Shown here in pieces: positions 1-64,000 of a stretch of 64,000 nucleotides of DNA. Each line of letters begins with the position of its first letter. Position 1 is the stretch's first letter. The DNA lies in assembly GCF_001458775.1 (NCBI RefSeq), contig NZ_CZPZ01000001.1:62001-126000 (forward strand), written 5' to 3'. A model generated the notes under the pieces. The model saw only the letters and a list, made by a program, of their open reading frames with translations. It had not been told where the DNA came from and searched no databases. Made by a program: the position numbers and the translations under genes. The DNA is from Candidatus Nitrospira nitrificans. GTDB taxonomy: Bacteria > Nitrospirota > Nitrospiria > Nitrospirales > Nitrospiraceae.

Positions 1-1472
1 GTTTTACGGTGCTCGGCGCGACAGGCTTGACCACGACACGGATCGGGTTCGGAACATACCGCGTCGATATGCAGAATGCCGACCACCGCAACGCGCTGAA
101 AAAGGCGTTGCGAGAGTCTTGCAATCTCGTCGACACCTCGACGAATTACACAGACGGCGACAGCGAACGGTTGGTCGGCTCCGTACTGGCCGAGCTGGCA
201 GCCTCGGGTGAGGTTCGTCGCGAAGAAATCATCGTGGTCTCCAAAATCGGATATCTCCAGGGGCAGAATCTCAAACTTGCCGAAGCCAAGGAGGGATCCG
301 GCCGCCCCTACCCCGAACTGGTGAAGTACGGAGAGGGTATTTGGCATTGCATTCATCCTGAGTTTTTGGCGGACCAGCTGACGCTGTCCCTCGATCGTCT
401 GGGACTGACGACACTCGATTGCTGCCTGCTGCATAATCCTGAATATTTTTTGTCGGAATCGAAGCATCGTGGCACGGCTGATCTCACCGCATCGCGCGAG
501 GAATTCTATGCGCGCGTGGAACGGGCCTTTCTCTATTTTGAAACGCAGGTTGCAGCCGGACGACTCCGGTTCTACGGCGTGTCGTCCAACACCGTCACCG
601 CTGCGGCCGGCGATCCGGACGCGACGTCGCTCTCGCGTCTGGTGCAAGCAGCTGAAGCCGCGGCCCGATCCGCTGGTGCGTCCGTCCATCATTTTCGAGT
701 GCTTCAATGTCCGATGAATCTCATCGAGGCCGGAGCCGCCGGAACCGCCAATACCGGCCGGCCTCAGCTCCAGACCGTGCTCGACTATGCGCGCCAAAAC
801 AATATCGCGGTGCTCGTGAATCGGCCTTTGAATGCCATGGTGACTCCAAACAGGATGTTGCGGCTGGCGGATCTCCCTCTCGAGGATCCGCCCATCGATA
901 TCGATCACCAGCTGAGCGCCGTGGGCGCGCTCGAACAGGAATACCGGGATTCCATCGCGCCGAATATCCCACCATCCGGAACCGGGACGGCGCCGGCCGA
1001 ATACTTCATGTGGTCCGCCGAGCTGCGCCGCATTCATCCGCAGATTCAGGGTCTTGAACATTGGGAACAGATTGAGCACCATATGATCGCTCCACAGATC
1101 AACCAAGTCTTGCAGCTGCTCTCGCGCCGGCTTTCCGGAGAGGGAGCCGAGCAATGGGAACGCTGGCGTCAGCGCTATATTCCAGAGCTCCTGACGTTGT
1201 TGCGCGCATTCCGGCGCGAAGCCACCCTGCGGAGCCACGCGCAGACAGGACGAATCGTGCGAACGATCGACCCTCTGTTGCCGGCTTCGCACCGCGCCGC
1301 ATCACTCTCTCAAAAAATATTGTGGCTCCTCACGAGCACGCCTGGAGTCACCTGCGTGTTGAACGGCATGCGGACGCCGAAGTATGTTGCGGATTCGTTG
1401 GCGGTCTTGAGATGGGAACCGATCAGCGATACCCAGCCGATCTATGGAGCGGCACTGACGCTTCCTTGGTAA
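1..1472 (+). CDS. Aldo/keto reductase family protein (5' end outside window)
   Basis: Cytoplasmic NAD(P)H-dependent oxidoreductase of the aldo/keto reductase superfamily; the substrate cannot be told. The N-terminal barrel signatures are visible: IGFGTYR in the first strand, DTSTNYTDGDSERLVG with the expected catalytic Asp and Tyr, VVSKIGY with the Lys, and CCLLHNPEYF with the His. The usual enzyme is about 320 residues; this one continues for roughly 170 more residues of unassigned sequence. The frame is open to the window edge. The family normally has a few residues before LGATGL, so the GTG at 9 is probably internal and the true start lies just upstream. The next gene follows after 33 bases. 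Confidence 0.85.
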   Translation, partial: FTVLGATGLTTTRIGFGTYRVDMQNADHRNALKKALRESCNLVDTSTNYTDGDSERLVGSVLAELAASGEVRREEIIVVSKIGYLQGQNLKLAEAKEGSGRPYPELVKYGEGIWHCIHPEFLADQLTLSLDRLGLTTLDCCLLHNPEYFLSESKHRGTADLTASREEFYARVERAFLYFETQVAAGRLRFYGVSSNTVTAAAGDPDATSLSRLVQAAEAAARSAGASVHHFRVLQCPMNLIEAGAAGTANTGRPQLQTVLDYARQNNIAVLVNRPLNAMVTPNRMLRLADLPLEDPPIDIDHQLSAVGALEQEYRDSIAPNIPPSGTGTAPAEYFMWSAELRRIHPQIQGLEHWEQIEHHMIAPQINQVLQLLSRRLSGEGAEQWERWRQRYIPELLTLLRAFRREATLRSHAQTGRIVRTIDPLLPASHRAASLSQKILWLLTSTPGVTCVLNGMRTPKYVADSLAVLRWEPISDTQPIYGAALTLPW

Positions 1473-1505
1473 GGATCGGCTCATCCTTCCTGGGGAGGAG
1501 GATCT

Positions 1506-2078
1506 ATGACACAGGTTCGCGGCATCCTTGCGTCAAGCACGTTCGTCCTGGCCATACTCCTTTTCCAGGGTTGCGCGGCAAAATGGTGGTGGGGATCGGA
1601 ATCGGGGCAAGAGGGGCCGGCGCAAGTGGAGCTGATCAAAGAACCCGTGATCAAAGAGATTCCTCCCGACGACAGACAACTGACCGACTCGCGAACAAAC
1701 CCGGCCATGCAGTCAGAGCTCTTCTCTCGAAACGCGACCGGCCAGGCCCGTGAGACGTTCGGTGACATCCTCTTCGATTTCGATCAAGACATCCTCCGGA
1801 TAGAGGCCATGCGCGCCGTTGAGTTCAATGCGAAGGAGCTCCGGCATGAACGAGTGACGCATCTCGTGCTGGAAGGGCGCGGCGATGAATTCGGCACATC
1901 GGCGTACAATCTCGTGATCGGCGAACGCCGAGCGCGGAACGTACAATCCTACCTGCGTGAATTGGGGCTCTCCGTCGATGTCCGGACCATCAGTTATGGG
2001 AAAGATCGCCCGCTGTGTGTTGAGCATTCCGACGAGTGCAGGCGGAGAAATCGGAGCGTCCATTTCGTCGTCGACTGA
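1506..2078 (+). CDS. OmpA/Pal-like lipoprotein
   Basis: A 190-residue envelope lipoprotein. Residues 1-22 form a signal sequence ending in the lipobox LFQGC, so Cys22 should be lipidated. After a Pro/Glu-rich linker, residues about 80-190 form an OmpA-type peptidoglycan-binding domain: FDFDQDILR, the long helix, LEGRGDEFGTSAYNLVIGERRA and a final RRNRSVHFVV strand. This resembles Pal, which ties the outer membrane to peptidoglycan. Start ATG 1506 is preceded by a strong GGAGGAGG. No other Tol-Pal gene is nearby, so it is probably a stand-alone OmpA-domain lipoprotein rather than the main Pal. Confidence 0.85.
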   Translation: MTQVRGILASSTFVLAILLFQGCAAKWWWGSESGQEGPAQVELIKEPVIKEIPPDDRQLTDSRTNPAMQSELFSRNATGQARETFGDILFDFDQDILRIEAMRAVEFNAKELRHERVTHLVLEGRGDEFGTSAYNLVIGERRARNVQSYLRELGLSVDVRTISYGKDRPLCVEHSDECRRRNRSVHFVVD

Positions 2079-2148
2079 TAGACGCATCCCTCTCCGCGAT
2101 GCTCCCCTGCCGGCCCGTGCCTGTCACACGCAGTTTACACGCTGATTG

Positions 2149-2177
2149 TTGACAGGCGCCTGCGCTTTCATTAAGGT
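2149..2177 (+). promoter_or_regulatory. Candidate sigma-70 promoter for the Ppx/GppA gene
   Basis: TTGACA at 2149-2154 is followed after 17 bases by TAAGGT at 2172-2177, about 30 bases before the GTG at 2208. The -35 box is perfect and the -10 box is poor (three of six matches). It lies in the 129-base gap upstream of the phosphatase gene. Confidence 0.4.
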
Positions 2178-2207
2178 CCAACGAGTCTCCGATCGTGGGA
2201 AACCTCT

Positions 2208-3755
2208 GTGTCTAAACTCGCCGTCATCGACATCGGAACCAACTCGATTCATATGGTACTGGCTGAGATTCTCCCCGATGCCAGTTTCAAGATACTCGAC
2301 CGTTTTAAGGACATGACGCGGCTGGGCAACGGCGTGTTCGCCACCAAACGGCTCTCGGACGAAGCCATGTCCCGAGCGCTGGACGTACTTAAAACGTTGG
2401 TCACGCTTGCCCGGAACAAAGGCTTCGAACGGATCGTGGCCGTCGCAACCAGCGCCGTGCGCGAAGCTCAGAACGGCGGCGATTTCGTCTCCGTGCTCAT
2501 GGAGCAAACGGGACTGATGGTCAAGGTGATCAGTGGGACAGAAGAAGCCAGGCTGATTTTCCTCGGAGTCAAACACAGTATCGCCCTCCCGGACGGACCG
2601 ACACTGGTCGTCGACATCGGTGGCGGATCCGTCGAATTGGTCGTGGGGAATCGAGACGGCCTGATCCACGGCAAGAGCCTCAAGCTGGGCGCGATCCGCT
2701 TAGCGGAACAATGCCTTTTCAAGACACCTCCGTCGGAATCGATGATGCGCGCCCTCGAGCAGGTCGTGCTCGCGGAACTCCGGGATGCGCTCGGATGCTT
2801 CAAGCTCAAGAAATTCCACTCCCTGGTCGCCACCTCCGGCATGGCGGGAAATGTCGGCGAGATCATCCATCTCCGTCATACCGGCCGACCGTTGCCTCAG
2901 CTGAATCTCGCGACCGTGTCATTAAAGGATATCCGTGGTCTCGAAGCGGAGTTGGCTCGATCATCGGTGAAGGCTCGTTTGGCCATACCCGGCCTGGACC
3001 CCAAGCGGATCGACACGCTCTTGCCGGCTACCGTGGTACTCCGGTGCCTCTTGGAGCTGTCGGGTCTTCACGCAATCACGCTGTGCGACAAGGCCATTCG
3101 CGAGGGTGTGATCTACGATTTTATCGTCCGGCACCGAGAAGGGCTGAAAGCCGAACAGGATATTCCCGACGTTCGTCGTCGCAATGTGATCGGCTTCGCT
3201 CGACGCTGCCAGGCGCCGGAGGCTCATTCCCTGCATGTGGCCGACTTGGCGCTGAGCCTATTCGATCAAACGAAGAGAGAACATCGTTTAGGCCACCAAG
3301 AACGCACCTGGCTGGAGTACGCGGCCATCTTGCATGATGTCGGGTACCTCATCAATCCGAGGCAGCATCACAAACATGCGTACTACCTGATCAAGCATAG
3401 CGACCTCGGGGGATTCACGGCGGAGGACATTGATGTGATCGCCACCGTCACCCGCTACCATCGACGGGCCGTGCCGGCGCTGAAACACGAAGAATTCCAC
3501 CGTCTGACGCCGCGCCTGCAACGGGTGGTCAAGATCCTTGCCTCGTTGCTACGGATCGCCGACGGACTCGATCGAACGCATTTCTCCCTCGTTCCGGCCG
3601 TGCACGTCAAATTGGGGAAGCAGATCACGATGGAGGTTCGGCTGACCGGGGATGCGGAGATGGAGTTGTGGGCCGCGAAGAGCAGAGCCGACCTCTTCGA
3701 ACAAATCTTCCGCCGACGGGTTCAGTTTTCCGGAGTGCCGCTGGAAACCAAATAG
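2208..3755 (+). CDS. Ppx/GppA phosphatase with C-terminal HD domain
   Basis: Exopolyphosphatase/pppGpp phosphohydrolase family. It should hydrolyse polyphosphate or (p)ppGpp in the cytoplasm; the sequence does not separate the two. Residues 1-310 carry the ASKHA phosphatase fold: AVIDIGTNSIHMVLAE at the start, TSAVREAQNG, and the second phosphate loop VVDIGGGSVELV. Residues about 325-490 carry an HD-type domain (HSLHVADLAL, LHDVGY, HKHAYYLIKHS). 515 residues is normal for the family. It starts at GTG 2208, the first start before the conserved beta strand. Two bases separate it from the following kinase-like gene, so the two are probably co-transcribed with a phosphate-related group. Confidence 0.9.
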   Translation: MSKLAVIDIGTNSIHMVLAEILPDASFKILDRFKDMTRLGNGVFATKRLSDEAMSRALDVLKTLVTLARNKGFERIVAVATSAVREAQNGGDFVSVLMEQTGLMVKVISGTEEARLIFLGVKHSIALPDGPTLVVDIGGGSVELVVGNRDGLIHGKSLKLGAIRLAEQCLFKTPPSESMMRALEQVVLAELRDALGCFKLKKFHSLVATSGMAGNVGEIIHLRHTGRPLPQLNLATVSLKDIRGLEAELARSSVKARLAIPGLDPKRIDTLLPATVVLRCLLELSGLHAITLCDKAIREGVIYDFIVRHREGLKAEQDIPDVRRRNVIGFARRCQAPEAHSLHVADLALSLFDQTKREHRLGHQERTWLEYAAILHDVGYLINPRQHHKHAYYLIKHSDLGGFTAEDIDVIATVTRYHRRAVPALKHEEFHRLTPRLQRVVKILASLLRIADGLDRTHFSLVPAVHVKLGKQITMEVRLTGDAEMELWAAKSRADLFEQIFRRRVQFSGVPLETK

Positions 3756-3757
3756 GC

Positions 3758-4507
3758 ATGAGCGAATTCCACATCCATAAGACAGCGCCTCATCCCCATC
3801 CGGGAAAGCTGATCATCGTCGAAGGCATCGATGGGTCAGGCAAAAGCACCCAACTTCAACTGCTGCATAAATGGCTCGAGTCCAAAGGCCACAAGGTGTT
3901 CTTTACCGAATGGAACTCCTCTGAGCTGGTGAAGGAAACCACGAAACGAGGGAAAAAGTCGAAGAGCCTCACCCCGACGACATTCAGCCTGTTGCATGCC
4001 ACGGACTTTGCCAGCCGCCTGTATCATCAGATTCTCCCTCCCTTGAAGGCCGGCATGATCGTCCTCGCCGATCGCTACATCTACACGGCATTTGCGCGCG
4101 ATGTCGTGCGCGGCGTGGCGAACGAATGGGTTCGCAAACTCTACGCGTTCGCGATCCGGCCCGATATGGCATTTTATTTCAGCGTCCCCATTGAAGTCGC
4201 CATCTCCAGACTTCTGCGAGGCACGCGCGGCCAATTCAAGTACTATGAAGCCGGCATGGACATGGACCTGAGCCCCGACGTCACCGAAAGTTTCCGACTC
4301 TTTCAATCGCAAATCCTCGCGGAGTACGGCAAGATCGTCGACGAATATGGTCTCTTGACGATGGACGCGACGTTGGAGATCGAGACGCAGCAAGAGCAAA
4401 TGCGGGCGCTCGTGGAAGAAGCGCTCCGTGGCTATAAACCAAGACGAGGCACCTATGGCCGACGCACGCTTTTTTGGAGACGGTTTGAAGTACCTCGATC
4501 CGAGTGA
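3758..4507 (+). CDS. Thymidylate-kinase-like P-loop kinase, copy 1
   Basis: A 249-residue nucleoside-monophosphate-kinase-fold protein of the thymidylate kinase family. It has an intact P-loop (EGIDGSGKST, about residues 23-32), the DRY-type motif LADRYIYTA and a LLHATDF helix resembling the family LLFAADR. It might phosphorylate dTMP or another small acceptor. Sequence between the P-loop and DRY differs from housekeeping Tmk, and the polyphosphatase-like neighbour leaves room for a phosphate-related role. Start ATG 3758 is two bases after the preceding stop; a longer in-frame start at 3668 would lie inside that gene and was not used. Its 3' end overlaps the second copy by 53 bases. Confidence 0.8.
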   Translation: MSEFHIHKTAPHPHPGKLIIVEGIDGSGKSTQLQLLHKWLESKGHKVFFTEWNSSELVKETTKRGKKSKSLTPTTFSLLHATDFASRLYHQILPPLKAGMIVLADRYIYTAFARDVVRGVANEWVRKLYAFAIRPDMAFYFSVPIEVAISRLLRGTRGQFKYYEAGMDMDLSPDVTESFRLFQSQILAEYGKIVDEYGLLTMDATLEIETQQEQMRALVEEALRGYKPRRGTYGRRTLFWRRFEVPRSE

Positions 4508-5177
4508 CCTGAAAGGCAAGTTGATTGCCATCGAGGGAACCGACGGAGTGGGGCGCACGACTCACATTGAGATGTTGCAGGAATGGCTGGAAGTCCAGGG
4601 CTACGGGGTCATGACGACCGGTTGGACTCGCTCCAACCTCATGTCCAAAACGATCGAGGTGGCCAAGGCCGGCAACATTCTTGACCGTTGGTCGCTCAGT
4701 CTCCTCTATGCAACGGATTTCGCCGATCGCCTCGAACATCAGATCATTCCGGCTCTTCGTTCAGGGTTCGTCGTCTTGGCGGACCGCTACATCTATACGG
4801 CATTGGCTCGCGATTTCGTGCGAAGCGCCGATCGGAAATGGATCCGGGACGTGTTCGGATTTGCGTTGATTCCGGACCTTGTGTGTTATCTCCGAATTGA
4901 TGTCGAAACCCTGGCGCTGCGGGTCATCGAGACCACCGGAATGAACTACTGGGAATCCGGCATGGATCTCAGGCTCGGAGGGGATCTCTACGACAGTTTC
5001 AAGAAATACCAGTCGCTGCTGATCGAAGAATTCGACAAGATGGCCATAGAATTTCGCTTCAATGTCGTCGACGCCAGAAAGTCTCCCGAGGAGATCCAGG
5101 ACGAGCTCCGAGGACATATTCTGCCGGTACTGCGGAACCACACGCCTACGATCGATACCAAATCGGCGGCATCTTAA
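4455..5177 (+). CDS. Thymidylate-kinase-like protein, copy 2, with altered P-loop
   Basis: Paralogue of the preceding gene, alignable along its whole length (LLYATDFADRLEHQI, LADRYIYTALARDFVR, ESGMDLRL). The P-loop reads EGTDGVGRTT: the invariant Lys of GxxGxGK(S/T) is Arg. That Lys contacts the ATP phosphates in this fold, so the protein may be weakly active or inactive, or may serve as partner of copy 1. These roles are inferred. Start ATG 4455 has GAGG five bases upstream; the in-frame ATG at 4428 lacks a good site. The gene overlaps copy 1 by 53 bases and its stop overlaps the convergent sixA gene by four bases. Confidence 0.78.
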   Translation: MADARFFGDGLKYLDPSDLKGKLIAIEGTDGVGRTTHIEMLQEWLEVQGYGVMTTGWTRSNLMSKTIEVAKAGNILDRWSLSLLYATDFADRLEHQIIPALRSGFVVLADRYIYTALARDFVRSADRKWIRDVFGFALIPDLVCYLRIDVETLALRVIETTGMNYWESGMDLRLGGDLYDSFKKYQSLLIEEFDKMAIEFRFNVVDARKSPEEIQDELRGHILPVLRNHTPTIDTKSAAS

Positions 5178-5707
5178 GAATCTCCCGTTCCTTTCTTGGC
5201 ATGAGAGCGCTTCCCGAACGCCCGCAGCTGGACCGGCTGAAGCCACCAGCACAACCGCCCCCGAGCCGGATTGAGCATGCCCTCGGACTGGACGCGCGCG
5301 GCGCCGGCCTTCTTGAGCGGAAAGCTGGGAAAGGCCTTGCCACAGAGCAACAGACTCACCGCTTCACCAAGCTGAGGCTCATGTCCCACACATATCACCA
5401 CCGAGTCCGAGGGAAGCGTGTTGAGAAGCGCGACAAGCTGCTCCGGTTTCGCTCCGACAGCCAACTCTTCCCGTGTCTCAACCTTGAGAGCCGGACAGAC
5501 AACCGCGCGTAGCAGCCTCGCCGTGTCGTAAGCCCGCACGAACGGACTCGTCAACAGATGGGTCGGCTTACAGTCGAGCGCGGCAAGCCCTCCGGCGGCC
5601 TGCTTGACGCGTTTTTTGCCTTTCTCCGTCAGCGGACGATTTTCTTCTGTTCCTTCCCATTCGTCGGGCTCTACTGCAATGCCATGGCGAACCACAATAC
5701 AGTCCAT
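5174..5707 (-). CDS. sixA: Phosphohistidine phosphatase SixA-like
   Basis: Histidine-phosphatase (phosphoglycerate-mutase-like) family, SixA branch, 177 residues. Members remove phosphate from phosphohistidine, for example on Hpt domains. The catalytic RHG motif lies at the N-terminus (CIVVRHGIAV), followed by ENRPLTEKGKKR, the LTSPFVRAYDTARLL stretch and the second catalytic His in VICVGHEPQL. Start ATG 5707 has GGGAGG eight bases upstream; an earlier GTG at 5740 lies before this site. It is convergent with the kinase-like pair and divergent from the PsiE-like gene. SixA enzymes often sit beside Ppx and polyphosphate-linked genes, which matches this setting. Confidence 0.85.
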   Translation of the reverse strand: MDCIVVRHGIAVEPDEWEGTEENRPLTEKGKKRVKQAAGGLAALDCKPTHLLTSPFVRAYDTARLLRAVVCPALKVETREELAVGAKPEQLVALLNTLPSDSVVICVGHEPQLGEAVSLLLCGKAFPSFPLKKAGAARVQSEGMLNPARGRLCWWLQPVQLRAFGKRSHAKKGTGDS

Positions 5708-5840
5708 GCGGCCTCCCTCTAGTGGACATGAGCCTACCACACCGCAACCATGCAGTTAACACAAGTTTTACCTCTTCGTGACCGTTCCGAAACGATGGCC
5801 CGATACTCTCATGGCGGATACAAGGGAAAGGAAGGACGCC

Positions 5841-6359
5841 ATGCCGACACTCGAAGCAGCTCGTCTCTTTGATGGAGGAGTTTTCCGGCGTCGAATCTTT
5901 CACCTCGACCTTCTCGATGTATGGAGCGTGGCCATGAAAGGTGTGCTCAGCCTCGTGATTCTGACGCTCCTAGCCGCCCTGACCGGAGGCGCGCTAAAAA
6001 CGTTTTGGGATATCCGCTTGCTCGTCGATCACTCGGCCGAAGTCGTGTTGCGGCAAATCATCGTCAATACGCTCATTTTGCTGGCCATCGTCGAAGTCTT
6101 CAAAACCACGGTGACCTACTTTCGAGAAGGTCGCGTCAAGGTGACGTTCATCGTTGATACGATTCTCGTCGTCATGCTGACGGAAGTGATTTCCCAATGG
6201 TTCAAGGGAGGAGACTGGCAAGCCCTGACGGCGCTCTGCGGCATTGTGCTGGTATTAGGAATCGTTCGCGTCATGGCCGTTCGGTGGAGTCCGGCCGTGA
6301 GGACCGAGCCCCATGATTCCGTTCACGATGATCTGCGTAACCAGGGAAGATGTCGATGA
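5841..6359 (+). CDS. PsiE-like phosphate-starvation membrane protein
   Basis: A 172-residue inner-membrane protein with four predicted hydrophobic helices: VLSLVILTLLAALTG, IIVNTLILLAIVEVF, TFIVDTILVVMLTEVI and ALCGIVLVLGIVRVM. The layout and the FREGRVKVTFIVDT stretch between helices 2 and 3 resemble the PsiE family, whose E. coli member is induced by phosphate starvation; its biochemical role is unknown. Start ATG 5841 has AAGGAAGG five bases upstream; earlier in-frame starts at 5778 and 5811 lack one. The next small gene starts inside its 3' end. The family call rests on topology and motif recall. Confidence 0.65.
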   Translation: MPTLEAARLFDGGVFRRRIFHLDLLDVWSVAMKGVLSLVILTLLAALTGGALKTFWDIRLLVDHSAEVVLRQIIVNTLILLAIVEVFKTTVTYFREGRVKVTFIVDTILVVMLTEVISQWFKGGDWQALTALCGIVLVLGIVRVMAVRWSPAVRTEPHDSVHDDLRNQGRCR

Positions 6360-6559
6360 CTCGACATGCTGCGGCAAAACTATTGGCCATCGTCCAAGAG
6401 CGGCGACAGATCCAGCTTGAAGAACTGCTCTCCTCTCTTCCCGAGCTCACTTGGAATCAGGTGTTCTCGTTGGTGGATGAACTCAGTCGTCGAGACGTGA
6501 TCCATGTGCAACGGCGCGGGTTCGACTACGAATTGCGAGTCGCTTCTTTGCCTCCATAG
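6356..6559 (+). CDS. Small winged-helix-like hypothetical protein
   Basis: A 67-residue soluble protein. Its pattern of three short helices followed by a basic strand pair (VFSLVDELSRRDVIHVQRRG) looks like a small winged-helix DNA-binding domain, as found in short regulators. No family was recognised with certainty. It overlaps the end of the PsiE-like gene by four bases, so translation is probably coupled. An ATG six bases upstream (6350) is also possible, but AGGGAAG sits at better spacing for 6356. It ends 13 bases from the convergent TPR gene. Confidence 0.55.
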   Translation: MTRHAAAKLLAIVQERRQIQLEELLSSLPELTWNQVFSLVDELSRRDVIHVQRRGFDYELRVASLPP

Positions 6560-6572
6560 GAGACGACTCGAA

Positions 6573-7001
6573 CTAAAGTTTTTTCGTGGCTACTATCCGG
6601 CGGCGAGCGCTGAGCTGCTCGATACGTTCCGCCACATCCCGATAGGCCGCATCCTCCCGCCTGATCCAGCGATAGGCTTCCAGCGTTTCTGCAATTCTGC
6701 CCAACGATTCCAGCGTGCGACCCAACACATAGAGGATCTGGACGGTTTCCTTGGAAGAGCCGGGTGTGGTCTTGAGCGCTTGTTGAAATGCCGTGACGGC
6801 ATCCTCATAGCAGCCGGATAATTTATAACAAAGTCCCATCTGCGCATACGCCTTGACGGCCAAGGTGACTTCTACTGCGGCCATTGTAAACTGGTCGATT
6901 GCGGCCTTGTACAGCCCGGCCTTTTTCAGCGCGATCCCCCGCTCATAGCGCTCCGCTGGGCTTACGTCTTGGTCGGACAGGTCCTTGATCGAATCCGACA
7001 T
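6573..7001 (-). CDS. Small TPR-repeat protein
   Basis: A 142-residue soluble protein of tandem helical repeats (KAYAQMGLCYKLSGCYEDAV and ILYVLGRTLESLGRIAETL) with no signal peptide. It aligns with the last 110 residues of the neighbouring secretion ATPase: both contain KAY-Q-GLCY, a 20-residue repeat, then LYVLGR-LES-G and a final YRD element. It is therefore a free-standing paralogue of that TPR domain. A role as adaptor or partner competing with the ATPase tail is inferred from this and from position. Confidence 0.7.
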   Translation of the reverse strand: MSDSIKDLSDQDVSPAERYERGIALKKAGLYKAAIDQFTMAAVEVTLAVKAYAQMGLCYKLSGCYEDAVTAFQQALKTTPGSSKETVQILYVLGRTLESLGRIAETLEAYRWIRREDAAYRDVAERIEQLSARRRIVATKKL

Positions 7002-7156
7002 GATTCACTCATCACTCCTCACCGCTTCCGATCGCACCGTTCTATCAAAGCAGAAATCACCCCGTTTAGACAGAAAGAATAGAAAACTCCCTCCGCTTCC
7101 TGACTCGCCTCAGTGCGAGGCAGACAGGGAATCACTATCGAACAATTGAGGGACGT

Positions 7157-8563
7157 TTACTTCCGACTACCGATAAGCAAGCGTTGGACAGTCTCTACGA
7201 CACCGGCGATCCACGAGTGCTGTTCCGTGGCGGATTTCTTGTTGGGGCTCGACTGTTTCTGAGTCGACTGCAATTCTCGCAACCGGCTCGTGATATCTCG
7301 ATATGTTGGGGCCGACTGATGGATGCGATGGTAGACGTCGACCGCTTGGCCGACCTTCCCGATAGACTCGAGACTGCGCCCCAAGACATAGAGCACGTCA
7401 AGAATATCCTGCTGTGGGGCGGTGGAATCGTCCAGAGCCGTGCGGAATGCCTGTATCGCCGCATGATGTTCTTTCATCTTGACGTAACACAATCCGACTT
7501 GTGAATAGGCCTTGAACCACATGGACTTGTCCTTGGCCGCCGAGTGAAACAACTCAACCGCTTCTTCCAATCGCGCTTGTTCTTTAAGATCCATCGCTCG
7601 CGCATAGTCTTCCTCCGGAAAGCTCATCGGATGGGCCTCGGCCGATTCAACGGACTCTGCGTTCAACCCTGGGCTTGGAATGGGATCATTCAGTTCCCCC
7701 GGATCTTCCGGAGCCGCCGCGAGTCCGACCAGCTCCTCTTGCTCGGCCAGGGGAAGGATGCCTCCCTTGCTTCGATCCAGCGCGGCTTGGGCCACCAACT
7801 TGGAGGTAATGATTCTCACCTGTTCGGCATACCCGTAGGTCAAGGCGATATCGGAGACTTGATTGATCAGCCTCGGGTTCCCTCGGCTCAATCGATGCAC
7901 CAGCGCGCACGCCTTGTTCGTAAAGAGGGCCGGCGATCCGCCGGCGACTCGCAGTCGATGTCGAATACAGTTGGCGGTATCGCTCTCGGAGAGCGGTTTC
8001 AGATGGTAGTCGACGACGATCCGCTGCGCGAATTGAGTCATGTCGACACGCCGAAGCAGCGTGTGGAGATCGGGTTGACCGGAGAGGATGATCTGGAGTT
8101 TCAAGGTCTTGCCGTCGTTCATGTTGGACAACAGCCGCAGCTCTTCAAGCAACTCAGCCCCCAGACTTTGCGCTTCATCAACGATGAGAATCACCCGTCG
8201 CGAACGCTTGGCTTCTTGAGACAGAAACTCTGAAAAAAGATGGTAGGCTTCGATCGGATCAAGCCGCTTGGTGCTTAACCCAAGGGACAACAAAATCCAA
8301 GGCAAGAGTTGATCGATATCATAACGAGCATTGGTGACCAGCCCGATCTTATGTTTATTGCCGTGCTCGGCGATGAGTTTCCGCAGCAGGGATGTCTTGC
8401 CCATGCCGGGATCGCCTGTCAGCACCATAAACGGCGCCTGACTCAGAACCCCATATTCCAACAAGCTATAGGCGGCCTGATGCTCCGAGCCATGGTACAG
8501 AAAGCTGCTGTCCGGCAAGAGCGCGAACGGCTTAGCCTTGAATCGATAGAATGCTTCGTACAT
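7157..8563 (-). CDS. ExeA-like secretion ATPase of exosortase/EPS locus, TPR tail
   Basis: A 468-residue cytoplasmic AAA ATPase of the ExeA/GspA-like group found in PEP-CTERM exopolysaccharide loci (putative secretion ATPase). It opens with MYEAFYRFKAKPF, typical of the family. Walker A is GDPGMGKT at about residues 50-57, Walker B is VILIVDEAQ near 130, and RGNPRLINQVSDIAL lies in the C-terminal lid. Residues about 330-440 are an added TPR block not present in the shortest family members. It is the last gene of a run of minus-strand EPS assembly genes and probably powers or gates export. Confidence 0.85.
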   Translation of the reverse strand: MYEAFYRFKAKPFALLPDSSFLYHGSEHQAAYSLLEYGVLSQAPFMVLTGDPGMGKTSLLRKLIAEHGNKHKIGLVTNARYDIDQLLPWILLSLGLSTKRLDPIEAYHLFSEFLSQEAKRSRRVILIVDEAQSLGAELLEELRLLSNMNDGKTLKLQIILSGQPDLHTLLRRVDMTQFAQRIVVDYHLKPLSESDTANCIRHRLRVAGGSPALFTNKACALVHRLSRGNPRLINQVSDIALTYGYAEQVRIITSKLVAQAALDRSKGGILPLAEQEELVGLAAAPEDPGELNDPIPSPGLNAESVESAEAHPMSFPEEDYARAMDLKEQARLEEAVELFHSAAKDKSMWFKAYSQVGLCYVKMKEHHAAIQAFRTALDDSTAPQQDILDVLYVLGRSLESIGKVGQAVDVYHRIHQSAPTYRDITSRLRELQSTQKQSSPNKKSATEQHSWIAGVVETVQRLLIGSRK

Positions 8564-8593
8564 GGGTGCGCCGGTCGACAGTCGATTCGGGAG

Positions 8594-9421
8594 CTACGTG
8601 GCCAGCATGGTCTTCATCTGCGCAAGAGTCAGCGACGATCGGCCGGCCTTGTTGAGCACCGTTCCCAGAACGGGACGTGAATTCTTGACCAACGCCAGGG
8701 CCCGCTGCAGTTCTTCGCCCGTCGTCCTCCCCTCTTCCACCACCATCAGCAGCGCGTCCGTGTACGGGGCAAAGGCCAAGACATCCGCCGTATGGAGCAA
8801 CGGAGGGAGATCAAAGACAACGATTCGAGAAGGGTACCGGTGCTTCAACTCCTCAACGAGCGCCACCATTTTGGGCGAGGTCAAAATTTCGGTCGAGCTT
8901 GAGATCGCCCGCCCCCCCGGCAACAAGACAAATCGTCCTATGCCCGGATGAAGCAACAGATCCTCGACCGGCTGATCGTCCAGCAAATAGTCGGCAAGAC
9001 CAAGACAGTCCTTCAAGCCGAATACCTGATGCACAGAAGGGTCCTGCAGATCCGAATCGACGAGCAGCACCGTCTGGGTGGTTTCCATGGCAAGACTCAC
9101 GGCCAAATTGACGGCCGTCAGCGTCTTGCCCTCGCCGTAACCCGGGCTCGTCACGCCCACCACATTCCACCCGTTCTCCCGCAATCGCTGCGTGACCTGT
9201 GTTCGAAGAATCTTGTACGCATCAACGAACGGTCCTTTGTTGTGCGCCGTCATGACTCGATGCCTGTGCAATACCGTGTGCGGAATACTCAGCGATCTGG
9301 TTTTGGTATAGGTGATCGGCGGCGGGACCGACTGAGTGGCCGCCCGCTTCGGGCTCTCCTCATGAGAAGAGGCGCCTCGCAAATCCTTATACAACTCAAG
9401 CGCGGTCCGAATACGATTCAT
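8594..9421 (-). CDS. Exosortase-locus tyrosine-kinase-like ATPase (CpsD/Wzc kinase domain)
   Basis: A 275-residue P-loop ATPase of the BY-kinase family that normally pairs with a separate chain-length membrane protein to control polysaccharide polymerisation. Walker A is SPGYGEGKT (Lys near residue 99), Walker A' is VLLVDSDLQDPS near 120-131, and VVFDLPPLL is Walker B. The C-terminus (AGRSSLTLAQMKTML) has no tyrosine cluster, so tail autophosphorylation of the Wzc type is not expected from the sequence. It starts 14 bases downstream of the chain-length gene stop, consistent with one operon and a functional pair. Confidence 0.85.
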   Translation of the reverse strand: MNRIRTALELYKDLRGASSHEESPKRAATQSVPPPITYTKTRSLSIPHTVLHRHRVMTAHNKGPFVDAYKILRTQVTQRLRENGWNVVGVTSPGYGEGKTLTAVNLAVSLAMETTQTVLLVDSDLQDPSVHQVFGLKDCLGLADYLLDDQPVEDLLLHPGIGRFVLLPGGRAISSSTEILTSPKMVALVEELKHRYPSRIVVFDLPPLLHTADVLAFAPYTDALLMVVEEGRTTGEELQRALALVKNSRPVLGTVLNKAGRSSLTLAQMKTMLAT

Positions 9422-9435
9422 AGCGATCTATTCCC

Positions 9436-11199
9436 TTATTCCACCCCAAACCGCCGCAGAGCGGTAAACCACAGGACATCCAACGGGACGATAAACACAT
9501 GTAAGACGACAAGGACTGCCGCGACGGCGCCTATCCCCGCCGTTTGAACCACACGCCGTCGTAGTTTCGCGTAGGAGACATCGTCCTCGTTCGGCATGAA
9601 CGGAATCACGGCCAACGGGAAATGTTGCGTCAAGGCGACGAGCTGATCGGGCGTCCTGATTGAATGGTCGAGTGATTCGGCCGCCGCCCCTAAGCCGACT
9701 CCGGTGCCTATGGAAAGAATGCAGCCAAGAAGGATGATGGCCAAACGATTCGGCTTATACGGTTTTTCCGGCAGACTCGGTGGATCGATCAGGGCAAACC
9801 GTTCGCCTTTTCGCTGAACCTCCAAACCTTCCGACACCTTCGCTTCCAATAATCGCGAGCGGATTTCCTGATACTTTTGCCCCGATGTATCACGATCCCG
9901 CGTCAACACCAAATACTCGGGTTCAATCTCAGGAGCCCGCTCCAGGCGCGTCGCATACTCCTGAAGTCGGCGTTTCACATCCACACGAGTCTTGCGAAGG
10001 GCTTCCAAGGAAGAGGTTGCGGAATTCAGCTGGGCTTGAAGATTGATATAGGCTGGATTTTCAGGTCTCTGATTCTTCTTCGCGAGCGACACGGTTCCGA
10101 TCCGACCCGCCTCCTGTTCGAGCGCGGCGATTTTCCTCCGCGCTTGAAGAATATCGGGATGCTCGCTTCCCAACCGTTCCATGTCGGTCGCGAGAGCGGC
10201 ACGGGCATCGAGAAGACGCTTGGAGACCTCCTCCGCATCAGGGACCTGCCCGCTCTCTTTCTCCAAGGCATCAATCTCTTGTTTCATCTTCATAATATCG
10301 GGATGATTCGGCGACAGATTGGCGGCTGCCCCGGCAAATTCAGCACGAAGCGCGCGCAAGCGCTCGGAGGAGTCCAAAATACGTTCCCCCGTGACGGATA
10401 GAATCGGCGTGTTCGGCTTGATCGTCGCCAATTCTCCTTCAAGATAGCTTTTCCGCTCTTCAAGGCCTCGGATCTGTTGATCGATATCCATCAACTCGCG
10501 CTCGGCTTGATTCATCATCTGCTGATTGAGCGGCATCAGCTCAGGAAGCGCTCCGCCCGCTCGATGTTTAAACGACGCAACTTTTTCATCAATCTCACCG
10601 ATGTGTCGTGCAAGATTTTCGGCTTCCTGCTGCAGAAAGGACGTGGCCTCCTGCGCTTGCCGCTCGCGACTCTTCAAGTTTTCTCCCAAAAACAAGCTGG
10701 TCAGCTCATTTGCCACCTTCTGCGCCACCTCCGGGGACCGATTTTGATACGCCACTGTAAAGGCAATGGTCGCCTTGGTCGCATGCTGCGTGCGCTTATC
10801 CACCACGTCGGCGCTGATCACCTCCACCTCGATGTCCTTGATAAATCGTTTGACGATTTCCTCGGCCGGACTGTTCTGTCGCAGATCCTGGTAGAGATCG
10901 AATTGTTCGACCACTTTCCAGAGGGTCGTGCGGCTCATCACCTGTTGTTTGATGGTCTCTATCCGTTGATCGGCATAACTGGTAATGGTCGATCGCACGA
11001 GGTCCGAGGGAATCTCCTGCTCCTCAATTAAGATGGTGGCCGCCGACTTATAGGTCGGCGGCCACAGAAATGCCACCGTCAGGGACAGGGTCAAGAGTCC
11101 CGCACCGGTGAGGAGAATGAGTTTCCGTCGGCGGTGAAAGGCCGCGAGATAGTCCTTCATGCTCATGGTCGATCCGAATGCTTGTAACGCCTGTGCCAT
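9436..11199 (-). CDS. Polysaccharide chain-length determinant (Wzz/GumC-like)
   Basis: A 587-residue inner-membrane polysaccharide co-polymerase. Its two terminal membrane helices are LILLTGAGLLTLSLTVAFLW near residue 35 and GIGAVAAVLVVLHVFI near 560. The periplasmic region between them is largely coiled coil (residues about 180-430), and a Pro-rich DPPSLPEKPYKPNR motif precedes the second helix, as in Wzz proteins. It matches the long exosortase-locus version of the family. Together with the adjacent kinase-like ATPase it should set EPS chain length. Confidence 0.88.
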   Translation of the reverse strand: MAQALQAFGSTMSMKDYLAAFHRRRKLILLTGAGLLTLSLTVAFLWPPTYKSAATILIEEQEIPSDLVRSTITSYADQRIETIKQQVMSRTTLWKVVEQFDLYQDLRQNSPAEEIVKRFIKDIEVEVISADVVDKRTQHATKATIAFTVAYQNRSPEVAQKVANELTSLFLGENLKSRERQAQEATSFLQQEAENLARHIGEIDEKVASFKHRAGGALPELMPLNQQMMNQAERELMDIDQQIRGLEERKSYLEGELATIKPNTPILSVTGERILDSSERLRALRAEFAGAAANLSPNHPDIMKMKQEIDALEKESGQVPDAEEVSKRLLDARAALATDMERLGSEHPDILQARRKIAALEQEAGRIGTVSLAKKNQRPENPAYINLQAQLNSATSSLEALRKTRVDVKRRLQEYATRLERAPEIEPEYLVLTRDRDTSGQKYQEIRSRLLEAKVSEGLEVQRKGERFALIDPPSLPEKPYKPNRLAIILLGCILSIGTGVGLGAAAESLDHSIRTPDQLVALTQHFPLAVIPFMPNEDDVSYAKLRRRVVQTAGIGAVAAVLVVLHVFIVPLDVLWFTALRRFGVE

Positions 11200-11203
11200 G
11201 GTC

Positions 11204-12442
11204 TTAATGAGAAAATGAAAGTTTCGGTGGGTAGTAGGTCACCATGAACGTCGTCGCATGGGACTCGGCTGAATTTTCGGCTGTGTCAACATCACGCCAT
11301 CGGTACATATACGAGACCTCCGCCTGCCACCATTCGAGAAACTTCCAGGAGAGCTTCGGCGTCAGGCTGACATAACTGTTATCCGGAAAGACTCCGCCGA
11401 CGGCCGCGCTGCTTTTCCCGGACGTGAGAATTCCGGCCACATTCAGGGAACCGGTCACAGTTTCTGAAAGCTCATATGAACCGGCGATCTCTCCGCGATT
11501 GGTCTGAATCAATAATCCGAATCCGCTGGGAGCCAGATCTCGGTCAAACGAAACACGCAGCGTACCCCTCTCCCAATTTTTTGTCATACTTGCTCCTGCC
11601 AACCACACCGTATCGTGAGCCGTGATGGCGTCAAGCGCTGTCTGTGAGCGTGAAGCCAAAAATCTGGGTCCTCCGTGGATGGTTCCCGTAAGTGATTCAG
11701 TAAATGCACGCGTCACCCTCATGTTGATCCCCGGATAATTGGCTCGAAATGAAGCGGGAGCGCTCGTGGTATGGAAATCCACATACGACCCGGTTACGTG
11801 GATTTCATCCCGCTCTGTCAGTTGATACCGGAATCCACCTGAGCCACCGACTAATCGATAGTCCACCAACCTGTCAGTCTCATACGTGGTATCGGACAGC
11901 TGTGCACCCGATTGAAACGACAGCTTTTCAGTCAACTTTCTTGTCCATGTCGGGTTCAATGTCCACTGATTTCGCTGAGCGAATTGCAGGACGACCCCCG
12001 TCTCTTGCAATTCGCTCAGCAACGTATTGTCGCGGGTAAAGCCACCTGTAAACCCAACAAGATCCTTCTCGGTCTGGTACCGTACGGACAAGGGCGCATA
12101 AACATTGGTAAACTGCCTCTCCTCTCCACCGAAATATCCGACAACATCCGCGGCAATCCGGCTGTTGACCTCAAGCCGTTCGGTTTTGCCGGCCAACTCC
12201 GTCGCCGGTGTCACCCAATACCCATAGGTGTCGTGATGCGGTGACGGGGTCAAGAGCAAGTTACTGTTATACGCCCCTTTCACCCCGAGAGAAGGTGCCA
12301 ACGACCATTCAGCAGCCTCGCTTCTCGGCGCCACAGTGGCCATCATGATCACCGCCAGGAGAACAGGATTGACGGTGTCGTTCCGACTCCAGCCATGACC
12401 GCTTTCCTTGCAGCTCGGTGACATGCACGTGGCGTCGATCAA
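11204..12442 (-). CDS. Outer-membrane beta-barrel protein of exosortase/EPS locus
   Basis: A protein of about 400 residues with a signal sequence (VNPVLLAVIMMATVAP, cleavage expected after EAA) followed by regular amphipathic beta strands rich in aromatic residues and ending in ATTFMVTYYPPKLSF. This is typical of outer-membrane barrels. The position between the export protein and the chain-length gene matches the uncharacterised barrel protein of PEP-CTERM loci. A TTG at 12442 overlaps the stop of the upstream export gene; ATG 12424 is the alternative start. It is probably part of the outer-membrane export route, which is inferred from context. Confidence 0.72.
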   Translation of the reverse strand: MIDATCMSPSCKESGHGWSRNDTVNPVLLAVIMMATVAPRSEAAEWSLAPSLGVKGAYNSNLLLTPSPHHDTYGYWVTPATELAGKTERLEVNSRIAADVVGYFGGEERQFTNVYAPLSVRYQTEKDLVGFTGGFTRDNTLLSELQETGVVLQFAQRNQWTLNPTWTRKLTEKLSFQSGAQLSDTTYETDRLVDYRLVGGSGGFRYQLTERDEIHVTGSYVDFHTTSAPASFRANYPGINMRVTRAFTESLTGTIHGGPRFLASRSQTALDAITAHDTVWLAGASMTKNWERGTLRVSFDRDLAPSGFGLLIQTNRGEIAGSYELSETVTGSLNVAGILTSGKSSAAVGGVFPDNSYVSLTPKLSWKFLEWWQAEVSYMYRWRDVDTAENSAESHATTFMVTYYPPKLSFSH

Positions 12443-13041
12443 GGCACCATCACGACGTCACCGCGCAGGAGAAGAATATTCTGTTCCAGATCTCTGCCTT
12501 TCCGCACGTCTCCATAGCGAAAGGGAATGGCATATTGTTCCCCCCTCACTCGACGCATGACCTTGATCTCGTTTTCCGCGGCAAACGGAGTGAGCCCACC
12601 GGCAAGACTGAGCGCCTGCAGCACATCGGTGTAGTGGCCAATCACATACTCACCCGGCTTATTCACTCGCCCGATGACGTAGACCTTGTAACTGATGACC
12701 TTCGTGACCGCGACGGACACATTGGGATTCGGAATATACTTGGTCAGCCGTTTTACGAGGTCGCTACGAATATCCTCGACCGTTCGCTCTTCGGCCTGGA
12801 TGTCGCCGACGAGTGGGAACGAAAACATCCCGTCCGGACGGACAATAACTTCACGCGTCAGCTGTTCATCCTTCCACACAGACACCAGCAGGGTATCCTC
12901 GGCACCCAGGCGGTATCCGGGATCGACTTGCGAGACCACTGCGAGAGCCCCCCCCTCACCTGCATGCACCGGCAAGGCCGATCCCACGACCGCCGCCATC
13001 ATGAGCACGACACCCATCACCGATCGAACGATACGAGCCAT
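12439..13041 (-). CDS. Polysaccharide export protein (Wza-like, SLBB domain)
   Basis: A 200-residue periplasmic/outer-membrane export protein. The signal peptide ends near PVHAGE and has no lipobox, unlike classical Wza. Residues 40-115 form the polysaccharide export domain (YRLGAEDTLLVSVWKD, VRPDGMFSFPLVGDI). Residues 118-195 form one SLBB domain (YVIGRVNKPGEYVI). Its short size agrees with the version found in exosortase loci, which may need the adjacent barrel for an outer-membrane channel. Nine bases separate it from the preceding TPR lipoprotein gene, and it overlaps the barrel gene. Confidence 0.88.
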   Translation of the reverse strand: MARIVRSVMGVVLMMAAVVGSALPVHAGEGGALAVVSQVDPGYRLGAEDTLLVSVWKDEQLTREVIVRPDGMFSFPLVGDIQAEERTVEDIRSDLVKRLTKYIPNPNVSVAVTKVISYKVYVIGRVNKPGEYVIGHYTDVLQALSLAGGLTPFAAENEIKVMRRVRGEQYAIPFRYGDVRKGRDLEQNILLLRGDVVMVP

Positions 13042-13050
13042 AGACTAGCC

Positions 13051-15438
13051 TTACCCCCTTATCTGCGCGAGAACATGCTCTGCCTCTTGCCGCCCTTCGA
13101 ACGGATCGGAACTCTTGAGCGCCCTTGAGAGATAGGTACGGGCCTCGGCGCGTTGACCAGATTGAAAACAGGCGATCCCAAGGTGATAATTTAGGACGGA
13201 CATGTCCGGAGATTTGCTGACGGCTTGCTTCATCAAACGAATCGCCTCTTCCTGTTGCCCCATTTTGAATCGCACCCAGCCGAGCGTATCGATAAAGAAC
13301 GGATGCGGCGCATCCCGTTCGAAATCTCGACTGAGCGCGAAGGCCCTTTGTAAACTCGCTGGATCACGCTTGTGGTCCACGAGGAGAACCGCCAGGTTAT
13401 TCGACGCCAGCAGGTTTCGAGGATTCAAACGTAACGTCGTCTCATAGGCGGCCATCGCGAGATCGATCTGCCCTTGTTCGAACCGAGCGGAGGCCAACAA
13501 CATGTGCAACTCCTCGCTCTCCGGGTTGGCCTTGAGTCCTTCGTTGAGAACCTCTACGGCGACGTCCGGTTTCTTCTGGGACAACGACAACATGGCCCAG
13601 TTGAGCCAAGGCGTCATCCATTTTGGATTCAGTCGCACAGCCTCACGATAGTGCAGTGCAGCCTCTTCGTGCTTCCGACTGAGAGACAACACCTCTCCCA
13701 GTAATCCATGCGCAAACGGATGGTCCTTGTGGGAAACCAGAAGGGCTTCCAGGCGAATTCTGGACTGCTGGGCTTGCCCCAACGCCGCCTCCACCTTCAC
13801 GAGCGATAACAGCGGCTCTGGTTCGTTCGGAACCAGCGCTGTGGCACGCTCGTAGGCTCGACTCGCCTCGCTCAGACGGCGCTGGGCTTCATAAAACCGT
13901 CCTTCGGCTAACAGAGCCACAGACCTATTGCCGGAAGAGACCTGACGAAGGCGCGTCAACGTCCGCTCAGCCCCCGGCCAGTTCTTCGTCACCAGATCCA
14001 ACGTCATCAACATGTCGAGAGCGATGACATCATCGGGACGCTGTTTCAGCAAGTCCTCGATCCGAGCACGGGCCTGTTCGTAACGACCGCTTTTGCTCTC
14101 AAGAACGGCGAGAGACCGTTTCGCATCCACCTGGTCCGGATACAGAACGACCGCTCGCTCGAAACTTTCTTTTGCGAGATTAGTGTCTCCCGTCAGCTGA
14201 TACGCTTGACCGAGAAGATAGTGGATGGTGGCCAACTCCGGTTGATCGTGCAGAACAGTGCGCAACGCCTGCACCGCTTCTTTTCCGTTTCGTCTGGCCA
14301 ACGCCATACGCCCTGTAAGAATCAGTCCATCCGATGAGCGGGGATTGGCCTGCAATACCTCCTGCACGCGATGCTCCGCGTCCGCTTGCTTGCCCTCCGC
14401 AAAATCCATCTCGGCCAGTTTAACCTTGGCTTCCAGACCGACGGGTTTGTCTTTGTATTCCTCGATCAACAGAGCATAGAGCCGGCGAGCCTGGAGGTCC
14501 TGTCCGCTCTTTCTGTAGAGCGCACTGAGTCCGAACTGAATGTGGGTTGCGTGCGGGATTTGGGCCGCCGCATCAAGAAGCGCCTGTTCGGCAGCCGCCA
14601 CATCTTGCGCGTTCACAAACAACTCCGCAAGCATGAGACGACGCTGTTCGTTGGTTGGATCCAATGCGATCGCCTCTCGTAACACAGCTTCCGCTTTATT
14701 CCGTGCTCCCTGTCCAACATAGAAACGGGCAAGCCTCATCCGATGATCAAAGGATGTCGGTTCAGCCGCGACCATCCGGCGCATCACAGTCTCGGCACCG
14801 GCCATATTGTCGGCCTGCGTCAAGATCCTATTCAAATTATTCAACAGATCGAGATCCGTCGGATGGGATTCAAGAGCGCGCCTCAATGTCGTCTCCGCTT
14901 CCCGATAACGCCGTTGTTGGCCGTACAGTGTCGCGAGGAGGATGGCAACATCCGGCTCTGCGGGAAATTCATTCGCCAGCGCCTCCGCGTCGGGAATGAG
15001 CGAAGGAATCGCTGCTTCCGTCACCGCCTGTGCCGCAATCTTCAGCGCACTGGCCTGCGGGTGGCGAGAATGGCTTTTGAGCACCGTGTCCGCGGCTTCG
15101 GCCACACGATCCGTCAGCCTCGCTTCAAGATAGTACTTACCCAGAGTGATGAGGGCGGCCGCGTGATCGGGAACCAGACGCACCGCCTCCTGATACAGCT
15201 GAACGGCATTGCGCCAGTTTTTCTCTTTCTCCTCGACTTGAGCGAAGAGATAGTAGGCCTCCGCATCTTTAGGGTCGATCTTCAACACGTTTCTCAAAGC
15301 GACCCGCGCCTTGGGATAATTGGCCGCGTCGATGTACTCATTCGCCTTGGCAAAATACTTTGCTTTTCGTTCCTCGGGACCACCGCACGCCGTCAGCGTG
15401 ACGGCGGCCAAAAGCACGATGCCGCTTATCACACGCAT
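13051..15438 (-). CDS. prsT: PEP-CTERM system TPR-repeat lipoprotein (PrsT-like)
   Basis: A lipoprotein of about 795 residues built almost entirely from TPR units. The signal sequence MRVISGIVLLAAVTLTAC ends in a lipobox, so the mature protein should be anchored by its Cys. More than fifteen TPR helical hairpins follow, many with the A-x-x-x-Y/L pattern. Size and repeat organisation match the giant TPR protein found in nearly all PEP-CTERM/EPS loci, thought to act as an envelope scaffold for export. Upstream in-frame ATGs exist at 15447 and 15483; ATG 15438 was chosen because GAGAG lies nine bases upstream and the signal peptide begins there. Confidence 0.88.
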   Translation of the reverse strand: MRVISGIVLLAAVTLTACGGPEERKAKYFAKANEYIDAANYPKARVALRNVLKIDPKDAEAYYLFAQVEEKEKNWRNAVQLYQEAVRLVPDHAAALITLGKYYLEARLTDRVAEAADTVLKSHSRHPQASALKIAAQAVTEAAIPSLIPDAEALANEFPAEPDVAILLATLYGQQRRYREAETTLRRALESHPTDLDLLNNLNRILTQADNMAGAETVMRRMVAAEPTSFDHRMRLARFYVGQGARNKAEAVLREAIALDPTNEQRRLMLAELFVNAQDVAAAEQALLDAAAQIPHATHIQFGLSALYRKSGQDLQARRLYALLIEEYKDKPVGLEAKVKLAEMDFAEGKQADAEHRVQEVLQANPRSSDGLILTGRMALARRNGKEAVQALRTVLHDQPELATIHYLLGQAYQLTGDTNLAKESFERAVVLYPDQVDAKRSLAVLESKSGRYEQARARIEDLLKQRPDDVIALDMLMTLDLVTKNWPGAERTLTRLRQVSSGNRSVALLAEGRFYEAQRRLSEASRAYERATALVPNEPEPLLSLVKVEAALGQAQQSRIRLEALLVSHKDHPFAHGLLGEVLSLSRKHEEAALHYREAVRLNPKWMTPWLNWAMLSLSQKKPDVAVEVLNEGLKANPESEELHMLLASARFEQGQIDLAMAAYETTLRLNPRNLLASNNLAVLLVDHKRDPASLQRAFALSRDFERDAPHPFFIDTLGWVRFKMGQQEEAIRLMKQAVSKSPDMSVLNYHLGIACFQSGQRAEARTYLSRALKSSDPFEGRQEAEHVLAQIRG

Positions 15439-15512
15439 GCACGACATCTCTCGACCGCGGTCGTATAAACGTAGTGCGCTCATAAGGTTAGGTTATTACG
15501 TAACCCCATTCG

Positions 15513-17147
15513 CTACAACAAAATCCGAATTCCGAGTCCGAATAAAATCCAGAGCGATACAAGGCCGAGCTGCCGGACGCGATTGGCAAAGGCATGGAGC
15601 AGCAACTCGAAAGAAAAGAAGAGCACCATCAGCTTGGCGGCGAAGACACCCAAGTGCGCAATGTCGGCGCTCACCTCGGGAAGCAGCGGGAGAGTTATCG
15701 CCAAAAACACCATCAGATAGTCGAGCGGTGTGGTTTGAAAACGGTTTTCCTCGTTGAACCGCAGACTCAAGAGAACCATCACGGCCACCACGACAAAAAA
15801 TGCGTTGTGGAGCATCGCCACGGCGGATATGGATCGATATCGCGACGCTTCACAGGCATAGAGCAGGAAGGTCGTCCCGACATAGAGCCCACCACGAACA
15901 AAGTATGGCGCCACCTGAGGAGAGAACGAGAGGCCGGCCAACACAATCCCAAAAATGACGATCGAGAGGTACCCGACATCGGCCGGCACATTCGATGGGA
16001 CAAATACCAGCGCAATGAGGAAACAGGGAACCGTCACGGCCAGAAACTGCATCGGTAGATCCGTCAACCAGGGACCACTCATCACTCGCCTCACGACCAC
16101 ATTCGAGAGGAAATGCCCACCTCGCGCCGCGAGATTGGGAAGAAGGCCGCGCCCTGCTGCGATGAACAGCAGCAAGACCGATCCTGTAATCAGGAGATAG
16201 AGGGGCAGGATCAATGTGTCGGACTGCCATCGCAGCGCATAGGCCAAGCCCAACATGCCTGCCTGAATCACATAAATGACGGTCACGGCCTCATAATGCG
16301 TGAACCCAAAGCGGAGCAGTTTATGATGAATATGCGCGCGATCGCCGATGAACGGAGAACGGCCTTCTGCCAACCGTTGTCCCGTCACCCCGAGCGTGTC
16401 CAAAAACGGCAAACCTAATAAAAAGAATGCGAGGCTTGGACTGAATGGGCCTCGCGAGGAATCCGTCAGCAGAACGGCGAGAACGCCCATGATGAATCCC
16501 AACAATTGACTGCCGCCGTCTCCCATAAAGATGCGAGCCGGATAGGTGTTGTAGCGTAGGAACCCTAAAAGCCCGCCCAGAAACGGGACCGTCAACAACA
16601 AGACGGTCGAGTCATTGGAAAGATAGGCCAAATAGGCAATCCCCGATAGCGTAATGAATGACAGACCACCGGCTAGCCCATCTAACCCGTCCGTCAGATT
16701 GACGGCGTTGGACACGCCGACCAGAAACACAACGGTCACACACATCCCAACCCATGCCGGCACCTCCACATCAGGGAGAAAGGGAAGAGCGGTAAACCAA
16801 ATACCGCCGCCCAACACGACGGCAAGCGCGGCGAGCAACTGGCCGACGAGTTTGCTTCGATAGCCGAGATCGACGCGGTCGTCCCATACTCCGAACGCTA
16901 CGATGGTCACGCATCCGAACAGCACTGAAAAGGTTGTCGCATCTCTCCCCCCCCACCAAGCGATTGAAACGCACGCGCCGACAGCAAAGGCAATCCCGCC
17001 GATCCGTGGAACCGGATGTTCATGAACTTTCCGACCTCCGGGCTGATCCATGATCTGAAACCGCTCTGCTATGAGCCGCAAGAGGGGGATCAGCGCCATG
17101 CACACAAGCAAGGCGGTCATGGAACTAAAGAACAGCTCGTTCACCAT
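15513..17147 (-). CDS. Polyprenyl-phosphate sugar-1-phosphate transferase (WecA/MraY family)
   Basis: A 544-residue multi-pass membrane enzyme that should transfer a sugar-1-phosphate, probably an N-acetylhexosamine, from a UDP-sugar to undecaprenyl phosphate and so start the EPS repeat unit. Key motifs are GVWDDRVDLG, the NLTDGLDGLAGG loop, FMGDGGSQLLGF and the WecA-type GDRAHIHHKLL cytoplasmic loop. About the first 330 residues are the family core. The remaining 200 residues hold more hydrophobic helices not found in WecA and of unknown role. It lies between the TPR lipoprotein and the exosortase gene. Confidence 0.88.
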   Translation of the reverse strand: MVNELFFSSMTALLVCMALIPLLRLIAERFQIMDQPGGRKVHEHPVPRIGGIAFAVGACVSIAWWGGRDATTFSVLFGCVTIVAFGVWDDRVDLGYRSKLVGQLLAALAVVLGGGIWFTALPFLPDVEVPAWVGMCVTVVFLVGVSNAVNLTDGLDGLAGGLSFITLSGIAYLAYLSNDSTVLLLTVPFLGGLLGFLRYNTYPARIFMGDGGSQLLGFIMGVLAVLLTDSSRGPFSPSLAFFLLGLPFLDTLGVTGQRLAEGRSPFIGDRAHIHHKLLRFGFTHYEAVTVIYVIQAGMLGLAYALRWQSDTLILPLYLLITGSVLLLFIAAGRGLLPNLAARGGHFLSNVVVRRVMSGPWLTDLPMQFLAVTVPCFLIALVFVPSNVPADVGYLSIVIFGIVLAGLSFSPQVAPYFVRGGLYVGTTFLLYACEASRYRSISAVAMLHNAFFVVVAVMVLLSLRFNEENRFQTTPLDYLMVFLAITLPLLPEVSADIAHLGVFAAKLMVLFFSFELLLHAFANRVRQLGLVSLWILFGLGIRILL

Positions 17148-17179
17148 AGATAGGCTCTCAACGCTTTGATTACCGTCGT

Positions 17180-18772
17180 TCAGTCCGGCACGTACGTCGT
17201 CAGGGCTTGCCCGGCTGCAACCGCGAACTCCTGAAGACGTTGATCAACTATGGACTCGGATTCGCCTGGACCAACCAGCGATGCCAGTCTCACGAGGGCT
17301 CCATCAGTCCGTTGTCGGAAAAAGGCATCCCACACCAGATAGATTTTGACCAGATATTCACTGGTGAGATGTCGCTCGCGTTGCTTGAACCAGTACCAAA
17401 CGATTTGCTTCTGGTCCCCCTTCTGAATGACCGCCCGATTGACTGTGAGCGGCTGCATCACCCCCTGGGACATCAGTAGTTCTCGTTGCGTCAGGGACGT
17501 GATTTCCCATCCGCCTCCCGGCAGACAACTTTGAGGCGAATGAGCTGATTGCCCCTTCCGTTGTGATCGGTAGTAGGCCGCATAGAAATTCACCGGCTGC
17601 TGATCATTCAATCGGTAGTCCGCCAGGACATAATCGTCGAACCGAAGCGTATCGATGTATTGTTGCTCGAGAGGAAACGACGATCCTTGCCAGCTGTCGA
17701 TCTGCATCGGAAAATTGACGAACGCCGCTCGCGGAGGAGGACTTTCTTCACGATCCACAACCACCGTCGAGAACACAGTAAATGGTGCGAGCAGGGCTAC
17801 GCTGCACAAATAGGCGGGGTGTGGAGACGATTGGATAAGGCCTGGTCCCATGCAGACGGATTGATGGGCGCAATCTTCTGATTGCTCTCTCCAGGTGAAC
17901 CGGTCAAACAACGACCTGTGCGACTTCACCTTTCCTATTCTGGCTAAGAGCGCCATTTCTGCGATCAGCAACCCAAAACTCACCATGAAAATGACCCACC
18001 CTTCGAAGAGATGATAAAAGCCTTCCGCGGCGCCTCTCCCATAGAGTTCCACCAACACTCCGATCACGCCGATACGAAAACCGTTCAGCATGATCGAGAT
18101 CGGAACTGACGAGAGCACGAGCACCACCCGTTTCCACATCTTGTCTTTGAACAGATACGAACAGAGCAGTGCCAGGGCAGTCAGCGGAAGCAGATATCGA
18201 ACCCCGCTGCATGCCTCGACAACTTGGAGTTGCACCGGCCCCAGATCAATGACATTGCCTTCCCGATACGCCATCACACCAACAAGCTGTAAACATCCGA
18301 CACCGAGGGATGAGGACCATAATTGGAGCTGGCTCGACAGATTCGCGTAAAAGAACATCGGTAGAGGGATCGCGCTCAGGAGATACCCGAGAGGAAACGC
18401 AATGATCTTGGCCCCATGAAGCCCGAGCAGCGTGACGGTCAACCCGACGAGTACGACCCACAAGGAGACGTGAAGGATGACAAACAGTGTGGACAATTCC
18501 CCCACCACATAGAGGATGAGCCCCAGCGCCATGACAGCAATACCCCACCACGAGTTCTCCCTCGCCACTTGACTGAGACGATGCCGAGATTGCCAAACCA
18601 AATACCCGCTAATGAAAGGCACGAAAACTCCGTGACTATAATCCTCAGTGCCCAACCACTGACTGAACAGGTAGGCCAGGCTCTCCGCGTACATGTAGCC
18701 CAACAGCGCCACGACCAGGGTTGAGGTGAAGATCAGATAGCGATTGCTAGTCATGCGACAGAAGTCACTCAT
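17180..18772 (-). CDS. xrtD: Exosortase fused to EpsI domain (VPLPA-CTERM-specific, XrtD type)
   Basis: A membrane cysteine transpeptidase-like sorting enzyme. Residues 1-275 are the exosortase core with about eight hydrophobic helices and the expected catalytic set: Cys188 in VVEACSGVRYLLPL, Arg233 in LNGFRIG and His254 in FYHLFEGW. Residues about 310-530 are a periplasmic EpsI-type domain (PLEQQYIDTL, VNFYAAYYRSQRKGQSAHSPQ, VWYWFKQRERH). Fusion of both domains is the layout of XrtD, which recognises VPLPA-CTERM tails. The next gene upstream encodes exactly such a tail, supporting an enzyme-substrate pair. ATG 18754 is an alternative start. Confidence 0.88.
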   Translation of the reverse strand: MSDFCRMTSNRYLIFTSTLVVALLGYMYAESLAYLFSQWLGTEDYSHGVFVPFISGYLVWQSRHRLSQVARENSWWGIAVMALGLILYVVGELSTLFVILHVSLWVVLVGLTVTLLGLHGAKIIAFPLGYLLSAIPLPMFFYANLSSQLQLWSSSLGVGCLQLVGVMAYREGNVIDLGPVQLQVVEACSGVRYLLPLTALALLCSYLFKDKMWKRVVLVLSSVPISIMLNGFRIGVIGVLVELYGRGAAEGFYHLFEGWVIFMVSFGLLIAEMALLARIGKVKSHRSLFDRFTWREQSEDCAHQSVCMGPGLIQSSPHPAYLCSVALLAPFTVFSTVVVDREESPPPRAAFVNFPMQIDSWQGSSFPLEQQYIDTLRFDDYVLADYRLNDQQPVNFYAAYYRSQRKGQSAHSPQSCLPGGGWEITSLTQRELLMSQGVMQPLTVNRAVIQKGDQKQIVWYWFKQRERHLTSEYLVKIYLVWDAFFRQRTDGALVRLASLVGPGESESIVDQRLQEFAVAAGQALTTYVPD

Positions 18773-18880
18773 ATGATGATGAGGAATGAGTCACACGCGC
18801 TACGACGATCCGAAAGAGCGGGGCGAAAGCTGATTATCTATGGCAACCAGTGATCTGTCGATTGATTTTGAAGAAAGAAC

Positions 18881-18911
18881 GGGCTTGATACCCACGGTGG
18901 GTATCAAGCCC
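18881..18911 (-). terminator. Strong hairpin, probable terminator of the VPLPA-CTERM gene
   Basis: A perfect inverted repeat with arms of 14-15 bases (GGGCTTGATACCCA and its complement) around a three-base loop. On the minus strand it lies 25 bases after the VPLPA-CTERM stop and is followed by the pyrimidine-rich GTTCTTTCTT. It fits a Rho-independent terminator that separates this gene from xrtD. Confidence 0.75.
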
Positions 18912-18935
18912 CGGTCGTCAAAACGAGGTTTGCGA

Positions 18936-19601
18936 TTAAGCCTTGGCTCCGCGGAGATTTCTTAACCCTCCCGCACCCAAACCGACCAACGAAATAAGAC
19001 CTGCGCCGAACAGAAGAACTGCAGCCGGCAACGGGACTGCCGTCAGGTGAGCAAGCGAACCAACGATATAGTTTCCCGTCCCACCGAAGTCCAGCCGCCA
19101 CTGATTTCTGGCAAACGAACTTAAGCTTGGCGGGGCGGTGGGAACATTCACGTCCCCGAACGCGTTCCCGCTTGGATCGCTGAGCGACAACTGAAAGCTA
19201 GACGGCAATACTCCATTGATTGCCCCACCCGTCACGGTGGAGAAGGCGGTGAGACTGTCGACCCCTGCCAGTGGAGGGCTGTTCAGCACCAACAGGCCAT
19301 TGGCGCCGGAAGCATACGAGAATATATGGCCGTTAATGTTGAGGTTGAGTCCTGTGATCGAGTTGAGATACAGTCCCGTTCCAGGAATAATCGGAGCAGT
19401 ACTGGTATCGAATGTGATATTGCCCGACATGACTCCAGTCCCCACGGTTGGGAACAGCACACCTCCAACCTCACCGATTGACCCGCTAAACGAAAAGCTG
19501 ACAAGGCTGGCCTCCGATGGTCCGGCAACCAAGAGAACCGAACTCAATGCGATCGCCGGCAAGGCGAGTCGTCTACCAAATAGGCGCTTCATCATCCGCA
19601 T
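18936..19601 (-). CDS. VPLPA-CTERM sorting-domain surface protein
   Basis: A 221-residue secreted protein. The signal peptide (about residues 1-30) ends near GPSEASLVSF. The mature part is Gly/Ser/Thr-rich beta-type sequence with no recognised enzyme domain. The last 33 residues form the sorting signal: VPLPA at about 189-193, a hydrophobic helix (AVLLFGAGLISLVGLG) and a basic tail (RNLRG). An exosortase should process it at the membrane and release it to the surface or EPS matrix. Start ATG 19601 has AGGAG seven bases upstream. A sigma-54-type promoter lies 60 bases upstream and a strong terminator follows, so it is a single-gene unit. Confidence 0.88.
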   Translation of the reverse strand: MRMMKRLFGRRLALPAIALSSVLLVAGPSEASLVSFSFSGSIGEVGGVLFPTVGTGVMSGNITFDTSTAPIIPGTGLYLNSITGLNLNINGHIFSYASGANGLLVLNSPPLAGVDSLTAFSTVTGGAINGVLPSSFQLSLSDPSGNAFGDVNVPTAPPSLSSFARNQWRLDFGGTGNYIVGSLAHLTAVPLPAAVLLFGAGLISLVGLGAGGLRNLRGAKA

Positions 19602-19951
19602 AACACCACTCCTGCTAGAGGTTGACACATAAGGAACACGTGTGAACAGGGAAGCGTTCAGCAAATCCCAGGCCATCCAGGACCAGATGCATGTCACTGA
19701 AAACTAAGGAACACGATTGAGACTTTCGTCGGCAACTGTGTGCATGACACCACAACGATGTTCAATTATGTATGGGCCCTGTGCAGGGGGAAGCTACCTA
19801 CCGCGTTTCCTCCTACCTGGCAAAACCCATTCATATCGTTGCAATGTCCCTGATGGATACCTCTCCAGTGCCCCTACCTTTTATTGGCCGTTCGGCATGC
19901 CCGGATCGAAGCGTGACCGGATGTTGTGGAGATCAGAGTTCTTCGGCAAGG
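19602..19951. other. 350-base intergenic region upstream of the VPLPA-CTERM gene
   Basis: No convincing gene. It contains the sigma-54-type promoter at 19660-19675 and two direct copies of TAAGGAACACG (19630-19640 and 19705-19715) 75 bases apart, possible activator sites. Short frames on the plus strand here have no ribosome-binding site or family features. Nothing clear was seen in 19720-19951. Confidence 0.5.
19660..19675 (-). promoter_or_regulatory. Sigma-54 (-24/-12) promoter for the VPLPA-CTERM gene
   Basis: On the minus strand the sequence is TGGCCTGGGATTTGCT. It has the invariant GG and GC at the required ten-base spacing and a perfect TTGCT -12 element; only the CAC after TGG deviates. 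The GC lies about 60 bases before the ATG at 19601. Sigma-54 control of PEP-CTERM proteins through the PrsK/PrsR two-component pair is established in other exosortase bacteria. Confidence 0.65.
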
Positions 19952-21214
19952 TCATCTCACAGGGGTAGAAACCTCCTCATCCTCCAGAACTGTCTTCCCA
20001 TCAACAGCCTCGAGCACAGAAGCGAGTTTTCTGGCGAGCACGATGCGATCGAAATGTTCAATGACATATCGGCGCCCATTCCTACCCAGCTGTTGGCACC
20101 GGTCAGTATTTTGAGAAAGCTCCAGAACACGCGCAGCGAGCTCCTCAGCCTGTTCCGGCTCAATACACACGCCTGCCTTGGCTGCTCGGATAAGATCCGC
20201 GCTCTCCCCTTCCACTCCAAGAATGATCGGCTTCGCCATCGCCAAGCTTTCAAAGATCTTCGAGGGGATGACCGTCTTGAACAGGTCTGATTTTTTCAGG
20301 AGAACGAGACTGATGTCGGATAACGCCCAGAAGTCGCGCATGCGGCTTTTGGGTTGCTGATCGACCATCATCACGTTGCCCAGCGCCATGTCGTCTCGCA
20401 TCTGAAGAAGCGCCCGCCGCTCGGCTCCATCACCCACCATCAGGAAAACAATGTTGTTCGAGCCGCTTAATCGGTGGGCTGCATGAAAGATCGTTTCCAG
20501 ATGGTGAGCCATGCCATGGGTCCCAAAATAGGACACCACGAACTTTTCTTTGACCCCAAGCTCTTCAGCAAGAGCACTCGCGCCATCCAACGGCGCATAC
20601 TGATCCAGATCGACACCGTTTTTGACGACGTCGATTTTTCCAGCGTCGATGCCCTTGCCCAACATGTAGGCTTTGAACGAGTCGGTCACCGGCACGATTC
20701 GATCCGCCTTTCGATAGGCGAACCGCTCGATCCATTCCAACAGGGTAATGATTGTGGGGCTTTTAATCGCACCTACGGCAACGATCGATTCCGGCCATAG
20801 GTCACGGATCTCTAATACCCAGGGTATTCTCCTCAACTTGCTGACAACGTAGCCTGCGAGCCCATTGAAGAATTGAGGAGAGGTAGAAAGAACGACGTCT
20901 GCTTTGGGGAGAAAAATGGAGACCATGACTGCAGAACACATATACGAGATGTAGTTCAACGTTCGTTTGAGGAAACCTTCATTAGCCGTCACGAACGTCC
21001 AGACCCTGACAACGCTGATTCCGTCTCTCGTTTCTCGTTGATAGATCCGATTGCGGTATCCTTCGTAGACCTTTCCTTGAGGATGATTCGGCGCGCAGGT
21101 CACGACCGTCACATGATGCCCATCTCGGACCCATTGTCGACAATGTTCGTAAGCTCTCGTTGCCGGCGCGTTAACCTCGGGAGGGAAGTAATGTGACAGA
21201 AAGAGGATTCGCAT
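19952..21214 (-). CDS. Glycosyltransferase family 4 protein (WbuB-like)
   Basis: A 420-residue GT-B glycosyltransferase of the WbuB/fucosamine-transferase-like branch, acting at the cytoplasmic membrane on the lipid-linked repeat unit. The N-terminal half begins MRILFLSHYFPPEVNAPA and contains VLEIRDLWPES. The C-terminal nucleotide-sugar domain holds VVSYFGTHGMAHHLET, VGDGAERRAL and the PSKIFESLAMAKPIILG region with the family EX7E-type acidic pair. Sugar specificity cannot be read. Its start overlaps the end of the heparinase-like gene by 44 bases, indicating co-transcription. Confidence 0.87.
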   Translation of the reverse strand: MRILFLSHYFPPEVNAPATRAYEHCRQWVRDGHHVTVVTCAPNHPQGKVYEGYRNRIYQRETRDGISVVRVWTFVTANEGFLKRTLNYISYMCSAVMVSIFLPKADVVLSTSPQFFNGLAGYVVSKLRRIPWVLEIRDLWPESIVAVGAIKSPTIITLLEWIERFAYRKADRIVPVTDSFKAYMLGKGIDAGKIDVVKNGVDLDQYAPLDGASALAEELGVKEKFVVSYFGTHGMAHHLETIFHAAHRLSGSNNIVFLMVGDGAERRALLQMRDDMALGNVMMVDQQPKSRMRDFWALSDISLVLLKKSDLFKTVIPSKIFESLAMAKPIILGVEGESADLIRAAKAGVCIEPEQAEELAARVLELSQNTDRCQQLGRNGRRYVIEHFDRIVLARKLASVLEAVDGKTVLEDEEVSTPVR

Positions 21215-22931
21215 GCTCGTGCGCCTGGGTTTGTCGGTTTCTCGTTTTCTGGATTCGATAACTCAGCTGGAGTGGACCTTCTCCAGAACAAGAAAAGGCT
21301 AGCACAGGGTTCTTCCGGCTCAAACCAAACTCAGGGAAATAGCATCCCGACCCACTCTGGACTCGGCAGGGACTCAGCGCCTCAATCATGGCAACAATCT
21401 CCCAACCTCGCTCGATTCTGAATGGACCCTCCCCCGATTCCAGGATTGTAAAATCGGGATGAATATGAACGAAACTTTCCATCCGATGTATTCCTCTTCC
21501 CTCCAATACATCCGTAACGACCCAACTTCCACATCCATCGTAAGAAATCTTCCTCTTGTGGATCGGCCTCCCCTTCAATCTCGTATATCCGTCATGAGCT
21601 CCTTCAAACAGGACCGACCCCTCTCCTGCCTTGTCGATATGGGCCTGGATCGGCCTCGCCCGCCGTGCCACCCGAAATACGCCCCACATTTCTGATTGTT
21701 CTTCTTCATCGACCATCACGGTATTATGAGCGCTCGTACTTCGCGCATAGGCCCGTTCCCGACTTAGCTCATAGTCATAGACCCCGCTATCGACCACAAC
21801 TCGCCGTCCGTCAATCGCGAGCTCATAACTCAACGTATCACAATGGGCATGGCCGGGCTGATAGTCAGGACCGATCGGCCCACAATCAATAATGATCATA
21901 TCGTCCGCCTTGCGACAGACATAGTAGCCGTTTGACGGAAAGGCATTGACCACCAGATCCTTTGTTGGCCTTGGTGTCTTGTATCCAATCACCCTCTCCG
22001 CGTAGTCGAAGATCCGATGAGGAGGTGGCGCAATGCCGAACGCCGAATCATTGAACAGGGGAATTGCTCCGTCCGGCAAGCAAATCGCGTGCAGGAAATC
22101 CAGGGCTGCGGTCACCTTGCCGCTAAATTCGCCCGCTATGTCACTTGAGATGGCAGCAGATGAGTTCTCAGCTAGATTCAATACATCAAGATAATCGACC
22201 AGGCAGATGGAGTGGTACATGGGGCTTCGCTCAAAATGCCCCCCATCGGCGAGAAACTGTTCCTTCAGTTCGCCTCGCAGAATGCCCAGGCCCTTTTGAA
22301 GCCATCGGTCTGCATCAACCCCCTCGAAGTACACTCCGGCGAAAAATAGAGCCACGCCATTTTTGAGATAGTGATTGGCCAGAATGTGATATTCGATGTT
22401 TTGTTCAAGCCACAGCGCTTGTTGATAGAGACTCTCAAGCCATTCATGCTTGGGCAGTCGATCACTTTCTTTAAGACCGGCCACCGCCCGCGACAAGAAA
22501 AACTTTACCCAATTCACGATTCTGAGCGAAGCCGTATAGGGCTCCCATGCATCTTCAGTCCCTGGTGGATTACTTCTAATCCAATCAGTAATCAGGAGAC
22601 ACTTGTTTTCAAAAGAACGCTGCGGATCATGCAAATAATCAAAATAGTGCAGGTTATACCGCCAAAGCTTCGGCATATCCCGACTGACCCAATCAATCCG
22701 CTCGGTGGGAATCGCGTTCGTGACATTCAAGAAATGAAATGTTGTTCCTCCGCTGGAAGTCTCTCGATCACACCAAGCCGTTACGAGTGCGATGGACATC
22801 CTCCGGTGAATCGGACCGGAAGGGAGGGGCACAGCCAATGAGGGAGGCAAGCGATGCGCAAGCAACTGCACTACTTGGCGAGGCTTTAGATGACTGAGCG
22901 TCCGAATCAGCAGCACTGCCTGATGGATCAT
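21171..22931 (-). CDS. Heparinase II/III-family (alginate-lyase-like) protein
   Basis: A 586-residue polysaccharide lyase-like protein of the type found in exosortase EPS loci. The N-terminal two thirds form the helical toroid domain (WRYNLHYFDYLHDP, ANHYLKNGVALFFAG, YHSICLVDYLD). The C-terminal beta domain carries GHAHCDTLSYELAIDGRRVV and RSTSAHNTVMVDE, which hold the conserved His residues. It may trim or remodel the polysaccharide made by this locus; activity is inferred. No signal peptide is obvious. ATG 22931 was chosen because MIHQAVLLIRTLSHLKPRQV matches the usual start and leaves a 31-base gap; the longer frame to 23078 would overlap its neighbour by over 100 bases. Confidence 0.82.
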   Translation of the reverse strand: MIHQAVLLIRTLSHLKPRQVVQLLAHRLPPSLAVPLPSGPIHRRMSIALVTAWCDRETSSGGTTFHFLNVTNAIPTERIDWVSRDMPKLWRYNLHYFDYLHDPQRSFENKCLLITDWIRSNPPGTEDAWEPYTASLRIVNWVKFFLSRAVAGLKESDRLPKHEWLESLYQQALWLEQNIEYHILANHYLKNGVALFFAGVYFEGVDADRWLQKGLGILRGELKEQFLADGGHFERSPMYHSICLVDYLDVLNLAENSSAAISSDIAGEFSGKVTAALDFLHAICLPDGAIPLFNDSAFGIAPPPHRIFDYAERVIGYKTPRPTKDLVVNAFPSNGYYVCRKADDMIIIDCGPIGPDYQPGHAHCDTLSYELAIDGRRVVVDSGVYDYELSRERAYARSTSAHNTVMVDEEEQSEMWGVFRVARRARPIQAHIDKAGEGSVLFEGAHDGYTRLKGRPIHKRKISYDGCGSWVVTDVLEGRGIHRMESFVHIHPDFTILESGEGPFRIERGWEIVAMIEALSPCRVQSGSGCYFPEFGLSRKNPVLAFSCSGEGPLQLSYRIQKTRNRQTQAHEHANPLSVTLLPSRG

Positions 22932-22962
22932 GCACCTGTTTCCAAATTCCGCTTCATCGCGC

Positions 22963-25125
22963 TCAATGGAGGCGGTCAAACACATCGTGACGCATGCTAG
23001 TGATCTTATCGGATGTCCATGCGTAAAGGTCCAAGGTCGATGGGTTCCACCCGACCGATGAGCCGAAAAGGGCTTCAACGGTCTTGCGATCTAAGGCCGA
23101 TAACAAGGCATAATCCTCCAAGCCCTCGCGGAACGCTTCCCAGCGTCGACTGCTGACGACCTGATTGTTCCCTTCGTAGACAACGGCCCAGTCCGGATAC
23201 TTGCCGTCCACATCATTCCATGCCGAACTGCCGTTCGTGTCGCTATACGACCAAAAGCCGACACCTTTGGCCCCGAAAATCCAACTCCACCAGGCGAGCA
23301 ATCGATAATGCTGCAAAGGCGAACCCAGTTTAGCGGGTGACGGCGGATTTCCATACAACCACCACGGCTTCTGTAATCCGGAAAAAAACATATGCGCCTG
23401 ACCTCTCACGAACTCGAGATTCGGCTGCCAGATATCGATGACCTCATCCAACCGCCGCAGGTCATCCAGTGACGTGTGGCCGCTTTTCCCGGAGGTGGGA
23501 TCGGCATAGACACGGATCTGAGAATCCGTGCTTTTGATTGCTCTCGCTACGGCTTCAAGAAACACGATGTTGTCGCCACGAGGTTCATCGACAGGATAGA
23601 GCGCCCATTGCTGCTTGCTGAAGCCGCGCTGGTCCAGATAGGTCGACATACGATCCAGCCATTGACTCAGGCGGCGCTTGGCATCCGAAGAGATGTCGGG
23701 GCGATGCTTGGAAAGTCCAAGCGGATTTCTCGTGACATCCCAGCCCAGGTACAAGAGGAGCATCCCCTGACCGCGTACAAGCCGGAGCATGTTATTGAAG
23801 GCTGCCCAGTGCTCGGCACTCCACATCCCGTCCAGCCCCACACCAGGGATATCAGCCGGATGGAGCACAAAGACATTGATGCCATGAGCCTGCAAGTCCT
23901 GAAAAGTTACATCGGGGTTGCGCCAGATTGGAGTATCGCGAATATAGGCCCAGTTGACAGCCGCCGGTTGAGTGGTCTGTGGCAACGGTGGATGCACAAT
24001 GATCTCACCTGAAATTGTCGTCGCCTCGGCTCCGCCCTCCCTCAACGCTGCAACTGTGAATGTATGGGTCCCCACGGGAATCAAGCGAAGATCAAGCGAG
24101 ATCCAGGCATAGTTGAGGCGTTCGGCGCGAAGTGCCAGCTTTCGGTCTGTGCCGAGCGGCACAAGCGGGTCATAGACCAACTGCCCGCTGGCGGCCACGA
24201 CCGGAGCCACGTAGAATAGGCGGACTGCTTCCGAGGGAACTCCTGTCACTTGAAGACGGACGTCTGTCATTGCGCCGGACGCCCAAGTCTTGAGGCCCAC
24301 ACAGATGGACTCTTGTTCACCTTGAAATCCCTCTACGACCACTCGCTTAGGGACCTTGTTCAGTTGGGGAGTAGCCAAATCAGATGGCAACGCGCCCCAT
24401 GGATCCTGGAGCCACATCACAACATTGACGCCGGCAGGAGCCGGTGGACTTTGAGGGCTGGGGGTCAGGGCACGGGCCATGAGATTGTCCCGCAAACTCT
24501 CCGTGCTGTCGGTGAGCGCCTGTGTTTTCGATCCGACCAAGCGCTCTTTCGGCAGAGCACCGGCTTTCCCGCTGTCATCCCAGACTACTTCATCGACAAA
24601 GAGAAACTCCCCGCCGGCATGCAAGACCACCAGAAGCCCTGTCCCCGCAAAAGACACCGGCACGGTGATCCAATGATGCGCTTTGTCGGCCAGCTGCTTG
24701 CTAATCGGCGATCCACTGCCGGTTTTGTAATAAGTACCGTCCGCCCCCTTCGAATAAACATCGATTTGGCGTGGAACATCCACCTCGGCATAGAGACCCT
24801 TGGCTGTATGAATGCGCAAGGTCCCCTGCCGTGATTCCATCGATTGCGTCCGCTCGCGCCCAAGCTCGATTGAAAGCGTGACGGGAGTGGCATGCGCCCA
24901 TCCCACAGCGTCTCGCTTCGTCCACATCGGGAATGCCGCCGTCGCTCCATCCGTTAATTGGAGGGCATCATTGTGATCACTCGTCGTCGCATAGTTGGGC
25001 GGATGAGAAAATTCCCGCACTAGGATTTTGGTCGTCTCAGCCGAACAGAGCTCTGCCAGCGTGCCGTTTATCACAAGCCCTACGACCGCACACCACCAGG
25101 TGATTGCACGTGTGTAACTCCGCAT
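22963..25125 (-). CDS. DUF4091 / GH123-like secreted glycoside-hydrolase-type protein
   Basis: A 720-residue exported protein. A signal peptide (WWCAVVGLVINGTLAELCSAE) is followed by beta-sandwich-like N-terminal sequence with alternating strands. A TIM-barrel-like catalytic region starts near residue 390 (ALYPVDEPRGDN with the acidic pair expected of GH123-type enzymes, then WWLYGNPPS). The end matches the DUF4091 signature GLEDYALLSAL. Substrate unknown. Beside the lyase-like gene it suggests that the locus encodes its own polysaccharide-processing enzymes. The family call rests on the DUF4091 motif. Confidence 0.72.
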   Translation of the reverse strand: MRSYTRAITWWCAVVGLVINGTLAELCSAETTKILVREFSHPPNYATTSDHNDALQLTDGATAAFPMWTKRDAVGWAHATPVTLSIELGRERTQSMESRQGTLRIHTAKGLYAEVDVPRQIDVYSKGADGTYYKTGSGSPISKQLADKAHHWITVPVSFAGTGLLVVLHAGGEFLFVDEVVWDDSGKAGALPKERLVGSKTQALTDSTESLRDNLMARALTPSPQSPPAPAGVNVVMWLQDPWGALPSDLATPQLNKVPKRVVVEGFQGEQESICVGLKTWASGAMTDVRLQVTGVPSEAVRLFYVAPVVAASGQLVYDPLVPLGTDRKLALRAERLNYAWISLDLRLIPVGTHTFTVAALREGGAEATTISGEIIVHPPLPQTTQPAAVNWAYIRDTPIWRNPDVTFQDLQAHGINVFVLHPADIPGVGLDGMWSAEHWAAFNNMLRLVRGQGMLLLYLGWDVTRNPLGLSKHRPDISSDAKRRLSQWLDRMSTYLDQRGFSKQQWALYPVDEPRGDNIVFLEAVARAIKSTDSQIRVYADPTSGKSGHTSLDDLRRLDEVIDIWQPNLEFVRGQAHMFFSGLQKPWWLYGNPPSPAKLGSPLQHYRLLAWWSWIFGAKGVGFWSYSDTNGSSAWNDVDGKYPDWAVVYEGNNQVVSSRRWEAFREGLEDYALLSALDRKTVEALFGSSVGWNPSTLDLYAWTSDKITSMRHDVFDRLH

Positions 25126-25168
25126 ATCCCCTCCCCTATTCTCTTATGACGCAATGGATTGCAAGCAG

Positions 25169-27046
25169 TTAGGCCGCCCGTTGGAGCCAGCGTTCCAACG
25201 TAGCAAGGCCCCATAAAAACGTTGAATTGTCACGGCGAGATGTCTCGAACGCTTCCACCTGCTGGCGTACAAAGCGCTTCTCGAGTACGGTATTCACGCG
25301 AGCAGTCGAACTCAGGAGATACTCTTTCAAGACGGGCAGATTGTCTCTCAGCATAGCCCGAATGGGAGGATTGAAGGGGCGTTTTGGTTGCCTCACAACA
25401 GCGGCTGTTAGGTCCTGGGCATAGGGCACGGTCACCAAGGCTTTCTTTTGCTTCTGAACTTTGATCCTTGACGGAAGACCGAGAATACCGTGAATCAAAA
25501 TGGTCGATAAAAAAGGGGTGCGCAATTCAAGCGAATGCGCCATGCTGGTCCGATCCGCGCTCTGCAACAAATTACAGGGCACAAATGATTTCATATCAAC
25601 GATAGCGGCGGCGCGCATCGGGTCCGCTTGGTGACGGGTGAACGTGGCCAGCAACTGCCTATAGAAGTCAGTACGGGCATCGGCGATGCCGGAGGCGAAC
25701 GACAACGCTGGCGTATCAAGATACGTCGACCAATCCAGGAAGGCTTCAGCCATTGGCTTTCCCAACGTACAGAGAAATTGTTTGGCACGACGAACAGACA
25801 CTGCCGTCGCCCCAGTCTCCGGAAGCCCCATGAACAGCCCTCGTAAGGCCCGATGCACAAGCGAGGGCCAGCGCTGCATCGCAGCAAATCGAGTCAGCGC
25901 GTGATAACGTGGATATCCGATCAGCAACTCATCCCCTCCGTCACCGACCAGACAGACCTTGCATGATCCGGCAGCCTTCGCCGCAATCATATCCGACACA
26001 ATGGCGGTCGAGTTGCCGAACGGCTGATCAAAAAGGGCAACCACCCGATCAAGAGTCGTACAAAAATCCAACTGCGTGAACGAAATGGTCTCATTGGTTA
26101 AACCACGGCCATGGGCAATCTGCTTGGCCTGCCGGCTTTCATCGGCCTGACCCATATACTCCAGCGTAAATGTCTCCAGCGGGTACTGAAGCGGAACGTC
26201 CTTCATCGCTGCCAAGATCGCATTCGAATCGATACCTGCGCTGAGGAATAGACCCACGCGCACATCGCTGATCAGCCGGCGCTGCACGCTCTGGGAAAAG
26301 AGCCGACGGAAGCGCTCAGCGGCTTCCGGAAAAGAGATCGAGTCGGGGTGGCCCAGCCGGGACTCGACATCGTAGTATTCGTGTAGGACCGGCGCGGTCC
26401 GATCATCCAGTCTCATCTTGAAATAGTGACCCGGGGGCAACTCCTGAATGCCTTGATAGAGCGTGTGAGGGGGCGCCGTGTAGAGAAATCGCAAATAGTC
26501 CAGGAGGCCGATCCGGTCCAGCGATGTATCGACATCCCCTAACGTCAACAGACTCTTGATCTCAGACGCAAATGCAAAGCGCGGACTTCCCTGAAGCGTC
26601 GTGAAGGAATAGTAGAGCGGCTTTTCCCCAATCTGGTCGCGAACCAGCAACAGCGTGTGCTCATCACGATCGGCGAGACAAAAGGCAAACATGCCTTCTA
26701 ATTGCGCCAGGCCCGCTGTGCCATAGCGAATCATCCATTGCAGCAGCACTTCCGTATCGGAAGTCGTACGAAACCGGTGTCCAAGCGCTTCAAGGTCCGC
26801 CCGCAGTTCTTGGAAATTGTAAATTTCCCCATTGAAGACCAGTGCGTAACGACGACAATCCGAGAGAAACGGTTGATGGCTCCGCTGGTCGAGATCAAGG
26901 ATGCTGAGGCGAACATGGCCGAGGTAGCCGCGCCGGTTCGGAAGGGCCATCGTGCCGAAATGGTCGGGACCGCGATGCCGAATGCGGGTCAGCATCGTAC
27001 GGAGCGCCGCCTCGTCGTAGCCGATGACACCGGCAATCCCACACAT
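25169..27046 (-). CDS. Asparagine-synthase-like amidotransferase of EPS locus
   Basis: A 625-residue glutamine-dependent amidotransferase. MCGIAGVIG provides the N-terminal nucleophile Cys2, followed by RHRGPD and VFNGEIYNFQEL of the glutaminase domain. The synthetase domain starts near residue 215 and has the ATP-pyrophosphatase loop FLSAGIDSNAI and CLVGDGGDELLIGYPRY. In exosortase loci this family is thought to amidate a sugar or the polymer rather than make free asparagine. One base separates it from the glycosyltransferase upstream, so translation is probably coupled. Confidence 0.87.
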   Translation of the reverse strand: MCGIAGVIGYDEAALRTMLTRIRHRGPDHFGTMALPNRRGYLGHVRLSILDLDQRSHQPFLSDCRRYALVFNGEIYNFQELRADLEALGHRFRTTSDTEVLLQWMIRYGTAGLAQLEGMFAFCLADRDEHTLLLVRDQIGEKPLYYSFTTLQGSPRFAFASEIKSLLTLGDVDTSLDRIGLLDYLRFLYTAPPHTLYQGIQELPPGHYFKMRLDDRTAPVLHEYYDVESRLGHPDSISFPEAAERFRRLFSQSVQRRLISDVRVGLFLSAGIDSNAILAAMKDVPLQYPLETFTLEYMGQADESRQAKQIAHGRGLTNETISFTQLDFCTTLDRVVALFDQPFGNSTAIVSDMIAAKAAGSCKVCLVGDGGDELLIGYPRYHALTRFAAMQRWPSLVHRALRGLFMGLPETGATAVSVRRAKQFLCTLGKPMAEAFLDWSTYLDTPALSFASGIADARTDFYRQLLATFTRHQADPMRAAAIVDMKSFVPCNLLQSADRTSMAHSLELRTPFLSTILIHGILGLPSRIKVQKQKKALVTVPYAQDLTAAVVRQPKRPFNPPIRAMLRDNLPVLKEYLLSSTARVNTVLEKRFVRQQVEAFETSRRDNSTFLWGLATLERWLQRAA

Positions 27047-27047
27047 G

Positions 27048-28139
27048 TCAGCCTCGCCGTCCTGCCGTCAGCCCTTCACAGAGCCGAATGAAATACGTCG
27101 TCCATTGTTCGGCATCAAACTCGGTCGCCTTCTGCCGAGCGCCTGCCCTCAACCGCGCGCGAAGCGCTTCCGAAGTCATGATCTGCCGCATCGCACGCGC
27201 GAGGCCCTCGACATCACGCGGTTCGATAAGAATCCCTGTCTCCGACGTCACGATCTCCGGAATCCCTCCCCACCTGGTGGCAATGACAGGAATCCCTGCG
27301 CAATAGGCTTCCAGGATGACCCCGGGGTAACCTTCCCCCTTCCAATAAGTCGGGAGAAGCAACGCATCATACCCTTGCAAAGTCGATACAACGCGCTCGT
27401 TTGCAAGCAATCCGCAATAGGTCACTGAGGCCTGATCGAAAGTGGATTCAGTAATGCCCTCTTGCATTGGCCCATAGACGTCGACCCTGACATTCTCAGT
27501 CCGCAGTAATTTGCACGCTTCCATCAGTTCTGGAATCCCTTTGCTCGGTTTGACGTGCCCGACATACACAAAGCGACCGCCCCGAGGCTTACTGCCATTC
27601 TGCCGTTGAATTGCCGGGTCGATTTTTCGGCTATTGGGATACCAGTGCACTGCGCTTTTCGTAAGGGCTCGGAAAAATCGCACGGACGATTGCCGTTCCA
27701 ACAACACCGCATCCGCGCTGAATACGGTTGACCTGCAGAGGAATCGTCGAACCGGCCCGATGGACTGATACCACTCATCGCCGCACCCGCCAAAAGCCCT
27801 AAAGATCCATTTTTTTCTGAAGACACGACAGAAGATATGAACAAAGGGGCCGAAGAGAAGCGCACCTTGCATCGAAGCATGAAAGGACACGACATCCGCA
27901 CTGGCGATGTGGTGAATCATTTTGACCAAACTCAGAAGGCCTTGGAGACAGGTCGACACAAGCCCTTGAGACAACCGCGACGTGTTAATGAGCGTCACGG
28001 AAAGCGAGGGCGTCTGCTGAAGTCCGTCGATCAGGTTTTTGAAGAGGACAGTGGTTCCACCGACGGGAGGAGGCATTCCACCGATCATAAGAACGCGCCT
28101 TGCCGGAAGAAGCATTTCGGCCATATCAGATGCCATCAC
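27048..28139 (-). CDS. Glycosyltransferase family 4 protein
   Basis: A 363-residue GT-B glycosyltransferase. The N-terminal acceptor domain begins VLMIGGMPPPVGGTTVLFKN, a Gly-rich loop typical of GT4. The C-terminal donor domain has FVYVGHVKPSKGIPELMEA, a LLPTYWKGEGYPGVILEA segment with both acidic residues of the EX7E-like motif, and GIPVIATRWGGIPEIV. It should add one sugar to the EPS repeat unit; donor unknown. A 164-base gap with no feature recognised separates it from the next upstream gene. The ATG at 28139 has only a weak ribosome-binding site. Confidence 0.85.
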   Translation of the reverse strand: MMASDMAEMLLPARRVLMIGGMPPPVGGTTVLFKNLIDGLQQTPSLSVTLINTSRLSQGLVSTCLQGLLSLVKMIHHIASADVVSFHASMQGALLFGPFVHIFCRVFRKKWIFRAFGGCGDEWYQSIGPVRRFLCRSTVFSADAVLLERQSSVRFFRALTKSAVHWYPNSRKIDPAIQRQNGSKPRGGRFVYVGHVKPSKGIPELMEACKLLRTENVRVDVYGPMQEGITESTFDQASVTYCGLLANERVVSTLQGYDALLLPTYWKGEGYPGVILEAYCAGIPVIATRWGGIPEIVTSETGILIEPRDVEGLARAMRQIMTSEALRARLRAGARQKATEFDAEQWTTYFIRLCEGLTAGRRG

Positions 28140-28303
28140 GATAAAAAATTCCAGTAAGGTTTAAGCCGGGAGTTCGGGTAGAGAGCCCAATACGCAACGA
28201 TTAATCGACGATACTAATCCGGTCATCAAAGAATAGGCGGCATCTGCACTCATATAGTCCCCGCGCGTCGCGGATAGAAATGAATCGCACTCCACATCCT
28301 TTG

Positions 28304-29527
28304 TCACGCGCGTCGCCGTTCGAGATGTGATTCCGAATCGATCTCATACAAATATCGATAGCGGCTCCAATTCGCTTCCAGCGTCAGATGTTCTACGGCA
28401 TAGCGAGACGCGCATGCGCGCAGCAGATCGAAATCGGGACGTGCGAGAAATCGGATCACCTGCTCCGCGAGATCAGCTGTCTCATCCAACAAGAGGCCGA
28501 TGTCTCTCTTGGGGAGGTCGTCGCTGTAATCTCCGATTCCTTTCGTCATCACCAGGGGAAGTCCGCATGCTAAATACTCCGCGACTTTGATGGGGCTGGC
28601 GACATTATTCACTACGGTGTCGTATCGCATGATAATCCCTGCATCGCAGCCTGAGAGATAGCGCGCCACCTGATGATGCGGGCATGATTTCACAACATAG
28701 CGATCACAATGTGGAGAGGATGCAATTGTTCCTGAAAATGCGTCCGGATCAGGAGTCAAAACGACAAACCGGACATGTTGAGTCAGATGAGCGACCTGTT
28801 CAAACAGCATCAGAATTTCTTCTATGCGTTGCCAGGGCGCGGTGCCGCCTGAATAACAAAGAACCCTGTCTTTATCTCCTGCTCGCATTTCCCGGCGCAT
28901 TGTCTTGCGCCAGCTTCGATCGACTGAGAACCGTTCGGGGTCATAACAGGAAGGAATGACGACCGCGCAAGCTCGGCCGATTTGATGGTCGATATGACGC
29001 GCCAGCTTTTCCGAGACCGTCGCAAGTCTTGCAGCATGCGTCATCTCGTGGGATTCCAGCAAATTGATGATCCAAGAACGTACGCCGCGGAGAGGCCCCG
29101 CTAACGCGCATTCTTCCGATACCACGCCACGAACATCATAGATAGAAATTGCATTGTTCTCCTTGGCCAAATGTCTGCCGAACATGGAAGCCATGAAGGA
29201 TCGCGAGTAGACATGAGTCGGAGCAAAGGATTTGATCAGATGCCTTGCCTCTGTGAAGGCTTTGTATGTCGTGTATCCCAAATTCAACGCGTTGGGACGC
29301 GCGGCATATAACCCAAATATTCTGGCCTGAATACCGTAGGTATTTTGAATGTGAAGCTCGGTTCGTCGTGCCTCCGGATTTGATCGGTCGGTTCCTATAA
29401 AAAGACACGTGACGCCCCGCCGAGACAGAAATCCTGCGACGACGAGCACTTGCGACTCCAAGACGCTGCTATTCGAGGCCGGCCATTCCGGCACAAAAAA
29501 GACTACCCTGGACCGCATAGACTTCAT
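28304..29527 (-). CDS. Glycosyltransferase (GT4-like)
   Basis: A 408-residue GT-B glycosyltransferase. The first 170 residues are the acceptor half (RVVFFVPEWPASNSSV, IYDVRGVVSEE). The donor half starts near residue 200 with VLCYSGGTAPWQRIEEILML and contains SPIKVAEYLACGLPLVMT. It belongs to the more divergent GT4-like proteins of capsule loci. Start ATG 29527 overlaps the stop of the upstream ligase gene as ATGA with GCGAGG just ahead, so translation is probably coupled. A longer frame to 29677 lies within that gene and was rejected. Confidence 0.82.
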   Translation of the reverse strand: MKSMRSRVVFFVPEWPASNSSVLESQVLVVAGFLSRRGVTCLFIGTDRSNPEARRTELHIQNTYGIQARIFGLYAARPNALNLGYTTYKAFTEARHLIKSFAPTHVYSRSFMASMFGRHLAKENNAISIYDVRGVVSEECALAGPLRGVRSWIINLLESHEMTHAARLATVSEKLARHIDHQIGRACAVVIPSCYDPERFSVDRSWRKTMRREMRAGDKDRVLCYSGGTAPWQRIEEILMLFEQVAHLTQHVRFVVLTPDPDAFSGTIASSPHCDRYVVKSCPHHQVARYLSGCDAGIIMRYDTVVNNVASPIKVAEYLACGLPLVMTKGIGDYSDDLPKRDIGLLLDETADLAEQVIRFLARPDFDLLRACASRYAVEHLTLEANWSRYRYLYEIDSESHLERRRA

Positions 29528-31023
29528 GCCTCGCCTATTATCCGATGGTGGGAAACGATGGGCGGAGGCTGGTCCGCTGTGGCATGACGGCTTACCGTAA
29601 ACATGGCGGCATACATCCCCAGCGCCAGCCAAAACAACTTGACATCCTGATACGTGACCGTGGAAATCATAAAGCAAAACCCGATTAGTCCCGCCCGCGT
29701 CATCGCGCTCAGCTCGATCTCCCGAGAGTCACATGCATGCGGAACGCCTGCATGCAGTCGTTGTCCGATTCGGACGGCGGTAACGATCACCATGAGATAC
29801 AGCAGAAATCCCACCAGCCCCGTTTCCGCCAATACTTGGAGATAACTGTTATGAACAGCCCCATGGTACCGATCGTAAAACGACGACATGCCGCTCCCGA
29901 ACACCGGAGACTCAAGCCACATGTCGATCGCTTGCTGCCAAAGATCAAAGCGACCCGTCGCGCCTTCCTGCACGGCTCCGCCGATGCCGAAGATTCTCTT
30001 ATGCAAAGACGGAATCAGTGTGACGGCTGCAATAAACACTCCTCCCAAGAGTCCCAGTGGAACCACAGCCTGAGCAAGGTTTCCACGTAAGAGATACAGC
30101 CCGCCGATCAAAGCGATCACGAGAAATCCGCTCCGACTGTAGGTCCCCACGCAGGCGACGGCAGTCAACCCTGCGATTACCGTCCAGAATATTTTGCTGC
30201 TCCCCCGGCTGTTGCGGTAAAAGGCCAATGCCATGGCAAAGGGGAATGCAAGACCCGCACTCGTGTAGTTCGGTTCCTCTCCAGGCAGCAAGAATCGCCG
30301 ACCGGTCTCTCCTCCATGACGGATGTGAATACGATGCTCAAGGTCGAATGCATCATTCGCAAACATCTTCTCCATGGTGCGATACAACACGGTATCATCG
30401 CCCATGTAGATGTGAATCGCTTTCACGAGAGTAGCCAGGCCGGCAACGATCGCCCACCAGCTCAACACTCGCCTGAGATCATCGGATGATCGAATCGAAA
30501 CAGAGAGAATGCCGAGAAGCACGATGCCTTCAAGATATTTCTTGTAGTACGTCAGCGCCAACATGATGTTGTCCGAAAACATCGTTTGTATGGTGACGAA
30601 CAATACAAACACCCCCGCCCAGAGCAGTACGCGGCTAGGTCGCAGCAACAAACCAGCCAACGAAGCCGGATTCATCAGGACGGTGCGGACAAGCACCAGG
30701 GACGCGGTCACAGTGAAAATATTCGGCAGGCCGACGGTGATCGCCGGAGCGTAAAAAATCAACAGTAGTATCAGCAGCCCATTGCTGGGGTTGCGGACGA
30801 TAAGAATGGTGGCAATGAGCAAGAAGACTGTCGGAGCGGCGACACCAAGACTGATGACGGAGCACACCAGCACCAGTCCCCACAAACACATAAGCAACGA
30901 GACATCTATCCAACTCAACTCCAACGGCTTCATGTCGGACGTCGAACGGGACTCGTGCTTGTGCGTGGGCGCGGTGAGTCTCTCTTCCGCGCCGGTATTG
31001 CCTATGATTTCACATGCAGACAT
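29524..31023 (-). CDS. O-antigen ligase/polymerase family membrane protein
   Basis: An integral membrane protein of about 500 residues with roughly eleven hydrophobic helices. It contains the large periplasmic loop and signature of the Wzy_C family (GSGMSSFYDRYHGAVHNSYL, LAETGLVGFLLYLMVI). Such proteins polymerise or ligate lipid-linked oligosaccharide on the periplasmic face. With the flippase and chain-length protein it completes a Wzx/Wzy-type route. The start is uncertain: ATG 31023 gives a 48-residue soluble N-terminus, and an in-frame Met begins MKPLELSWIDVS just before the first helix. Confidence 0.83.
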   Translation of the reverse strand: MSACEIIGNTGAEERLTAPTHKHESRSTSDMKPLELSWIDVSLLMCLWGLVLVCSVISLGVAAPTVFLLIATILIVRNPSNGLLILLLIFYAPAITVGLPNIFTVTASLVLVRTVLMNPASLAGLLLRPSRVLLWAGVFVLFVTIQTMFSDNIMLALTYYKKYLEGIVLLGILSVSIRSSDDLRRVLSWWAIVAGLATLVKAIHIYMGDDTVLYRTMEKMFANDAFDLEHRIHIRHGGETGRRFLLPGEEPNYTSAGLAFPFAMALAFYRNSRGSSKIFWTVIAGLTAVACVGTYSRSGFLVIALIGGLYLLRGNLAQAVVPLGLLGGVFIAAVTLIPSLHKRIFGIGGAVQEGATGRFDLWQQAIDMWLESPVFGSGMSSFYDRYHGAVHNSYLQVLAETGLVGFLLYLMVIVTAVRIGQRLHAGVPHACDSREIELSAMTRAGLIGFCFMISTVTYQDVKLFWLALGMYAAMFTVSRHATADQPPPIVSHHRIIGEA

Positions 31024-31080
31024 ATGAGACCAGGACCCGCTTGAGTTACGACGATACAACCGGACGTAACGGACGCAGGC

Positions 31081-31632
31081 TCAGGTGCGCACCTCCTCAG
31101 AAATCCTGGAACGGATAACCTTCGCCGGATTCCCGCCGACAATGGCATACGCAGGCACGTTGTTTTTGACGACCGCTCCTGCGCCCACAATCGCGCCCTT
31201 CCCGATCGTGACACCCTTAAGAATGATGGCATTCGCCCCAATCCAGACGTCGTCTTCAATCATGATGCGATCGTACTCACCCATTCCTTGGTCCATCATC
31301 GGAATATCGACTCGATCCCATTTGTGATACCGGCCATAGATGGTGACCCGAGGTCCCATCATGACATCACGCCCTATCACGAGGTCTGCGCGAATGAACG
31401 CATCGATTCCGATCCCGCTCCTATGGCCGATCTCAATTGTGTCGCCGAACATGAAATCCGCCCCGTGCTCGATATTGACGGCATGACCACATCGTCGAAA
31501 TAGTCTGCGACAACAAGCTCTGCGTAACCGTTGTCCAAACTGTCCGAGAGGATACGAGCTGATGGGTAAATGCTTGGCCACTCCATGGTAGAGGATAAAA
31601 AACGTCCACTTCTTGATCTTTGCAAAATCCAC
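31081..31632 (-). CDS. Hexapeptide-repeat acyltransferase
   Basis: A 183-residue left-handed beta-helix acyltransferase (LbH/WcaF-like) likely to O- or N-acetylate a sugar of the repeat unit with acetyl-CoA. Hexapeptide turns run from about residue 60 to 170: [48 protein letters not shown] and [10 protein letters not shown], the standard ending. The catalytic His is probably in RYHKWD. Start GTG 31632 has GGGAG close upstream, itself overlapping the end of the adjacent glycosyltransferase gene eight bases away. Confidence 0.87.
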
Positions 31633-31640
31633 ATTACTCC

Positions 31641-32669
31641 CTACTGACAGCAGAGAAGATCTCGATACAGGGTGGCGATTTTCCGACCGACCTCCCCCCA
31701 GGACGCCATCAACGACGCGGCCGCTTGGAGGCGATTATCAGAAGGGCGGTGCAATTCTCCGGCAATCAAGACGGACAATGCGGCAATGTCGGAAGGGTCG
31801 AATCGGGCTACGTGGGGAACCAGGTCGAGGTGCAGCGGGAAAGAGCGAGCGGCGATAATGTTGCATCCCGCCAAAGCCGCTTCGTAGAGACTCAACGGCA
31901 TCACTTCAGAAAAACTCGGTAAGGCAAACAGGGTTGCCGCAGAAAACGCAGACGCAAGCATCGGATCGTCGTGGCGAAGCTCGCCGATAAACAACACCTT
32001 CGCTTTAGACGCCGCCTCGTGGCACTGCCGATGATACTCTTGATATTTTTCATGGATGCGCCCTATCAAAACCAATGAGGCATCCGATCCCTGCATCGCC
32101 CGAATGAGCGCCAATTGATTCTTATTCGGCTCTATGGAGCCCACGGCCAAGACAAACCTATCCACGCCATAGTGCTGAATGAAAAGAGCTGGATCTCCTT
32201 TCAGAAACCGCGTGTCGATGCCGTTCGGGACAATGGTGATGCGTTTCCGAGCTACATCGGGGAATGCGTGGGAAAGCAAGGCCTCTTCCTCGCGATTCAA
32301 CACCAGAATCTGAGATGCCATGTCCAGCATGTGTCGAGCGCGCGTCAAATCGCTGTACATTCCAGGAAGTGAGCGGGACAGGAGCGCCTTGATTCGCGTC
32401 AACAACACCCCGTGACGAAAGGCACTGAACACCGGAGAAATAACGATGGGTTTGCGTAGCGTCCGAGCTCGTTCCAGATGCGACAGCATCGATCCGTCGA
32501 TACTGAAGACATGACACAGATCTACGTCCGGAATTTGATTGCTCCACGGATCATAGAACACGACCTCGACCCCGAGTTCAGCGAGTGCCTTGGCGGTCTC
32601 CTCAATCTGAATCTGTAATCCGCCGCGATTGAGGCCGATCCGCGGATATGTCAGAAATAAGACCCTCAT
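31641..32669 (-). CDS. Glycosyltransferase family 4 protein
   Basis: A 342-residue GT-B glycosyltransferase. It begins [19 protein letters not shown] with the family Gly-rich loop. The donor domain contains [32 protein letters not shown] and [20 protein letters not shown] with the EX7E acidic pair. It adds one sugar to the repeat unit; specificity is unknown. Its ATG overlaps the stop of the flippase gene by four bases, so flippase, this gene and the acetyltransferase form one tightly packed unit. Confidence 0.87.
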
Positions 32670-34159
32670 AGGCGTTTAACGGATGCCGGTTCGAGAAGTA
32701 CGCCCGATGGAGCCGGAGAGGTCGGCGTACGTTTCACCAGGCCGACCAGCATCGCTCGGAATGCCTTGACATCATCCCCTAACAACGCTCCGGTGATGAC
32801 TAGGAACACGATCGTCAGACAGGCGAGGCCAAACTCAATTACAAAGGACTGTGGCACATTCACCACCAGGCCGAGGCAGACCAACAGCGGCACTGCGACT
32901 CTGAGAAACCCCACAGCCAATCTGCATCGCTCTGTCCCGTCTGCTCCGAGCAGCCATGCCCCCACCAGGTTGCCGACAAAGGCCGTGACGAGTAATGCCA
33001 GGGCGGCGCCGAATCCATGATAGCGCGGGACCAAGACCGTCGCGGCAATCAGCATGACGACGAACTGAGGCAATGTCAGCAGAAACGCAGCCCTTGATTG
33101 TCCATTCCCGATCAAGATGACCGAATAGAGATAGTTGATCACAGTAAAAACCGCCCACACGCTCAACGTCTGCATGATGTGCACGCCCATGGCGTATTTC
33201 TCAGAATAGAGCAGGGTCATCAACGGGCTCGAGAGCCAGATTAGACCGGTGGCGACCACCGCCAAGAGCGCCGACATTATCCGGATCAACCTCGTTTGCG
33301 GATTCGTCCCGGCATTATCTTGCGAGGAGACATACCCCAACAGTGTCGGGCGGATAGACTCAAACACTCGCTGCAGGGCACTCGGCACTTGCATCGCGGC
33401 GGAGTAGACGGCGAGCGCTGCGGGTCCCAGGTACGTCGTCAGGAGGGTATCCGCCGTCCGCACCATCGCCACCGACATCATGGAACAGCCGTATAACCAC
33501 CCCCCAAATTTGAAGATCTGTGAGCGTTGTGGGTGATGAAATTGTGGAATAAATACGAACGGCATCCATGCCCACGCGAGGCTGATGCCGATGAGACGAG
33601 AAATGATCATGCCCCAAAGGAGTGAGCCGACACCGAACCCTATCAATAACCCACCGATGGACAGAATCGCGCGCAGGGTTTCCATCCCGGCACTCAATAT
33701 GGAAAGCCTCCTAAATTGCCTCGCCCCGATCAGGAGTGCCATCGAAACTTGTGTTGTCGCTGTGAGGAATGCTACAGGAGCCGCGAGAACCGCATGGTCG
33801 TGAAAGTATTGGTACGGCCATAGCGATGTCACGAACGGCAAGAGACAGATCACGCCAAGAGATGCAGCCAATGCGGTCAGTGCCGCTATTGTCATGATAT
33901 ATCGGGATGTGTGAGTGAAATTCGGGGAAGTCACGGATAAAGAAGAAAGCGTTTTAATCGCAGTATTCTGGAAACCAATATCACCGAATAATGCCGTACA
34001 CTGCGCAAGCAGCATCACAAGAAAAAATGCCCCCAGCTCTTCCTGAGATAAAAGACGAGCGGCGACCATAACGGTGATGAGCGAGGCTGCCATCCCTAAC
34101 AGGTTCGCTCCCCCGGACATAAGTATTCCAAGTAAGTATTGCGGTTTTTCTTTTATCAC
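32666..34159 (-). CDS. Oligosaccharide flippase (Wzx/MATE-like)
   Basis: A 497-residue polytopic membrane protein with about twelve to fourteen hydrophobic helices. The opening SGGANLLGMAASLITVMVAA and RLLSQEELGAFFLV are typical of the polysaccharide transporter (Wzx) family. It should move the lipid-linked repeat unit to the periplasmic face. It is the first gene of a short co-directional group (flippase, glycosyltransferase, acetyltransferase, ligase), so its promoter should lie in the 648-base gap upstream. No clear promoter was recognised there. Confidence 0.86.
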   Translation of the reverse strand: MIKEKPQYLLGILMSGGANLLGMAASLITVMVAARLLSQEELGAFFLVMLLAQCTALFGDIGFQNTAIKTLSSLSVTSPNFTHTSRYIMTIAALTALAASLGVICLLPFVTSLWPYQYFHDHAVLAAPVAFLTATTQVSMALLIGARQFRRLSILSAGMETLRAILSIGGLLIGFGVGSLLWGMIISRLIGISLAWAWMPFVFIPQFHHPQRSQIFKFGGWLYGCSMMSVAMVRTADTLLTTYLGPAALAVYSAAMQVPSALQRVFESIRPTLLGYVSSQDNAGTNPQTRLIRIMSALLAVVATGLIWLSSPLMTLLYSEKYAMGVHIMQTLSVWAVFTVINYLYSVILIGNGQSRAAFLLTLPQFVVMLIAATVLVPRYHGFGAALALLVTAFVGNLVGAWLLGADGTERCRLAVGFLRVAVPLLVCLGLVVNVPQSFVIEFGLACLTIVFLVITGALLGDDVKAFRAMLVGLVKRTPTSPAPSGVLLEPASVKRL

Positions 34160-34674
34160 CTGAACCCTAGCTCTCCTGCACTATCGTGGCAGTTGATTTA
34201 CGGAGCCGATATTTCACAGATGGCAGGCTTATTGAGAGTGAATCATGTTCGGCTGCTTACGAGTATGAGAGCGAGTAACTTCTTGCGCATGTCAGCTAAT
34301 TACCCACCTTGCAATCCGCTGCTTTGCAACCTCGCCTCGGTGGCGCAATGCCAGTTCAGCTGCCCCACCAGAGATCGCGACCGCTGATTTCCGCCTGTTC
34401 GTCCAAAGTTATGTCTTTGTTTCCAAGCGCCGCTCGCCGCCACTGGCTGTCCGCGAGCAGCATGCGCAGTCAGCCGACAGCGCACCGACTCATTCATGTC
34501 AAATCAGCCGGGAAGGCTACCGTGATGATATTGACCATAGACACATGTGACAAATTAAAATGATTTTTCGGACAGCAAGACTTGGTCCTGCATGAGGGCA
34601 TTGAATGGTGCACTGAATCAGTGAGTTGCGAATCAGGCAAGGGAACTGTGACTTACATGAACGAAGGCAAGACC

Positions 34675-34688
34675 GTACAGAGCTGTAC
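34675..34688. promoter_or_regulatory. Short palindrome GTACAG-AG-CTGTAC
   Basis: Perfect six-base arms around AG in an otherwise featureless gap. It has the symmetry of a dimeric regulator site. Position about 515 bases upstream of the flippase gene makes its target uncertain, and chance occurrence is possible. Confidence 0.25.
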
Positions 34689-34781
34689 TAATTAGGACAG
34701 ACAAGGACGCGGAGGACTATTCAACGCGAAGTTTCACGGATTGACCTGTGAATTACCAGAGCGCGCACAATTCGGTTGAGT

Positions 34782-34801
34782 GCGGCTCTCCAGAAGGCCG
34801 C
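34782..34801 (-). terminator. Hairpin after wecB, possible terminator
   Basis: GCGGC and GCCGC arms around a ten-base loop, seven bases past the wecB stop on the minus strand. There is no following U-tract, so an intrinsic terminator is only possible. Confidence 0.3.
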
Positions 34802-34807
34802 TCATGA

Positions 34808-35908
34808 TCACCTATTGATCAACACTCGTTCCAGCTGTGCCACAATCCGTTCCGCCGCCTTGCCGTCCCATTTCGGTGGAATCGCCCCTTTCTTCCATTG
34901 CCCGGCCATCAAGCGCGCAAGCGCGGGTGGCAGCTTGCTCGGATCAGTTCCGATCAGTTCGTTGGTGCCGATGGTGACGGTCTCGGGACGTTCGGTGTTG
35001 TCGCGCAGGGTGAGGCACGGCACACCAAGCACCGTCGTTTCCTCGGTAATCCCTCCTGAATCGGTGATCACACCCTTGGCATGCTTCACCAGGTAATTGA
35101 ATTCCAAATAGCCCAGTGGATCGACGTAGTGCATGGACGGGAGCGTGTTCTGCGTGTCTCTCAGATTCTTAGCCGTCCTCGGATGGACCGGAAAGATAAC
35201 GGGCAGGCCTTTGGTTCCATCTGCAATGGCGCGCAGCAATCGGAGCAGTTGTTGTTCTCCATCCACATTGGCCGGACGATGGAGCGTGATGACCATATAG
35301 CGACCGGGCCGCAAGGCGAGGGACTCCCAGCAGGCAGGCTGACGCAGCCGAGGCAACTGTTTGAGCAAGGTATCGATCATCGTATTGCCGACGAAAAAGA
35401 TCTGATCGTCGGTCACGCCGGCCCGGCGCAAATTGTGGTTGGCCGTTTCGCTCGTCGTAAAAAACCAATTGGTGATGGAGTCGGTCACCACCCGGTTGAT
35501 TTCTTCCGGCATGGTCCAATCGCCGGACCGAATCCCGCCCTCCACATGAGCCACCGGCACGCCGAGCTTGCGCGCGGCAATAGAACAGGCCATCGTGGAC
35601 GTCACATCGCCGACAACCAGACAGAGGTCGCTCGTTTCCTTCAGTAAGACCTGTTCATACCCGACCATGATTCCGGCGGTCTGTTCGGCTTGAGTGCCCG
35701 ACCCCACCTCGAGATTGATGTCCGGATCGGGGATCCCGAGTTCTTCGAAAAAACTGCCGGACATCGCGCGGTCGTAATGTTGGCCTGTATGAATCAATCG
35801 GTATCGGAGCTGCCCGCCACGGCGCTCAGCTGCGTTGAGCGCTTCAATGATCGGGGCGATTTTCATGAAATTCGGCCGGGCCCCCGCGATGATATCGATA
35901 CGCTTCAC
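34808..35908 (-). CDS. wecB: UDP-N-acetylglucosamine 2-epimerase (non-hydrolysing)
   Basis: A 366-residue cytoplasmic enzyme that interconverts UDP-GlcNAc and UDP-ManNAc, giving a ManNAc-type precursor for the polysaccharide. Motifs: IAGARPNFMKIAPII at the N-terminus, LIHTGQHYD, VVGDVTSTMACSIAA, VAHVEGGIRSGDWTMPEEINR, LHRPANVD and the C-terminal VITDSGGITEETTVLGVP with the substrate-binding loop. Full-length for the family. It is transcribed away from the 648-base gap and lies downstream of gmd and fcl on the same strand, 158 bases beyond fcl. Confidence 0.92.
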   Translation of the reverse strand: MKRIDIIAGARPNFMKIAPIIEALNAAERRGGQLRYRLIHTGQHYDRAMSGSFFEELGIPDPDINLEVGSGTQAEQTAGIMVGYEQVLLKETSDLCLVVGDVTSTMACSIAARKLGVPVAHVEGGIRSGDWTMPEEINRVVTDSITNWFFTTSETANHNLRRAGVTDDQIFFVGNTMIDTLLKQLPRLRQPACWESLALRPGRYMVITLHRPANVDGEQQLLRLLRAIADGTKGLPVIFPVHPRTAKNLRDTQNTLPSMHYVDPLGYLEFNYLVKHAKGVITDSGGITEETTVLGVPCLTLRDNTERPETVTIGTNELIGTDPSKLPPALARLMAGQWKKGAIPPKWDGKAAERIVAQLERVLINR

Positions 35909-35958
35909 CGTTCACCTCAACTTGGATGTGATTCTCATCAATCTACCTTGGCAGACTT

Positions 35959-36066
35959 CGAGGCGTACGCTTCGGTACAGTGAACCTCTGCGCGATGGGG
36001 GACCCGCCTGCGCGAAGCGCTTCGGCGAGGCAAGGAACGCCGGCGGCGGACTTTTTCGGCATCTCA
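35959..36066 (-). repeat. Dispersed stop-codon-abutting element, copy 1 (left end lost)
   Basis: About 108 bases ending in GGCGGACTTTTTCGGCATC directly against the fcl stop codon (36067-36069). It shares GAGGCGTACGCTTCGGTAC with the copy at 58728 and the CGAAGCGCTTCGGCGAGGCAAGG-like middle with the copy at 44459. The left inverted end (AGGATGCTC) is not visible. On the gene strand it reads stop codon, then GATGCCGAAAAAGTCCGCC. Confidence 0.75.
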
Positions 36067-37053
<987 letters not shown>

Positions 37054-37069
37054 CTATCCTCCTCCAACC

Positions 37070-38077
37070 TCAAGTTCTCTTTCTCGTCCCATCTAGTTTC
37101 TCTTTCTCCGCCGCCAAATCCGCATCGACCATCATGGCGATCAGTGCTTCGAACCGGACTTTGGGCTGCCACCCGAGATGGGTCCTCGCCTTGCTGGCAT
37201 CGCCGATGAGCAAATCGACCTCGGTCGGGCGGTAGTACTTGGCATCGATCTTCACATGTTTGGTCCAGTCCAGTTGCAGACGGTCGAATGCCAGCTCCAG
37301 CATCTCCTTCACGGTATGCGTTTCGCCGGTCGCGATGACATAGTCATCCGGCCTCGGGGCTTGCAACATCATCCACATGGCTTCGACATAGTCCCCGGCA
37401 AAACCCCAGTCCCGCTTGGCATCAAGGTTGCCGAGAAACAACTCCTGTTGAATACCGAGCTTGATCCGCGCCGCCGCTTTCGTAATTTTCCGCGTCACGA
37501 AGGTTTCACCCCGCCGCGGCGATTCATGATTGAAGAGGAGGCCGTTACAGGCGAACAGATCGTAGGCCTCCCGATAGTTCACGGTGATCCAGTACGCATA
37601 CACCTTGGCGGCCCCATATGGACTCCTGGGATAGAACGGCGTCGTTTCTTTCTGGGGCACCTCCAGCACCTTGCCGAACATTTCGCTGGACGAGGCTTGG
37701 TAAAACTTGGGCTTGAGCCCTGACTCTCGGATGGCCTCCAAGAGACGGATGGTGCCCAATCCGGTGATCTCTCCGGTATATTCCGGAATATCGAAACTGA
37801 CACGCACATGACTCTGGGCCCCGAGATTATAGATTTCATCGGGCTGGACGGTCCTTAAGATACGATTGAGGGAACTGGCGTCGTTCAGGTCGCCATAGAC
37901 CAAGTGCAGGCGCCGGCGCGGGACATGCGGATCTTCATAAATGGAATCGATCCGCCCCGTATTGAACGAGCTGGACCGCCGGATGATGCCGTAGACTTCG
38001 TATCCCTTCTCCAGCAACAACTCAGCAAGATACGACCCATCTTGGCCTGTAATCCCGGTAATCAGCGCTTTCTTCAC
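37070..38077 (-). CDS. gmd: GDP-mannose 4,6-dehydratase
   Basis: A 335-residue NADP-dependent enzyme that turns GDP-mannose into GDP-4-keto-6-deoxymannose. Motifs: [19 protein letters not shown], the [15 protein letters not shown] loop, [11 protein letters not shown] with the catalytic Ser/Thr region, [10 protein letters not shown] with Tyr-Lys, and [18 protein letters not shown]. Full length for the family. With fcl it supplies GDP-fucose or a related deoxysugar for the EPS. It is divergent from the type II secretion operon across a 148-base gap that should contain both promoters. Confidence 0.94.
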
Positions 38078-38225
38078 GTGGAGACTCTCCCGATGAGCGA
38101 GGAAGGGATTATTGCGTGCTTCGGTCCCTTTGTCTACTCATGATCTGAAAAGAAGTCGCTAAAAGATTCTTGCGACCACGGATAGGAGGCATGTACGATG
38201 GGCAGGTAGAACCAGAGGCGATATC

Positions 38226-39137
38226 GTGGCATCACTCCTTCATCAACATCGGCGCCGCATCGGGCTCTTCATCTGTCTGGTCGGAAGCGGCCTTCTGATC
38301 GCCCACTCCATCAATGCCTTTGTCGCCGAGGCCTTGTATGTGATCCCGACGCATTCGGTCGGGTCCGGCGATGATCGCCGGACGGCTTCGTTGCTCGCCT
38401 CCTATTCGCCGACCCAGGCAGTGGAGGATGTGCGCGCCAGCGGCCTGTTCGTGCTCCCCACCGCGCCTCAGGATGGAGTCACGAATGCCAACGGGCGAGG
38501 CTCCTCCTCCGGCCGCCCCGTTCGAGCGTCGCTCGGCTTGGCAGCCAGAATGCGGGTGCTCGGGATCGTATTGGGCGATCAGCGCGGTGTCTTTGCGATC
38601 GTCGAGGAGCTGGCCTCCAAACAACAGATGTTGTATCGCGTCCATGACCAGGTCCTCGACCTGGGAGAAGTGAGTGAGATCCGGCGGAACGGAATCCTGG
38701 TCCGCCAGGGCGACCTGGAGGAATTATTGGAGCTGGCAATGTGGGAAAACCCGGCGGCTCCAGGCGGTTCGACTGCTCCCGCGCCGTCTGCCGCTCAGAC
38801 GCCGACCGGCGGCGTTCCGCTCCGCAAAGTCGTCGATCGGCGTGAAGTGGAGCAGGCCATGAACGATCTGCCGAAACTCTTATCCCAAGCCAGGGCCGTG
38901 CCTCATATGGTGAATGGAAACGTCAACGGGTTTCGCCTGGACTATATCGCGCCGACCAGTTTCTATGAAAAAATCGGGGTCCAGACGGGAGATGTCCTGC
39001 AGCGCGTCAACGGAGTCGATATTCGCGATCCCAGCACCATGTTGAATTTGCTTCAACAACTGAAGAATGAGCAGATCGTCAAGCTCGACATGCTCCGAAA
39101 CAATCAGCGCTCGACGATTACGTACGAGCTTCGCTGA
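38226..39137 (+). CDS. gspC: Type II secretion protein C (GspC-like)
   Basis: A 303-residue inner-membrane protein of the type II secretion system. One N-terminal helix (GLFICLVGSGLLIAHSINAF, about residues 13-32) is followed by a periplasmic homology region with LGIVLGDQRGVFAIVEE, a Pro/Ala linker and a C-terminal PDZ-like domain (IGVQTGDVLQRVNGVDI). GspC links the inner platform to the secretin. The start is GTG 38226 with AGAGGCG upstream. It leads an operon of eleven gsp genes. No gspD follows, although gspD normally sits next to gspC. Confidence 0.85.
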   Translation: MASLLHQHRRRIGLFICLVGSGLLIAHSINAFVAEALYVIPTHSVGSGDDRRTASLLASYSPTQAVEDVRASGLFVLPTAPQDGVTNANGRGSSSGRPVRASLGLAARMRVLGIVLGDQRGVFAIVEELASKQQMLYRVHDQVLDLGEVSEIRRNGILVRQGDLEELLELAMWENPAAPGGSTAPAPSAAQTPTGGVPLRKVVDRREVEQAMNDLPKLLSQARAVPHMVNGNVNGFRLDYIAPTSFYEKIGVQTGDVLQRVNGVDIRDPSTMLNLLQQLKNEQIVKLDMLRNNQRSTITYELR

Positions 39138-39328
39138 CACGGGCGTCAGCGCGCTTCTCCTTCGTATCCCTGTCAACGTGGACTCCTCGGCGCCGTCATG
39201 GTGCGCAAGGCATGCGCGCCGTCCTTGCCAGGCCGTCGGAAGGGAGAGTATCTTTACGACCGAGATGGAAGCGGAGCGGAGACCCGACCGATTATGGCGC
39301 GTCTCCAGGCCGGAGAGGTCAAGACCAA

Positions 39329-41077
39329 TTGTCCGAACAACTCGACAACGATCACCCCACTCCTCACGTTCGCCGTCCTCTATTGGGCCGCATTCTCGGG
39401 GAAAAGTTCAACCTCTTGGACTCCAAACTCGAAGAAGCCTTGGCCTATCAGCAGGAAAAAGGCGGCCTGCTGGGAGAGGTCCTGCTGCATCTGCGCCTCC
39501 TGAGGGAAGAGCACGTGCTGGAGGCGCTCGCCCATCAATTCGAGATAGCCTGGATGCCTCAGCTCGAGACCACCCATGTGGACCACGAGCTGATCAAGAA
39601 GGTCCCCATCGCATTTTGTCGGCGCTACCGCGTCTTGCCGCTTCGCTATGAGGAAGGGGCCATTCTGACCGCATCGACCGATCCTCTGGAAACCGTCGCG
39701 CTGGATGACCTTCGATTACTGTTAGGCAAACCGATCAAACCGGTGTTGACCACCAGCGTCGTGCTGCTGGCCTGCTTGAACCGAGCCTACGACGAAATCG
39801 CCAACCCGGCCGGCGCGGAACAAGTGATGGAGGACATCGCGGCCAACCAGAGTCTCGACCAACTCGCGCATGAGCTCGATGAGCCGCAAGACTTGCTGGA
39901 TGCCACCGATGAAGCGCCGATCATCCGATTGGTCAACTCGGTGTTGTTTCAGGCGGTTCGGCAACGGGCGAGCGACATCCATTTCGAATCGTTCGAGCGC
40001 GGGTTGGTGGTGCGATATCGCATCGACGGCGTGCTCTACCCGGTCCTCACGCCGCCCAAACATTTGCAGGCCAGCATTATCGCGCGCCTCAAAATCATGG
40101 CCGGCCTCAATATCGCCGAAAAGCGCTTGCCGCAGGACGGCCGGTTCGCCATCCGCACCTCCGGAAAAGACGTCGACCTTCGAGTCTCGGTCTTGCCCAC
40201 CTCGCACGGCGAGCGGGTGGTCTTGCGATTGCTTGAGAAGGAAAATCGTCTGCTGAACCTCTCGGAAATGGGTTTTTCGAAAGATCGACTGGCCGTGATC
40301 CATCAGCTGATCCAACTGGCGCACGGGATCATTCTCGTCACCGGCCCGACAGGAAGCGGCAAAACCACGACTCTGTATGCCGCCTTGAGCCACATCAATG
40401 CGCCGGACAAAAATATCATCACGGTCGAAGACCCCGTGGAATACCAACTGCTCGGCATCGGACAGATGCAAGTGAACCCCAAGATCAACCTGTCGTTTGC
40501 CGCGGGGCTGCGCTCGATTCTCCGGCAAGACCCCGATGTCATCATGATCGGCGAAATTCGCGACCGCGAAACGGCGGAGATCGCCATTCATGCCTCCCTC
40601 ACCGGACACTTGGTGTTTTCCACCCTGCATACGAACGATGCGGCGAGCGCCGCCACCCGTCTGATCGATATGGGAATCGAACCGTTTCTGGTCGCTTCGT
40701 CGGTCGTGGCGGTCCTGGCCCAACGACTGCTGAGAAGAATTTGCCCGGACTGCAAGCGTCCCTATGCGCCGAGCGAGGACGAACTCAGTCGCTTGGACGT
40801 CGCGCCCGGATCCGACGTGACCCTCTATCGAGGAGCCGGGTGCGCCGCCTGTTCCCAAACCGGCTATCGCGGGCGCACCGGAATTTTCGAGCTCATGGTG
40901 CTCAACGATGAAATTCGGCGGCTCATCGGCGGCAAAGCCGACTCGACGGCCATCAAGCATGCCGCCCTCGCCAACGGTATGGTGACGCTGAAACAAGAGG
41001 GGACCGAACGAGTTCTCCAAGGCCAAACCACACTGGAAGAAGTCATGCGGATCACGCAACAGGAGATCGATGTCTGA
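39329..41077 (+). CDS. gspE: Type II secretion ATPase E
   Basis: The cytoplasmic hexameric ATPase that drives pseudopilus assembly, about 582 residues from this start. The N1 domain (LLGRILGEKFNLLDSKLEEA) binds GspL. The core has ASDIHFESFERGLVVRYRID, Walker A GPTGSGKTTT (Lys near 345), the Asp box TVEDPVEYQL, Walker B DPDVIMIGEIRDRETA and a four-Cys zinc site (CPDCKRPY and CAACSQTGYRGR). The start is ambiguous: TTG 39329 with GGAGAGG ten bases upstream fits the family N-terminus; ATG 39212 would add 39 atypical residues. A 209-base gap with degenerate repeats and a GCTCAGC hairpin follows. Confidence 0.93.
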   Translation: MSEQLDNDHPTPHVRRPLLGRILGEKFNLLDSKLEEALAYQQEKGGLLGEVLLHLRLLREEHVLEALAHQFEIAWMPQLETTHVDHELIKKVPIAFCRRYRVLPLRYEEGAILTASTDPLETVALDDLRLLLGKPIKPVLTTSVVLLACLNRAYDEIANPAGAEQVMEDIAANQSLDQLAHELDEPQDLLDATDEAPIIRLVNSVLFQAVRQRASDIHFESFERGLVVRYRIDGVLYPVLTPPKHLQASIIARLKIMAGLNIAEKRLPQDGRFAIRTSGKDVDLRVSVLPTSHGERVVLRLLEKENRLLNLSEMGFSKDRLAVIHQLIQLAHGIILVTGPTGSGKTTTLYAALSHINAPDKNIITVEDPVEYQLLGIGQMQVNPKINLSFAAGLRSILRQDPDVIMIGEIRDRETAEIAIHASLTGHLVFSTLHTNDAASAATRLIDMGIEPFLVASSVVAVLAQRLLRRICPDCKRPYAPSEDELSRLDVAPGSDVTLYRGAGCAACSQTGYRGRTGIFELMVLNDEIRRLIGGKADSTAIKHAALANGMVTLKQEGTERVLQGQTTLEEVMRITQQEIDV

Positions 41078-41286
41078 GAAGAAGACGTGAAGCCTAACTC
41101 GTGAAGCCCGCTTCGCCCGCTCAGCGAGGCTGAGCGTGAAGCACCGGACGGAAAGAGAGCGCATTTCATCGTTATGTGCGGGATACGCGTCACGAACGAC
41201 GAGCCACGTTTCGATTCGAGAACCGGACGATTGCAGCAAACGAGCTATGAATCATACAGGCAGTAGCGGCCACGGAGTGTGTTGAC

Positions 41287-42525
41287 GTGCCGGTCTATCA
41301 GTACCAGGGTTACCGAAACGACGGCGGAACCGCAACCGGCATCATTGATGCGGAGAACGCCAAGGTCGCCCGCCTCAAACTGAGGAAAGAGGGCGTCTAT
41401 CCCACCGACGTCGTCGAGCAGGGCCAAACCCCGCCTCAATCGCAACACACAACCCGCGGCCGCGCCGAGCGATCCCTGGGCCGATCGGCCACCCTCGGCT
41501 CCACCGACCTGGCCCTCATGACCAGGCAGTTTGCGACACTCCTCGTAGCCGGCCTTCCGTTGGTCGAAGCCCTCGGCGTCTTGGTGGACCAAGCCGAGAA
41601 GAAACCGATCAAGGCTCTCCTCGCCGATATCCGAGAGCAAGTCCGGGGCGGGAAAGCGTTGAGCGCCGTCTTGGAAACGTATGAGAAGGATTTCTCTCTG
41701 ATCTATGTGCATATGGTGCGGGCCGGCGAAACCAGTGGAGCGCTGGATCAGATTCTGTTCCGGCTCACGGAGTTCCTGGAGAAACAACTGGCCCTGAGGA
41801 ACAAGGTCACCAATGCGATGCTCTACCCCCTCATCATGCTCGTGATCGGGTCGGCGATCCTCTTTTTCCTCATTACGTTCGTCGTCCCCAAGATTACGAT
41901 GGTGTTCGCGCAACAGAAACAAGCCTTGCCGTGGCCGACGGTCGCCTTGATGTCGGTCAGTCAGTTCTTTGCCGACTACTGGATGGTGTTGGTCGGGGTT
42001 CTCCTCGGAGGCCTCTACCTGATGCGACGCTTCATTCGGACCGGGGCGGGTCGCATGATGGCGGACCGGCTGATACTCAGGGCTCCGTTGATCGGAGACG
42101 TCGCGCGGATGGTGTCGATTTCACGACTCACCAGCACCCTGGCCACGATGTTGGCCAGCGGGGTTCAGCTGCTCGACGCGATGGATGTCTCGAAGCGCGT
42201 CATGAACAATCGCGTGCTGGAAGAAACGGTCGAAGCGGCACGGCAGAACATCCGCGAGGGCGAGACGATCGCCGATCCGCTCAAGCGGAGCGGTGAATTT
42301 CCGGCCCTGGTCACCCACATGATCGCCGTCGGGGAAAAGAGCGGTGAAATGGAAGAGATGTTGCGCCGAGTGAGTCAAATCTACGACGGAGAGGTGGAAC
42401 GGGTCATCACCCGCTTGACCTCGCTCATGGAGCCGGTCATGATCCTGGCCATGGGCGCCGTTGTCCTTTTCATCGTCGTCGCGATTCTCTTGCCCATCTT
42501 CGAAATGGGCCAGATGGTTCGGTGA
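41287..42525 (+). CDS. gspF: Type II secretion inner-membrane protein F
   Basis: A 412-residue polytopic platform protein. It begins MPVYQYQGYRNDGGTATGII, typical of GspF. Two homologous cytoplasmic domains (LALMTRQFATLLVAGLPLVE and RLTSTLATMLASGVQLLDAM) alternate with three membrane helices, including LIMLVIGSAILFFLITFVV and MILAMGAVVLFIVVAILLPI at the end. It contacts GspE and GspL and forms the base for the pseudopilus. GTG 41287 has GGAG upstream. Confidence 0.93.
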   Translation: MPVYQYQGYRNDGGTATGIIDAENAKVARLKLRKEGVYPTDVVEQGQTPPQSQHTTRGRAERSLGRSATLGSTDLALMTRQFATLLVAGLPLVEALGVLVDQAEKKPIKALLADIREQVRGGKALSAVLETYEKDFSLIYVHMVRAGETSGALDQILFRLTEFLEKQLALRNKVTNAMLYPLIMLVIGSAILFFLITFVVPKITMVFAQQKQALPWPTVALMSVSQFFADYWMVLVGVLLGGLYLMRRFIRTGAGRMMADRLILRAPLIGDVARMVSISRLTSTLATMLASGVQLLDAMDVSKRVMNNRVLEETVEAARQNIREGETIADPLKRSGEFPALVTHMIAVGEKSGEMEEMLRRVSQIYDGEVERVITRLTSLMEPVMILAMGAVVLFIVVAILLPIFEMGQMVR

Positions 42526-42602
42526 AATGCGCACGGCACCGAGAATCGCGCGCCGAGTCAGCGTGGGTTGAAGGTCGAACAAGACAGAGGGAGAGAAACA
42601 GC

Positions 42603-43172
42603 ATGGACAAAGAAGGACGGATCTTGGGCTCGTTAAAGAACGGACGGGCATCGCTTCGTGGAAACACCCCACTCGCTTCACGCTTCACCTGCCTGCGCCG
42701 CCGTCTCGGCAGGCAGGCGCTTCACGCTTCACGCGCGACGGGCGGCTTTACATTCATCGAGATCATGGTCGTCGTGGCCATCCTGGCCATCCTCGCGGCC
42801 CTGGTCGTCCCACGCATCATGGGCAGAACGGATGATGCCAAGCGCACCGCGGCGAAAGTCCAGATCCGCAATATCGAGGGCGCGTTGCAACTCTACAAAC
42901 TGGATAACGGCGTTTATCCCTCGACGGAACAGGGGCTCAAGGCGCTCGTGGAAAAACCCACCGTCGGCGTGATCCCGAAGAAATGGAAGATCGGCGGATA
43001 CCTGCCGAAACTTCCGGAAGATCCCTGGGCCAATCCCTATAAGTATCTCAGCCCGGTCCAAAGGGGAGAATACAAGGTGGAGTATGAAATCACCTCCCTT
43101 GGAACGGACGGCGAGGTCGGTGGAGAGGGCGTGAACGCCGACATCACCAATTGGAACCTCGACAAAGAGTAA
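42603..43172 (+). CDS. gspG: Type II secretion major pseudopilin G
   Basis: A 189-residue prepilin. The processing site is G48/F49 (ATGGFTFIEIMVVVAILAIL) with the conserved Glu at +5. The mature pseudopilin contains YKLDNGVYPSTEQGLKALV and ends with the calcium-loop region (YEITSLGTDGEVGGEG). The leader is 48 residues against the usual 5-10; its part NTPLASRFTCLRRRLGRQAL is encoded by intergenic-type CGCTTCA repeats and a CCTGCCTG hairpin. Start ATG 42603 has AGGGAGAG upstream; the longer frame to 42522 has no site. If translation began nearer the processing site no start codon would be available. Confidence 0.92.
   Translation: MDKEGRILGSLKNGRASLRGNTPLASRFTCLRRRLGRQALHASRATGGFTFIEIMVVVAILAILAALVVPRIMGRTDDAKRTAAKVQIRNIEGALQLYKLDNGVYPSTEQGLKALVEKPTVGVIPKKWKIGGYLPKLPEDPWANPYKYLSPVQRGEYKVEYEITSLGTDGEVGGEGVNADITNWNLDKE
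42670..42733. repeat. 7-bp repeats and hairpin inside the gspG leader
   Basis: CGCTTCACGCTTCAC occurs on both sides of a CCTGCCTG...CAGGCAGG inverted repeat, all within the coding frame upstream of the prepilin cleavage site. The repeats are of the type found in the intergenic gaps further along the window. Confidence 0.75.
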
Positions 43173-43178
43173 GCGTCA

Positions 43179-43895
43179 ATGGTTGATGGGCACTGGTTGA
43201 TGGGCACTGGTCATCGAGTATCGGGCAGGCGATTCAAGCGCACTGGCCGCTCTCCCCTCACGCTCTCTTCATCGCCTCACCGGTCACGCTTCACGCTTCA
43301 CGTTTCACGTTTCACGTTTCACGTTTCACGCTCTTCCGCCGGTTTCACCATCCTCGAAATGCTGATCGTCCTGTTTCTCCTGTCCGTCGTCGTGGTCGTC
43401 GTCTTCCCGCGGATCAGTCTTACCGAGGACTTGGGCTCCACTGGACGGAAACTTGTCGGCGTCCTTCGAACCGTTCAAGGACTGGCGGCCACAAGCCAAA
43501 AGCCCTTGAAGCTCTATCTCGACCTCGATCAGGGAACCTATTGGATGATGATGGTGGAGGGCAAGGAAGAACGGATTCCCCTTGACCCAGCCTGGAAGCT
43601 CCCTCGGTCGCTGCCGGAGTCGATCCGATTTACGGAGGTCTCCGTCGGACAAGAGAAACGCTTTTCCGGGCGAGTCGACGTGTCCTTCTTCGGCAACGGC
43701 CGGATTGAGCCGGTCACACTGTATCTGATGGATGCGAAGAACAATCTCTTGGGTCTGGCGGTCGATTCATTGACGGGAGGGATTCGGGTCAGCGACGAGC
43801 GGCTCGACCCTCCCCTGAACCCAATCATCCCCGACCGAGTCCGGTTGTTGTTGAAACCGAACCAGCAAGCAAAGGCCGGAACGCCGGCGGGATGA
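43179..43895 (+). CDS. gspH: Type II secretion minor pseudopilin H
   Basis: A 238-residue prepilin of the GspH type. Cleavage is expected at G55/F56 (SSAGFTILEMLIVLFLLSVV) with Glu at +5. The mature part has LVGVLRTVQGLAATSQKPLK and the C-terminal beta sheet (VDVSFFGNGRIEPVTLYL). The 55-residue leader is abnormal: residues 35-51 (HRSRFTLHVSRFTFHVSR) are the translation of TTTCACG repeats. The proposed ATG 43179 lies in a 14-base tandem duplication (TGGTTGATGGGCAC twice), so the true start is uncertain. It is seven bases downstream of gspG. Confidence 0.88.
   Translation: MVDGHWLMGTGHRVSGRRFKRTGRSPLTLSSSPHRSRFTLHVSRFTFHVSRSSAGFTILEMLIVLFLLSVVVVVVFPRISLTEDLGSTGRKLVGVLRTVQGLAATSQKPLKLYLDLDQGTYWMMMVEGKEERIPLDPAWKLPRSLPESIRFTEVSVGQEKRFSGRVDVSFFGNGRIEPVTLYLMDAKNNLLGLAVDSLTGGIRVSDERLDPPLNPIIPDRVRLLLKPNQQAKAGTPAG
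43279..43331. repeat. TTTCACG 7-bp tandem repeat inside the gspH leader
   Basis: About seven units of the form CGCTTCA/CGTTTCA in tandem, ending just before the prepilin cleavage site codons. Because 7 and 3 share no factor, three units make seven codons and the encoded peptide repeats every seven residues. Confidence 0.85.
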
Positions 43896-43922
43896 TTGTG
43901 TCCGACTCAAACAGAAATGCCC

Positions 43923-44011
43923 CAGGATGTTCAAAAAGATTGTCCGGCGAGGCCGCTTCACCTGTTTTCAAATGACGCGAGAACGCCGCCGGAAGACTTT
44001 GCAACATCCTG
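43923..44011 (+). repeat. Dispersed element, copy 2 (degenerate), between gspH and gspI
   Basis: 89 bases bounded by CAGGATGTTCAAAAAG and its imperfect complement CTTTGCAACATCCTG. It begins 27 bases past the gspH stop and ends ten bases before the proposed gspI start. The middle contains GAACGCCGCCGGAAGACTTT, a decayed form of the right end seen in other copies. Confidence 0.7.
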
Positions 44012-44021
44012 CTGGATCGCA

Positions 44022-44459
44022 ATGGCACGAGATAGGCACCGAACCGAGCCCGATGACGATGGATTCACGCTGCTCGAAGTACTGTTGGCCATCGCCCTGC
44101 TGGCGATCGCGCTCCCGATTCTTCTCGGCCTCAGGAATTTCGACCTGGGGCTCCAGGAGAGAGCGTCCGAATTGACCGCCGCCACGCTGTTGGCCCAAGA
44201 GAAACTATTGGAGACCGAACTCTCAGGACAATATGCCATCGGAGAAACCGCCGGAGAGTTTCTGAACCTCCCGCTTGGGGCACAAACCACCATCCAGGCG
44301 GTTCCGAGGGCGGTCGGGTACAGATGGAAGCGGACGATCGCTCCCACGCCGCTGGAGTTGATTCGGGAGATTCGGATCAAGATCTCGTGGCTGCGGGGCG
44401 AGGTGGAAGAATCGATAGAGGTCAGCACCTATGTCTTTGCCGGCCGTTCCACCTTTTAG
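44022..44459 (+). CDS. gspI: Type II secretion minor pseudopilin I
   Basis: A 145-residue prepilin with a short leader and cleavage at G14/F15 (DDDGFTLLEVLLAIALLAIA), Glu at +5. The mature part (ELTAATLLAQEKLLETEL and a beta-rich C-terminus) fits GspI, the pseudopilus-tip core subunit. Start ATG 44022 was chosen because it lies just after the dispersed element and gives a normal leader; a TTG at 43896 would translate the whole element. The ribosome-binding site is weak. Another copy of the element begins at the stop codon. Confidence 0.85.
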   Translation: MARDRHRTEPDDDGFTLLEVLLAIALLAIALPILLGLRNFDLGLQERASELTAATLLAQEKLLETELSGQYAIGETAGEFLNLPLGAQTTIQAVPRAVGYRWKRTIAPTPLELIREIRIKISWLRGEVEESIEVSTYVFAGRSTF

Positions 44460-44557
44460 CAGGATGCTGAAAAAGTCCGCCGGCTTTGTTCCCCGCCTTG
44501 CCGAAGCGGCTTCGCGAAGCAAGGCGCGTCGCTGGACGGCCATTTTGAGCATCCTGC
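44459..44557 (+). repeat. Dispersed element, copy 3, starting at the gspI stop codon
   Basis: 99 bases with clear terminal inverted repeats: GCAGGATGCTGAAAAAGTCC at the left and GACGGCCATTTTGAGCATCC running to the right end. The first G is the last base of the gspI stop TAG. An inner palindrome (GCCGAAGCGGCTTCGCGAAGC) is shared with copy 1. Confidence 0.85.
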
Positions 44558-44586
44558 GGGTTCCGCTGATTCCGTCGATATCAAAC

Positions 44587-45219
44587 ATGCGTGAACGTAA
44601 CATACTCATTCAACGGTCTTCTAAATCCGAGGCGGGCTTTACGCTCGTCGAAGTCATGGTGGCCGTGGCCTTGCTGGGCATGATCGGCGCCATGGTCTTC
44701 GGATCGCTCGTCATGACGACGAGAGCCGTGGAGGCGGGACGAGACCATGTGGCGAAGGAACAAACGATCAGACGAATCTTGCGTCTCATGGCCGAAGAAA
44801 TTGCGCTCAGCAAACGCACGTCCCAGTACCCGTGGGTGGGAACGAACGGAACACAGGACGGACAACCGGCCGATATCCTCGCCATCCTTGCGATGAGTCA
44901 GGAATTGAGCACGTCGGCCGCCAAGGAAAGCGAGACGGTTCGCGTGGTGTACACGCGTGAACGAGATCGGCTGATTCGGTTCGTCCGCCGGAACCTCTAT
45001 ACGCTGACCGACACGCAGGAGTCGTTGAGCCAGATGGAACTGGCCGACCGCGTCCACGCGTTCAATATCCGCTATTACGACGACCAGAACCGGATCTGGA
45101 TCGACGAATGGCCGGCGGTCACAAAAATCCCGAAGGCCTTGTTGATCGAAGTGACGTTTCAATACCCCGATGCCGATCCATGGACGGTGCGGGAATGGGT
45201 GACGATCGGCGCATCATGA
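44587..45219 (+). CDS. gspJ: Type II secretion minor pseudopilin J
   Basis: A 210-residue prepilin. Cleavage is expected at G17/F18 (SEAGFTLVEVMVAVALLGMI), Glu at +5. The mature region (RRILRLMAEEIALSKR, VRVVYTRERDRLIRFVRRNL, ALLIEVTFQYPDA) matches GspJ, which caps the pseudopilus with I and K. Start ATG 44587 lies 30 bases past the dispersed element and gives a 17-residue leader; an in-frame ATG at 44431 would lie in gspI and translate the element. The stop overlaps the next start as ATGA. Confidence 0.87.
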   Translation: MRERNILIQRSSKSEAGFTLVEVMVAVALLGMIGAMVFGSLVMTTRAVEAGRDHVAKEQTIRRILRLMAEEIALSKRTSQYPWVGTNGTQDGQPADILAILAMSQELSTSAAKESETVRVVYTRERDRLIRFVRRNLYTLTDTQESLSQMELADRVHAFNIRYYDDQNRIWIDEWPAVTKIPKALLIEVTFQYPDADPWTVREWVTIGAS

Positions 45220-46100
45220 CCATCACGTGGCCTGAAGCATGGCGAGAGATCCTGGCGTGGACGGGAGGGGGAATCTCCATCCTGGCGCTGTGCCTGATCG
45301 CGACGTTCCCGTACGGAATGCTCCAGGCGCGGATCGTGGCGGAACTCACGCGGGCCACAGGGATGGACGTCCGAGTGGCCGATTGGACGGTGGATCTCCC
45401 CCCGAGCCTTGAATGGCGGAACGTCACCGTATCGAAACCGGACTGGACCCCGATCCAATTGGCCGCGTTGCAAGCCAAGCTCGGCGTCCTGTCCGCGTTA
45501 GGCGGCACGCTCGGGCTCGATATCGTCGCCAAACTCACGGAGACCGCGTCTCCGACGGATCTCGCGAAAGGCACCGTCACGGCCTCGTCGCTGTCCTTGG
45601 ACGGCCCCGTCACGATCAAGGGACACGTGCAACAGGTAGACCTGTCCAAACTCCTTCGCCGCTACGTCACGCGCGGCACGCTGACCGGCAATTTTTCCCA
45701 CCGAATCGATTCCGGCCGAGCGACCGTCGCCACGATGAAAGGGGAAGGAACGTGGACCGCCGAAGCGACGGACCTGGTGATCGATCAGATTCCGCTCGGA
45801 AACGGGCGCACGCTGTCGCTCACATTCAGCCAGGTCTCGGCCGGACTGGCATGCCGCGACCTCCGTTGCGATGTGACGCAGCTGAAGGGCGACGGCATCG
45901 ATGGCTCCTTTACGGGCGAAGGATATCTCACCCTCCAGCAACCCCTCCAACACAGCCAAGTGAATCTCACGGTGACGGTCGTCCCAGGCCACGGATTCGT
46001 CTCGAAAGCCGGCGCGCTGGGTTTTCCCTCGCCGCAGCCTGGCACGGCCATGACCGTCAAGATCGTCGGGACCTTGGCACAGGCGAGGATCGCATTGTAA
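45216..46100 (+). CDS. gspN: Type II secretion protein N (GspN-like)
   Basis: A 294-residue inner-membrane protein with one N-terminal helix (ILAWTGGGISILALCLIATF) and a periplasmic beta-rich AsmA-like region (VDLPPSLEWRNVTVSKPDW, GTLTGNFSHRIDSGRATV). This matches the GspN proteins of non-enterobacterial type II systems; the function is not settled. ATG 45216 overlaps the gspJ stop as ATGA. The place between gspJ and gspL is unusual, since gspN normally ends the operon. Confidence 0.75.
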   Translation: MTITWPEAWREILAWTGGGISILALCLIATFPYGMLQARIVAELTRATGMDVRVADWTVDLPPSLEWRNVTVSKPDWTPIQLAALQAKLGVLSALGGTLGLDIVAKLTETASPTDLAKGTVTASSLSLDGPVTIKGHVQQVDLSKLLRRYVTRGTLTGNFSHRIDSGRATVATMKGEGTWTAEATDLVIDQIPLGNGRTLSLTFSQVSAGLACRDLRCDVTQLKGDGIDGSFTGEGYLTLQQPLQHSQVNLTVTVVPGHGFVSKAGALGFPSPQPGTAMTVKIVGTLAQARIAL

Positions 46101-46111
46101 AGTACGGGTCC

Positions 46112-46162
46112 ATGTTTCGAGTTTCATGTTGCCGGAAAACTTGAAACCTGAAACTTGAAACG
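46112..46162. repeat. 7-bp-period inverted repeats between gspN and gspL
   Basis: GTTTCGAGTTTCATG on the left and CTTGAAACCTGAAACTTGAAA on the right face each other and could form a hairpin of GTTTC-type units in the 78-base gap. Confidence 0.75.
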
Positions 46163-46178
46163 CATGCAGAAGGGATTC

Positions 46179-47762
46179 ATGTCTATCACAAACGAATGTG
46201 TCGGACTGGATATCGGGCAAACGGGACTGAAGGCCGTGCGTTTCCGCCGCCGTCTGAGCGGGCGGGAAACGATCGATTACTTTCAACAGCCCCTGCCGTT
46301 TTCCCGTCCCGAGGATCTCGAGCCGGCTCGACGCGTACAGTCGCTGCGTGGATTCCTCTGGCGAAACGGACTCTATGCCACGGACCGGTTGGTGACCGCG
46401 ATTCCCTGTCAGGATCTGTTCGTCAGAACCCTGTCTTTTCCCTTCAAGGATTCGACCAAGCTCGCGCAAGTCGTCCCCTTCGAGGTCGAGAATCTCGTCC
46501 CGATGCCGCTCGAAGATCTTGCGATCGGAAGCCTGATATTGCCGCCCGGACACACGGCGGAAGGCCTGGCCCGCGAAAGCAAGGGCTCGGAGATCCTGGT
46601 CACGGCCGCGCCGAGAGACAAGGTCGCGGAGCATCTTCGGTTTCTGGCCCAAGCCGATGTGGAGCCCTCGGCGATCAATGTCGACGCGATGGCCCTCTTC
46701 TCCGTCACGCAATATCTACAAGAAGAAGGAGCGGCCGTCCCGCAAGACCTCGCCATCATCGACGTTGGAGCCTCGAAGACGACGCTCTGCCTCGTGCAGG
46801 GAGGACGTCCCCTGCTCCTGCGAACCATCCTGTGGGGCGGCAATCATCTGACGCACGCCTTGGCCGTCCGGCATGCCTGTAGCTTCGCCGACGCGGAGCG
46901 TCGGAAGCGGACGATGGACGTGGATCAGGTCCACGGGCTATTGGAGCCGATCCTGAAAGAGCTCCGCATCACCTTGCAGGCCCAGCTGGGCAACGAGCGC
47001 AGCCGCTTGACGCACTGTTGGGTATGCGGAGGCGGGTCAAAACTTCAAGAAGTCGCCGGCTACCTCTCGCGACAATTGGGGCTGTATCCGGTCGGACCTC
47101 GCCAAGGGTTCGGAGCCGACACCCCACGGGCATTCTCCATCGCGTTCGGCTTGGCGATTCACCCCAAGATCATCCGGCCGCGGTGGCGATTCGCGTCGGC
47201 GCCCATGGAACTCGCGCTCGATCTCAAAGGCGTCACCGACGCATCGTTGCCGGACAGCGCCACGACCAAACAAGACCGCCGCCTGGCGATCGCCGCCGGT
47301 CTGGTCATTGCCGTCCTGGCGATCGTGGATTTCTCGATTCACTTCTGGCTGCACGACCAGCGGGTCGCTCGGCTGAAAGCGACGCTGCACAGCCACTATG
47401 AGCAATTCTTCGGAGCGGGCGCCGCGCCGGGAGAAGAGCTCGATCAAGCCCAGTACCGCATCGGAGTCCTGGATAAAGCGCTCGGGGTCGTCGACACGGC
47501 GGAGGGCAAGGTCTTGCACACCCTCTCCACGTTCGTGAAACAACTCCCGCTCGGAACGACGGTCAAGGTGCGCGAGCTGACCGTGGACGGAACGACCGTC
47601 CTCATGGAGGGTGAGACGACCTCTTTCGACGCCGTGGAGCGACTCAAGCAAACCTTCGCCTCAAGCCCTCGATTGAAGAATGTCGCGGTGACGGAAACCC
47701 GAGTGGGCGCCGGTCCCAATCAAGTCGTCTTTCGAATCACGGTCACGGTGGAAAAGTCATGA
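46179..47762 (+). CDS. gspL: Type II secretion protein L (PilM-like cytoplasmic domain)
   Basis: A 527-residue bitopic inner-membrane protein that couples GspE to the platform. Residues 1-330 form an actin-like PilM/GspL fold (VGLDIGQTGLKAVRFRRR, AIIDVGASKTTLCLVQGGR, CWVCGGGSKLQEVAGYL). The membrane helix lies near residue 375 (LAIAAGLVIAVLAIVDFSIH). The periplasmic part (about 400-527) is a PilN/GspL-type ferredoxin-like domain. Start ATG 46179 has AAGGG upstream; an earlier ATG at 46155 lies in the repeat-derived sequence. The stop overlaps gspM as ATGA. Confidence 0.88.
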   Translation: MSITNECVGLDIGQTGLKAVRFRRRLSGRETIDYFQQPLPFSRPEDLEPARRVQSLRGFLWRNGLYATDRLVTAIPCQDLFVRTLSFPFKDSTKLAQVVPFEVENLVPMPLEDLAIGSLILPPGHTAEGLARESKGSEILVTAAPRDKVAEHLRFLAQADVEPSAINVDAMALFSVTQYLQEEGAAVPQDLAIIDVGASKTTLCLVQGGRPLLLRTILWGGNHLTHALAVRHACSFADAERRKRTMDVDQVHGLLEPILKELRITLQAQLGNERSRLTHCWVCGGGSKLQEVAGYLSRQLGLYPVGPRQGFGADTPRAFSIAFGLAIHPKIIRPRWRFASAPMELALDLKGVTDASLPDSATTKQDRRLAIAAGLVIAVLAIVDFSIHFWLHDQRVARLKATLHSHYEQFFGAGAAPGEELDQAQYRIGVLDKALGVVDTAEGKVLHTLSTFVKQLPLGTTVKVRELTVDGTTVLMEGETTSFDAVERLKQTFASSPRLKNVAVTETRVGAGPNQVVFRITVTVEKS

Positions 47763-48307
47763 CCCAGAGCTTTCGAGAACGCTGGCGCCAGATGTCGCAG
47801 CGTGAGCGCACCCTCGTGCTGGGAGGCGGCATCGTGCTCGGACTCAGCCTCCTCTTTATCCTGATCGTCGACCCCCTGTTGGACAGCCTGGACCGCCTCG
47901 GACGCCAAGAGGTTCGGAAGCAGAGAGAGCTGGCCGAACTGGCGACGCTCGGCCATGCCTATCTCGCCAAACGGGACCGCTTGACCTTGACCGAAAGCCG
48001 CATGCCGGGAGCCGACAGCCATTTCTCTCTGCTGACGTTCATGGAGGAAGCGGCCACCACCGCCCATGTGCGCGAGCGCATCACCAGCATGCAGCCGCAA
48101 GTCCAATCGCCGGCGCAAGGCTATCAGGAAACGGCCGTCGATCTCCGATTGGACGGCATCCAATTGACGGACTTGCTGGCATTACTCGTGGCCATCGATC
48201 AAGCCCCGTACGACCTTCAGGTTCGCCACCTGCAGATCCGCCCCAAATTCGATAATCCGGTCAATCTCGACGCAACCGTGCGGGTCCTGAGCTATGCCAA
48301 GAGCTGA
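47759..48307 (+). CDS. gspM: Type II secretion protein M
   Basis: A 182-residue bitopic protein. The short basic cytoplasmic N-terminus (SFRERWRQMSQRERTLVL) is the standard GspM opening, followed by one membrane helix (GGGIVLGLSLLFILIVDPLL), a coiled coil and a periplasmic domain (VDLRLDGIQLTDLLALLVAI). It pairs with GspL in the platform. It overlaps gspL by four bases and gspK by fourteen, so the three are translationally linked. Confidence 0.88.
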   Translation: MTQSFRERWRQMSQRERTLVLGGGIVLGLSLLFILIVDPLLDSLDRLGRQEVRKQRELAELATLGHAYLAKRDRLTLTESRMPGADSHFSLLTFMEEAATTAHVRERITSMQPQVQSPAQGYQETAVDLRLDGIQLTDLLALLVAIDQAPYDLQVRHLQIRPKFDNPVNLDATVRVLSYAKS

Positions 48308-49238
48308 TGAACGAGGCGTCGCGCTGCTCTTGGCCCTCCTGGTGCTGACGCTGCTCACCGCCATGATTCTTGAGTTCGATGCGGAAGCGCGCCGTGAATA
48401 CCGGGCCGCCGCCGCCTTTCGGGACGATTACAAAACAGGCATGCTCACCCGAGCCGCCGTCCAGGCCGCGCGAGCCGTGCTGCTGCAAGATCTCTTGCGG
48501 GAGAAGATGACGGGGCAGAAATACGATGCGCCGACCGATATCTGGGCCATGCCGATCAAAAACTATCCGATCGGGGACGGATTCCTGACCGCGCAGATCC
48601 AGGATGAGACGGGGAAATTCAACCTGAACGACCTCGCATCGACCACGGGAGGCGATCTCGAACAGAAGAAGAAGATCCTCCGAGCCAAGCGATTGTTCGA
48701 GCTGCTCAGGGTCAGCCCCACCCTGGTCGACGCGCTCATCGATTGGATGGATCAGGACGAAGTGCCCCAGCCGGCCGGCGCCGAGAGCCTCTACTACCAA
48801 TCGTTGAGGCCACCCTATCGGTCCGCGAATAGCCCGTTACCCGGCCTGGGAGATCTCCGGCTCATCAAGGGGTTCACGCCGGAGATCATCGAACGAATCT
48901 CCCCCTACGTCACGGTCTTCCCGCAAGATGGAGGCGTGCCGATGAACATCAACACCGCGGATCCCATCGTGATTCAGACCCTGGATCCGACCGTCACACA
49001 AACCATGGCGATAGAGATCGTCCAAGGTCGCCCCTACAAGACGAAAGTGGACCTCGATCGAGTAAGCAGCTTTCAAGAAATCGGTCGGACGCTCAGAAGC
49101 GACTATGATGTCAAATCGGACTATTTCTCCGCGCGTCTCGCCGTCACCGTGAATGAAACGACCAAAACCTCATGGGCCGTCCTGAAGCGAGACGCCACCA
49201 AGGGTGAGAGCTCCGTCGAATACTTGAAGATTCTATAG
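48294..49238 (+). CDS. gspK: Type II secretion minor pseudopilin K
   Basis: A 314-residue prepilin-like protein. The processing site is at G8/V9 (ERGVALLLALLVLTLLTAMI) with no Glu at +5, as is characteristic of GspK. The large mature domain includes QIQDETGKFNLNDL, ALIDWMDQDEVPQPAGAE and a helix-hairpin-helix-like segment with MNINTADPIVIQTL. It sits at the pseudopilus tip with I and J. It is placed last, after gspM, instead of after gspJ. The stop runs into a repeat block at the convergent end of the operon. Confidence 0.9.
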   Translation: MPRADERGVALLLALLVLTLLTAMILEFDAEARREYRAAAAFRDDYKTGMLTRAAVQAARAVLLQDLLREKMTGQKYDAPTDIWAMPIKNYPIGDGFLTAQIQDETGKFNLNDLASTTGGDLEQKKKILRAKRLFELLRVSPTLVDALIDWMDQDEVPQPAGAESLYYQSLRPPYRSANSPLPGLGDLRLIKGFTPEIIERISPYVTVFPQDGGVPMNINTADPIVIQTLDPTVTQTMAIEIVQGRPYKTKVDLDRVSSFQEIGRTLRSDYDVKSDYFSARLAVTVNETTKTSWAVLKRDATKGESSVEYLKIL

Positions 49239-49241
49239 GAG

Positions 49242-49300
49242 TTTCAGGTTGCATGTTGCATGTTGAGAGAGGCTTAAAACTTGAAACTTGGAACTTGAAA
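49242..49300. repeat. GTTTC-type inverted repeats in the convergent gap, possible bidirectional terminator
   Basis: AGTTTCAGGTT next to the gspK stop and AACTTGAAACT next to the convergent regulator stop are complementary with one mismatch. A transcript from either side could fold into a hairpin. Confidence 0.55.
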
Positions 49301-50200
49301 CTATTCGATCGACACCGTCAGCGTCACTTCGTTGCCCCGCTCGTTGTACGCCAAGGACGGGAACAACGAGCGAGCCAAAAATATCCCGCGCCCGTTCGCA
49401 TCCTCCGACGCGCAGACCTCTTCGGATCGCGTCATGAGACGTTGCCACTTGAACCCCTTGCCCTCGTCGGTGATCTGGTACACCAAACTATGGGCATCCT
49501 TGTCGTGGGCGACATGAATGAGCACCCGGCGATCCCTCAACCGAGTTTGAGCGAGCCGACGCACGAGCAGCTGCTCATAGCGGCCCTCGGCGAGCGCTTC
49601 TTGTTTGTCCTGGCACACGATCTCGAGGTTCCCATGTTCAATGGCGTTAAAGAGCAGTTCTTGCAGGGCGCCACGAAGATGCAACCGTCGGATGGGAGTC
49701 AGGGTCGAGGCCGTGGTCTTGATGAGCCAGGAGATTGTTGCCGGGATATGGGTCGGGTCGGAGTCGACGGTCAGTCGATAGTCCGCTCGGCAGAGTCCCG
49801 GGATATCCGCAAGGTCTTCAGCCAGGTGATTCTGAGCATGCTGCAAGGCCTGCACCAGCTCGGCTTCGGTCACGGGTTTGTGCAGATAGTCGGCGGCTCC
49901 CATCCGAAGCGCCTGGATGATCATCGATTCCGGCGCATCCTTCGCCATGACGATCACAGGGCAGAATTCATGTCGTGCCCTCAATTCCGAGAGCAGGGTC
50001 AGGCCTGTGGCTTCAGGGAGAAACAAGTCGGTGATCACAATATCCGGCGCCGCCATGTCGATCGTGGTCAACGCCGCGGCCGGGTCGGACGCCGCAACGA
50101 CCGAATACTCTCTCCCCTGCAACTGTTCGGCAATACGCGCCTGTGTGTCCGGACAGGGATCGATGACCAAGAGATGATCGGACGTCGTCTGCCTACTCAT
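49301..50200 (-). CDS. Response regulator with RsbW-like ATPase output domain
   Basis: A 300-residue cytoplasmic regulator. Residues 8-125 form a receiver domain with acceptor Asp58 (IVITDLFLPEA) and the KPVTEAE lysine. Residues about 160-300 form a HATPase_c domain of the RsbW/anti-sigma-kinase type: N box ELLFNAIEHG, G1 box ITDEGKGF and G2 region NGRGIFLARSLF, with no histidine phospho-acceptor domain. It could phosphorylate the STAS protein nearby in a partner switch, which is inferred from family and context. Start ATG 50200 overlaps the Hpt gene stop as ATGA with AAAGGAA upstream. Confidence 0.85.
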   Translation of the reverse strand: MSRQTTSDHLLVIDPCPDTQARIAEQLQGREYSVVAASDPAAALTTIDMAAPDIVITDLFLPEATGLTLLSELRARHEFCPVIVMAKDAPESMIIQALRMGAADYLHKPVTEAELVQALQHAQNHLAEDLADIPGLCRADYRLTVDSDPTHIPATISWLIKTTASTLTPIRRLHLRGALQELLFNAIEHGNLEIVCQDKQEALAEGRYEQLLVRRLAQTRLRDRRVLIHVAHDKDAHSLVYQITDEGKGFKWQRLMTRSEEVCASEDANGRGIFLARSLFPSLAYNERGNEVTLTVSIE

Positions 50201-50556
50201 GCGGCGATTCCTTTGTCGTCCACCTGACGGAGCGCGGCGAGAAGCCGTTGAATTTCCTGCTCCAACACGGCATACAGCTGCCTGCCGCTCGCGAGATCTC
50301 CCGCTTTCGCGGACTCCTCCAATTCTTTGCAGGCGCGCAGCGCCGCCGGGGCGCAAAACTGTAAGATCGCGCCCTTCAACTTGTGACTAGCGCGCGCCAC
50401 AGCGGGCGCGTTCCCGGCCTCCAAGGCCGCGTGAGCATCCGCCAAGTCCTTCGGACCATGCTCCAGAAACAATTCGACCATCATCTGAAACGTCTCTCGG
50501 TCGTCATCGACACGGGCGAGGGCCTCATCGAGGCTGAAGGCGGGGTCATGGTTCAT
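50197..50556 (-). CDS. Hpt-domain phosphotransfer protein
   Basis: A 119-residue all-helical phosphotransfer protein. The phospho-accepting histidine is His58 in ARASHKLKGAI, within the usual Hpt helix pair. No other domain is present. It should pass phosphate between a hybrid kinase and a receiver such as those on either side. Start ATG 50556 (MNHDPAFSLDEALARV) was chosen; an in-frame ATG at 50592 adds 12 residues before the domain. The stop overlaps the next gene as ATGA. Confidence 0.85.
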   Translation of the reverse strand: MNHDPAFSLDEALARVDDDRETFQMMVELFLEHGPKDLADAHAALEAGNAPAVARASHKLKGAILQFCAPAALRACKELEESAKAGDLASGRQLYAVLEQEIQRLLAALRQVDDKGIAA

Positions 50557-50584
50557 ACGATAAGCCCTAATCGGTGAAGCGTTG

Positions 50585-50667
50585 GGTTTCAAGTTTCAGG
50601 TTTCGGACAACATGAAACCCGAAACTCGCACCACGAAATTCGAAACTCGAAACTTCAAACCTGAAAC
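50585..50667. repeat. GTTTCAAG/GAAACTTG inverted 7-bp repeats
   Basis: GGGTTTCAAGTTTCAGGTTTC on the left (20 bases shown from 50586 on) is faced by GAAACTCGAAACTTCAAACC on the right. They fill most of the gap between the Hpt gene and the phosphatase gene and can fold back on themselves. Confidence 0.8.
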
Positions 50668-51840
50668 CTAACCAAGCTCGCACGCGAATTCGACACCCAT
50701 CAAGGCTACATCATCGGGAAATTGCTCATGGCCCTGCCAGCGCACCGCTTCCGCAATCGTCTCCGCGATGACGGTCTCTAAGGGTTGCCGACCCAACGCT
50801 CGAATCGTCGTTTCCAACCGGCCCTGCCCCCACAATTCCCCGCTCGCTGAGGGCGCTTCGTACAGTCCGTCGCTGAGCAAGTACAACCGGTCGCCCGGGG
50901 CAATGGGAAGCGTCGCCGTAACATAGGTTGTTGAATTATCGAACCCAAGCGGCAGATTGGGTTGGGCCATCCAACAGACTTCACCGGATCGCCGATGAAG
51001 ACACGCCCCGCTGTGTCCCGCCATCGCATAGGACAGGGTATGGGCACGGAGGTCGAGTCCGGCAAAAACGATGGTAAAGTAGTGTCCGTTCTCCGTCAGG
51101 GGAAACTCTTTATTCGCCTCGGTCAAGATAGTGCCGGGATCGTTCGATCCGACATGGCGCAGCAGACTGTCTTTGCGCAGAAACGTCGAGAATGAGGCGG
51201 ATCGCAACGCCGGCGACACACCATGGCCGGACGCATCGAGCAGATAGAACCCCAGCACATCCTCGCTCCACTGCACGACATTGAAGAGGTCGCCGCCCAA
51301 CCCAAGAGACGGTCGGTAGGCATGGGCCATGCGCACGCCGGGCAAAACGGTCCCCGACGCCGGAAGCAGCGACTCCACATAGCGCGCGGCGGACTGAAGC
51401 TCCTGTTCGAGCGCCTCCTGCTTTTGCCGGATCTCCTCCGTGGCATCCTTCAACCTTCTGACCAACGTCGCGGCGCGCATCCCGGCCTGCACGCGAGCCG
51501 TGATTTCATACTTGCTGGCGGCCTTGCTCAGAAAGTCATCGGCGCCGCGGGCCAAACCCTCGGCGATCTGCTCCGGCTGATCGTGGCTCGTCATCATCAA
51601 GATCTGGCTCGTCTGGAGTTCCGGATCTTGCCGAACCTGTTCGCAGAAAGACGGCCCATCCATCTCCGGCATCATCCAATCCAGGATGATCAGACTGGGC
51701 CGCTCACGTCGCAGCACCTCCAGCCCGGCCTTCCCGTCGCCGGCTTGGATCACCCGATAGCCGAGCCGTTTCAGCCGAGCCGCCAAGGCCATCCGCGCCG
51801 TGGGCTCATCGTCCACGACGAGCACGGTATGGGGCGCCAT
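50668..51840 (-). CDS. Response regulator with SpoIIE/RsbU-type PP2C phosphatase
   Basis: A 390-residue cytoplasmic regulator. The receiver domain is residues 5-122 with acceptor Asp54 (LIILDWMMPEMDG). A coiled coil (residues about 130-165) leads to a PP2C-type serine phosphatase of the SpoIIE family: LGLGGDLFNVV, the metal-binding LLDASGHGVSPAL and DRLYLLSDGLYEAP. Such proteins dephosphorylate a STAS anti-anti-sigma factor when the receiver is phosphorylated; the next gene is such a STAS protein. Start ATG 51840 begins directly at the domain. The frame upstream is repeat-encoded and was rejected. Confidence 0.9.
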   Translation of the reverse strand: MAPHTVLVVDDEPTARMALAARLKRLGYRVIQAGDGKAGLEVLRRERPSLIILDWMMPEMDGPSFCEQVRQDPELQTSQILMMTSHDQPEQIAEGLARGADDFLSKAASKYEITARVQAGMRAATLVRRLKDATEEIRQKQEALEQELQSAARYVESLLPASGTVLPGVRMAHAYRPSLGLGGDLFNVVQWSEDVLGFYLLDASGHGVSPALRSASFSTFLRKDSLLRHVGSNDPGTILTEANKEFPLTENGHYFTIVFAGLDLRAHTLSYAMAGHSGACLHRRSGEVCWMAQPNLPLGFDNSTTYVTATLPIAPGDRLYLLSDGLYEAPSASGELWGQGRLETTIRALGRQPLETVIAETIAEAVRWQGHEQFPDDVALMGVEFACELG

Positions 51841-51841
51841 G

Positions 51842-51950
51842 AACGCGTGAAGCGTCGTTCGTGAAGCGTATCCCGTTCCGGATTCTGACGGTTCATGTTT
51901 CATACTACTTCCCATCGCTTCACGCTTCACGGGATACGCTTCACGCTCAA
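51842..51950. repeat. CGTGAAG-type 7-bp repeats upstream of the phosphatase gene
   Basis: Multiple GTGAAGCG/CGCTTCAC units in both directions (GCGTGAAGCGTC, CGTGAAGCGTATCC, TCGCTTCACGCTTCACGG). They occupy the gap between the STAS and phosphatase genes and extend the open frame of the latter artificially. Confidence 0.8.
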
Positions 51951-51955
51951 GCGGG

Positions 51956-52306
51956 CTACGCCGCGCGTTGATGTCCGGTCACGGCATCCTGCTCATTGTC
52001 ATAGACAGGAATCAGTTTCTGAATGTTTGCCAAGCTCATGATTTCCCGCACGTAACTTTGCGGCCTCAACATGCTCACTTTGCCTTGGCTCAACTTGAAG
52101 TTCTGAGACACGAGCGCCAACAAGCCAAGCCCGGAGCTGTCCACGAACCGGACCTCGGCCATATCCAAGATCAGATGACGGCAGCCCTTCTGCCGGACCG
52201 CTTCGACCGCTGCCTTGAACTGTTCGCGATTGGTATAGGTGAGATCTCCCGTCATCTCAAGAATGAGACCGTTCGGCACAGGGCGTTCTTTCGTCTGCAT
52301 CGCCAT
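51956..52306 (-). CDS. STAS-domain anti-anti-sigma-like protein
   Basis: A 116-residue single STAS domain of the SpoIIAA/RsbV type. The phosphorylatable serine lies in FVDSSGLGLLALV (Ser57/58), preceded by LTYTNREQFKAAVE. Its phosphorylation state, set by an RsbW-like kinase and a RsbU-like phosphatase, should control binding to a partner. Both types of enzyme are encoded next to it. No sigma factor is present in the window, so the final target is unknown. The 158 bases upstream contain 7-bp repeats. Confidence 0.9.
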   Translation of the reverse strand: MAMQTKERPVPNGLILEMTGDLTYTNREQFKAAVEAVRQKGCRHLILDMAEVRFVDSSGLGLLALVSQNFKLSQGKVSMLRPQSYVREIMSLANIQKLIPVYDNEQDAVTGHQRAA

Positions 52307-52351
52307 AACTGACTACCTCCTTCATTTAAACGGCAAGATCGCCTCATATAT

Positions 52352-52425
52352 GTGAAGCGTATCTCGTTCAGGATTCGGACGTTTCACGTTACGTTCCATC
52401 GCTTCACGAACTACACGTCGCGCGC
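52352..52425. repeat. GTGAAGCG / GTTTCACG 7-bp repeats between STAS gene and cheB
   Basis: GTGAAGCGTATCTCG, GTTTCACGTTACG and TCGCTTCACGAAC units in the gap. Same family as the other blocks. Confidence 0.7.
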
Positions 52426-52464
52426 TGAATCCGTCGGGTAATCGGCCTAGAACCTGAAGATTGT

Positions 52465-53535
52465 TCAGCCGCCCACATGGACAAGGATAGCACCGGCAAT
52501 CTCATCCAGCGGCAATATTTTGTCGACCCCGCCCATTTTGATCGCCTCTTTGGGCATCCCGAACACGACGCAACTCGCTTCGTCTTGAGCGATCGTGAAG
52601 GCGCCGGCCTGTTTCATCGTCAACATTTCCTTTGCGCCGTCGCCCCCCATCCCCGTCAGGATCACCCCGACGGCGTTCGCCCCGGCGGACTGGGCGACCG
52701 AGGCGAACATCACATCCACCGACGGCCGATGACGGTTGACCGGGGCATCTTGATTGATGCGCACGATATAGCGCGCGCCGCTCCTGACAAGCGTCATATG
52801 AAAGTTCCCCGGCGCCACCAAGGCATGTCCCGGCAAGACACTGTCTCCGTCTTGCGCTTCCTTCACGACGATCCGGCAGAGACTGTTCAGCCGATCGGCC
52901 CATGTTTTCGTAAACCGTTCCGGCATATGCTGCGTAATCAAAATCGGCGGCGTATTCGGCGGCAACATTTCCAACAGTTCTTTGACGGCCTCGGTGCCGC
53001 CGGTGGACGATCCGATCGCGATAATGGTGTCGGTCGTCTTGATCATCGAGGTTCGTGAAACGTCGTTCGTGAAGCGTGAAACGTCCGGCTCTGAAGACGA
53101 CATGCGCTTCACGATGCGCGCTTCACGTTTCACGTTGGCATGCGCGGCCGCCTTCACTTTCGCGATCAGGTCCCTCGCGATCTCCTCCATGCCTTCGCGA
53201 AGGTCGATCTTCGGTTTGGTAATGAAATCGACGGCGCCGAGTTCCAAGGCCCGCAAGGTCGTCTGGCAGCCGGCTTCCGTCAGCGAACTGACCATCACAA
53301 CGGGCATGGGGTGTCCGCGCATCAATTTCTCAAGAAACGTCAGGCCGTCCATCTTGGGCATTTCGACGTCGAGCGTAAGCACATCGGGGTTCAGCGCTTT
53401 GATCTTCTCTCGCGCGATATAGGGGTCCGGAGCCGATCCGACCACCTCGATGCCGGGATCCTTCGCGAGCAACATCGCGAGCACTTGCCGCATCAGGGCG
53501 GAATCATCGACTGTCAGGACACGTATCTTTGCCAC
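52465..53535 (-). CDS. cheB: Chemotaxis protein-glutamate methylesterase/deamidase CheB
   Basis: A 356-residue enzyme that demethylates chemoreceptors. The receiver domain (residues 4-120) has acceptor Asp56 (LTLDVEMPKMDG). The methylesterase domain (170-350) has Ser177 in IGSSTGGTEAV, His203 in ITQHMPERF and Asp299 in GMGGDGAKEM. The linker between them (about residues 133-164) is coded by TTTCACG/GTGAAGC repeats. GTG 53535 was chosen because AKIRVLTVDDSALMRQ is the family start; the frame further upstream comes from repeats. It lies between cheD and the STAS gene. Confidence 0.94.
   Translation of the reverse strand: MAKIRVLTVDDSALMRQVLAMLLAKDPGIEVVGSAPDPYIAREKIKALNPDVLTLDVEMPKMDGLTFLEKLMRGHPMPVVMVSSLTEAGCQTTLRALELGAVDFITKPKIDLREGMEEIARDLIAKVKAAAHANVKREARIVKRMSSSEPDVSRFTNDVSRTSMIKTTDTIIAIGSSTGGTEAVKELLEMLPPNTPPILITQHMPERFTKTWADRLNSLCRIVVKEAQDGDSVLPGHALVAPGNFHMTLVRSGARYIVRINQDAPVNRHRPSVDVMFASVAQSAGANAVGVILTGMGGDGAKEMLTMKQAGAFTIAQDEASCVVFGMPKEAIKMGGVDKILPLDEIAGAILVHVGG
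53044..53140. repeat. 7-bp repeats inside the cheB interdomain linker
   Basis: CGTGAAACGTCG, CGTGAAGCGTGAAACGTC and GCGCGCTTCACGTTTCACG units lie within the open frame between the receiver and methylesterase domains. They are identical in type to the intergenic blocks and keep the frame. Confidence 0.75.
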
Positions 53536-53547
53536 AGCCCCTCGCTT

Positions 53548-53629
53548 ATCTCGTGAAGCGTATCTCGTCTTCGGATTCAGACGCTTCACGCTTCACGAGA
53601 TACACTTCACGCGGTCCGCTTCACGCCAC
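53548..53629. repeat. 7-bp repeats between cheD and cheB
   Basis: CTCGTGAAGCGTATCTCG, GACGCTTCACGCTTCACGAG and CCGCTTCACGCC units fill the gap between the cheD stop and the cheB start. Confidence 0.8.
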
Positions 53630-54226
53630 TCAGAACAGCGTCACATCCTCCTCCACCACCACCTGTTTCTTCTCTTGGATTCTCGACGCGTATTCACGCT
53701 CGCGCACAACGATCGTTTGATTCTTCACCCGTTCGATCTTCTTCATCAGCGCTCGCCCGGACTCGGTAAAGTAATAGATTTTCCTCGGGCACACGTCGCC
53801 GAGATCCGTCTTGCACGCGGTCAGCCCTTCCGTCTTGATGTAGTTCATCACCCATTCGGCATTTCTGGACCCGACATCGATCTTTCCCTCATAGATCTTG
53901 CCTGCGCCGAACAGCTTGATTTCCAAACGGCTCTTCAATCCCCCGCGCTTGAGAATCTCGTTGATCAGCGACTCCATCGCATAGGATCCATAGCGGGTGG
54001 ACTCGCCCCAGGAATCGCTGCCGCCGTCTTTCGGCTCCGGCAACATGAAGTGATTCATCCCGCCGACGCGGGCAATCGGATCACGGATGCAGGCCGAGAT
54101 ACAGGAGCCGAGCACCGTGTAGACGATCATGGGCTCGCGACTCACAAAGAATTCTCCCGGCAGAATGGAGGCGATTTCATACGGGAACCGGCTGTCGCGC
54201 ATGCGGCGGATGTGGGCGAATTCCAT
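53630..54226 (-). CDS. cheD: Chemoreceptor glutamine deamidase CheD
   Basis: A 198-residue enzyme that deamidates glutamines of chemoreceptors. The catalytic Cys is in YTVLGSCISACIRD and the His in VGGMNHFMLPEP, with RYGSYAMESLINE after them. An extra 40-residue C-terminal tail (VVREREYASRIQEKKQ) is rich in charge. Start ATG 54226 begins MEFAHIRRMRDSRF; an upstream ATG at 54247 comes from the GAAACTTG-type repeat. It follows the four-helix-bundle gene after 24 bases. Confidence 0.92.
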   Translation of the reverse strand: MEFAHIRRMRDSRFPYEIASILPGEFFVSREPMIVYTVLGSCISACIRDPIARVGGMNHFMLPEPKDGGSDSWGESTRYGSYAMESLINEILKRGGLKSRLEIKLFGAGKIYEGKIDVGSRNAEWVMNYIKTEGLTACKTDLGDVCPRKIYYFTESGRALMKKIERVKNQTIVVREREYASRIQEKKQVVVEEDVTLF

Positions 54227-54250
54227 ATGTCGAGTTTCAAGTTCCATGTT

Positions 54251-54652
54251 TCACGTGTGACGAGTTTTGTACTTCGTGCCTTTGACTCCTGCCTTGCGCA
54301 AGTAATTCATGAGTCCGGCAACCATCCTTGCCGCATCACCGGCCAATCCGGAAAGTCGGCCGAAGTCCTCTCGTGCGATATAGCCCTGATCGAGAGCAAC
54401 ATAGAGCTGGCTTCTCACTTCACCGGCGGATCCCTTGGCGATCGCCAGAAATTGAACGAATTCTCCGCTACCGCTTCGCTCAAACCCCTCGGCTATGTTC
54501 GACATGATCGAAACGCTCGCTCTCCGAATTTGATCCCGCAGTCCGAAATCCTTGGCGAAAGCTCCCTTTCCGGAAACTTGATACATCTCCACGCACAGAA
54601 CTCTGGCTTGCCGCCATGCCTCGATATCTTCAAACCGTTCGAATGTCGGCAT
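54251..54652 (-). CDS. Four-helix-bundle protein (23S rRNA intervening-sequence family)
   Basis: A 133-residue all-helical protein of the S23/intervening-sequence family: an N-terminal FEDIEAWRQARVLCVEMYQ helix, LRDQIRRASVSIMSNIAEGF and the FLAIAKGSAGEVRSQLYVAL segment are diagnostic. Members are found inside 23S rRNA intervening sequences and as scattered chromosomal genes; function unknown. Here the gene lies between cheR and cheD, bordered on both sides by GAAACTTG-type repeats, as if inserted into the chemosensory cluster. Confidence 0.85.
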   Translation of the reverse strand: MPTFERFEDIEAWRQARVLCVEMYQVSGKGAFAKDFGLRDQIRRASVSIMSNIAEGFERSGSGEFVQFLAIAKGSAGEVRSQLYVALDQGYIAREDFGRLSGLAGDAARMVAGLMNYLRKAGVKGTKYKTRHT

Positions 54653-54661
54653 CGCATTCCC

Positions 54662-54735
54662 TTGACCTGAAACATGAAACTTGCAACCCGAAACGTGAAA
54701 GTCGCACCACGAACCTGAAACTAGAAACGCGAAAC
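54662..54735. repeat. GAAACTTG-type 7-bp repeats between cheR and the four-helix gene
   Basis: CCTGAAACATGAAACTTGCA, CCGAAACGTGAAAGTC and CTGAAACTAGAAACGCGAAA: degenerate units of seven bases in direct orientation. Confidence 0.8.
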
Positions 54736-54737
54736 TC

Positions 54738-55556
54738 TCACGCCTCCTTCCGATAGATCGTCGGCTCGATGTTCTTGAAGGGATGCGTGACCCATTGGAG
54801 GCTTTCGGAATGCCCGATGAAGAGATGTCCGCCCGGCTTCAAGTATCGGTAGAACTTGTTGACGAGCTGTTCTTGCGTCGGACGATCGAAATAGATCATG
54901 ACGTTCCGGCAAAAAATGACATCGAGCGGACTTTTGATCGGAAACCACTCATCCATCAAGTTCAACCGCCGAAATTGAACCATCGCGGCAAGATGAGGCT
55001 TGATTTTGAGCAGACCTTTGCTGTCCCCCCGTCCCCGGAGGAAATGGCGCTTCAGAAGTTCCGGCGGCACATCGTGAACGTGATCCGCGTCGTACAGGCC
55101 GGCCGCCGCCTTGGCCAACACGCGCATGGAAAGATCGGACGCCAAAATCTTGAAGTCCCATTGGGCCGGATCGGAAACGCCTTCCTGCAGGGTCATGGCG
55201 ATCGTGTACGGTTCTTCTCCGGTCGAACAAGCCGAGGACCAAATCCGAACGGTTTTTTCTTGAGCCAGCTCGGGAAGAATCCGCTCTCGGAGGAAGTCGA
55301 AATGCTTGGGCTCGCGGAAGAAGTCCGTCTTGTTGGTGGAGATCAGATCCAGCATGCGGGTGAATTCTTCCCGGCTCGAATCGCTCATCAGCTGGTCATA
55401 ATATTCGGAAAACGTCGTCAGCCCCAGTTCGCGGAGGCGTTTCGAAAGCCGAGAAACGAGCAGCGACTGCTTCTGATCGCCGAGAGAAATGCCGCTCTCG
55501 TCATAGATCAACGTCCGAAACCGTTGAAACTCTTCCGTTGATATCGCCAAATCCAT
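54738..55556 (-). CDS. cheR: Chemoreceptor methyltransferase CheR
   Basis: A 272-residue SAM-dependent methyltransferase that methylates receptor glutamates. The N-terminal helical domain (FQRFRTLIYDESGISLGDQK) is followed by TNKTDFFREPKHF, the SAM-binding IWSSACSTGEEPYTIAM, FKILASDLSMRVLAKA and DVIFCRNVMIYFD. Full length for the family. Both receptor genes lie upstream on the same strand. The 272-base gap to the first receptor contains a dispersed element and nothing else recognised. Confidence 0.94.
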   Translation of the reverse strand: MDLAISTEEFQRFRTLIYDESGISLGDQKQSLLVSRLSKRLRELGLTTFSEYYDQLMSDSSREEFTRMLDLISTNKTDFFREPKHFDFLRERILPELAQEKTVRIWSSACSTGEEPYTIAMTLQEGVSDPAQWDFKILASDLSMRVLAKAAAGLYDADHVHDVPPELLKRHFLRGRGDSKGLLKIKPHLAAMVQFRRLNLMDEWFPIKSPLDVIFCRNVMIYFDRPTQEQLVNKFYRYLKPGGHLFIGHSESLQWVTHPFKNIEPTIYRKEA

Positions 55557-55724
55557 GTCGCGCGATCCCGTCTCCTGAAGGAGACCCGGTCATGACGACG
55601 AGCCTCTCCCTATCTATCGGTTGCCCACGGTTATTTCTGAAGGAGCGGGTAATATGGAAGCTCGGATCGAGAGGATGGCCGACAATCGCCGCTGAATATC
55701 ACGTTCCTGACGAGAGAATCGCTT

Positions 55725-55827
55725 CAGGATGCTCAAAAGGCTGCTGTTCCCGTTGTTCTATTTTCGTCTCACGCGTCACCTGTTTCTAAATGTGCGAGAA
55801 CGTGCCGGCGGACTTTTTCAGCGTCCG
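55725..55827 (-). repeat. Dispersed element, copy 4, abutting the stop of the membrane chemoreceptor gene
   Basis: About 103 bases from CAGGATGCTCAAAAGGCTG to GGCGGACTTTTTCAGCGTCC, ending one base before the receptor stop codon at 55829-55831. The left end keeps the inverted AGGATGCTC. The middle differs from the other copies and contains CGTCTCACGCGTCACC, close to the 7-bp repeats. Confidence 0.8.
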
Positions 55828-55828
55828 T

Positions 55829-58615
55829 CTAAAACTCTTCGAACTCCTCGCGGCTCTTCGCGTTGCCGTTCGCCGCTGCCGTCATCGTCTTTCGTCCTGC
55901 CGAGGGGCTAGAGGCTTGCGCGGATGTCCTGGCGGGAGATTTGGGCGCAAGGCGCGACCTATCCCGTCCCGCAGGCGTCGAGGACGCGCTCGCTCCCTCG
56001 CCCTGCGCAACCTTGAAGACCTCCACTTGATGCATCAGCTCTTTGGCCTGGTCCTTCATCGATTGACTGGCGCTGGTGGTCTCTTCGACAAGCGCGGCGT
56101 TCTGCTGCGTCGTCTCGTCCATCGACATGATGGCCTGATTCACCCCTTCGATGCCGTTCGATTGTTCCTGCGAGGCCGCGCTGATCTCCGCGATGATGTC
56201 CGTCACGCGTTTCACCGAGCTGACGATTTCCTCCAGTGTTTTGCCGGACTGATTCACCAGCTCGCTGCCGTCCGTGACCCGTTGGATGGATTCTTTGATC
56301 AAGCCCTTGATCTCCTTCGCGGCCGTGGCCGAACGTTGCGCCAAATTCCGCACTTCGGCCGCCACCACCGCGAATCCACGCCCATGTTCGCCGGCCCGCG
56401 CCGCTTCCACCGCGGCATTCAAGGCCAAGAGATTCGTCTGAAACGCGATCTCATCGATCACAGTGATGATATCGGCGATCTGCTTGCTGCTCTTGTTGAT
56501 TTGCCCCATGGCCTCCACGGCCTTCTGCGTCACCATCCGCCCCTTGTCCGCCGTCTCCCGGGCCATGATCGCCAATTGATCGGCCTGTTTGGCGTTGTCG
56601 GCGTTCTGTTTCACGGTCGAGGTCATTTCCTCCATCGAGGCGGCGGTTTCCTGAAGCGCCGCGGCTTGTTCGCTCGTGCGTTGCGCCAAATCCTCGTTAC
56701 CCTTGGTGATTTCCTCGGAGCCGGTAAAGACGCTCTCGACCACGGTCCGCACGGCCGTGATCGTCCTGGTCAGGTTCGCGAGGGCCAGGTTTAACGTGTT
56801 TTTCATTTGCTCGAATTCGCCCTGATAGGTCCCTGTCATGGTCCTGGTCAGATCATTGACCGACAAGGCGTTGAGCACCCCTTGGGCTTCATGCAGAGGC
56901 AACGTCACGGCTTCCACCAACCGATTGACCGAGTCCGTCAGATCCCGCAAGTCGCCGGTAAAGATGTCGGTTTTGATGCGCTGCGACAGTTGACCGACCG
57001 CCGCCGCCTTGATCAGTTTGTCGACCTCCGTCAAGGCCAGTCGCTGCGGAGTGACGTCCGTGGCGAGTCCGATCACTTTGAACGGCTTTCCCACCTCGTC
57101 CATGACCGGGTTATAACTGGCCTGAAGCCACACTTCTCGCCCGCCTTTGGCGACATATTTGTACTGGCCGGCATCATACTCGCCCCGCCCGAGTTTCTCC
57201 CAGAGGACAAGATACTCGGGGGTCCCGCCGTGCGACGGCTCGACGAACATGCTGTGGTGCCGGCCGTTGACTTCGTCCAAGCTGTATCCCATCGTTTGCA
57301 GGAAAATGGCATTGGCCGCGCGGATGTTCCCTTGGAGATCGAACTCGACGGTGGCGTACGCCTTGTTGATCGCGTCCAAGATCCCCTGCATGTTATGACG
57401 CGCGACCTCGTATTCCGTGATTTCGTATCGGACGCCCAAATATTTTCGAGGTTTTCCGTTGGCCCCCATGATCGGTTTGATCACCGCGTCGACATAGTAC
57501 GGCGTGCCGTCCTTCGCGCGGTTCTTGACGACCCCGCGGAAGATCTGCCCTCGGCCGATCGTGGCCCACATCTGCTTGAAGACCTCCTTGGGCATGTCCG
57601 GATGACGGACGATATTGTGACCTCGTCCGATCAATTCTTCCCGCGAGTACTTGGACACTTCGCAAAATTTATCGTTGGCGGTGACGATATCGCCCTTCAG
57701 ATTCGCCTCCGAGACAATGCTCGTCGTGTTCAGGATGTCGATGCGGGCATTCATCTCCTCCAACGCCTCCTGCTGCTTGGCCATGGATTGCGCCAGCTCA
57801 TCGGCCATCTGATTGAAGGCGTGCGCCAACTGCCCGATCTCTTCGTTCGTCGTCACCGTCGACCGAAATGTCAAGTTTCCGCCGCGCAGTTGCTTCGTGG
57901 CTTCCAACAGATTCTCCAGCCCCGAAACCAGAAATTTGGTGACGGCCCAGCTGCTGAGCCACCCAAACATCACGGAGCCCAGGATGACGGTGATCAGGAC
58001 CATGGTCAGCGTCGAGGTCAGGTCTTTGCTCGCTTCATGGTTGTCTTGGGCTTGGACCTCGTTCTCCTTCACCAATTCCGCGACTGCGGCGAGCATCGCC
58101 TCAAGTTTCTCCGCGAGTTCCTTGTTCTGCATCTCGGATGCGGCATCTTTGCTGTACTCCGCGCTTTTCTTGAGCACAGTCGCGCGAACATCTTTGTATC
58201 CGGTCCAGGCCTCGTGGAATCGCTCGAACATCTTCCGTTCCCCGTCGTTCTGAATGATGGGGACATAGTCCGCTTCGAACTTGTCGATGCCTTCGTCGAG
58301 CTTCTTAATCTCCTCATCCCATTTTTTCATCGTCGTCGAGTCATGCGCCAGGATATGCCATGCGATGAGGGCGCTCATCCGTTGAGAGCGTCCTTGCAGT
58401 TCGCCGAGCTGTTTGAGCGGGAGCACATTGATCGTGAAGATAGATTCGATGCGATCGCTCACCTGCGAAAGACCGTTGATCGAGAGAACTCCCCCGATGA
58501 CGAGGAAAAGCAGGAGGGCCCCTGAGTTGATCCGCAGCTTTGCTTTTGTCGTCAGGTTGGAGAACTTGTTCACCAAGACCCCCCTCAACCCCGTGACTGG
58601 GCGCTCATCTTCCAT
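55829..58615 (-). CDS. Membrane methyl-accepting chemotaxis protein with two PAS domains
   Basis: A 928-residue chemoreceptor. Membrane helices near residues 32-48 and 203-225 enclose a four-helix-bundle sensor domain. A HAMP domain (about 224-276), PAS 1 (295-400) and PAS 2 (410-525, with [20 protein letters not shown]) follow, then a HAMP-like segment and the signalling domain (about 650-860) with the hairpin tip [20 protein letters not shown]. The last five residues, EFEEF, fit the tether consensus for CheR/CheB. ATG 58615 has GAGGGG upstream. The stop codon abuts a dispersed element. It is a paralogue of the next receptor from PAS 1 onward. Confidence 0.92.
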
Positions 58616-58727
58616 TGTTTCCCCCTCAGATCGTCACATGGCGTCCGACAGACTATCGTATCGGCCATCCCATCCCCGACCTTGAGGCGGATGCTTTAGA
58701 ACCCACGGTGTTAAGGCGAGCATACTT

Positions 58728-58849
58728 CAGGATGCTCAAAAAGGCTGTCCAGCAAGGCCGCAGCGAGCGAAGAGGCGAGGCGTACGCTTCGGTACGTTTA
58801 GCCTCTGAGCGATGCGAGAACGCAGCCGGCGGACTTTTTCAGCATCCTG
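58728..58849 (-). repeat. Dispersed element, copy 5, abutting the stop of the soluble chemoreceptor gene
   Basis: 122 bases, the most complete copy: CAGGATGCTCAAAAAGGC at the left, a middle hairpin GAGGCGTACGCTTCGGTACG...GCCTC, and GCCGGCGGACTTTTTCAGCA then TCCTG at the right. The right end touches the stop codon TGA (58850-58852). Confidence 0.87.
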
Positions 58850-61246
58850 TCAGAATTCTTCGAACTCTTCGCCCGTAGCGCCGTGATCTGTACCACCGCC
58901 CGCCCGGGCTCGGGGCAGGCCGGAGACGACCTTGTCCATGGAGACTTCCGTCAGGGGCGCCTTATGAGCATTGCCCCGGCCCTTCCCAATGGCTGGAATA
59001 GACTTGCGCGCTCGAACCGCTGGCTCGCTCGTCTGACCGTACACGTCATGAATGGTGCGCGCGACGAACTGCCTGAGATTGTCGACCGGCGGCATCTCGG
59101 CCTTCTGCGCTTCTGTCGCCTGAAGATGGAACTTCATCACGCGCTGATGGAGAGCCTGCGCCTGGGATTGAAGAGATTGGCTCGCGCTGGTCGTTTCTTC
59201 CACGAGCGCGGCGTTCTGCTGCGTGGTGTCGTCCATCGACATAATGGCTTTGTTGACCTGGTCGATGCCGCTCGCCTGCTCCTGTGAGGCCGCGCTGATC
59301 TCCACGATAATGTCGGTCACCCGCTTCACCGAACTCACGATCTCCTCCAACGTCCTCCCCGATTGATGCACCAGCTCGCTCCCGTCCCTCACACGCTGGA
59401 TCGATTCATTGATCAACCCCTTGATCTCCTTCGCCGCCGTGGCCGAGCGCTGCGCCAGGTTCCGCACCTCCGCCGCCACCACGGCGAATCCCCGCCCATG
59501 CTCCCCCGCCCGCGCGGCTTCCACCGCCGCGTTGAGGGCCAACAAGTTCGTCTGAAAGGCGATCTCGTCGATCACGGTGATGATGTCCGCGATCTTCTTG
59601 CTGCTCTTGTTGATCTCCCCCATTGCTTCCACCGCCCGTTTGGTCACCGCCCCGCCCTTGTCCGCCGTCTCTCGCGCCGCCATCGCCAGCTGATTGGCCT
59701 GCTTGGCGTTGTCGGCGTTCTGTTTCACCGTGCTCGTCATCTCTTCCATCGAAGCCGACGTTTCCTCCAGCGCCGAGGCCTGTTCGCTGGTGCGCCGGGA
59801 GAGATCTTCGTTCCCTTTGGTAATATGTTCGGAACCTAACGATACACTTTCGACCGCTTCTTGGACCGCCCAGATGGTCTGCGACATGTTCCGGACCATG
59901 GAATTGATATTGGTCTTGATCATGTCGAACTCACCCTGGTAGGCGCCGGTCATTTCTTGCGTCAGATCATTGGCCGCCACGCGCGACAATACTTGCTGCG
60001 CCTCGTGAAGCGGTGTCGCCATCGAATCCAGCAACCGATTGACGCTTTCCGTAAACTCCTTCGACGCGCCGGTGAATTCATCGGACTTGATCCGCTCGGA
60101 CAATCGCCCGGCTGCCGCCGCCTCAATCAGCTGTTCGACTTTGTTATGAGCCCGTTTTTGGCCCGTGACGTCGGTCGCGAGTTTCACCACCTTGAACAGT
60201 CGCCCCATCTCATCCTTGACCGGATTGTAGGAGGCTTGGATCCAGATCTCCTTGCCGCCCTTGCCCAGTCGACGATAGACCCCGGTGTCAAACTCTCCGC
60301 GATTCAACTTCTGCCAAAAGGCGGCGTAGTCGCCGCTGTGCGCGTAGGCCGGATCACAGAACATCCGGTGGTGCCGGCCTTTGACCTCATCGAGGCTGTA
60401 GCCCATGGTCTTCAGAAAATTTTCGTTCGCCGTGAGGACCGTCCCGTCGAGCGTGAACTCGATGCAGGCATACGATTTATCGATGGCCTCGACGATGCCC
60501 TTCATATTGTGGCGCGCGATTTCTTGCTCGGTCAGGTCGTAGCGAACCCCCAGATACTTGCGGGGCTTGCCGTTCTTCCCGAGAATCGGCTTGATCACCG
60601 CGTCCACATAGTAGGGCGTGCCGTCCTTCGCGCGGTTCTTGATGATGCCACGGAAGATCTGCCCCCGGCCGATCGTCTGCCACATGGTCTTGAACACTTC
60701 CTTGGGCATGTCCGGATGCCGCGTGATGCTGTGCGGGCTGCCGATCAATTCCTCCTTCGAGTATTTGGAGATGTCCATATATTTCTTATTGATGGTGATG
60801 ATGTCGCCTTTGAGGTCGGCTTCCGACACGATACTGGTCGTATCCATGATGTCGATGCGGGCGTTGAGTTCATCCCGCAGATCCTCACGCTCGCGTTGTT
60901 GTTGAGTCACATCCACGGCGAACTCGATGACCCCGGTCGGTTTACCGAGGGCGCTCAGCATAGGGGTCCCCACAGCCTGCACCCAGACCTCTTTGCCGCC
61001 CTTGCCGATCCGCTTATAGACACACGCGCCTGATTCCCCGCGCTTCATCTTGTCCCAGTACGCTTGGTAGTCCGATCGCTCCGTTTGGTCGGGGTCGATG
61101 AACGTCCGATAGGGTTTCCCTCGCACCTCGCCGAGCGTGTACCCGAGCATGTTCAGGAAATAGTCGTTCGCCGTCACGACGGTTCCGTTCAGATCGCATT
61201 CGTGGACGGCTTGCACTTTGTTGAGCGCTTTATCCCACTGGCCCAT
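58850..61246 (-). CDS. Soluble methyl-accepting chemotaxis protein with three PAS domains
   Basis: A 798-residue chemoreceptor with no membrane helix. PAS 1 (about 5-118), PAS 2 (125-240) and PAS 3 (250-360) share KGGKEVWVQA/KEIWIQASYNPV-type segments, suggesting bound cofactor or redox/energy sensing; the ligand cannot be read. A HAMP-like linker and signalling domain (480-720) nearly match those of the neighbouring receptor ([20 protein letters not shown]). The C-terminus also ends EFEEF. ATG 61246 has GAGGTGA upstream. The gap of 234 bases to the other receptor holds a dispersed element. Confidence 0.92.
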   Translation of the reverse strand: MGQWDKALNKVQAVHECDLNGTVVTANDYFLNMLGYTLGEVRGKPYRTFIDPDQTERSDYQAYWDKMKRGESGACVYKRIGKGGKEVWVQAVGTPMLSALGKPTGVIEFAVDVTQQQREREDLRDELNARIDIMDTTSIVSEADLKGDIITINKKYMDISKYSKEELIGSPHSITRHPDMPKEVFKTMWQTIGRGQIFRGIIKNRAKDGTPYYVDAVIKPILGKNGKPRKYLGVRYDLTEQEIARHNMKGIVEAIDKSYACIEFTLDGTVLTANENFLKTMGYSLDEVKGRHHRMFCDPAYAHSGDYAAFWQKLNRGEFDTGVYRRLGKGGKEIWIQASYNPVKDEMGRLFKVVKLATDVTGQKRAHNKVEQLIEAAAAGRLSERIKSDEFTGASKEFTESVNRLLDSMATPLHEAQQVLSRVAANDLTQEMTGAYQGEFDMIKTNINSMVRNMSQTIWAVQEAVESVSLGSEHITKGNEDLSRRTSEQASALEETSASMEEMTSTVKQNADNAKQANQLAMAARETADKGGAVTKRAVEAMGEINKSSKKIADIITVIDEIAFQTNLLALNAAVEAARAGEHGRGFAVVAAEVRNLAQRSATAAKEIKGLINESIQRVRDGSELVHQSGRTLEEIVSSVKRVTDIIVEISAASQEQASGIDQVNKAIMSMDDTTQQNAALVEETTSASQSLQSQAQALHQRVMKFHLQATEAQKAEMPPVDNLRQFVARTIHDVYGQTSEPAVRARKSIPAIGKGRGNAHKAPLTEVSMDKVVSGLPRARAGGGTDHGATGEEFEEF

Positions 61247-61409
61247 GTGTCACCTCATGTCTCGTCGATCTTCTCCGGCCTTTCAGAAGAAGACCCTCTT
61301 GAAGATTGCCTATCAACTCCGGCGCCGTTGTTGTGCGTTTTCATGAGAGGCATGCGCCAGGAAATAACTGAAATCGATGGATGTCCCACAAAACACAAAC
61401 GCGCACCCA

Positions 61410-61431
61410 TAACGTTCTTGCGACAACGTTA
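61410..61431. promoter_or_regulatory. Operator-like palindrome TAACGTT-N8-AACGTTA
   Basis: Perfect seven-base arms separated by CTTGCGAC, about 165-185 bases upstream of the soluble chemoreceptor start. Symmetry and spacing fit a dimeric regulator; the protein is unknown. Confidence 0.35.
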
Positions 61432-61562
61432 CGATGCGCCTTCAACTGACAGGTCTCGCTCCTGCCCGCCCAGGCGGTCTGAGCCGTACGCTCGACCGAC
61501 ATCCGATGTCTTGCCCAACACTCTATCGGTTTGGAATGGGAAATCTTAAACAGCGTGAGTTC

Positions 61563-61655
61563 AGGTTTCGAGTTTCAAGTTTCAGGTTTCAAGTTTCGAA
61601 CTCTCAGAGTCCTCCCTCTCAACATGAAACCTGAAACTATGAACTTGAAACCTAG
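61563..61655. repeat. GTTTCAAG/GAAACCTG inverted 7-bp repeat block
   Basis: TTTCGAGTTTCAAGTTTCAG on the left and AACATGAAACCTGAAACTAT then GAACTTGAAACC on the right, capable of forming a long hairpin. It lies in the gap between two minus-strand units. Confidence 0.85.
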
Positions 61656-61659
61656 TGTA

Positions 61660-61679
61660 GCGTAACCAGTTGGTTACGC
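61660..61679 (-). terminator. Hairpin directly after the response regulator gene
   Basis: GCGTAACCA-GT-TGGTTACGC: nine-base perfect arms, starting two bases past the stop codon on the minus strand. No U-tract follows, so it may act as a terminator only together with the adjacent repeat hairpin. Confidence 0.45.
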
Positions 61680-61681
61680 GT

Positions 61682-62440
61682 TCATACATCTTCGCGGAGC
61701 AACTGCTCGATTTTGGCCCTGAGCAACCCCAGCTCCTTGGACCGGAACGAGTGTTTGGTCTTGGCGAGCGCCTCCACCGTCCCCTCCAGCGCTTCCCGAT
61801 ACACGGCGAGTCTCGGGCATTCCATCATGCGGCACACATCCATGGGCGCCTCGGCGCGGCCTTGCATCTGACTGGCCAGCACGGACCGGATCCGGGAAGA
61901 CACGATCGCCATCGACGAGAAACCTTGGGCCAGGAACGTATCGAGCGACCATGCCAACTCTCGCTCGTTGGCGCCACTGTTCAGCCGAGGCAAGTTTTCC
62001 TGAAGCTGCTCCAAGGACGCCACGAGCCGACCGGCTTCTTCTCGCGCCGAGGTGGTCATGCGCACAAGACCGCTCTTCTTGACCGCGTCGGCCACCGCCC
62101 GGCGCAGATCCGGCCAATCCACCGGCTTGATCAAATAATCCGTGAACGACAAACGAAGCGATTCAACGGCCGTTTGAACGGAGGGATAGCCCGTCACCAG
62201 CACGATCGGAAGCAGGGGAAATCGGCCACGGACGTCTCGGAGAAATTCGAATTGCATGTTGCCAGGCATCCGAATGTCTGAAATGAGCGCATCGTGTTCC
62301 TTTGTCAGCACCCGGCCGGCTTCCTGAGAATCCTGCGCGCAGTCACACTGATATCCCTCCTGCTCCAACAGCCTTGCCGTCGAGCGACGAAAGGTATCTT
62401 CATCATCGGCCAAGAGAATCCTCGGAGCTTCAGCAACCAT
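61682..62440 (-). CDS. Response regulator with uncharacterised helical C-terminus
   Basis: A 252-residue protein. The receiver domain (residues 6-125) has acidic residues ADDED, acceptor Asp55 (ALISDIRMPG) and the lysine in YLIKPVDW. The remaining 125 residues look helical (REEAGRLVASLEQLQENL, YREALEGTVEALAKTKHSF) and match no output domain I know; there is no DNA-binding motif. It overlaps the sensor kinase by 11 bases. Its ribosome-binding site, AAGGAGGTGATC at 62445-62456 inside the kinase gene, is a twelve-base match to the 16S anti-Shine-Dalgarno region. Confidence 0.85.
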   Translation of the reverse strand: MVAEAPRILLADDEDTFRRSTARLLEQEGYQCDCAQDSQEAGRVLTKEHDALISDIRMPGNMQFEFLRDVRGRFPLLPIVLVTGYPSVQTAVESLRLSFTDYLIKPVDWPDLRRAVADAVKKSGLVRMTTSAREEAGRLVASLEQLQENLPRLNSGANERELAWSLDTFLAQGFSSMAIVSSRIRSVLASQMQGRAEAPMDVCRMMECPRLAVYREALEGTVEALAKTKHSFRSKELGLLRAKIEQLLREDV

Positions 62441-64000
62441 GTGTGATCACCTCCTTGTTGATGTGTCTCTGATCGGGCGGACCGGCCATGACTCCGTGGC
62501 CCGGCAACAGAACCGAAAAAATCGATCCTTGCCCGAGCTGCGTCTGGACGTCGATCCTCCCCCCCATCGCCGCCACCAGACTTTGAGAGATAGAAAGACC
62601 CAGTCCCATGCCCTTTTGCTCGCCCTCGGTCTTCGTCGTGAAGAACGGATCGAAGATATGCGATAGAACCTCCGGGGAAATCCCTGTCCCTTGATCGGCC
62701 ACCGCGATACGGATGCCCCCGGCCTCTTCACGGATGGTCATCATGATCGTCCCTCCCTCTCGGGAACAATCGATGGCGTTATTCAGCAGATTCATCAATA
62801 CTTGCAGGAGGTCGCTCCTCGGCGCATCGAGTCTGTCGAACGTAGGCGCGGCCTCGACGACCAGCGTGAGTCGGCGCTGCTGCAACTGCTTGGCAAACAG
62901 AGCTTCGATATCCCCGATCATCGTCCGAAGATCGACGGCCTCCACCTTGCCGGACTCCCGCCGGTAGAGCTGGTACATATTCTGCACGATCGACGAGACC
63001 CGCGCGATTTCGCGATCGATCAGACCGACGAATTCGTATTGCGCATGCGCGGGATCGACCGCCTGCTTCACCAGCTCAAACGCGTTCTTGATCCCGGCGA
63101 TCGGGTTGTTGATTTCATGGGCGACGCCGGCGGCCAAACGGCCCAGCGCCGCCAGCCGCTCCGTCTGTACCCGCTGCGATTCCAGCCTCGCGATTTCGGC
63201 GGTCCGCTCGACCACCTGACGTTCCAGCTCTTCCGTATACCGAGTCCGCTCCATTTCCAAGTGTTTTCGCTCGGTGATGTCACGGCCCGCCACCAGCCGG
63301 ACGTCCTTGCCGCGATAGCGATAGGGCCTGACCACCACCTCGCCGGGAAAGGTGGTGCCGTCCTTGCGAAGACCGATCGCTTCGTAGGGCCCTCTCACGT
63401 CATTCCGCATATTGGCGATCACCTGCTCGCGGGACTCATCGCCGACGAGATCCAAGATCGGCCGGCCGATGAGTTCGCCCGGCCCATATCTGAACATTCG
63501 CTCCAAGCCGGTATTCACTTCGAGCAAAATACCCTGATCGTGGAGAGCGATCCCGTCGAACGTCGCCTCCGTCAGCAGCTTGTACCGCAATTCACTCTCC
63601 TGCACCGCCTGTTCGGCCTGTTTACGCTCAGTGATGTCGCGCACGACGGCGTAATCGAGCTCCTGACCTTCATGAGAGAGGCAGTTCGCCACTACCTCCA
63701 CGGGGTAGATCTCGCCGGACTTGCTGCGGTGCCTGGTTTCCAGCCGAAGTTGGCCGGTCCGCTTAAACTCCTCGCACGAGCGGCCCCACAACTCGCGTGA
63801 ATAGTCCGGATCGAGGTCCGTCATGGACATGGCCAGCAACTCCTGCTTCGTGTGGCCCAGTCGGCGGCAGGCTGCTTCATTCACATCGAGCAACCGCCCA
63901 TCCGTGGCGATGAGGAAGATTTGGTCGGAGGCATGGTCGACGGCATACTGAGTCCGTTGGAGACGGTCTTCGACCTGTTTCCGTACAAGAATCTCATCCT
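62430..64000 (-). CDS. PAS-domain sensor histidine kinase (5' end outside window)
   Basis: At least 520 residues of a soluble hybrid of PAS domains and a kinase. From the window edge: a PAS domain (DQIFLIATDGRLLDVNEAA), a second PAS (ALHDQGILLEVNTGLERMF) with a PAC-like VRPYRYRGKDVRLVAGRDIT, a coiled coil, then HisKA with His in AAGVAHEINNPIAGIKNAF. The ATPase follows with N box LMNLLNNAIDCS, G1 DQGTGI and G2 KGMGLGLSIS. The frame is open past the edge; a TTG at 63893 is internal to PAS 1. It should phosphorylate the response regulator it overlaps. Confidence 0.92.
   Translation of the reverse strand, partial: DEILVRKQVEDRLQRTQYAVDHASDQIFLIATDGRLLDVNEAACRRLGHTKQELLAMSMTDLDPDYSRELWGRSCEEFKRTGQLRLETRHRSKSGEIYPVEVVANCLSHEGQELDYAVVRDITERKQAEQAVQESELRYKLLTEATFDGIALHDQGILLEVNTGLERMFRYGPGELIGRPILDLVGDESREQVIANMRNDVRGPYEAIGLRKDGTTFPGEVVVRPYRYRGKDVRLVAGRDITERKHLEMERTRYTEELERQVVERTAEIARLESQRVQTERLAALGRLAAGVAHEINNPIAGIKNAFELVKQAVDPAHAQYEFVGLIDREIARVSSIVQNMYQLYRRESGKVEAVDLRTMIGDIEALFAKQLQQRRLTLVVEAAPTFDRLDAPRSDLLQVLMNLLNNAIDCSREGGTIMMTIREEAGGIRIAVADQGTGISPEVLSHIFDPFFTTKTEGEQKGMGLGLSISQSLVAAMGGRIDVQTQLGQGSIFSVLLPGHGVMAGPPDQRHINKEVITHGC
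62445..62456 (-). promoter_or_regulatory. Extended Shine-Dalgarno AAGGAGGTGATC
   Basis: Twelve bases complementary to the usual 3' end of 16S rRNA, four bases upstream of the ATG when the TGATC part is counted and nine when spacing is taken from AAGGAGG. It fixes the start at 62440. Confidence 0.75.

Follow-up and report, generated by a model that had tools for sequence, protein, structure and literature searches.

A single predicted exosortase D substrate in Nitrospira with a conserved sigma-54-type promoter, a fixed VPLPA tail and an exchanged body

Pairs of exosortase D (XrtD) with VPLPA-CTERM proteins, as well as PEP-CTERM genes linked to sigma-54, are known kinds of system (PMC1569441). 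In its account of promoter motifs, the Haft 2006 survey describes a -24/-12 site upstream of proteobacterial PEP-CTERM genes, together with a motif 1 that ends in TTTACA and precedes the promoter by about 63 bases; the motifs are presented there as common to Proteobacteria only (PMC1569441). The pepA gene of Aquincola is described as RpoN-dependent and is followed by a stem-loop terminator and then by prsT (PMC9850573). Variation by recombination has been described for another protein family. In the VARTIG modules of Thermococcales, a secreted protein is hypervariable through recombination between strains, and a role in self/nonself recognition or conflict is proposed (PMC8416519).

Here we describe an XrtD locus of Candidatus Nitrospira nitrificans. 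Nitrospira are key nitrifiers of water treatment and soils, where they live in flocs and biofilms. The locus lies in the window, by which we mean the whole 64,000-nucleotide stretch of DNA that was analysed, and its features are summarized in Table 1. With a probability of roughly 70%, we read it as a system devoted to the display of a single variable surface protein, which would be controlled by sigma-54 and whose body would be swapped by recombination.

Table 1. Features of the XrtD locus, in window coordinates.
Feature	Position	Strand	Remarks
PrsT-like TPR protein gene, same EPS cluster	13051..15483	-	TIGR02917 291 bits
xrtD, exosortase D with fused EpsI domain	17180..18772	-	TIGR04152 545.8 bits; start possibly 18754
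Sigma-70-like promoter of xrtD, TCGACA-17-GATAAT (predicted)	18833..18861	-	Pattern recurs in 9/28 loci
14-pair terminator hairpin separating substrate gene from xrtD	18881..18911	-	
Fixed tail LTAVPLPAAVLLFGAGLISLVGLGAGGLRNLRGAKA and stop	18936..19043	-	VPLPA at 19023-19037
Gene of the 221-aa substrate, with signal peptide, beta-strand body (residues 33-190 in the model) and VPLPA tail	18936..19601	-	
-24/-12 promoter TGGCCTGGGATTTGCT	19660..19675	-	Conserved in 28/28 readable loci; predicted transcript start near 19649
Conserved block CCTTAGTTTTCAGTGACAT immediately upstream of promoter	19691..19709	-	Alignment and TTAGTTTTCA count
Candidate site for an activator, conserved block CATACATAATTGAAC...ACACAGT	19735..19774	-	TTGAAC

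The enzyme belongs to the XrtD family, as its score exceeds the curated TIGR04152 cut-off of 400 bits. It contains a fused EpsI domain (TIGR02914, residues 353-526, 141.2 bits) and the set Cys188/Arg233/His254, and the Cys/Arg/His motifs recur at all 30 XrtD loci when sought with loose patterns. These results agree with the first-pass annotation, which had described an XrtD-type exosortase-EpsI fusion with the Cys/Arg/His set. The later start given in Table 1 may be the real one because relatives align from a later MTSN/MASN methionine. The gene is embedded in an EPS cluster with glycosyltransferases and Wzz-like, export, flippase-like, polymerase-like and PrsT-like genes. Among 13 named XrtD relatives, 12 are from Nitrospira sp. 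and one is from Nitrospirota.

XrtD and the VPLPA protein look like a dedicated pair, as had been claimed before. The organism's own genome (4.117 Mb, 36 contigs, 99.77% complete) holds a single XrtD match (E<=1) and one full-tail match, which scores 79.5 bits and is followed by a next match of 15.9 bits. Across 98 genomes including this one, the two occur together in 37, XrtD alone in 1, the tail alone in 1 and neither in 59, at thresholds (XrtD >=60% identity, tail >=50 bits) that were chosen after the lists were viewed. The XrtD-only genome is G011, in which the contig stops at xrtD; the tail-only genome is G033. Some relatives encode a second XrtD, of about 53% identity, along with many shorter tails; it is absent from the own genome.

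The C-terminus of the substrate consists of VPLPA at residues 189-193, a hydrophobic stretch and a basic end. The first-pass annotation had recognized this tail correctly and had placed the gene after xrtD; that order holds only in plus-strand coordinates, since the substrate gene precedes xrtD in transcription. The PEP-CTERM domain model (TIGR02595) finds no match at E<=10 across the own genome. Scored in that genome, the tail reaches 10.6 bits (E 4.39), below the VPLPA-CTERM (TIGR03370) cut-off of 25.35, and would therefore be a Nitrospira form of the VPLPA-CTERM tail. Judging from its VPLPA letters, it would work like such a tail despite lying outside the formal family.

An AlphaFold model of the substrate (mean pLDDT 76.2, pTM 0.67) has confident strands, whereas the signal peptide and the tail helix are low (blocks 45-58). 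The body is predicted to be a run of ten beta strands with a confident core. A Foldseek search yields no match at E<=0.001. The best VIA-align Z scores are 9.3 (Cap15), 9.1 (NspA) and 8.8 (OmpA); no fold name is claimed because these values are near the stated background of 7-8. Some aligned substrates weakly match PEP-CTERM models, with 8/14 matching THxN and 4/14 matching, at E<=0.1, the flocculation protein PepA (NF033554; best E 0.00028). The window protein itself gives no match to the PepA model. These weak matches, in combination with the Aquincola precedent, make a floc or biofilm role plausible.

The substrate gene has a conserved promoter of its own. Thirty loci were collected, of which L053 (a run of N, damaged gene) and L063 (ends at xrtD) are unreadable, leaving the window and 27 relatives. 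The pattern TGG[CT]C-N6-TTGCT is found in each of these 28 loci, with the start codon 42-69 bases downstream. Its GG and GC stand ten bases apart and are conserved near the gene, as in a sigma-54 promoter. Although TGGCCTGGGATTTGCT is unique within the window, the consensus TGGCNNGNNNNTTGCW by itself proves nothing, as it occurs 22 times in the own genome and 22 times in a reversed control. By comparison, xrtD and the DNA downstream of it, which amount to 184,638 bases over the 30 loci with both strands summed, contain the same promoter pattern a single time. It is thus by conservation, not by genome count, that the promoter is more than chance.

Two upstream blocks are likewise conserved. The first, represented by TTAGTTTTCA, is present in 24/28 loci with up to three mismatches, and TTGAAC is present about 90 bases upstream of the promoter in 28/28 loci with at most one mismatch. 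L162 and L163, read by eye, have repeats of the TTGAAC unit spaced 20 bases apart. A TTTACA lies about 92 bases upstream of the promoter in some loci, not including the window; motif 1 is known here only by its TTTACA end. At the other side of the gene, a hairpin of at least 12 pairs is found at the place corresponding to the window terminator in 22/28 loci. None of this length was found in L060, L075, L076, L078 or L079, and the interval was mis-set in L077. The substrate gene is probably a one-gene unit under a sigma-54-type promoter. The proposal that it is controlled apart from xrtD and the EPS genes gains support from the conserved GG/GC promoter and the 14-pair terminator.

The control module extends beyond this locus. 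The same promoter stands ahead of 9/13 tail genes taken from other contigs of relatives, to which sigma-54 scoring weights were applied, and both TTGAAC and TTAGTTTTCA also precede all eight of the promoter-bearing genes that were inspected for them. The four tail genes that lack the promoter have another tail end. The module therefore belongs to a group of tail genes within Nitrospira, of which the own genome has one member. The first-pass annotation had suggested that VPLPA genes elsewhere might share the promoter; this is the case in relatives, whereas the own genome has no second tail gene. No TGGYC-N6-TTGC site was found at the short-tail genes of the second XrtD. The composite pattern of TTGAAC, 70-95 bases and TGGNC-N6-TTGC has two matches in the own genome, namely the substrate gene and one opposite a 411-aa coding frame. 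The pattern was rejected, since at least 73 of 96 genomes matched, many by chance and some outside the genus.

The own genome encodes a single rpoN (435.5 bits) and 23 sigma-54 activator-like proteins. Its best proteins score 433.7 bits against the PrsR (TIGR02915) cut-off of 502.6 and 111.2 bits against the PrsK (TIGR02916) cut-off of 300. Hence the earlier remark that the window has no prsK or prsR can be extended to the whole genome at curated cut-offs; of the two genes then named for follow-up, rpoN was located and a PrsR homologue over the cut-off was not. The best PrsR-like protein, C31, was rejected as the specific activator because Nitrospira that are poor in or lack this XrtD also have it, at 83-90% identity. 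The PrsT-like protein of the EPS cluster falls just under the TIGR02917 cut-off of 312.2 bits.

Between the fixed promoter and the fixed tail, the substrate body is a cassette that is exchanged. The 378 pairs among 28 loci have a median identity of 73.9% in XrtD, 88.9% in the tail and 46.8% in the body. In 52/55 locus pairs, none of the neighbour genes compared is as dissimilar as the body. In the same set, Spearman correlation with XrtD identity is 0.60 for the tail and 0.64-0.86 for seven neighbours, compared to 0.11 for the body. The 55 pairs are non-independent and derive from 11 loci, i.e. the window and 10 of 13 relatives; L186 and L191 were omitted for their short upstream flanks and L198 because it is distant.

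Close pairs of loci locate the exchange. L055 and L056 share 95.7% identity in XrtD and 97.2% in the tail, and 36.1% in the body; their DNA identity drops past the promoter, is about 60% ahead of the tail codons and exceeds 90% once these are reached, the body values in this comparison being inflated by gapped alignment. Along L051 and L052, compared in 60-base steps, the end of the upstream gene and the promoter are mostly 93-98% identical, the body 43-73% and everything from the tail onward 85-95%. L189 and L190 have 20 kb in common, in which 14 in-frame neighbour genes retain 82-98% amino-acid identity and the substrate 44.8%; antisense and out-of-frame ORFs (49-95% identity) were set aside before the neighbours were counted. 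Body identity is below 60% in 16 of 25 close pairs and at least 60% in the other 9, from which it follows that many lineages keep their own allele. Occasional swaps would be expected to produce such a split. The allele found in the window is also present in L056 (body 88%, XrtD 77%) and L196 (69% along the entire protein). Cassette exchange is a feature absent from the first-pass annotation.

Other origins of these differences were weighed against exchange. Rapid point change, with selection on the body either positive or relaxed, could make it diverge with no exchange at all. One pair behaves in this way: the L052/L054 bodies have a dN of 0.224 and an unsaturated dS of 0.28 (dN/dS 0.8), a pattern that would better fit fast amino-acid change or partial exchange than a whole swap. 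However, retained alleles are under purifying selection in six pairs (body dN/dS 0.12-0.26), and the lack of correlation between body and XrtD identity also argues against this explanation. In L055/L056 and L055/L057, moreover, body dS is saturated beside a tail dS of 0.13-0.17 and an xrtD dS of 0.11-0.28, and the body in these pairs therefore has another origin. While some error comes from aligning bodies of about 36% identity, point change alone is largely refuted by this contrast and we consider it improbable. More serious is the possibility that the substrate is an ordinary XrtD/VPLPA matrix protein, of which birth and loss of tandem copies leave different paralogues in each strain, without functional meaning. 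Tandem tail genes do lie upstream of xrtD in several relatives, with tails similar enough for deletions that join one body to another tail. Yet neither of two L188 copies exceeds 66.8% identity to the single L189 copy, even though the flanks are 94-98% identical. The arrays themselves also speak against it: between G039 and G007 the upstream copy is retained (84.6%) and the xrtD-side copy is different (25.4%), whereas between G055 and G007 it is the upstream copy that is different (45.8%). The slots of tandem arrays thus change independently of each other, which is still compatible with an origin of the alleles in older pools of paralogues. On balance, we view this explanation as a minority possibility.

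It could also be argued that the GG/GC site does not act as a sigma-54 promoter, and that its 16 conserved bases bind another regulator while a different promoter drives the substrate gene. The consensus is not enriched in the genome, and the window site differs at two positions from the sigma-54 consensus TGGCACG. Against this, TGG.C and TTGCT are invariant in 28/28 loci and the bases between them vary. The arrangement is like the -24/-12 pattern described before proteobacterial PEP-CTERM genes (PMC1569441), and the RpoN-dependent case in Aquincola is reported as mapped by primer extension (PMC9850573). A different regulator at this site is accordingly rated as unlikely.

On the reading as a sigma-54-controlled display system, RNA polymerase with sigma-54 and some NtrC-type activator bound at the conserved upstream block would transcribe the substrate gene, and the one-gene transcript would stop at the hairpin. 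The signal peptide would then export the protein and the C-terminal helix would hold it. XrtD-EpsI would recognise and cut VPLPA and pass the body to an anchor, either on the outer surface or in exopolysaccharide; such cleavage and hand-over is the general exosortase model. The body may be swapped by homologous recombination, for which the promoter-leader side and the tail-terminator-xrtD side would supply the matching ends; the donors could be tandem copies or the alleles of other strains.

The combination of a fixed promoter and tail with a swapped body points to a label on the surface, or a matrix protein, that is variable. Its purpose may be that of a variable label, avoidance of phages or predators, or a strain-specific matrix protein. 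More tentatively, the substrate could be a polymorphic recognition or escape tag. The sole job of XrtD would then be to show one variable small beta-strand protein, and recombination would keep ancient alleles circulating, for example as a strain label or a phage or predator target under diversifying pressure. That bodies are swapped between near-identical strains suggests a reader outside the cell, such as other cells, phages, grazers or the matrix. In addition, an exosortase with one substrate makes the role of exosortase substrates directly testable.

The locus shares with described XrtD/VPLPA-CTERM systems (TIGR04152/TIGR03370) an enzyme over the cut-off, a fused EpsI domain, the Cys/Arg/His set, and a VPLPA motif with helix and basic end. 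It differs in its longer tail, which is below TIGR03370, in having one substrate in the genome, and in a body that is swapped between strains. As described for proteobacterial PrsK/PrsR/sigma-54 genes, it has a one-gene unit, a long upstream region, a -24/-12 site and an upstream block as a putative counterpart of motif 1; unlike them, it belongs to Nitrospirota and has no PrsR or PrsK over cut-off. Control of exosortase substrates by a sigma-54-type system, which was described in 2006 for Proteobacteria, would hence extend to Nitrospirota, where the set of regulators differs. The Aquincola pepA-prsT arrangement, as reported, is alike in its RpoN-type PEP-CTERM gene and terminator, with a weak family link through 4/14 relatives, but the next gene there is prsT instead of xrtD and the window protein is outside the PepA model. 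As far as open-licence literature shows, a sigma-54-type module in Nitrospirota and body swapping between a fixed promoter and tail are new; no report of exchange of exosortase-substrate bodies was found in that literature, which does not prove absence in print. The nearest published idea encountered is VARTIG, in a different protein family (PMC8416519). According to its description, VARTIG is likewise a secreted protein of which one part is varied by recombination between strains. In contrast to the large Ig-domain proteins of VARTIG, in which the C-terminal end is variable and the downstream genes differ, the window encodes a small protein with a fixed C-terminal tail and a dedicated exosortase.

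Over its first 400 bases, the gene for the exosortase XrtD-EpsI (xrtD) of the Nitrospira locus L057 is 74–89% identical to those of L055 and L056, compared with approximately 95% over the remainder. The tracts that swap the substrate body between a fixed promoter and a fixed tail would at times appear to extend into xrtD.

An additional tail class, VALIGLGAGGLRN, is present in five relatives (L160, L162, L163, L174, L196) and includes genes that lack the GG/GC sigma-54-type promoter. In L196, a gene of this kind sits between a promoter-bearing gene and xrtD. The genome of Ca. Nitrospira nitrificans itself encodes sigma-54 activator-like proteins in 23 places, as opposed to one rpoN.

Other relatives (L167, L168, L172, L179) carry genes with short VP[VL]PAA...LARR tails, which are paired with a second XrtD. 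The sequence [CT]GTCACATCTGTWGCA, or near variants thereof, recurs approximately 100–120 bases 5′ of these short-tail frames, and may represent another shared control element.
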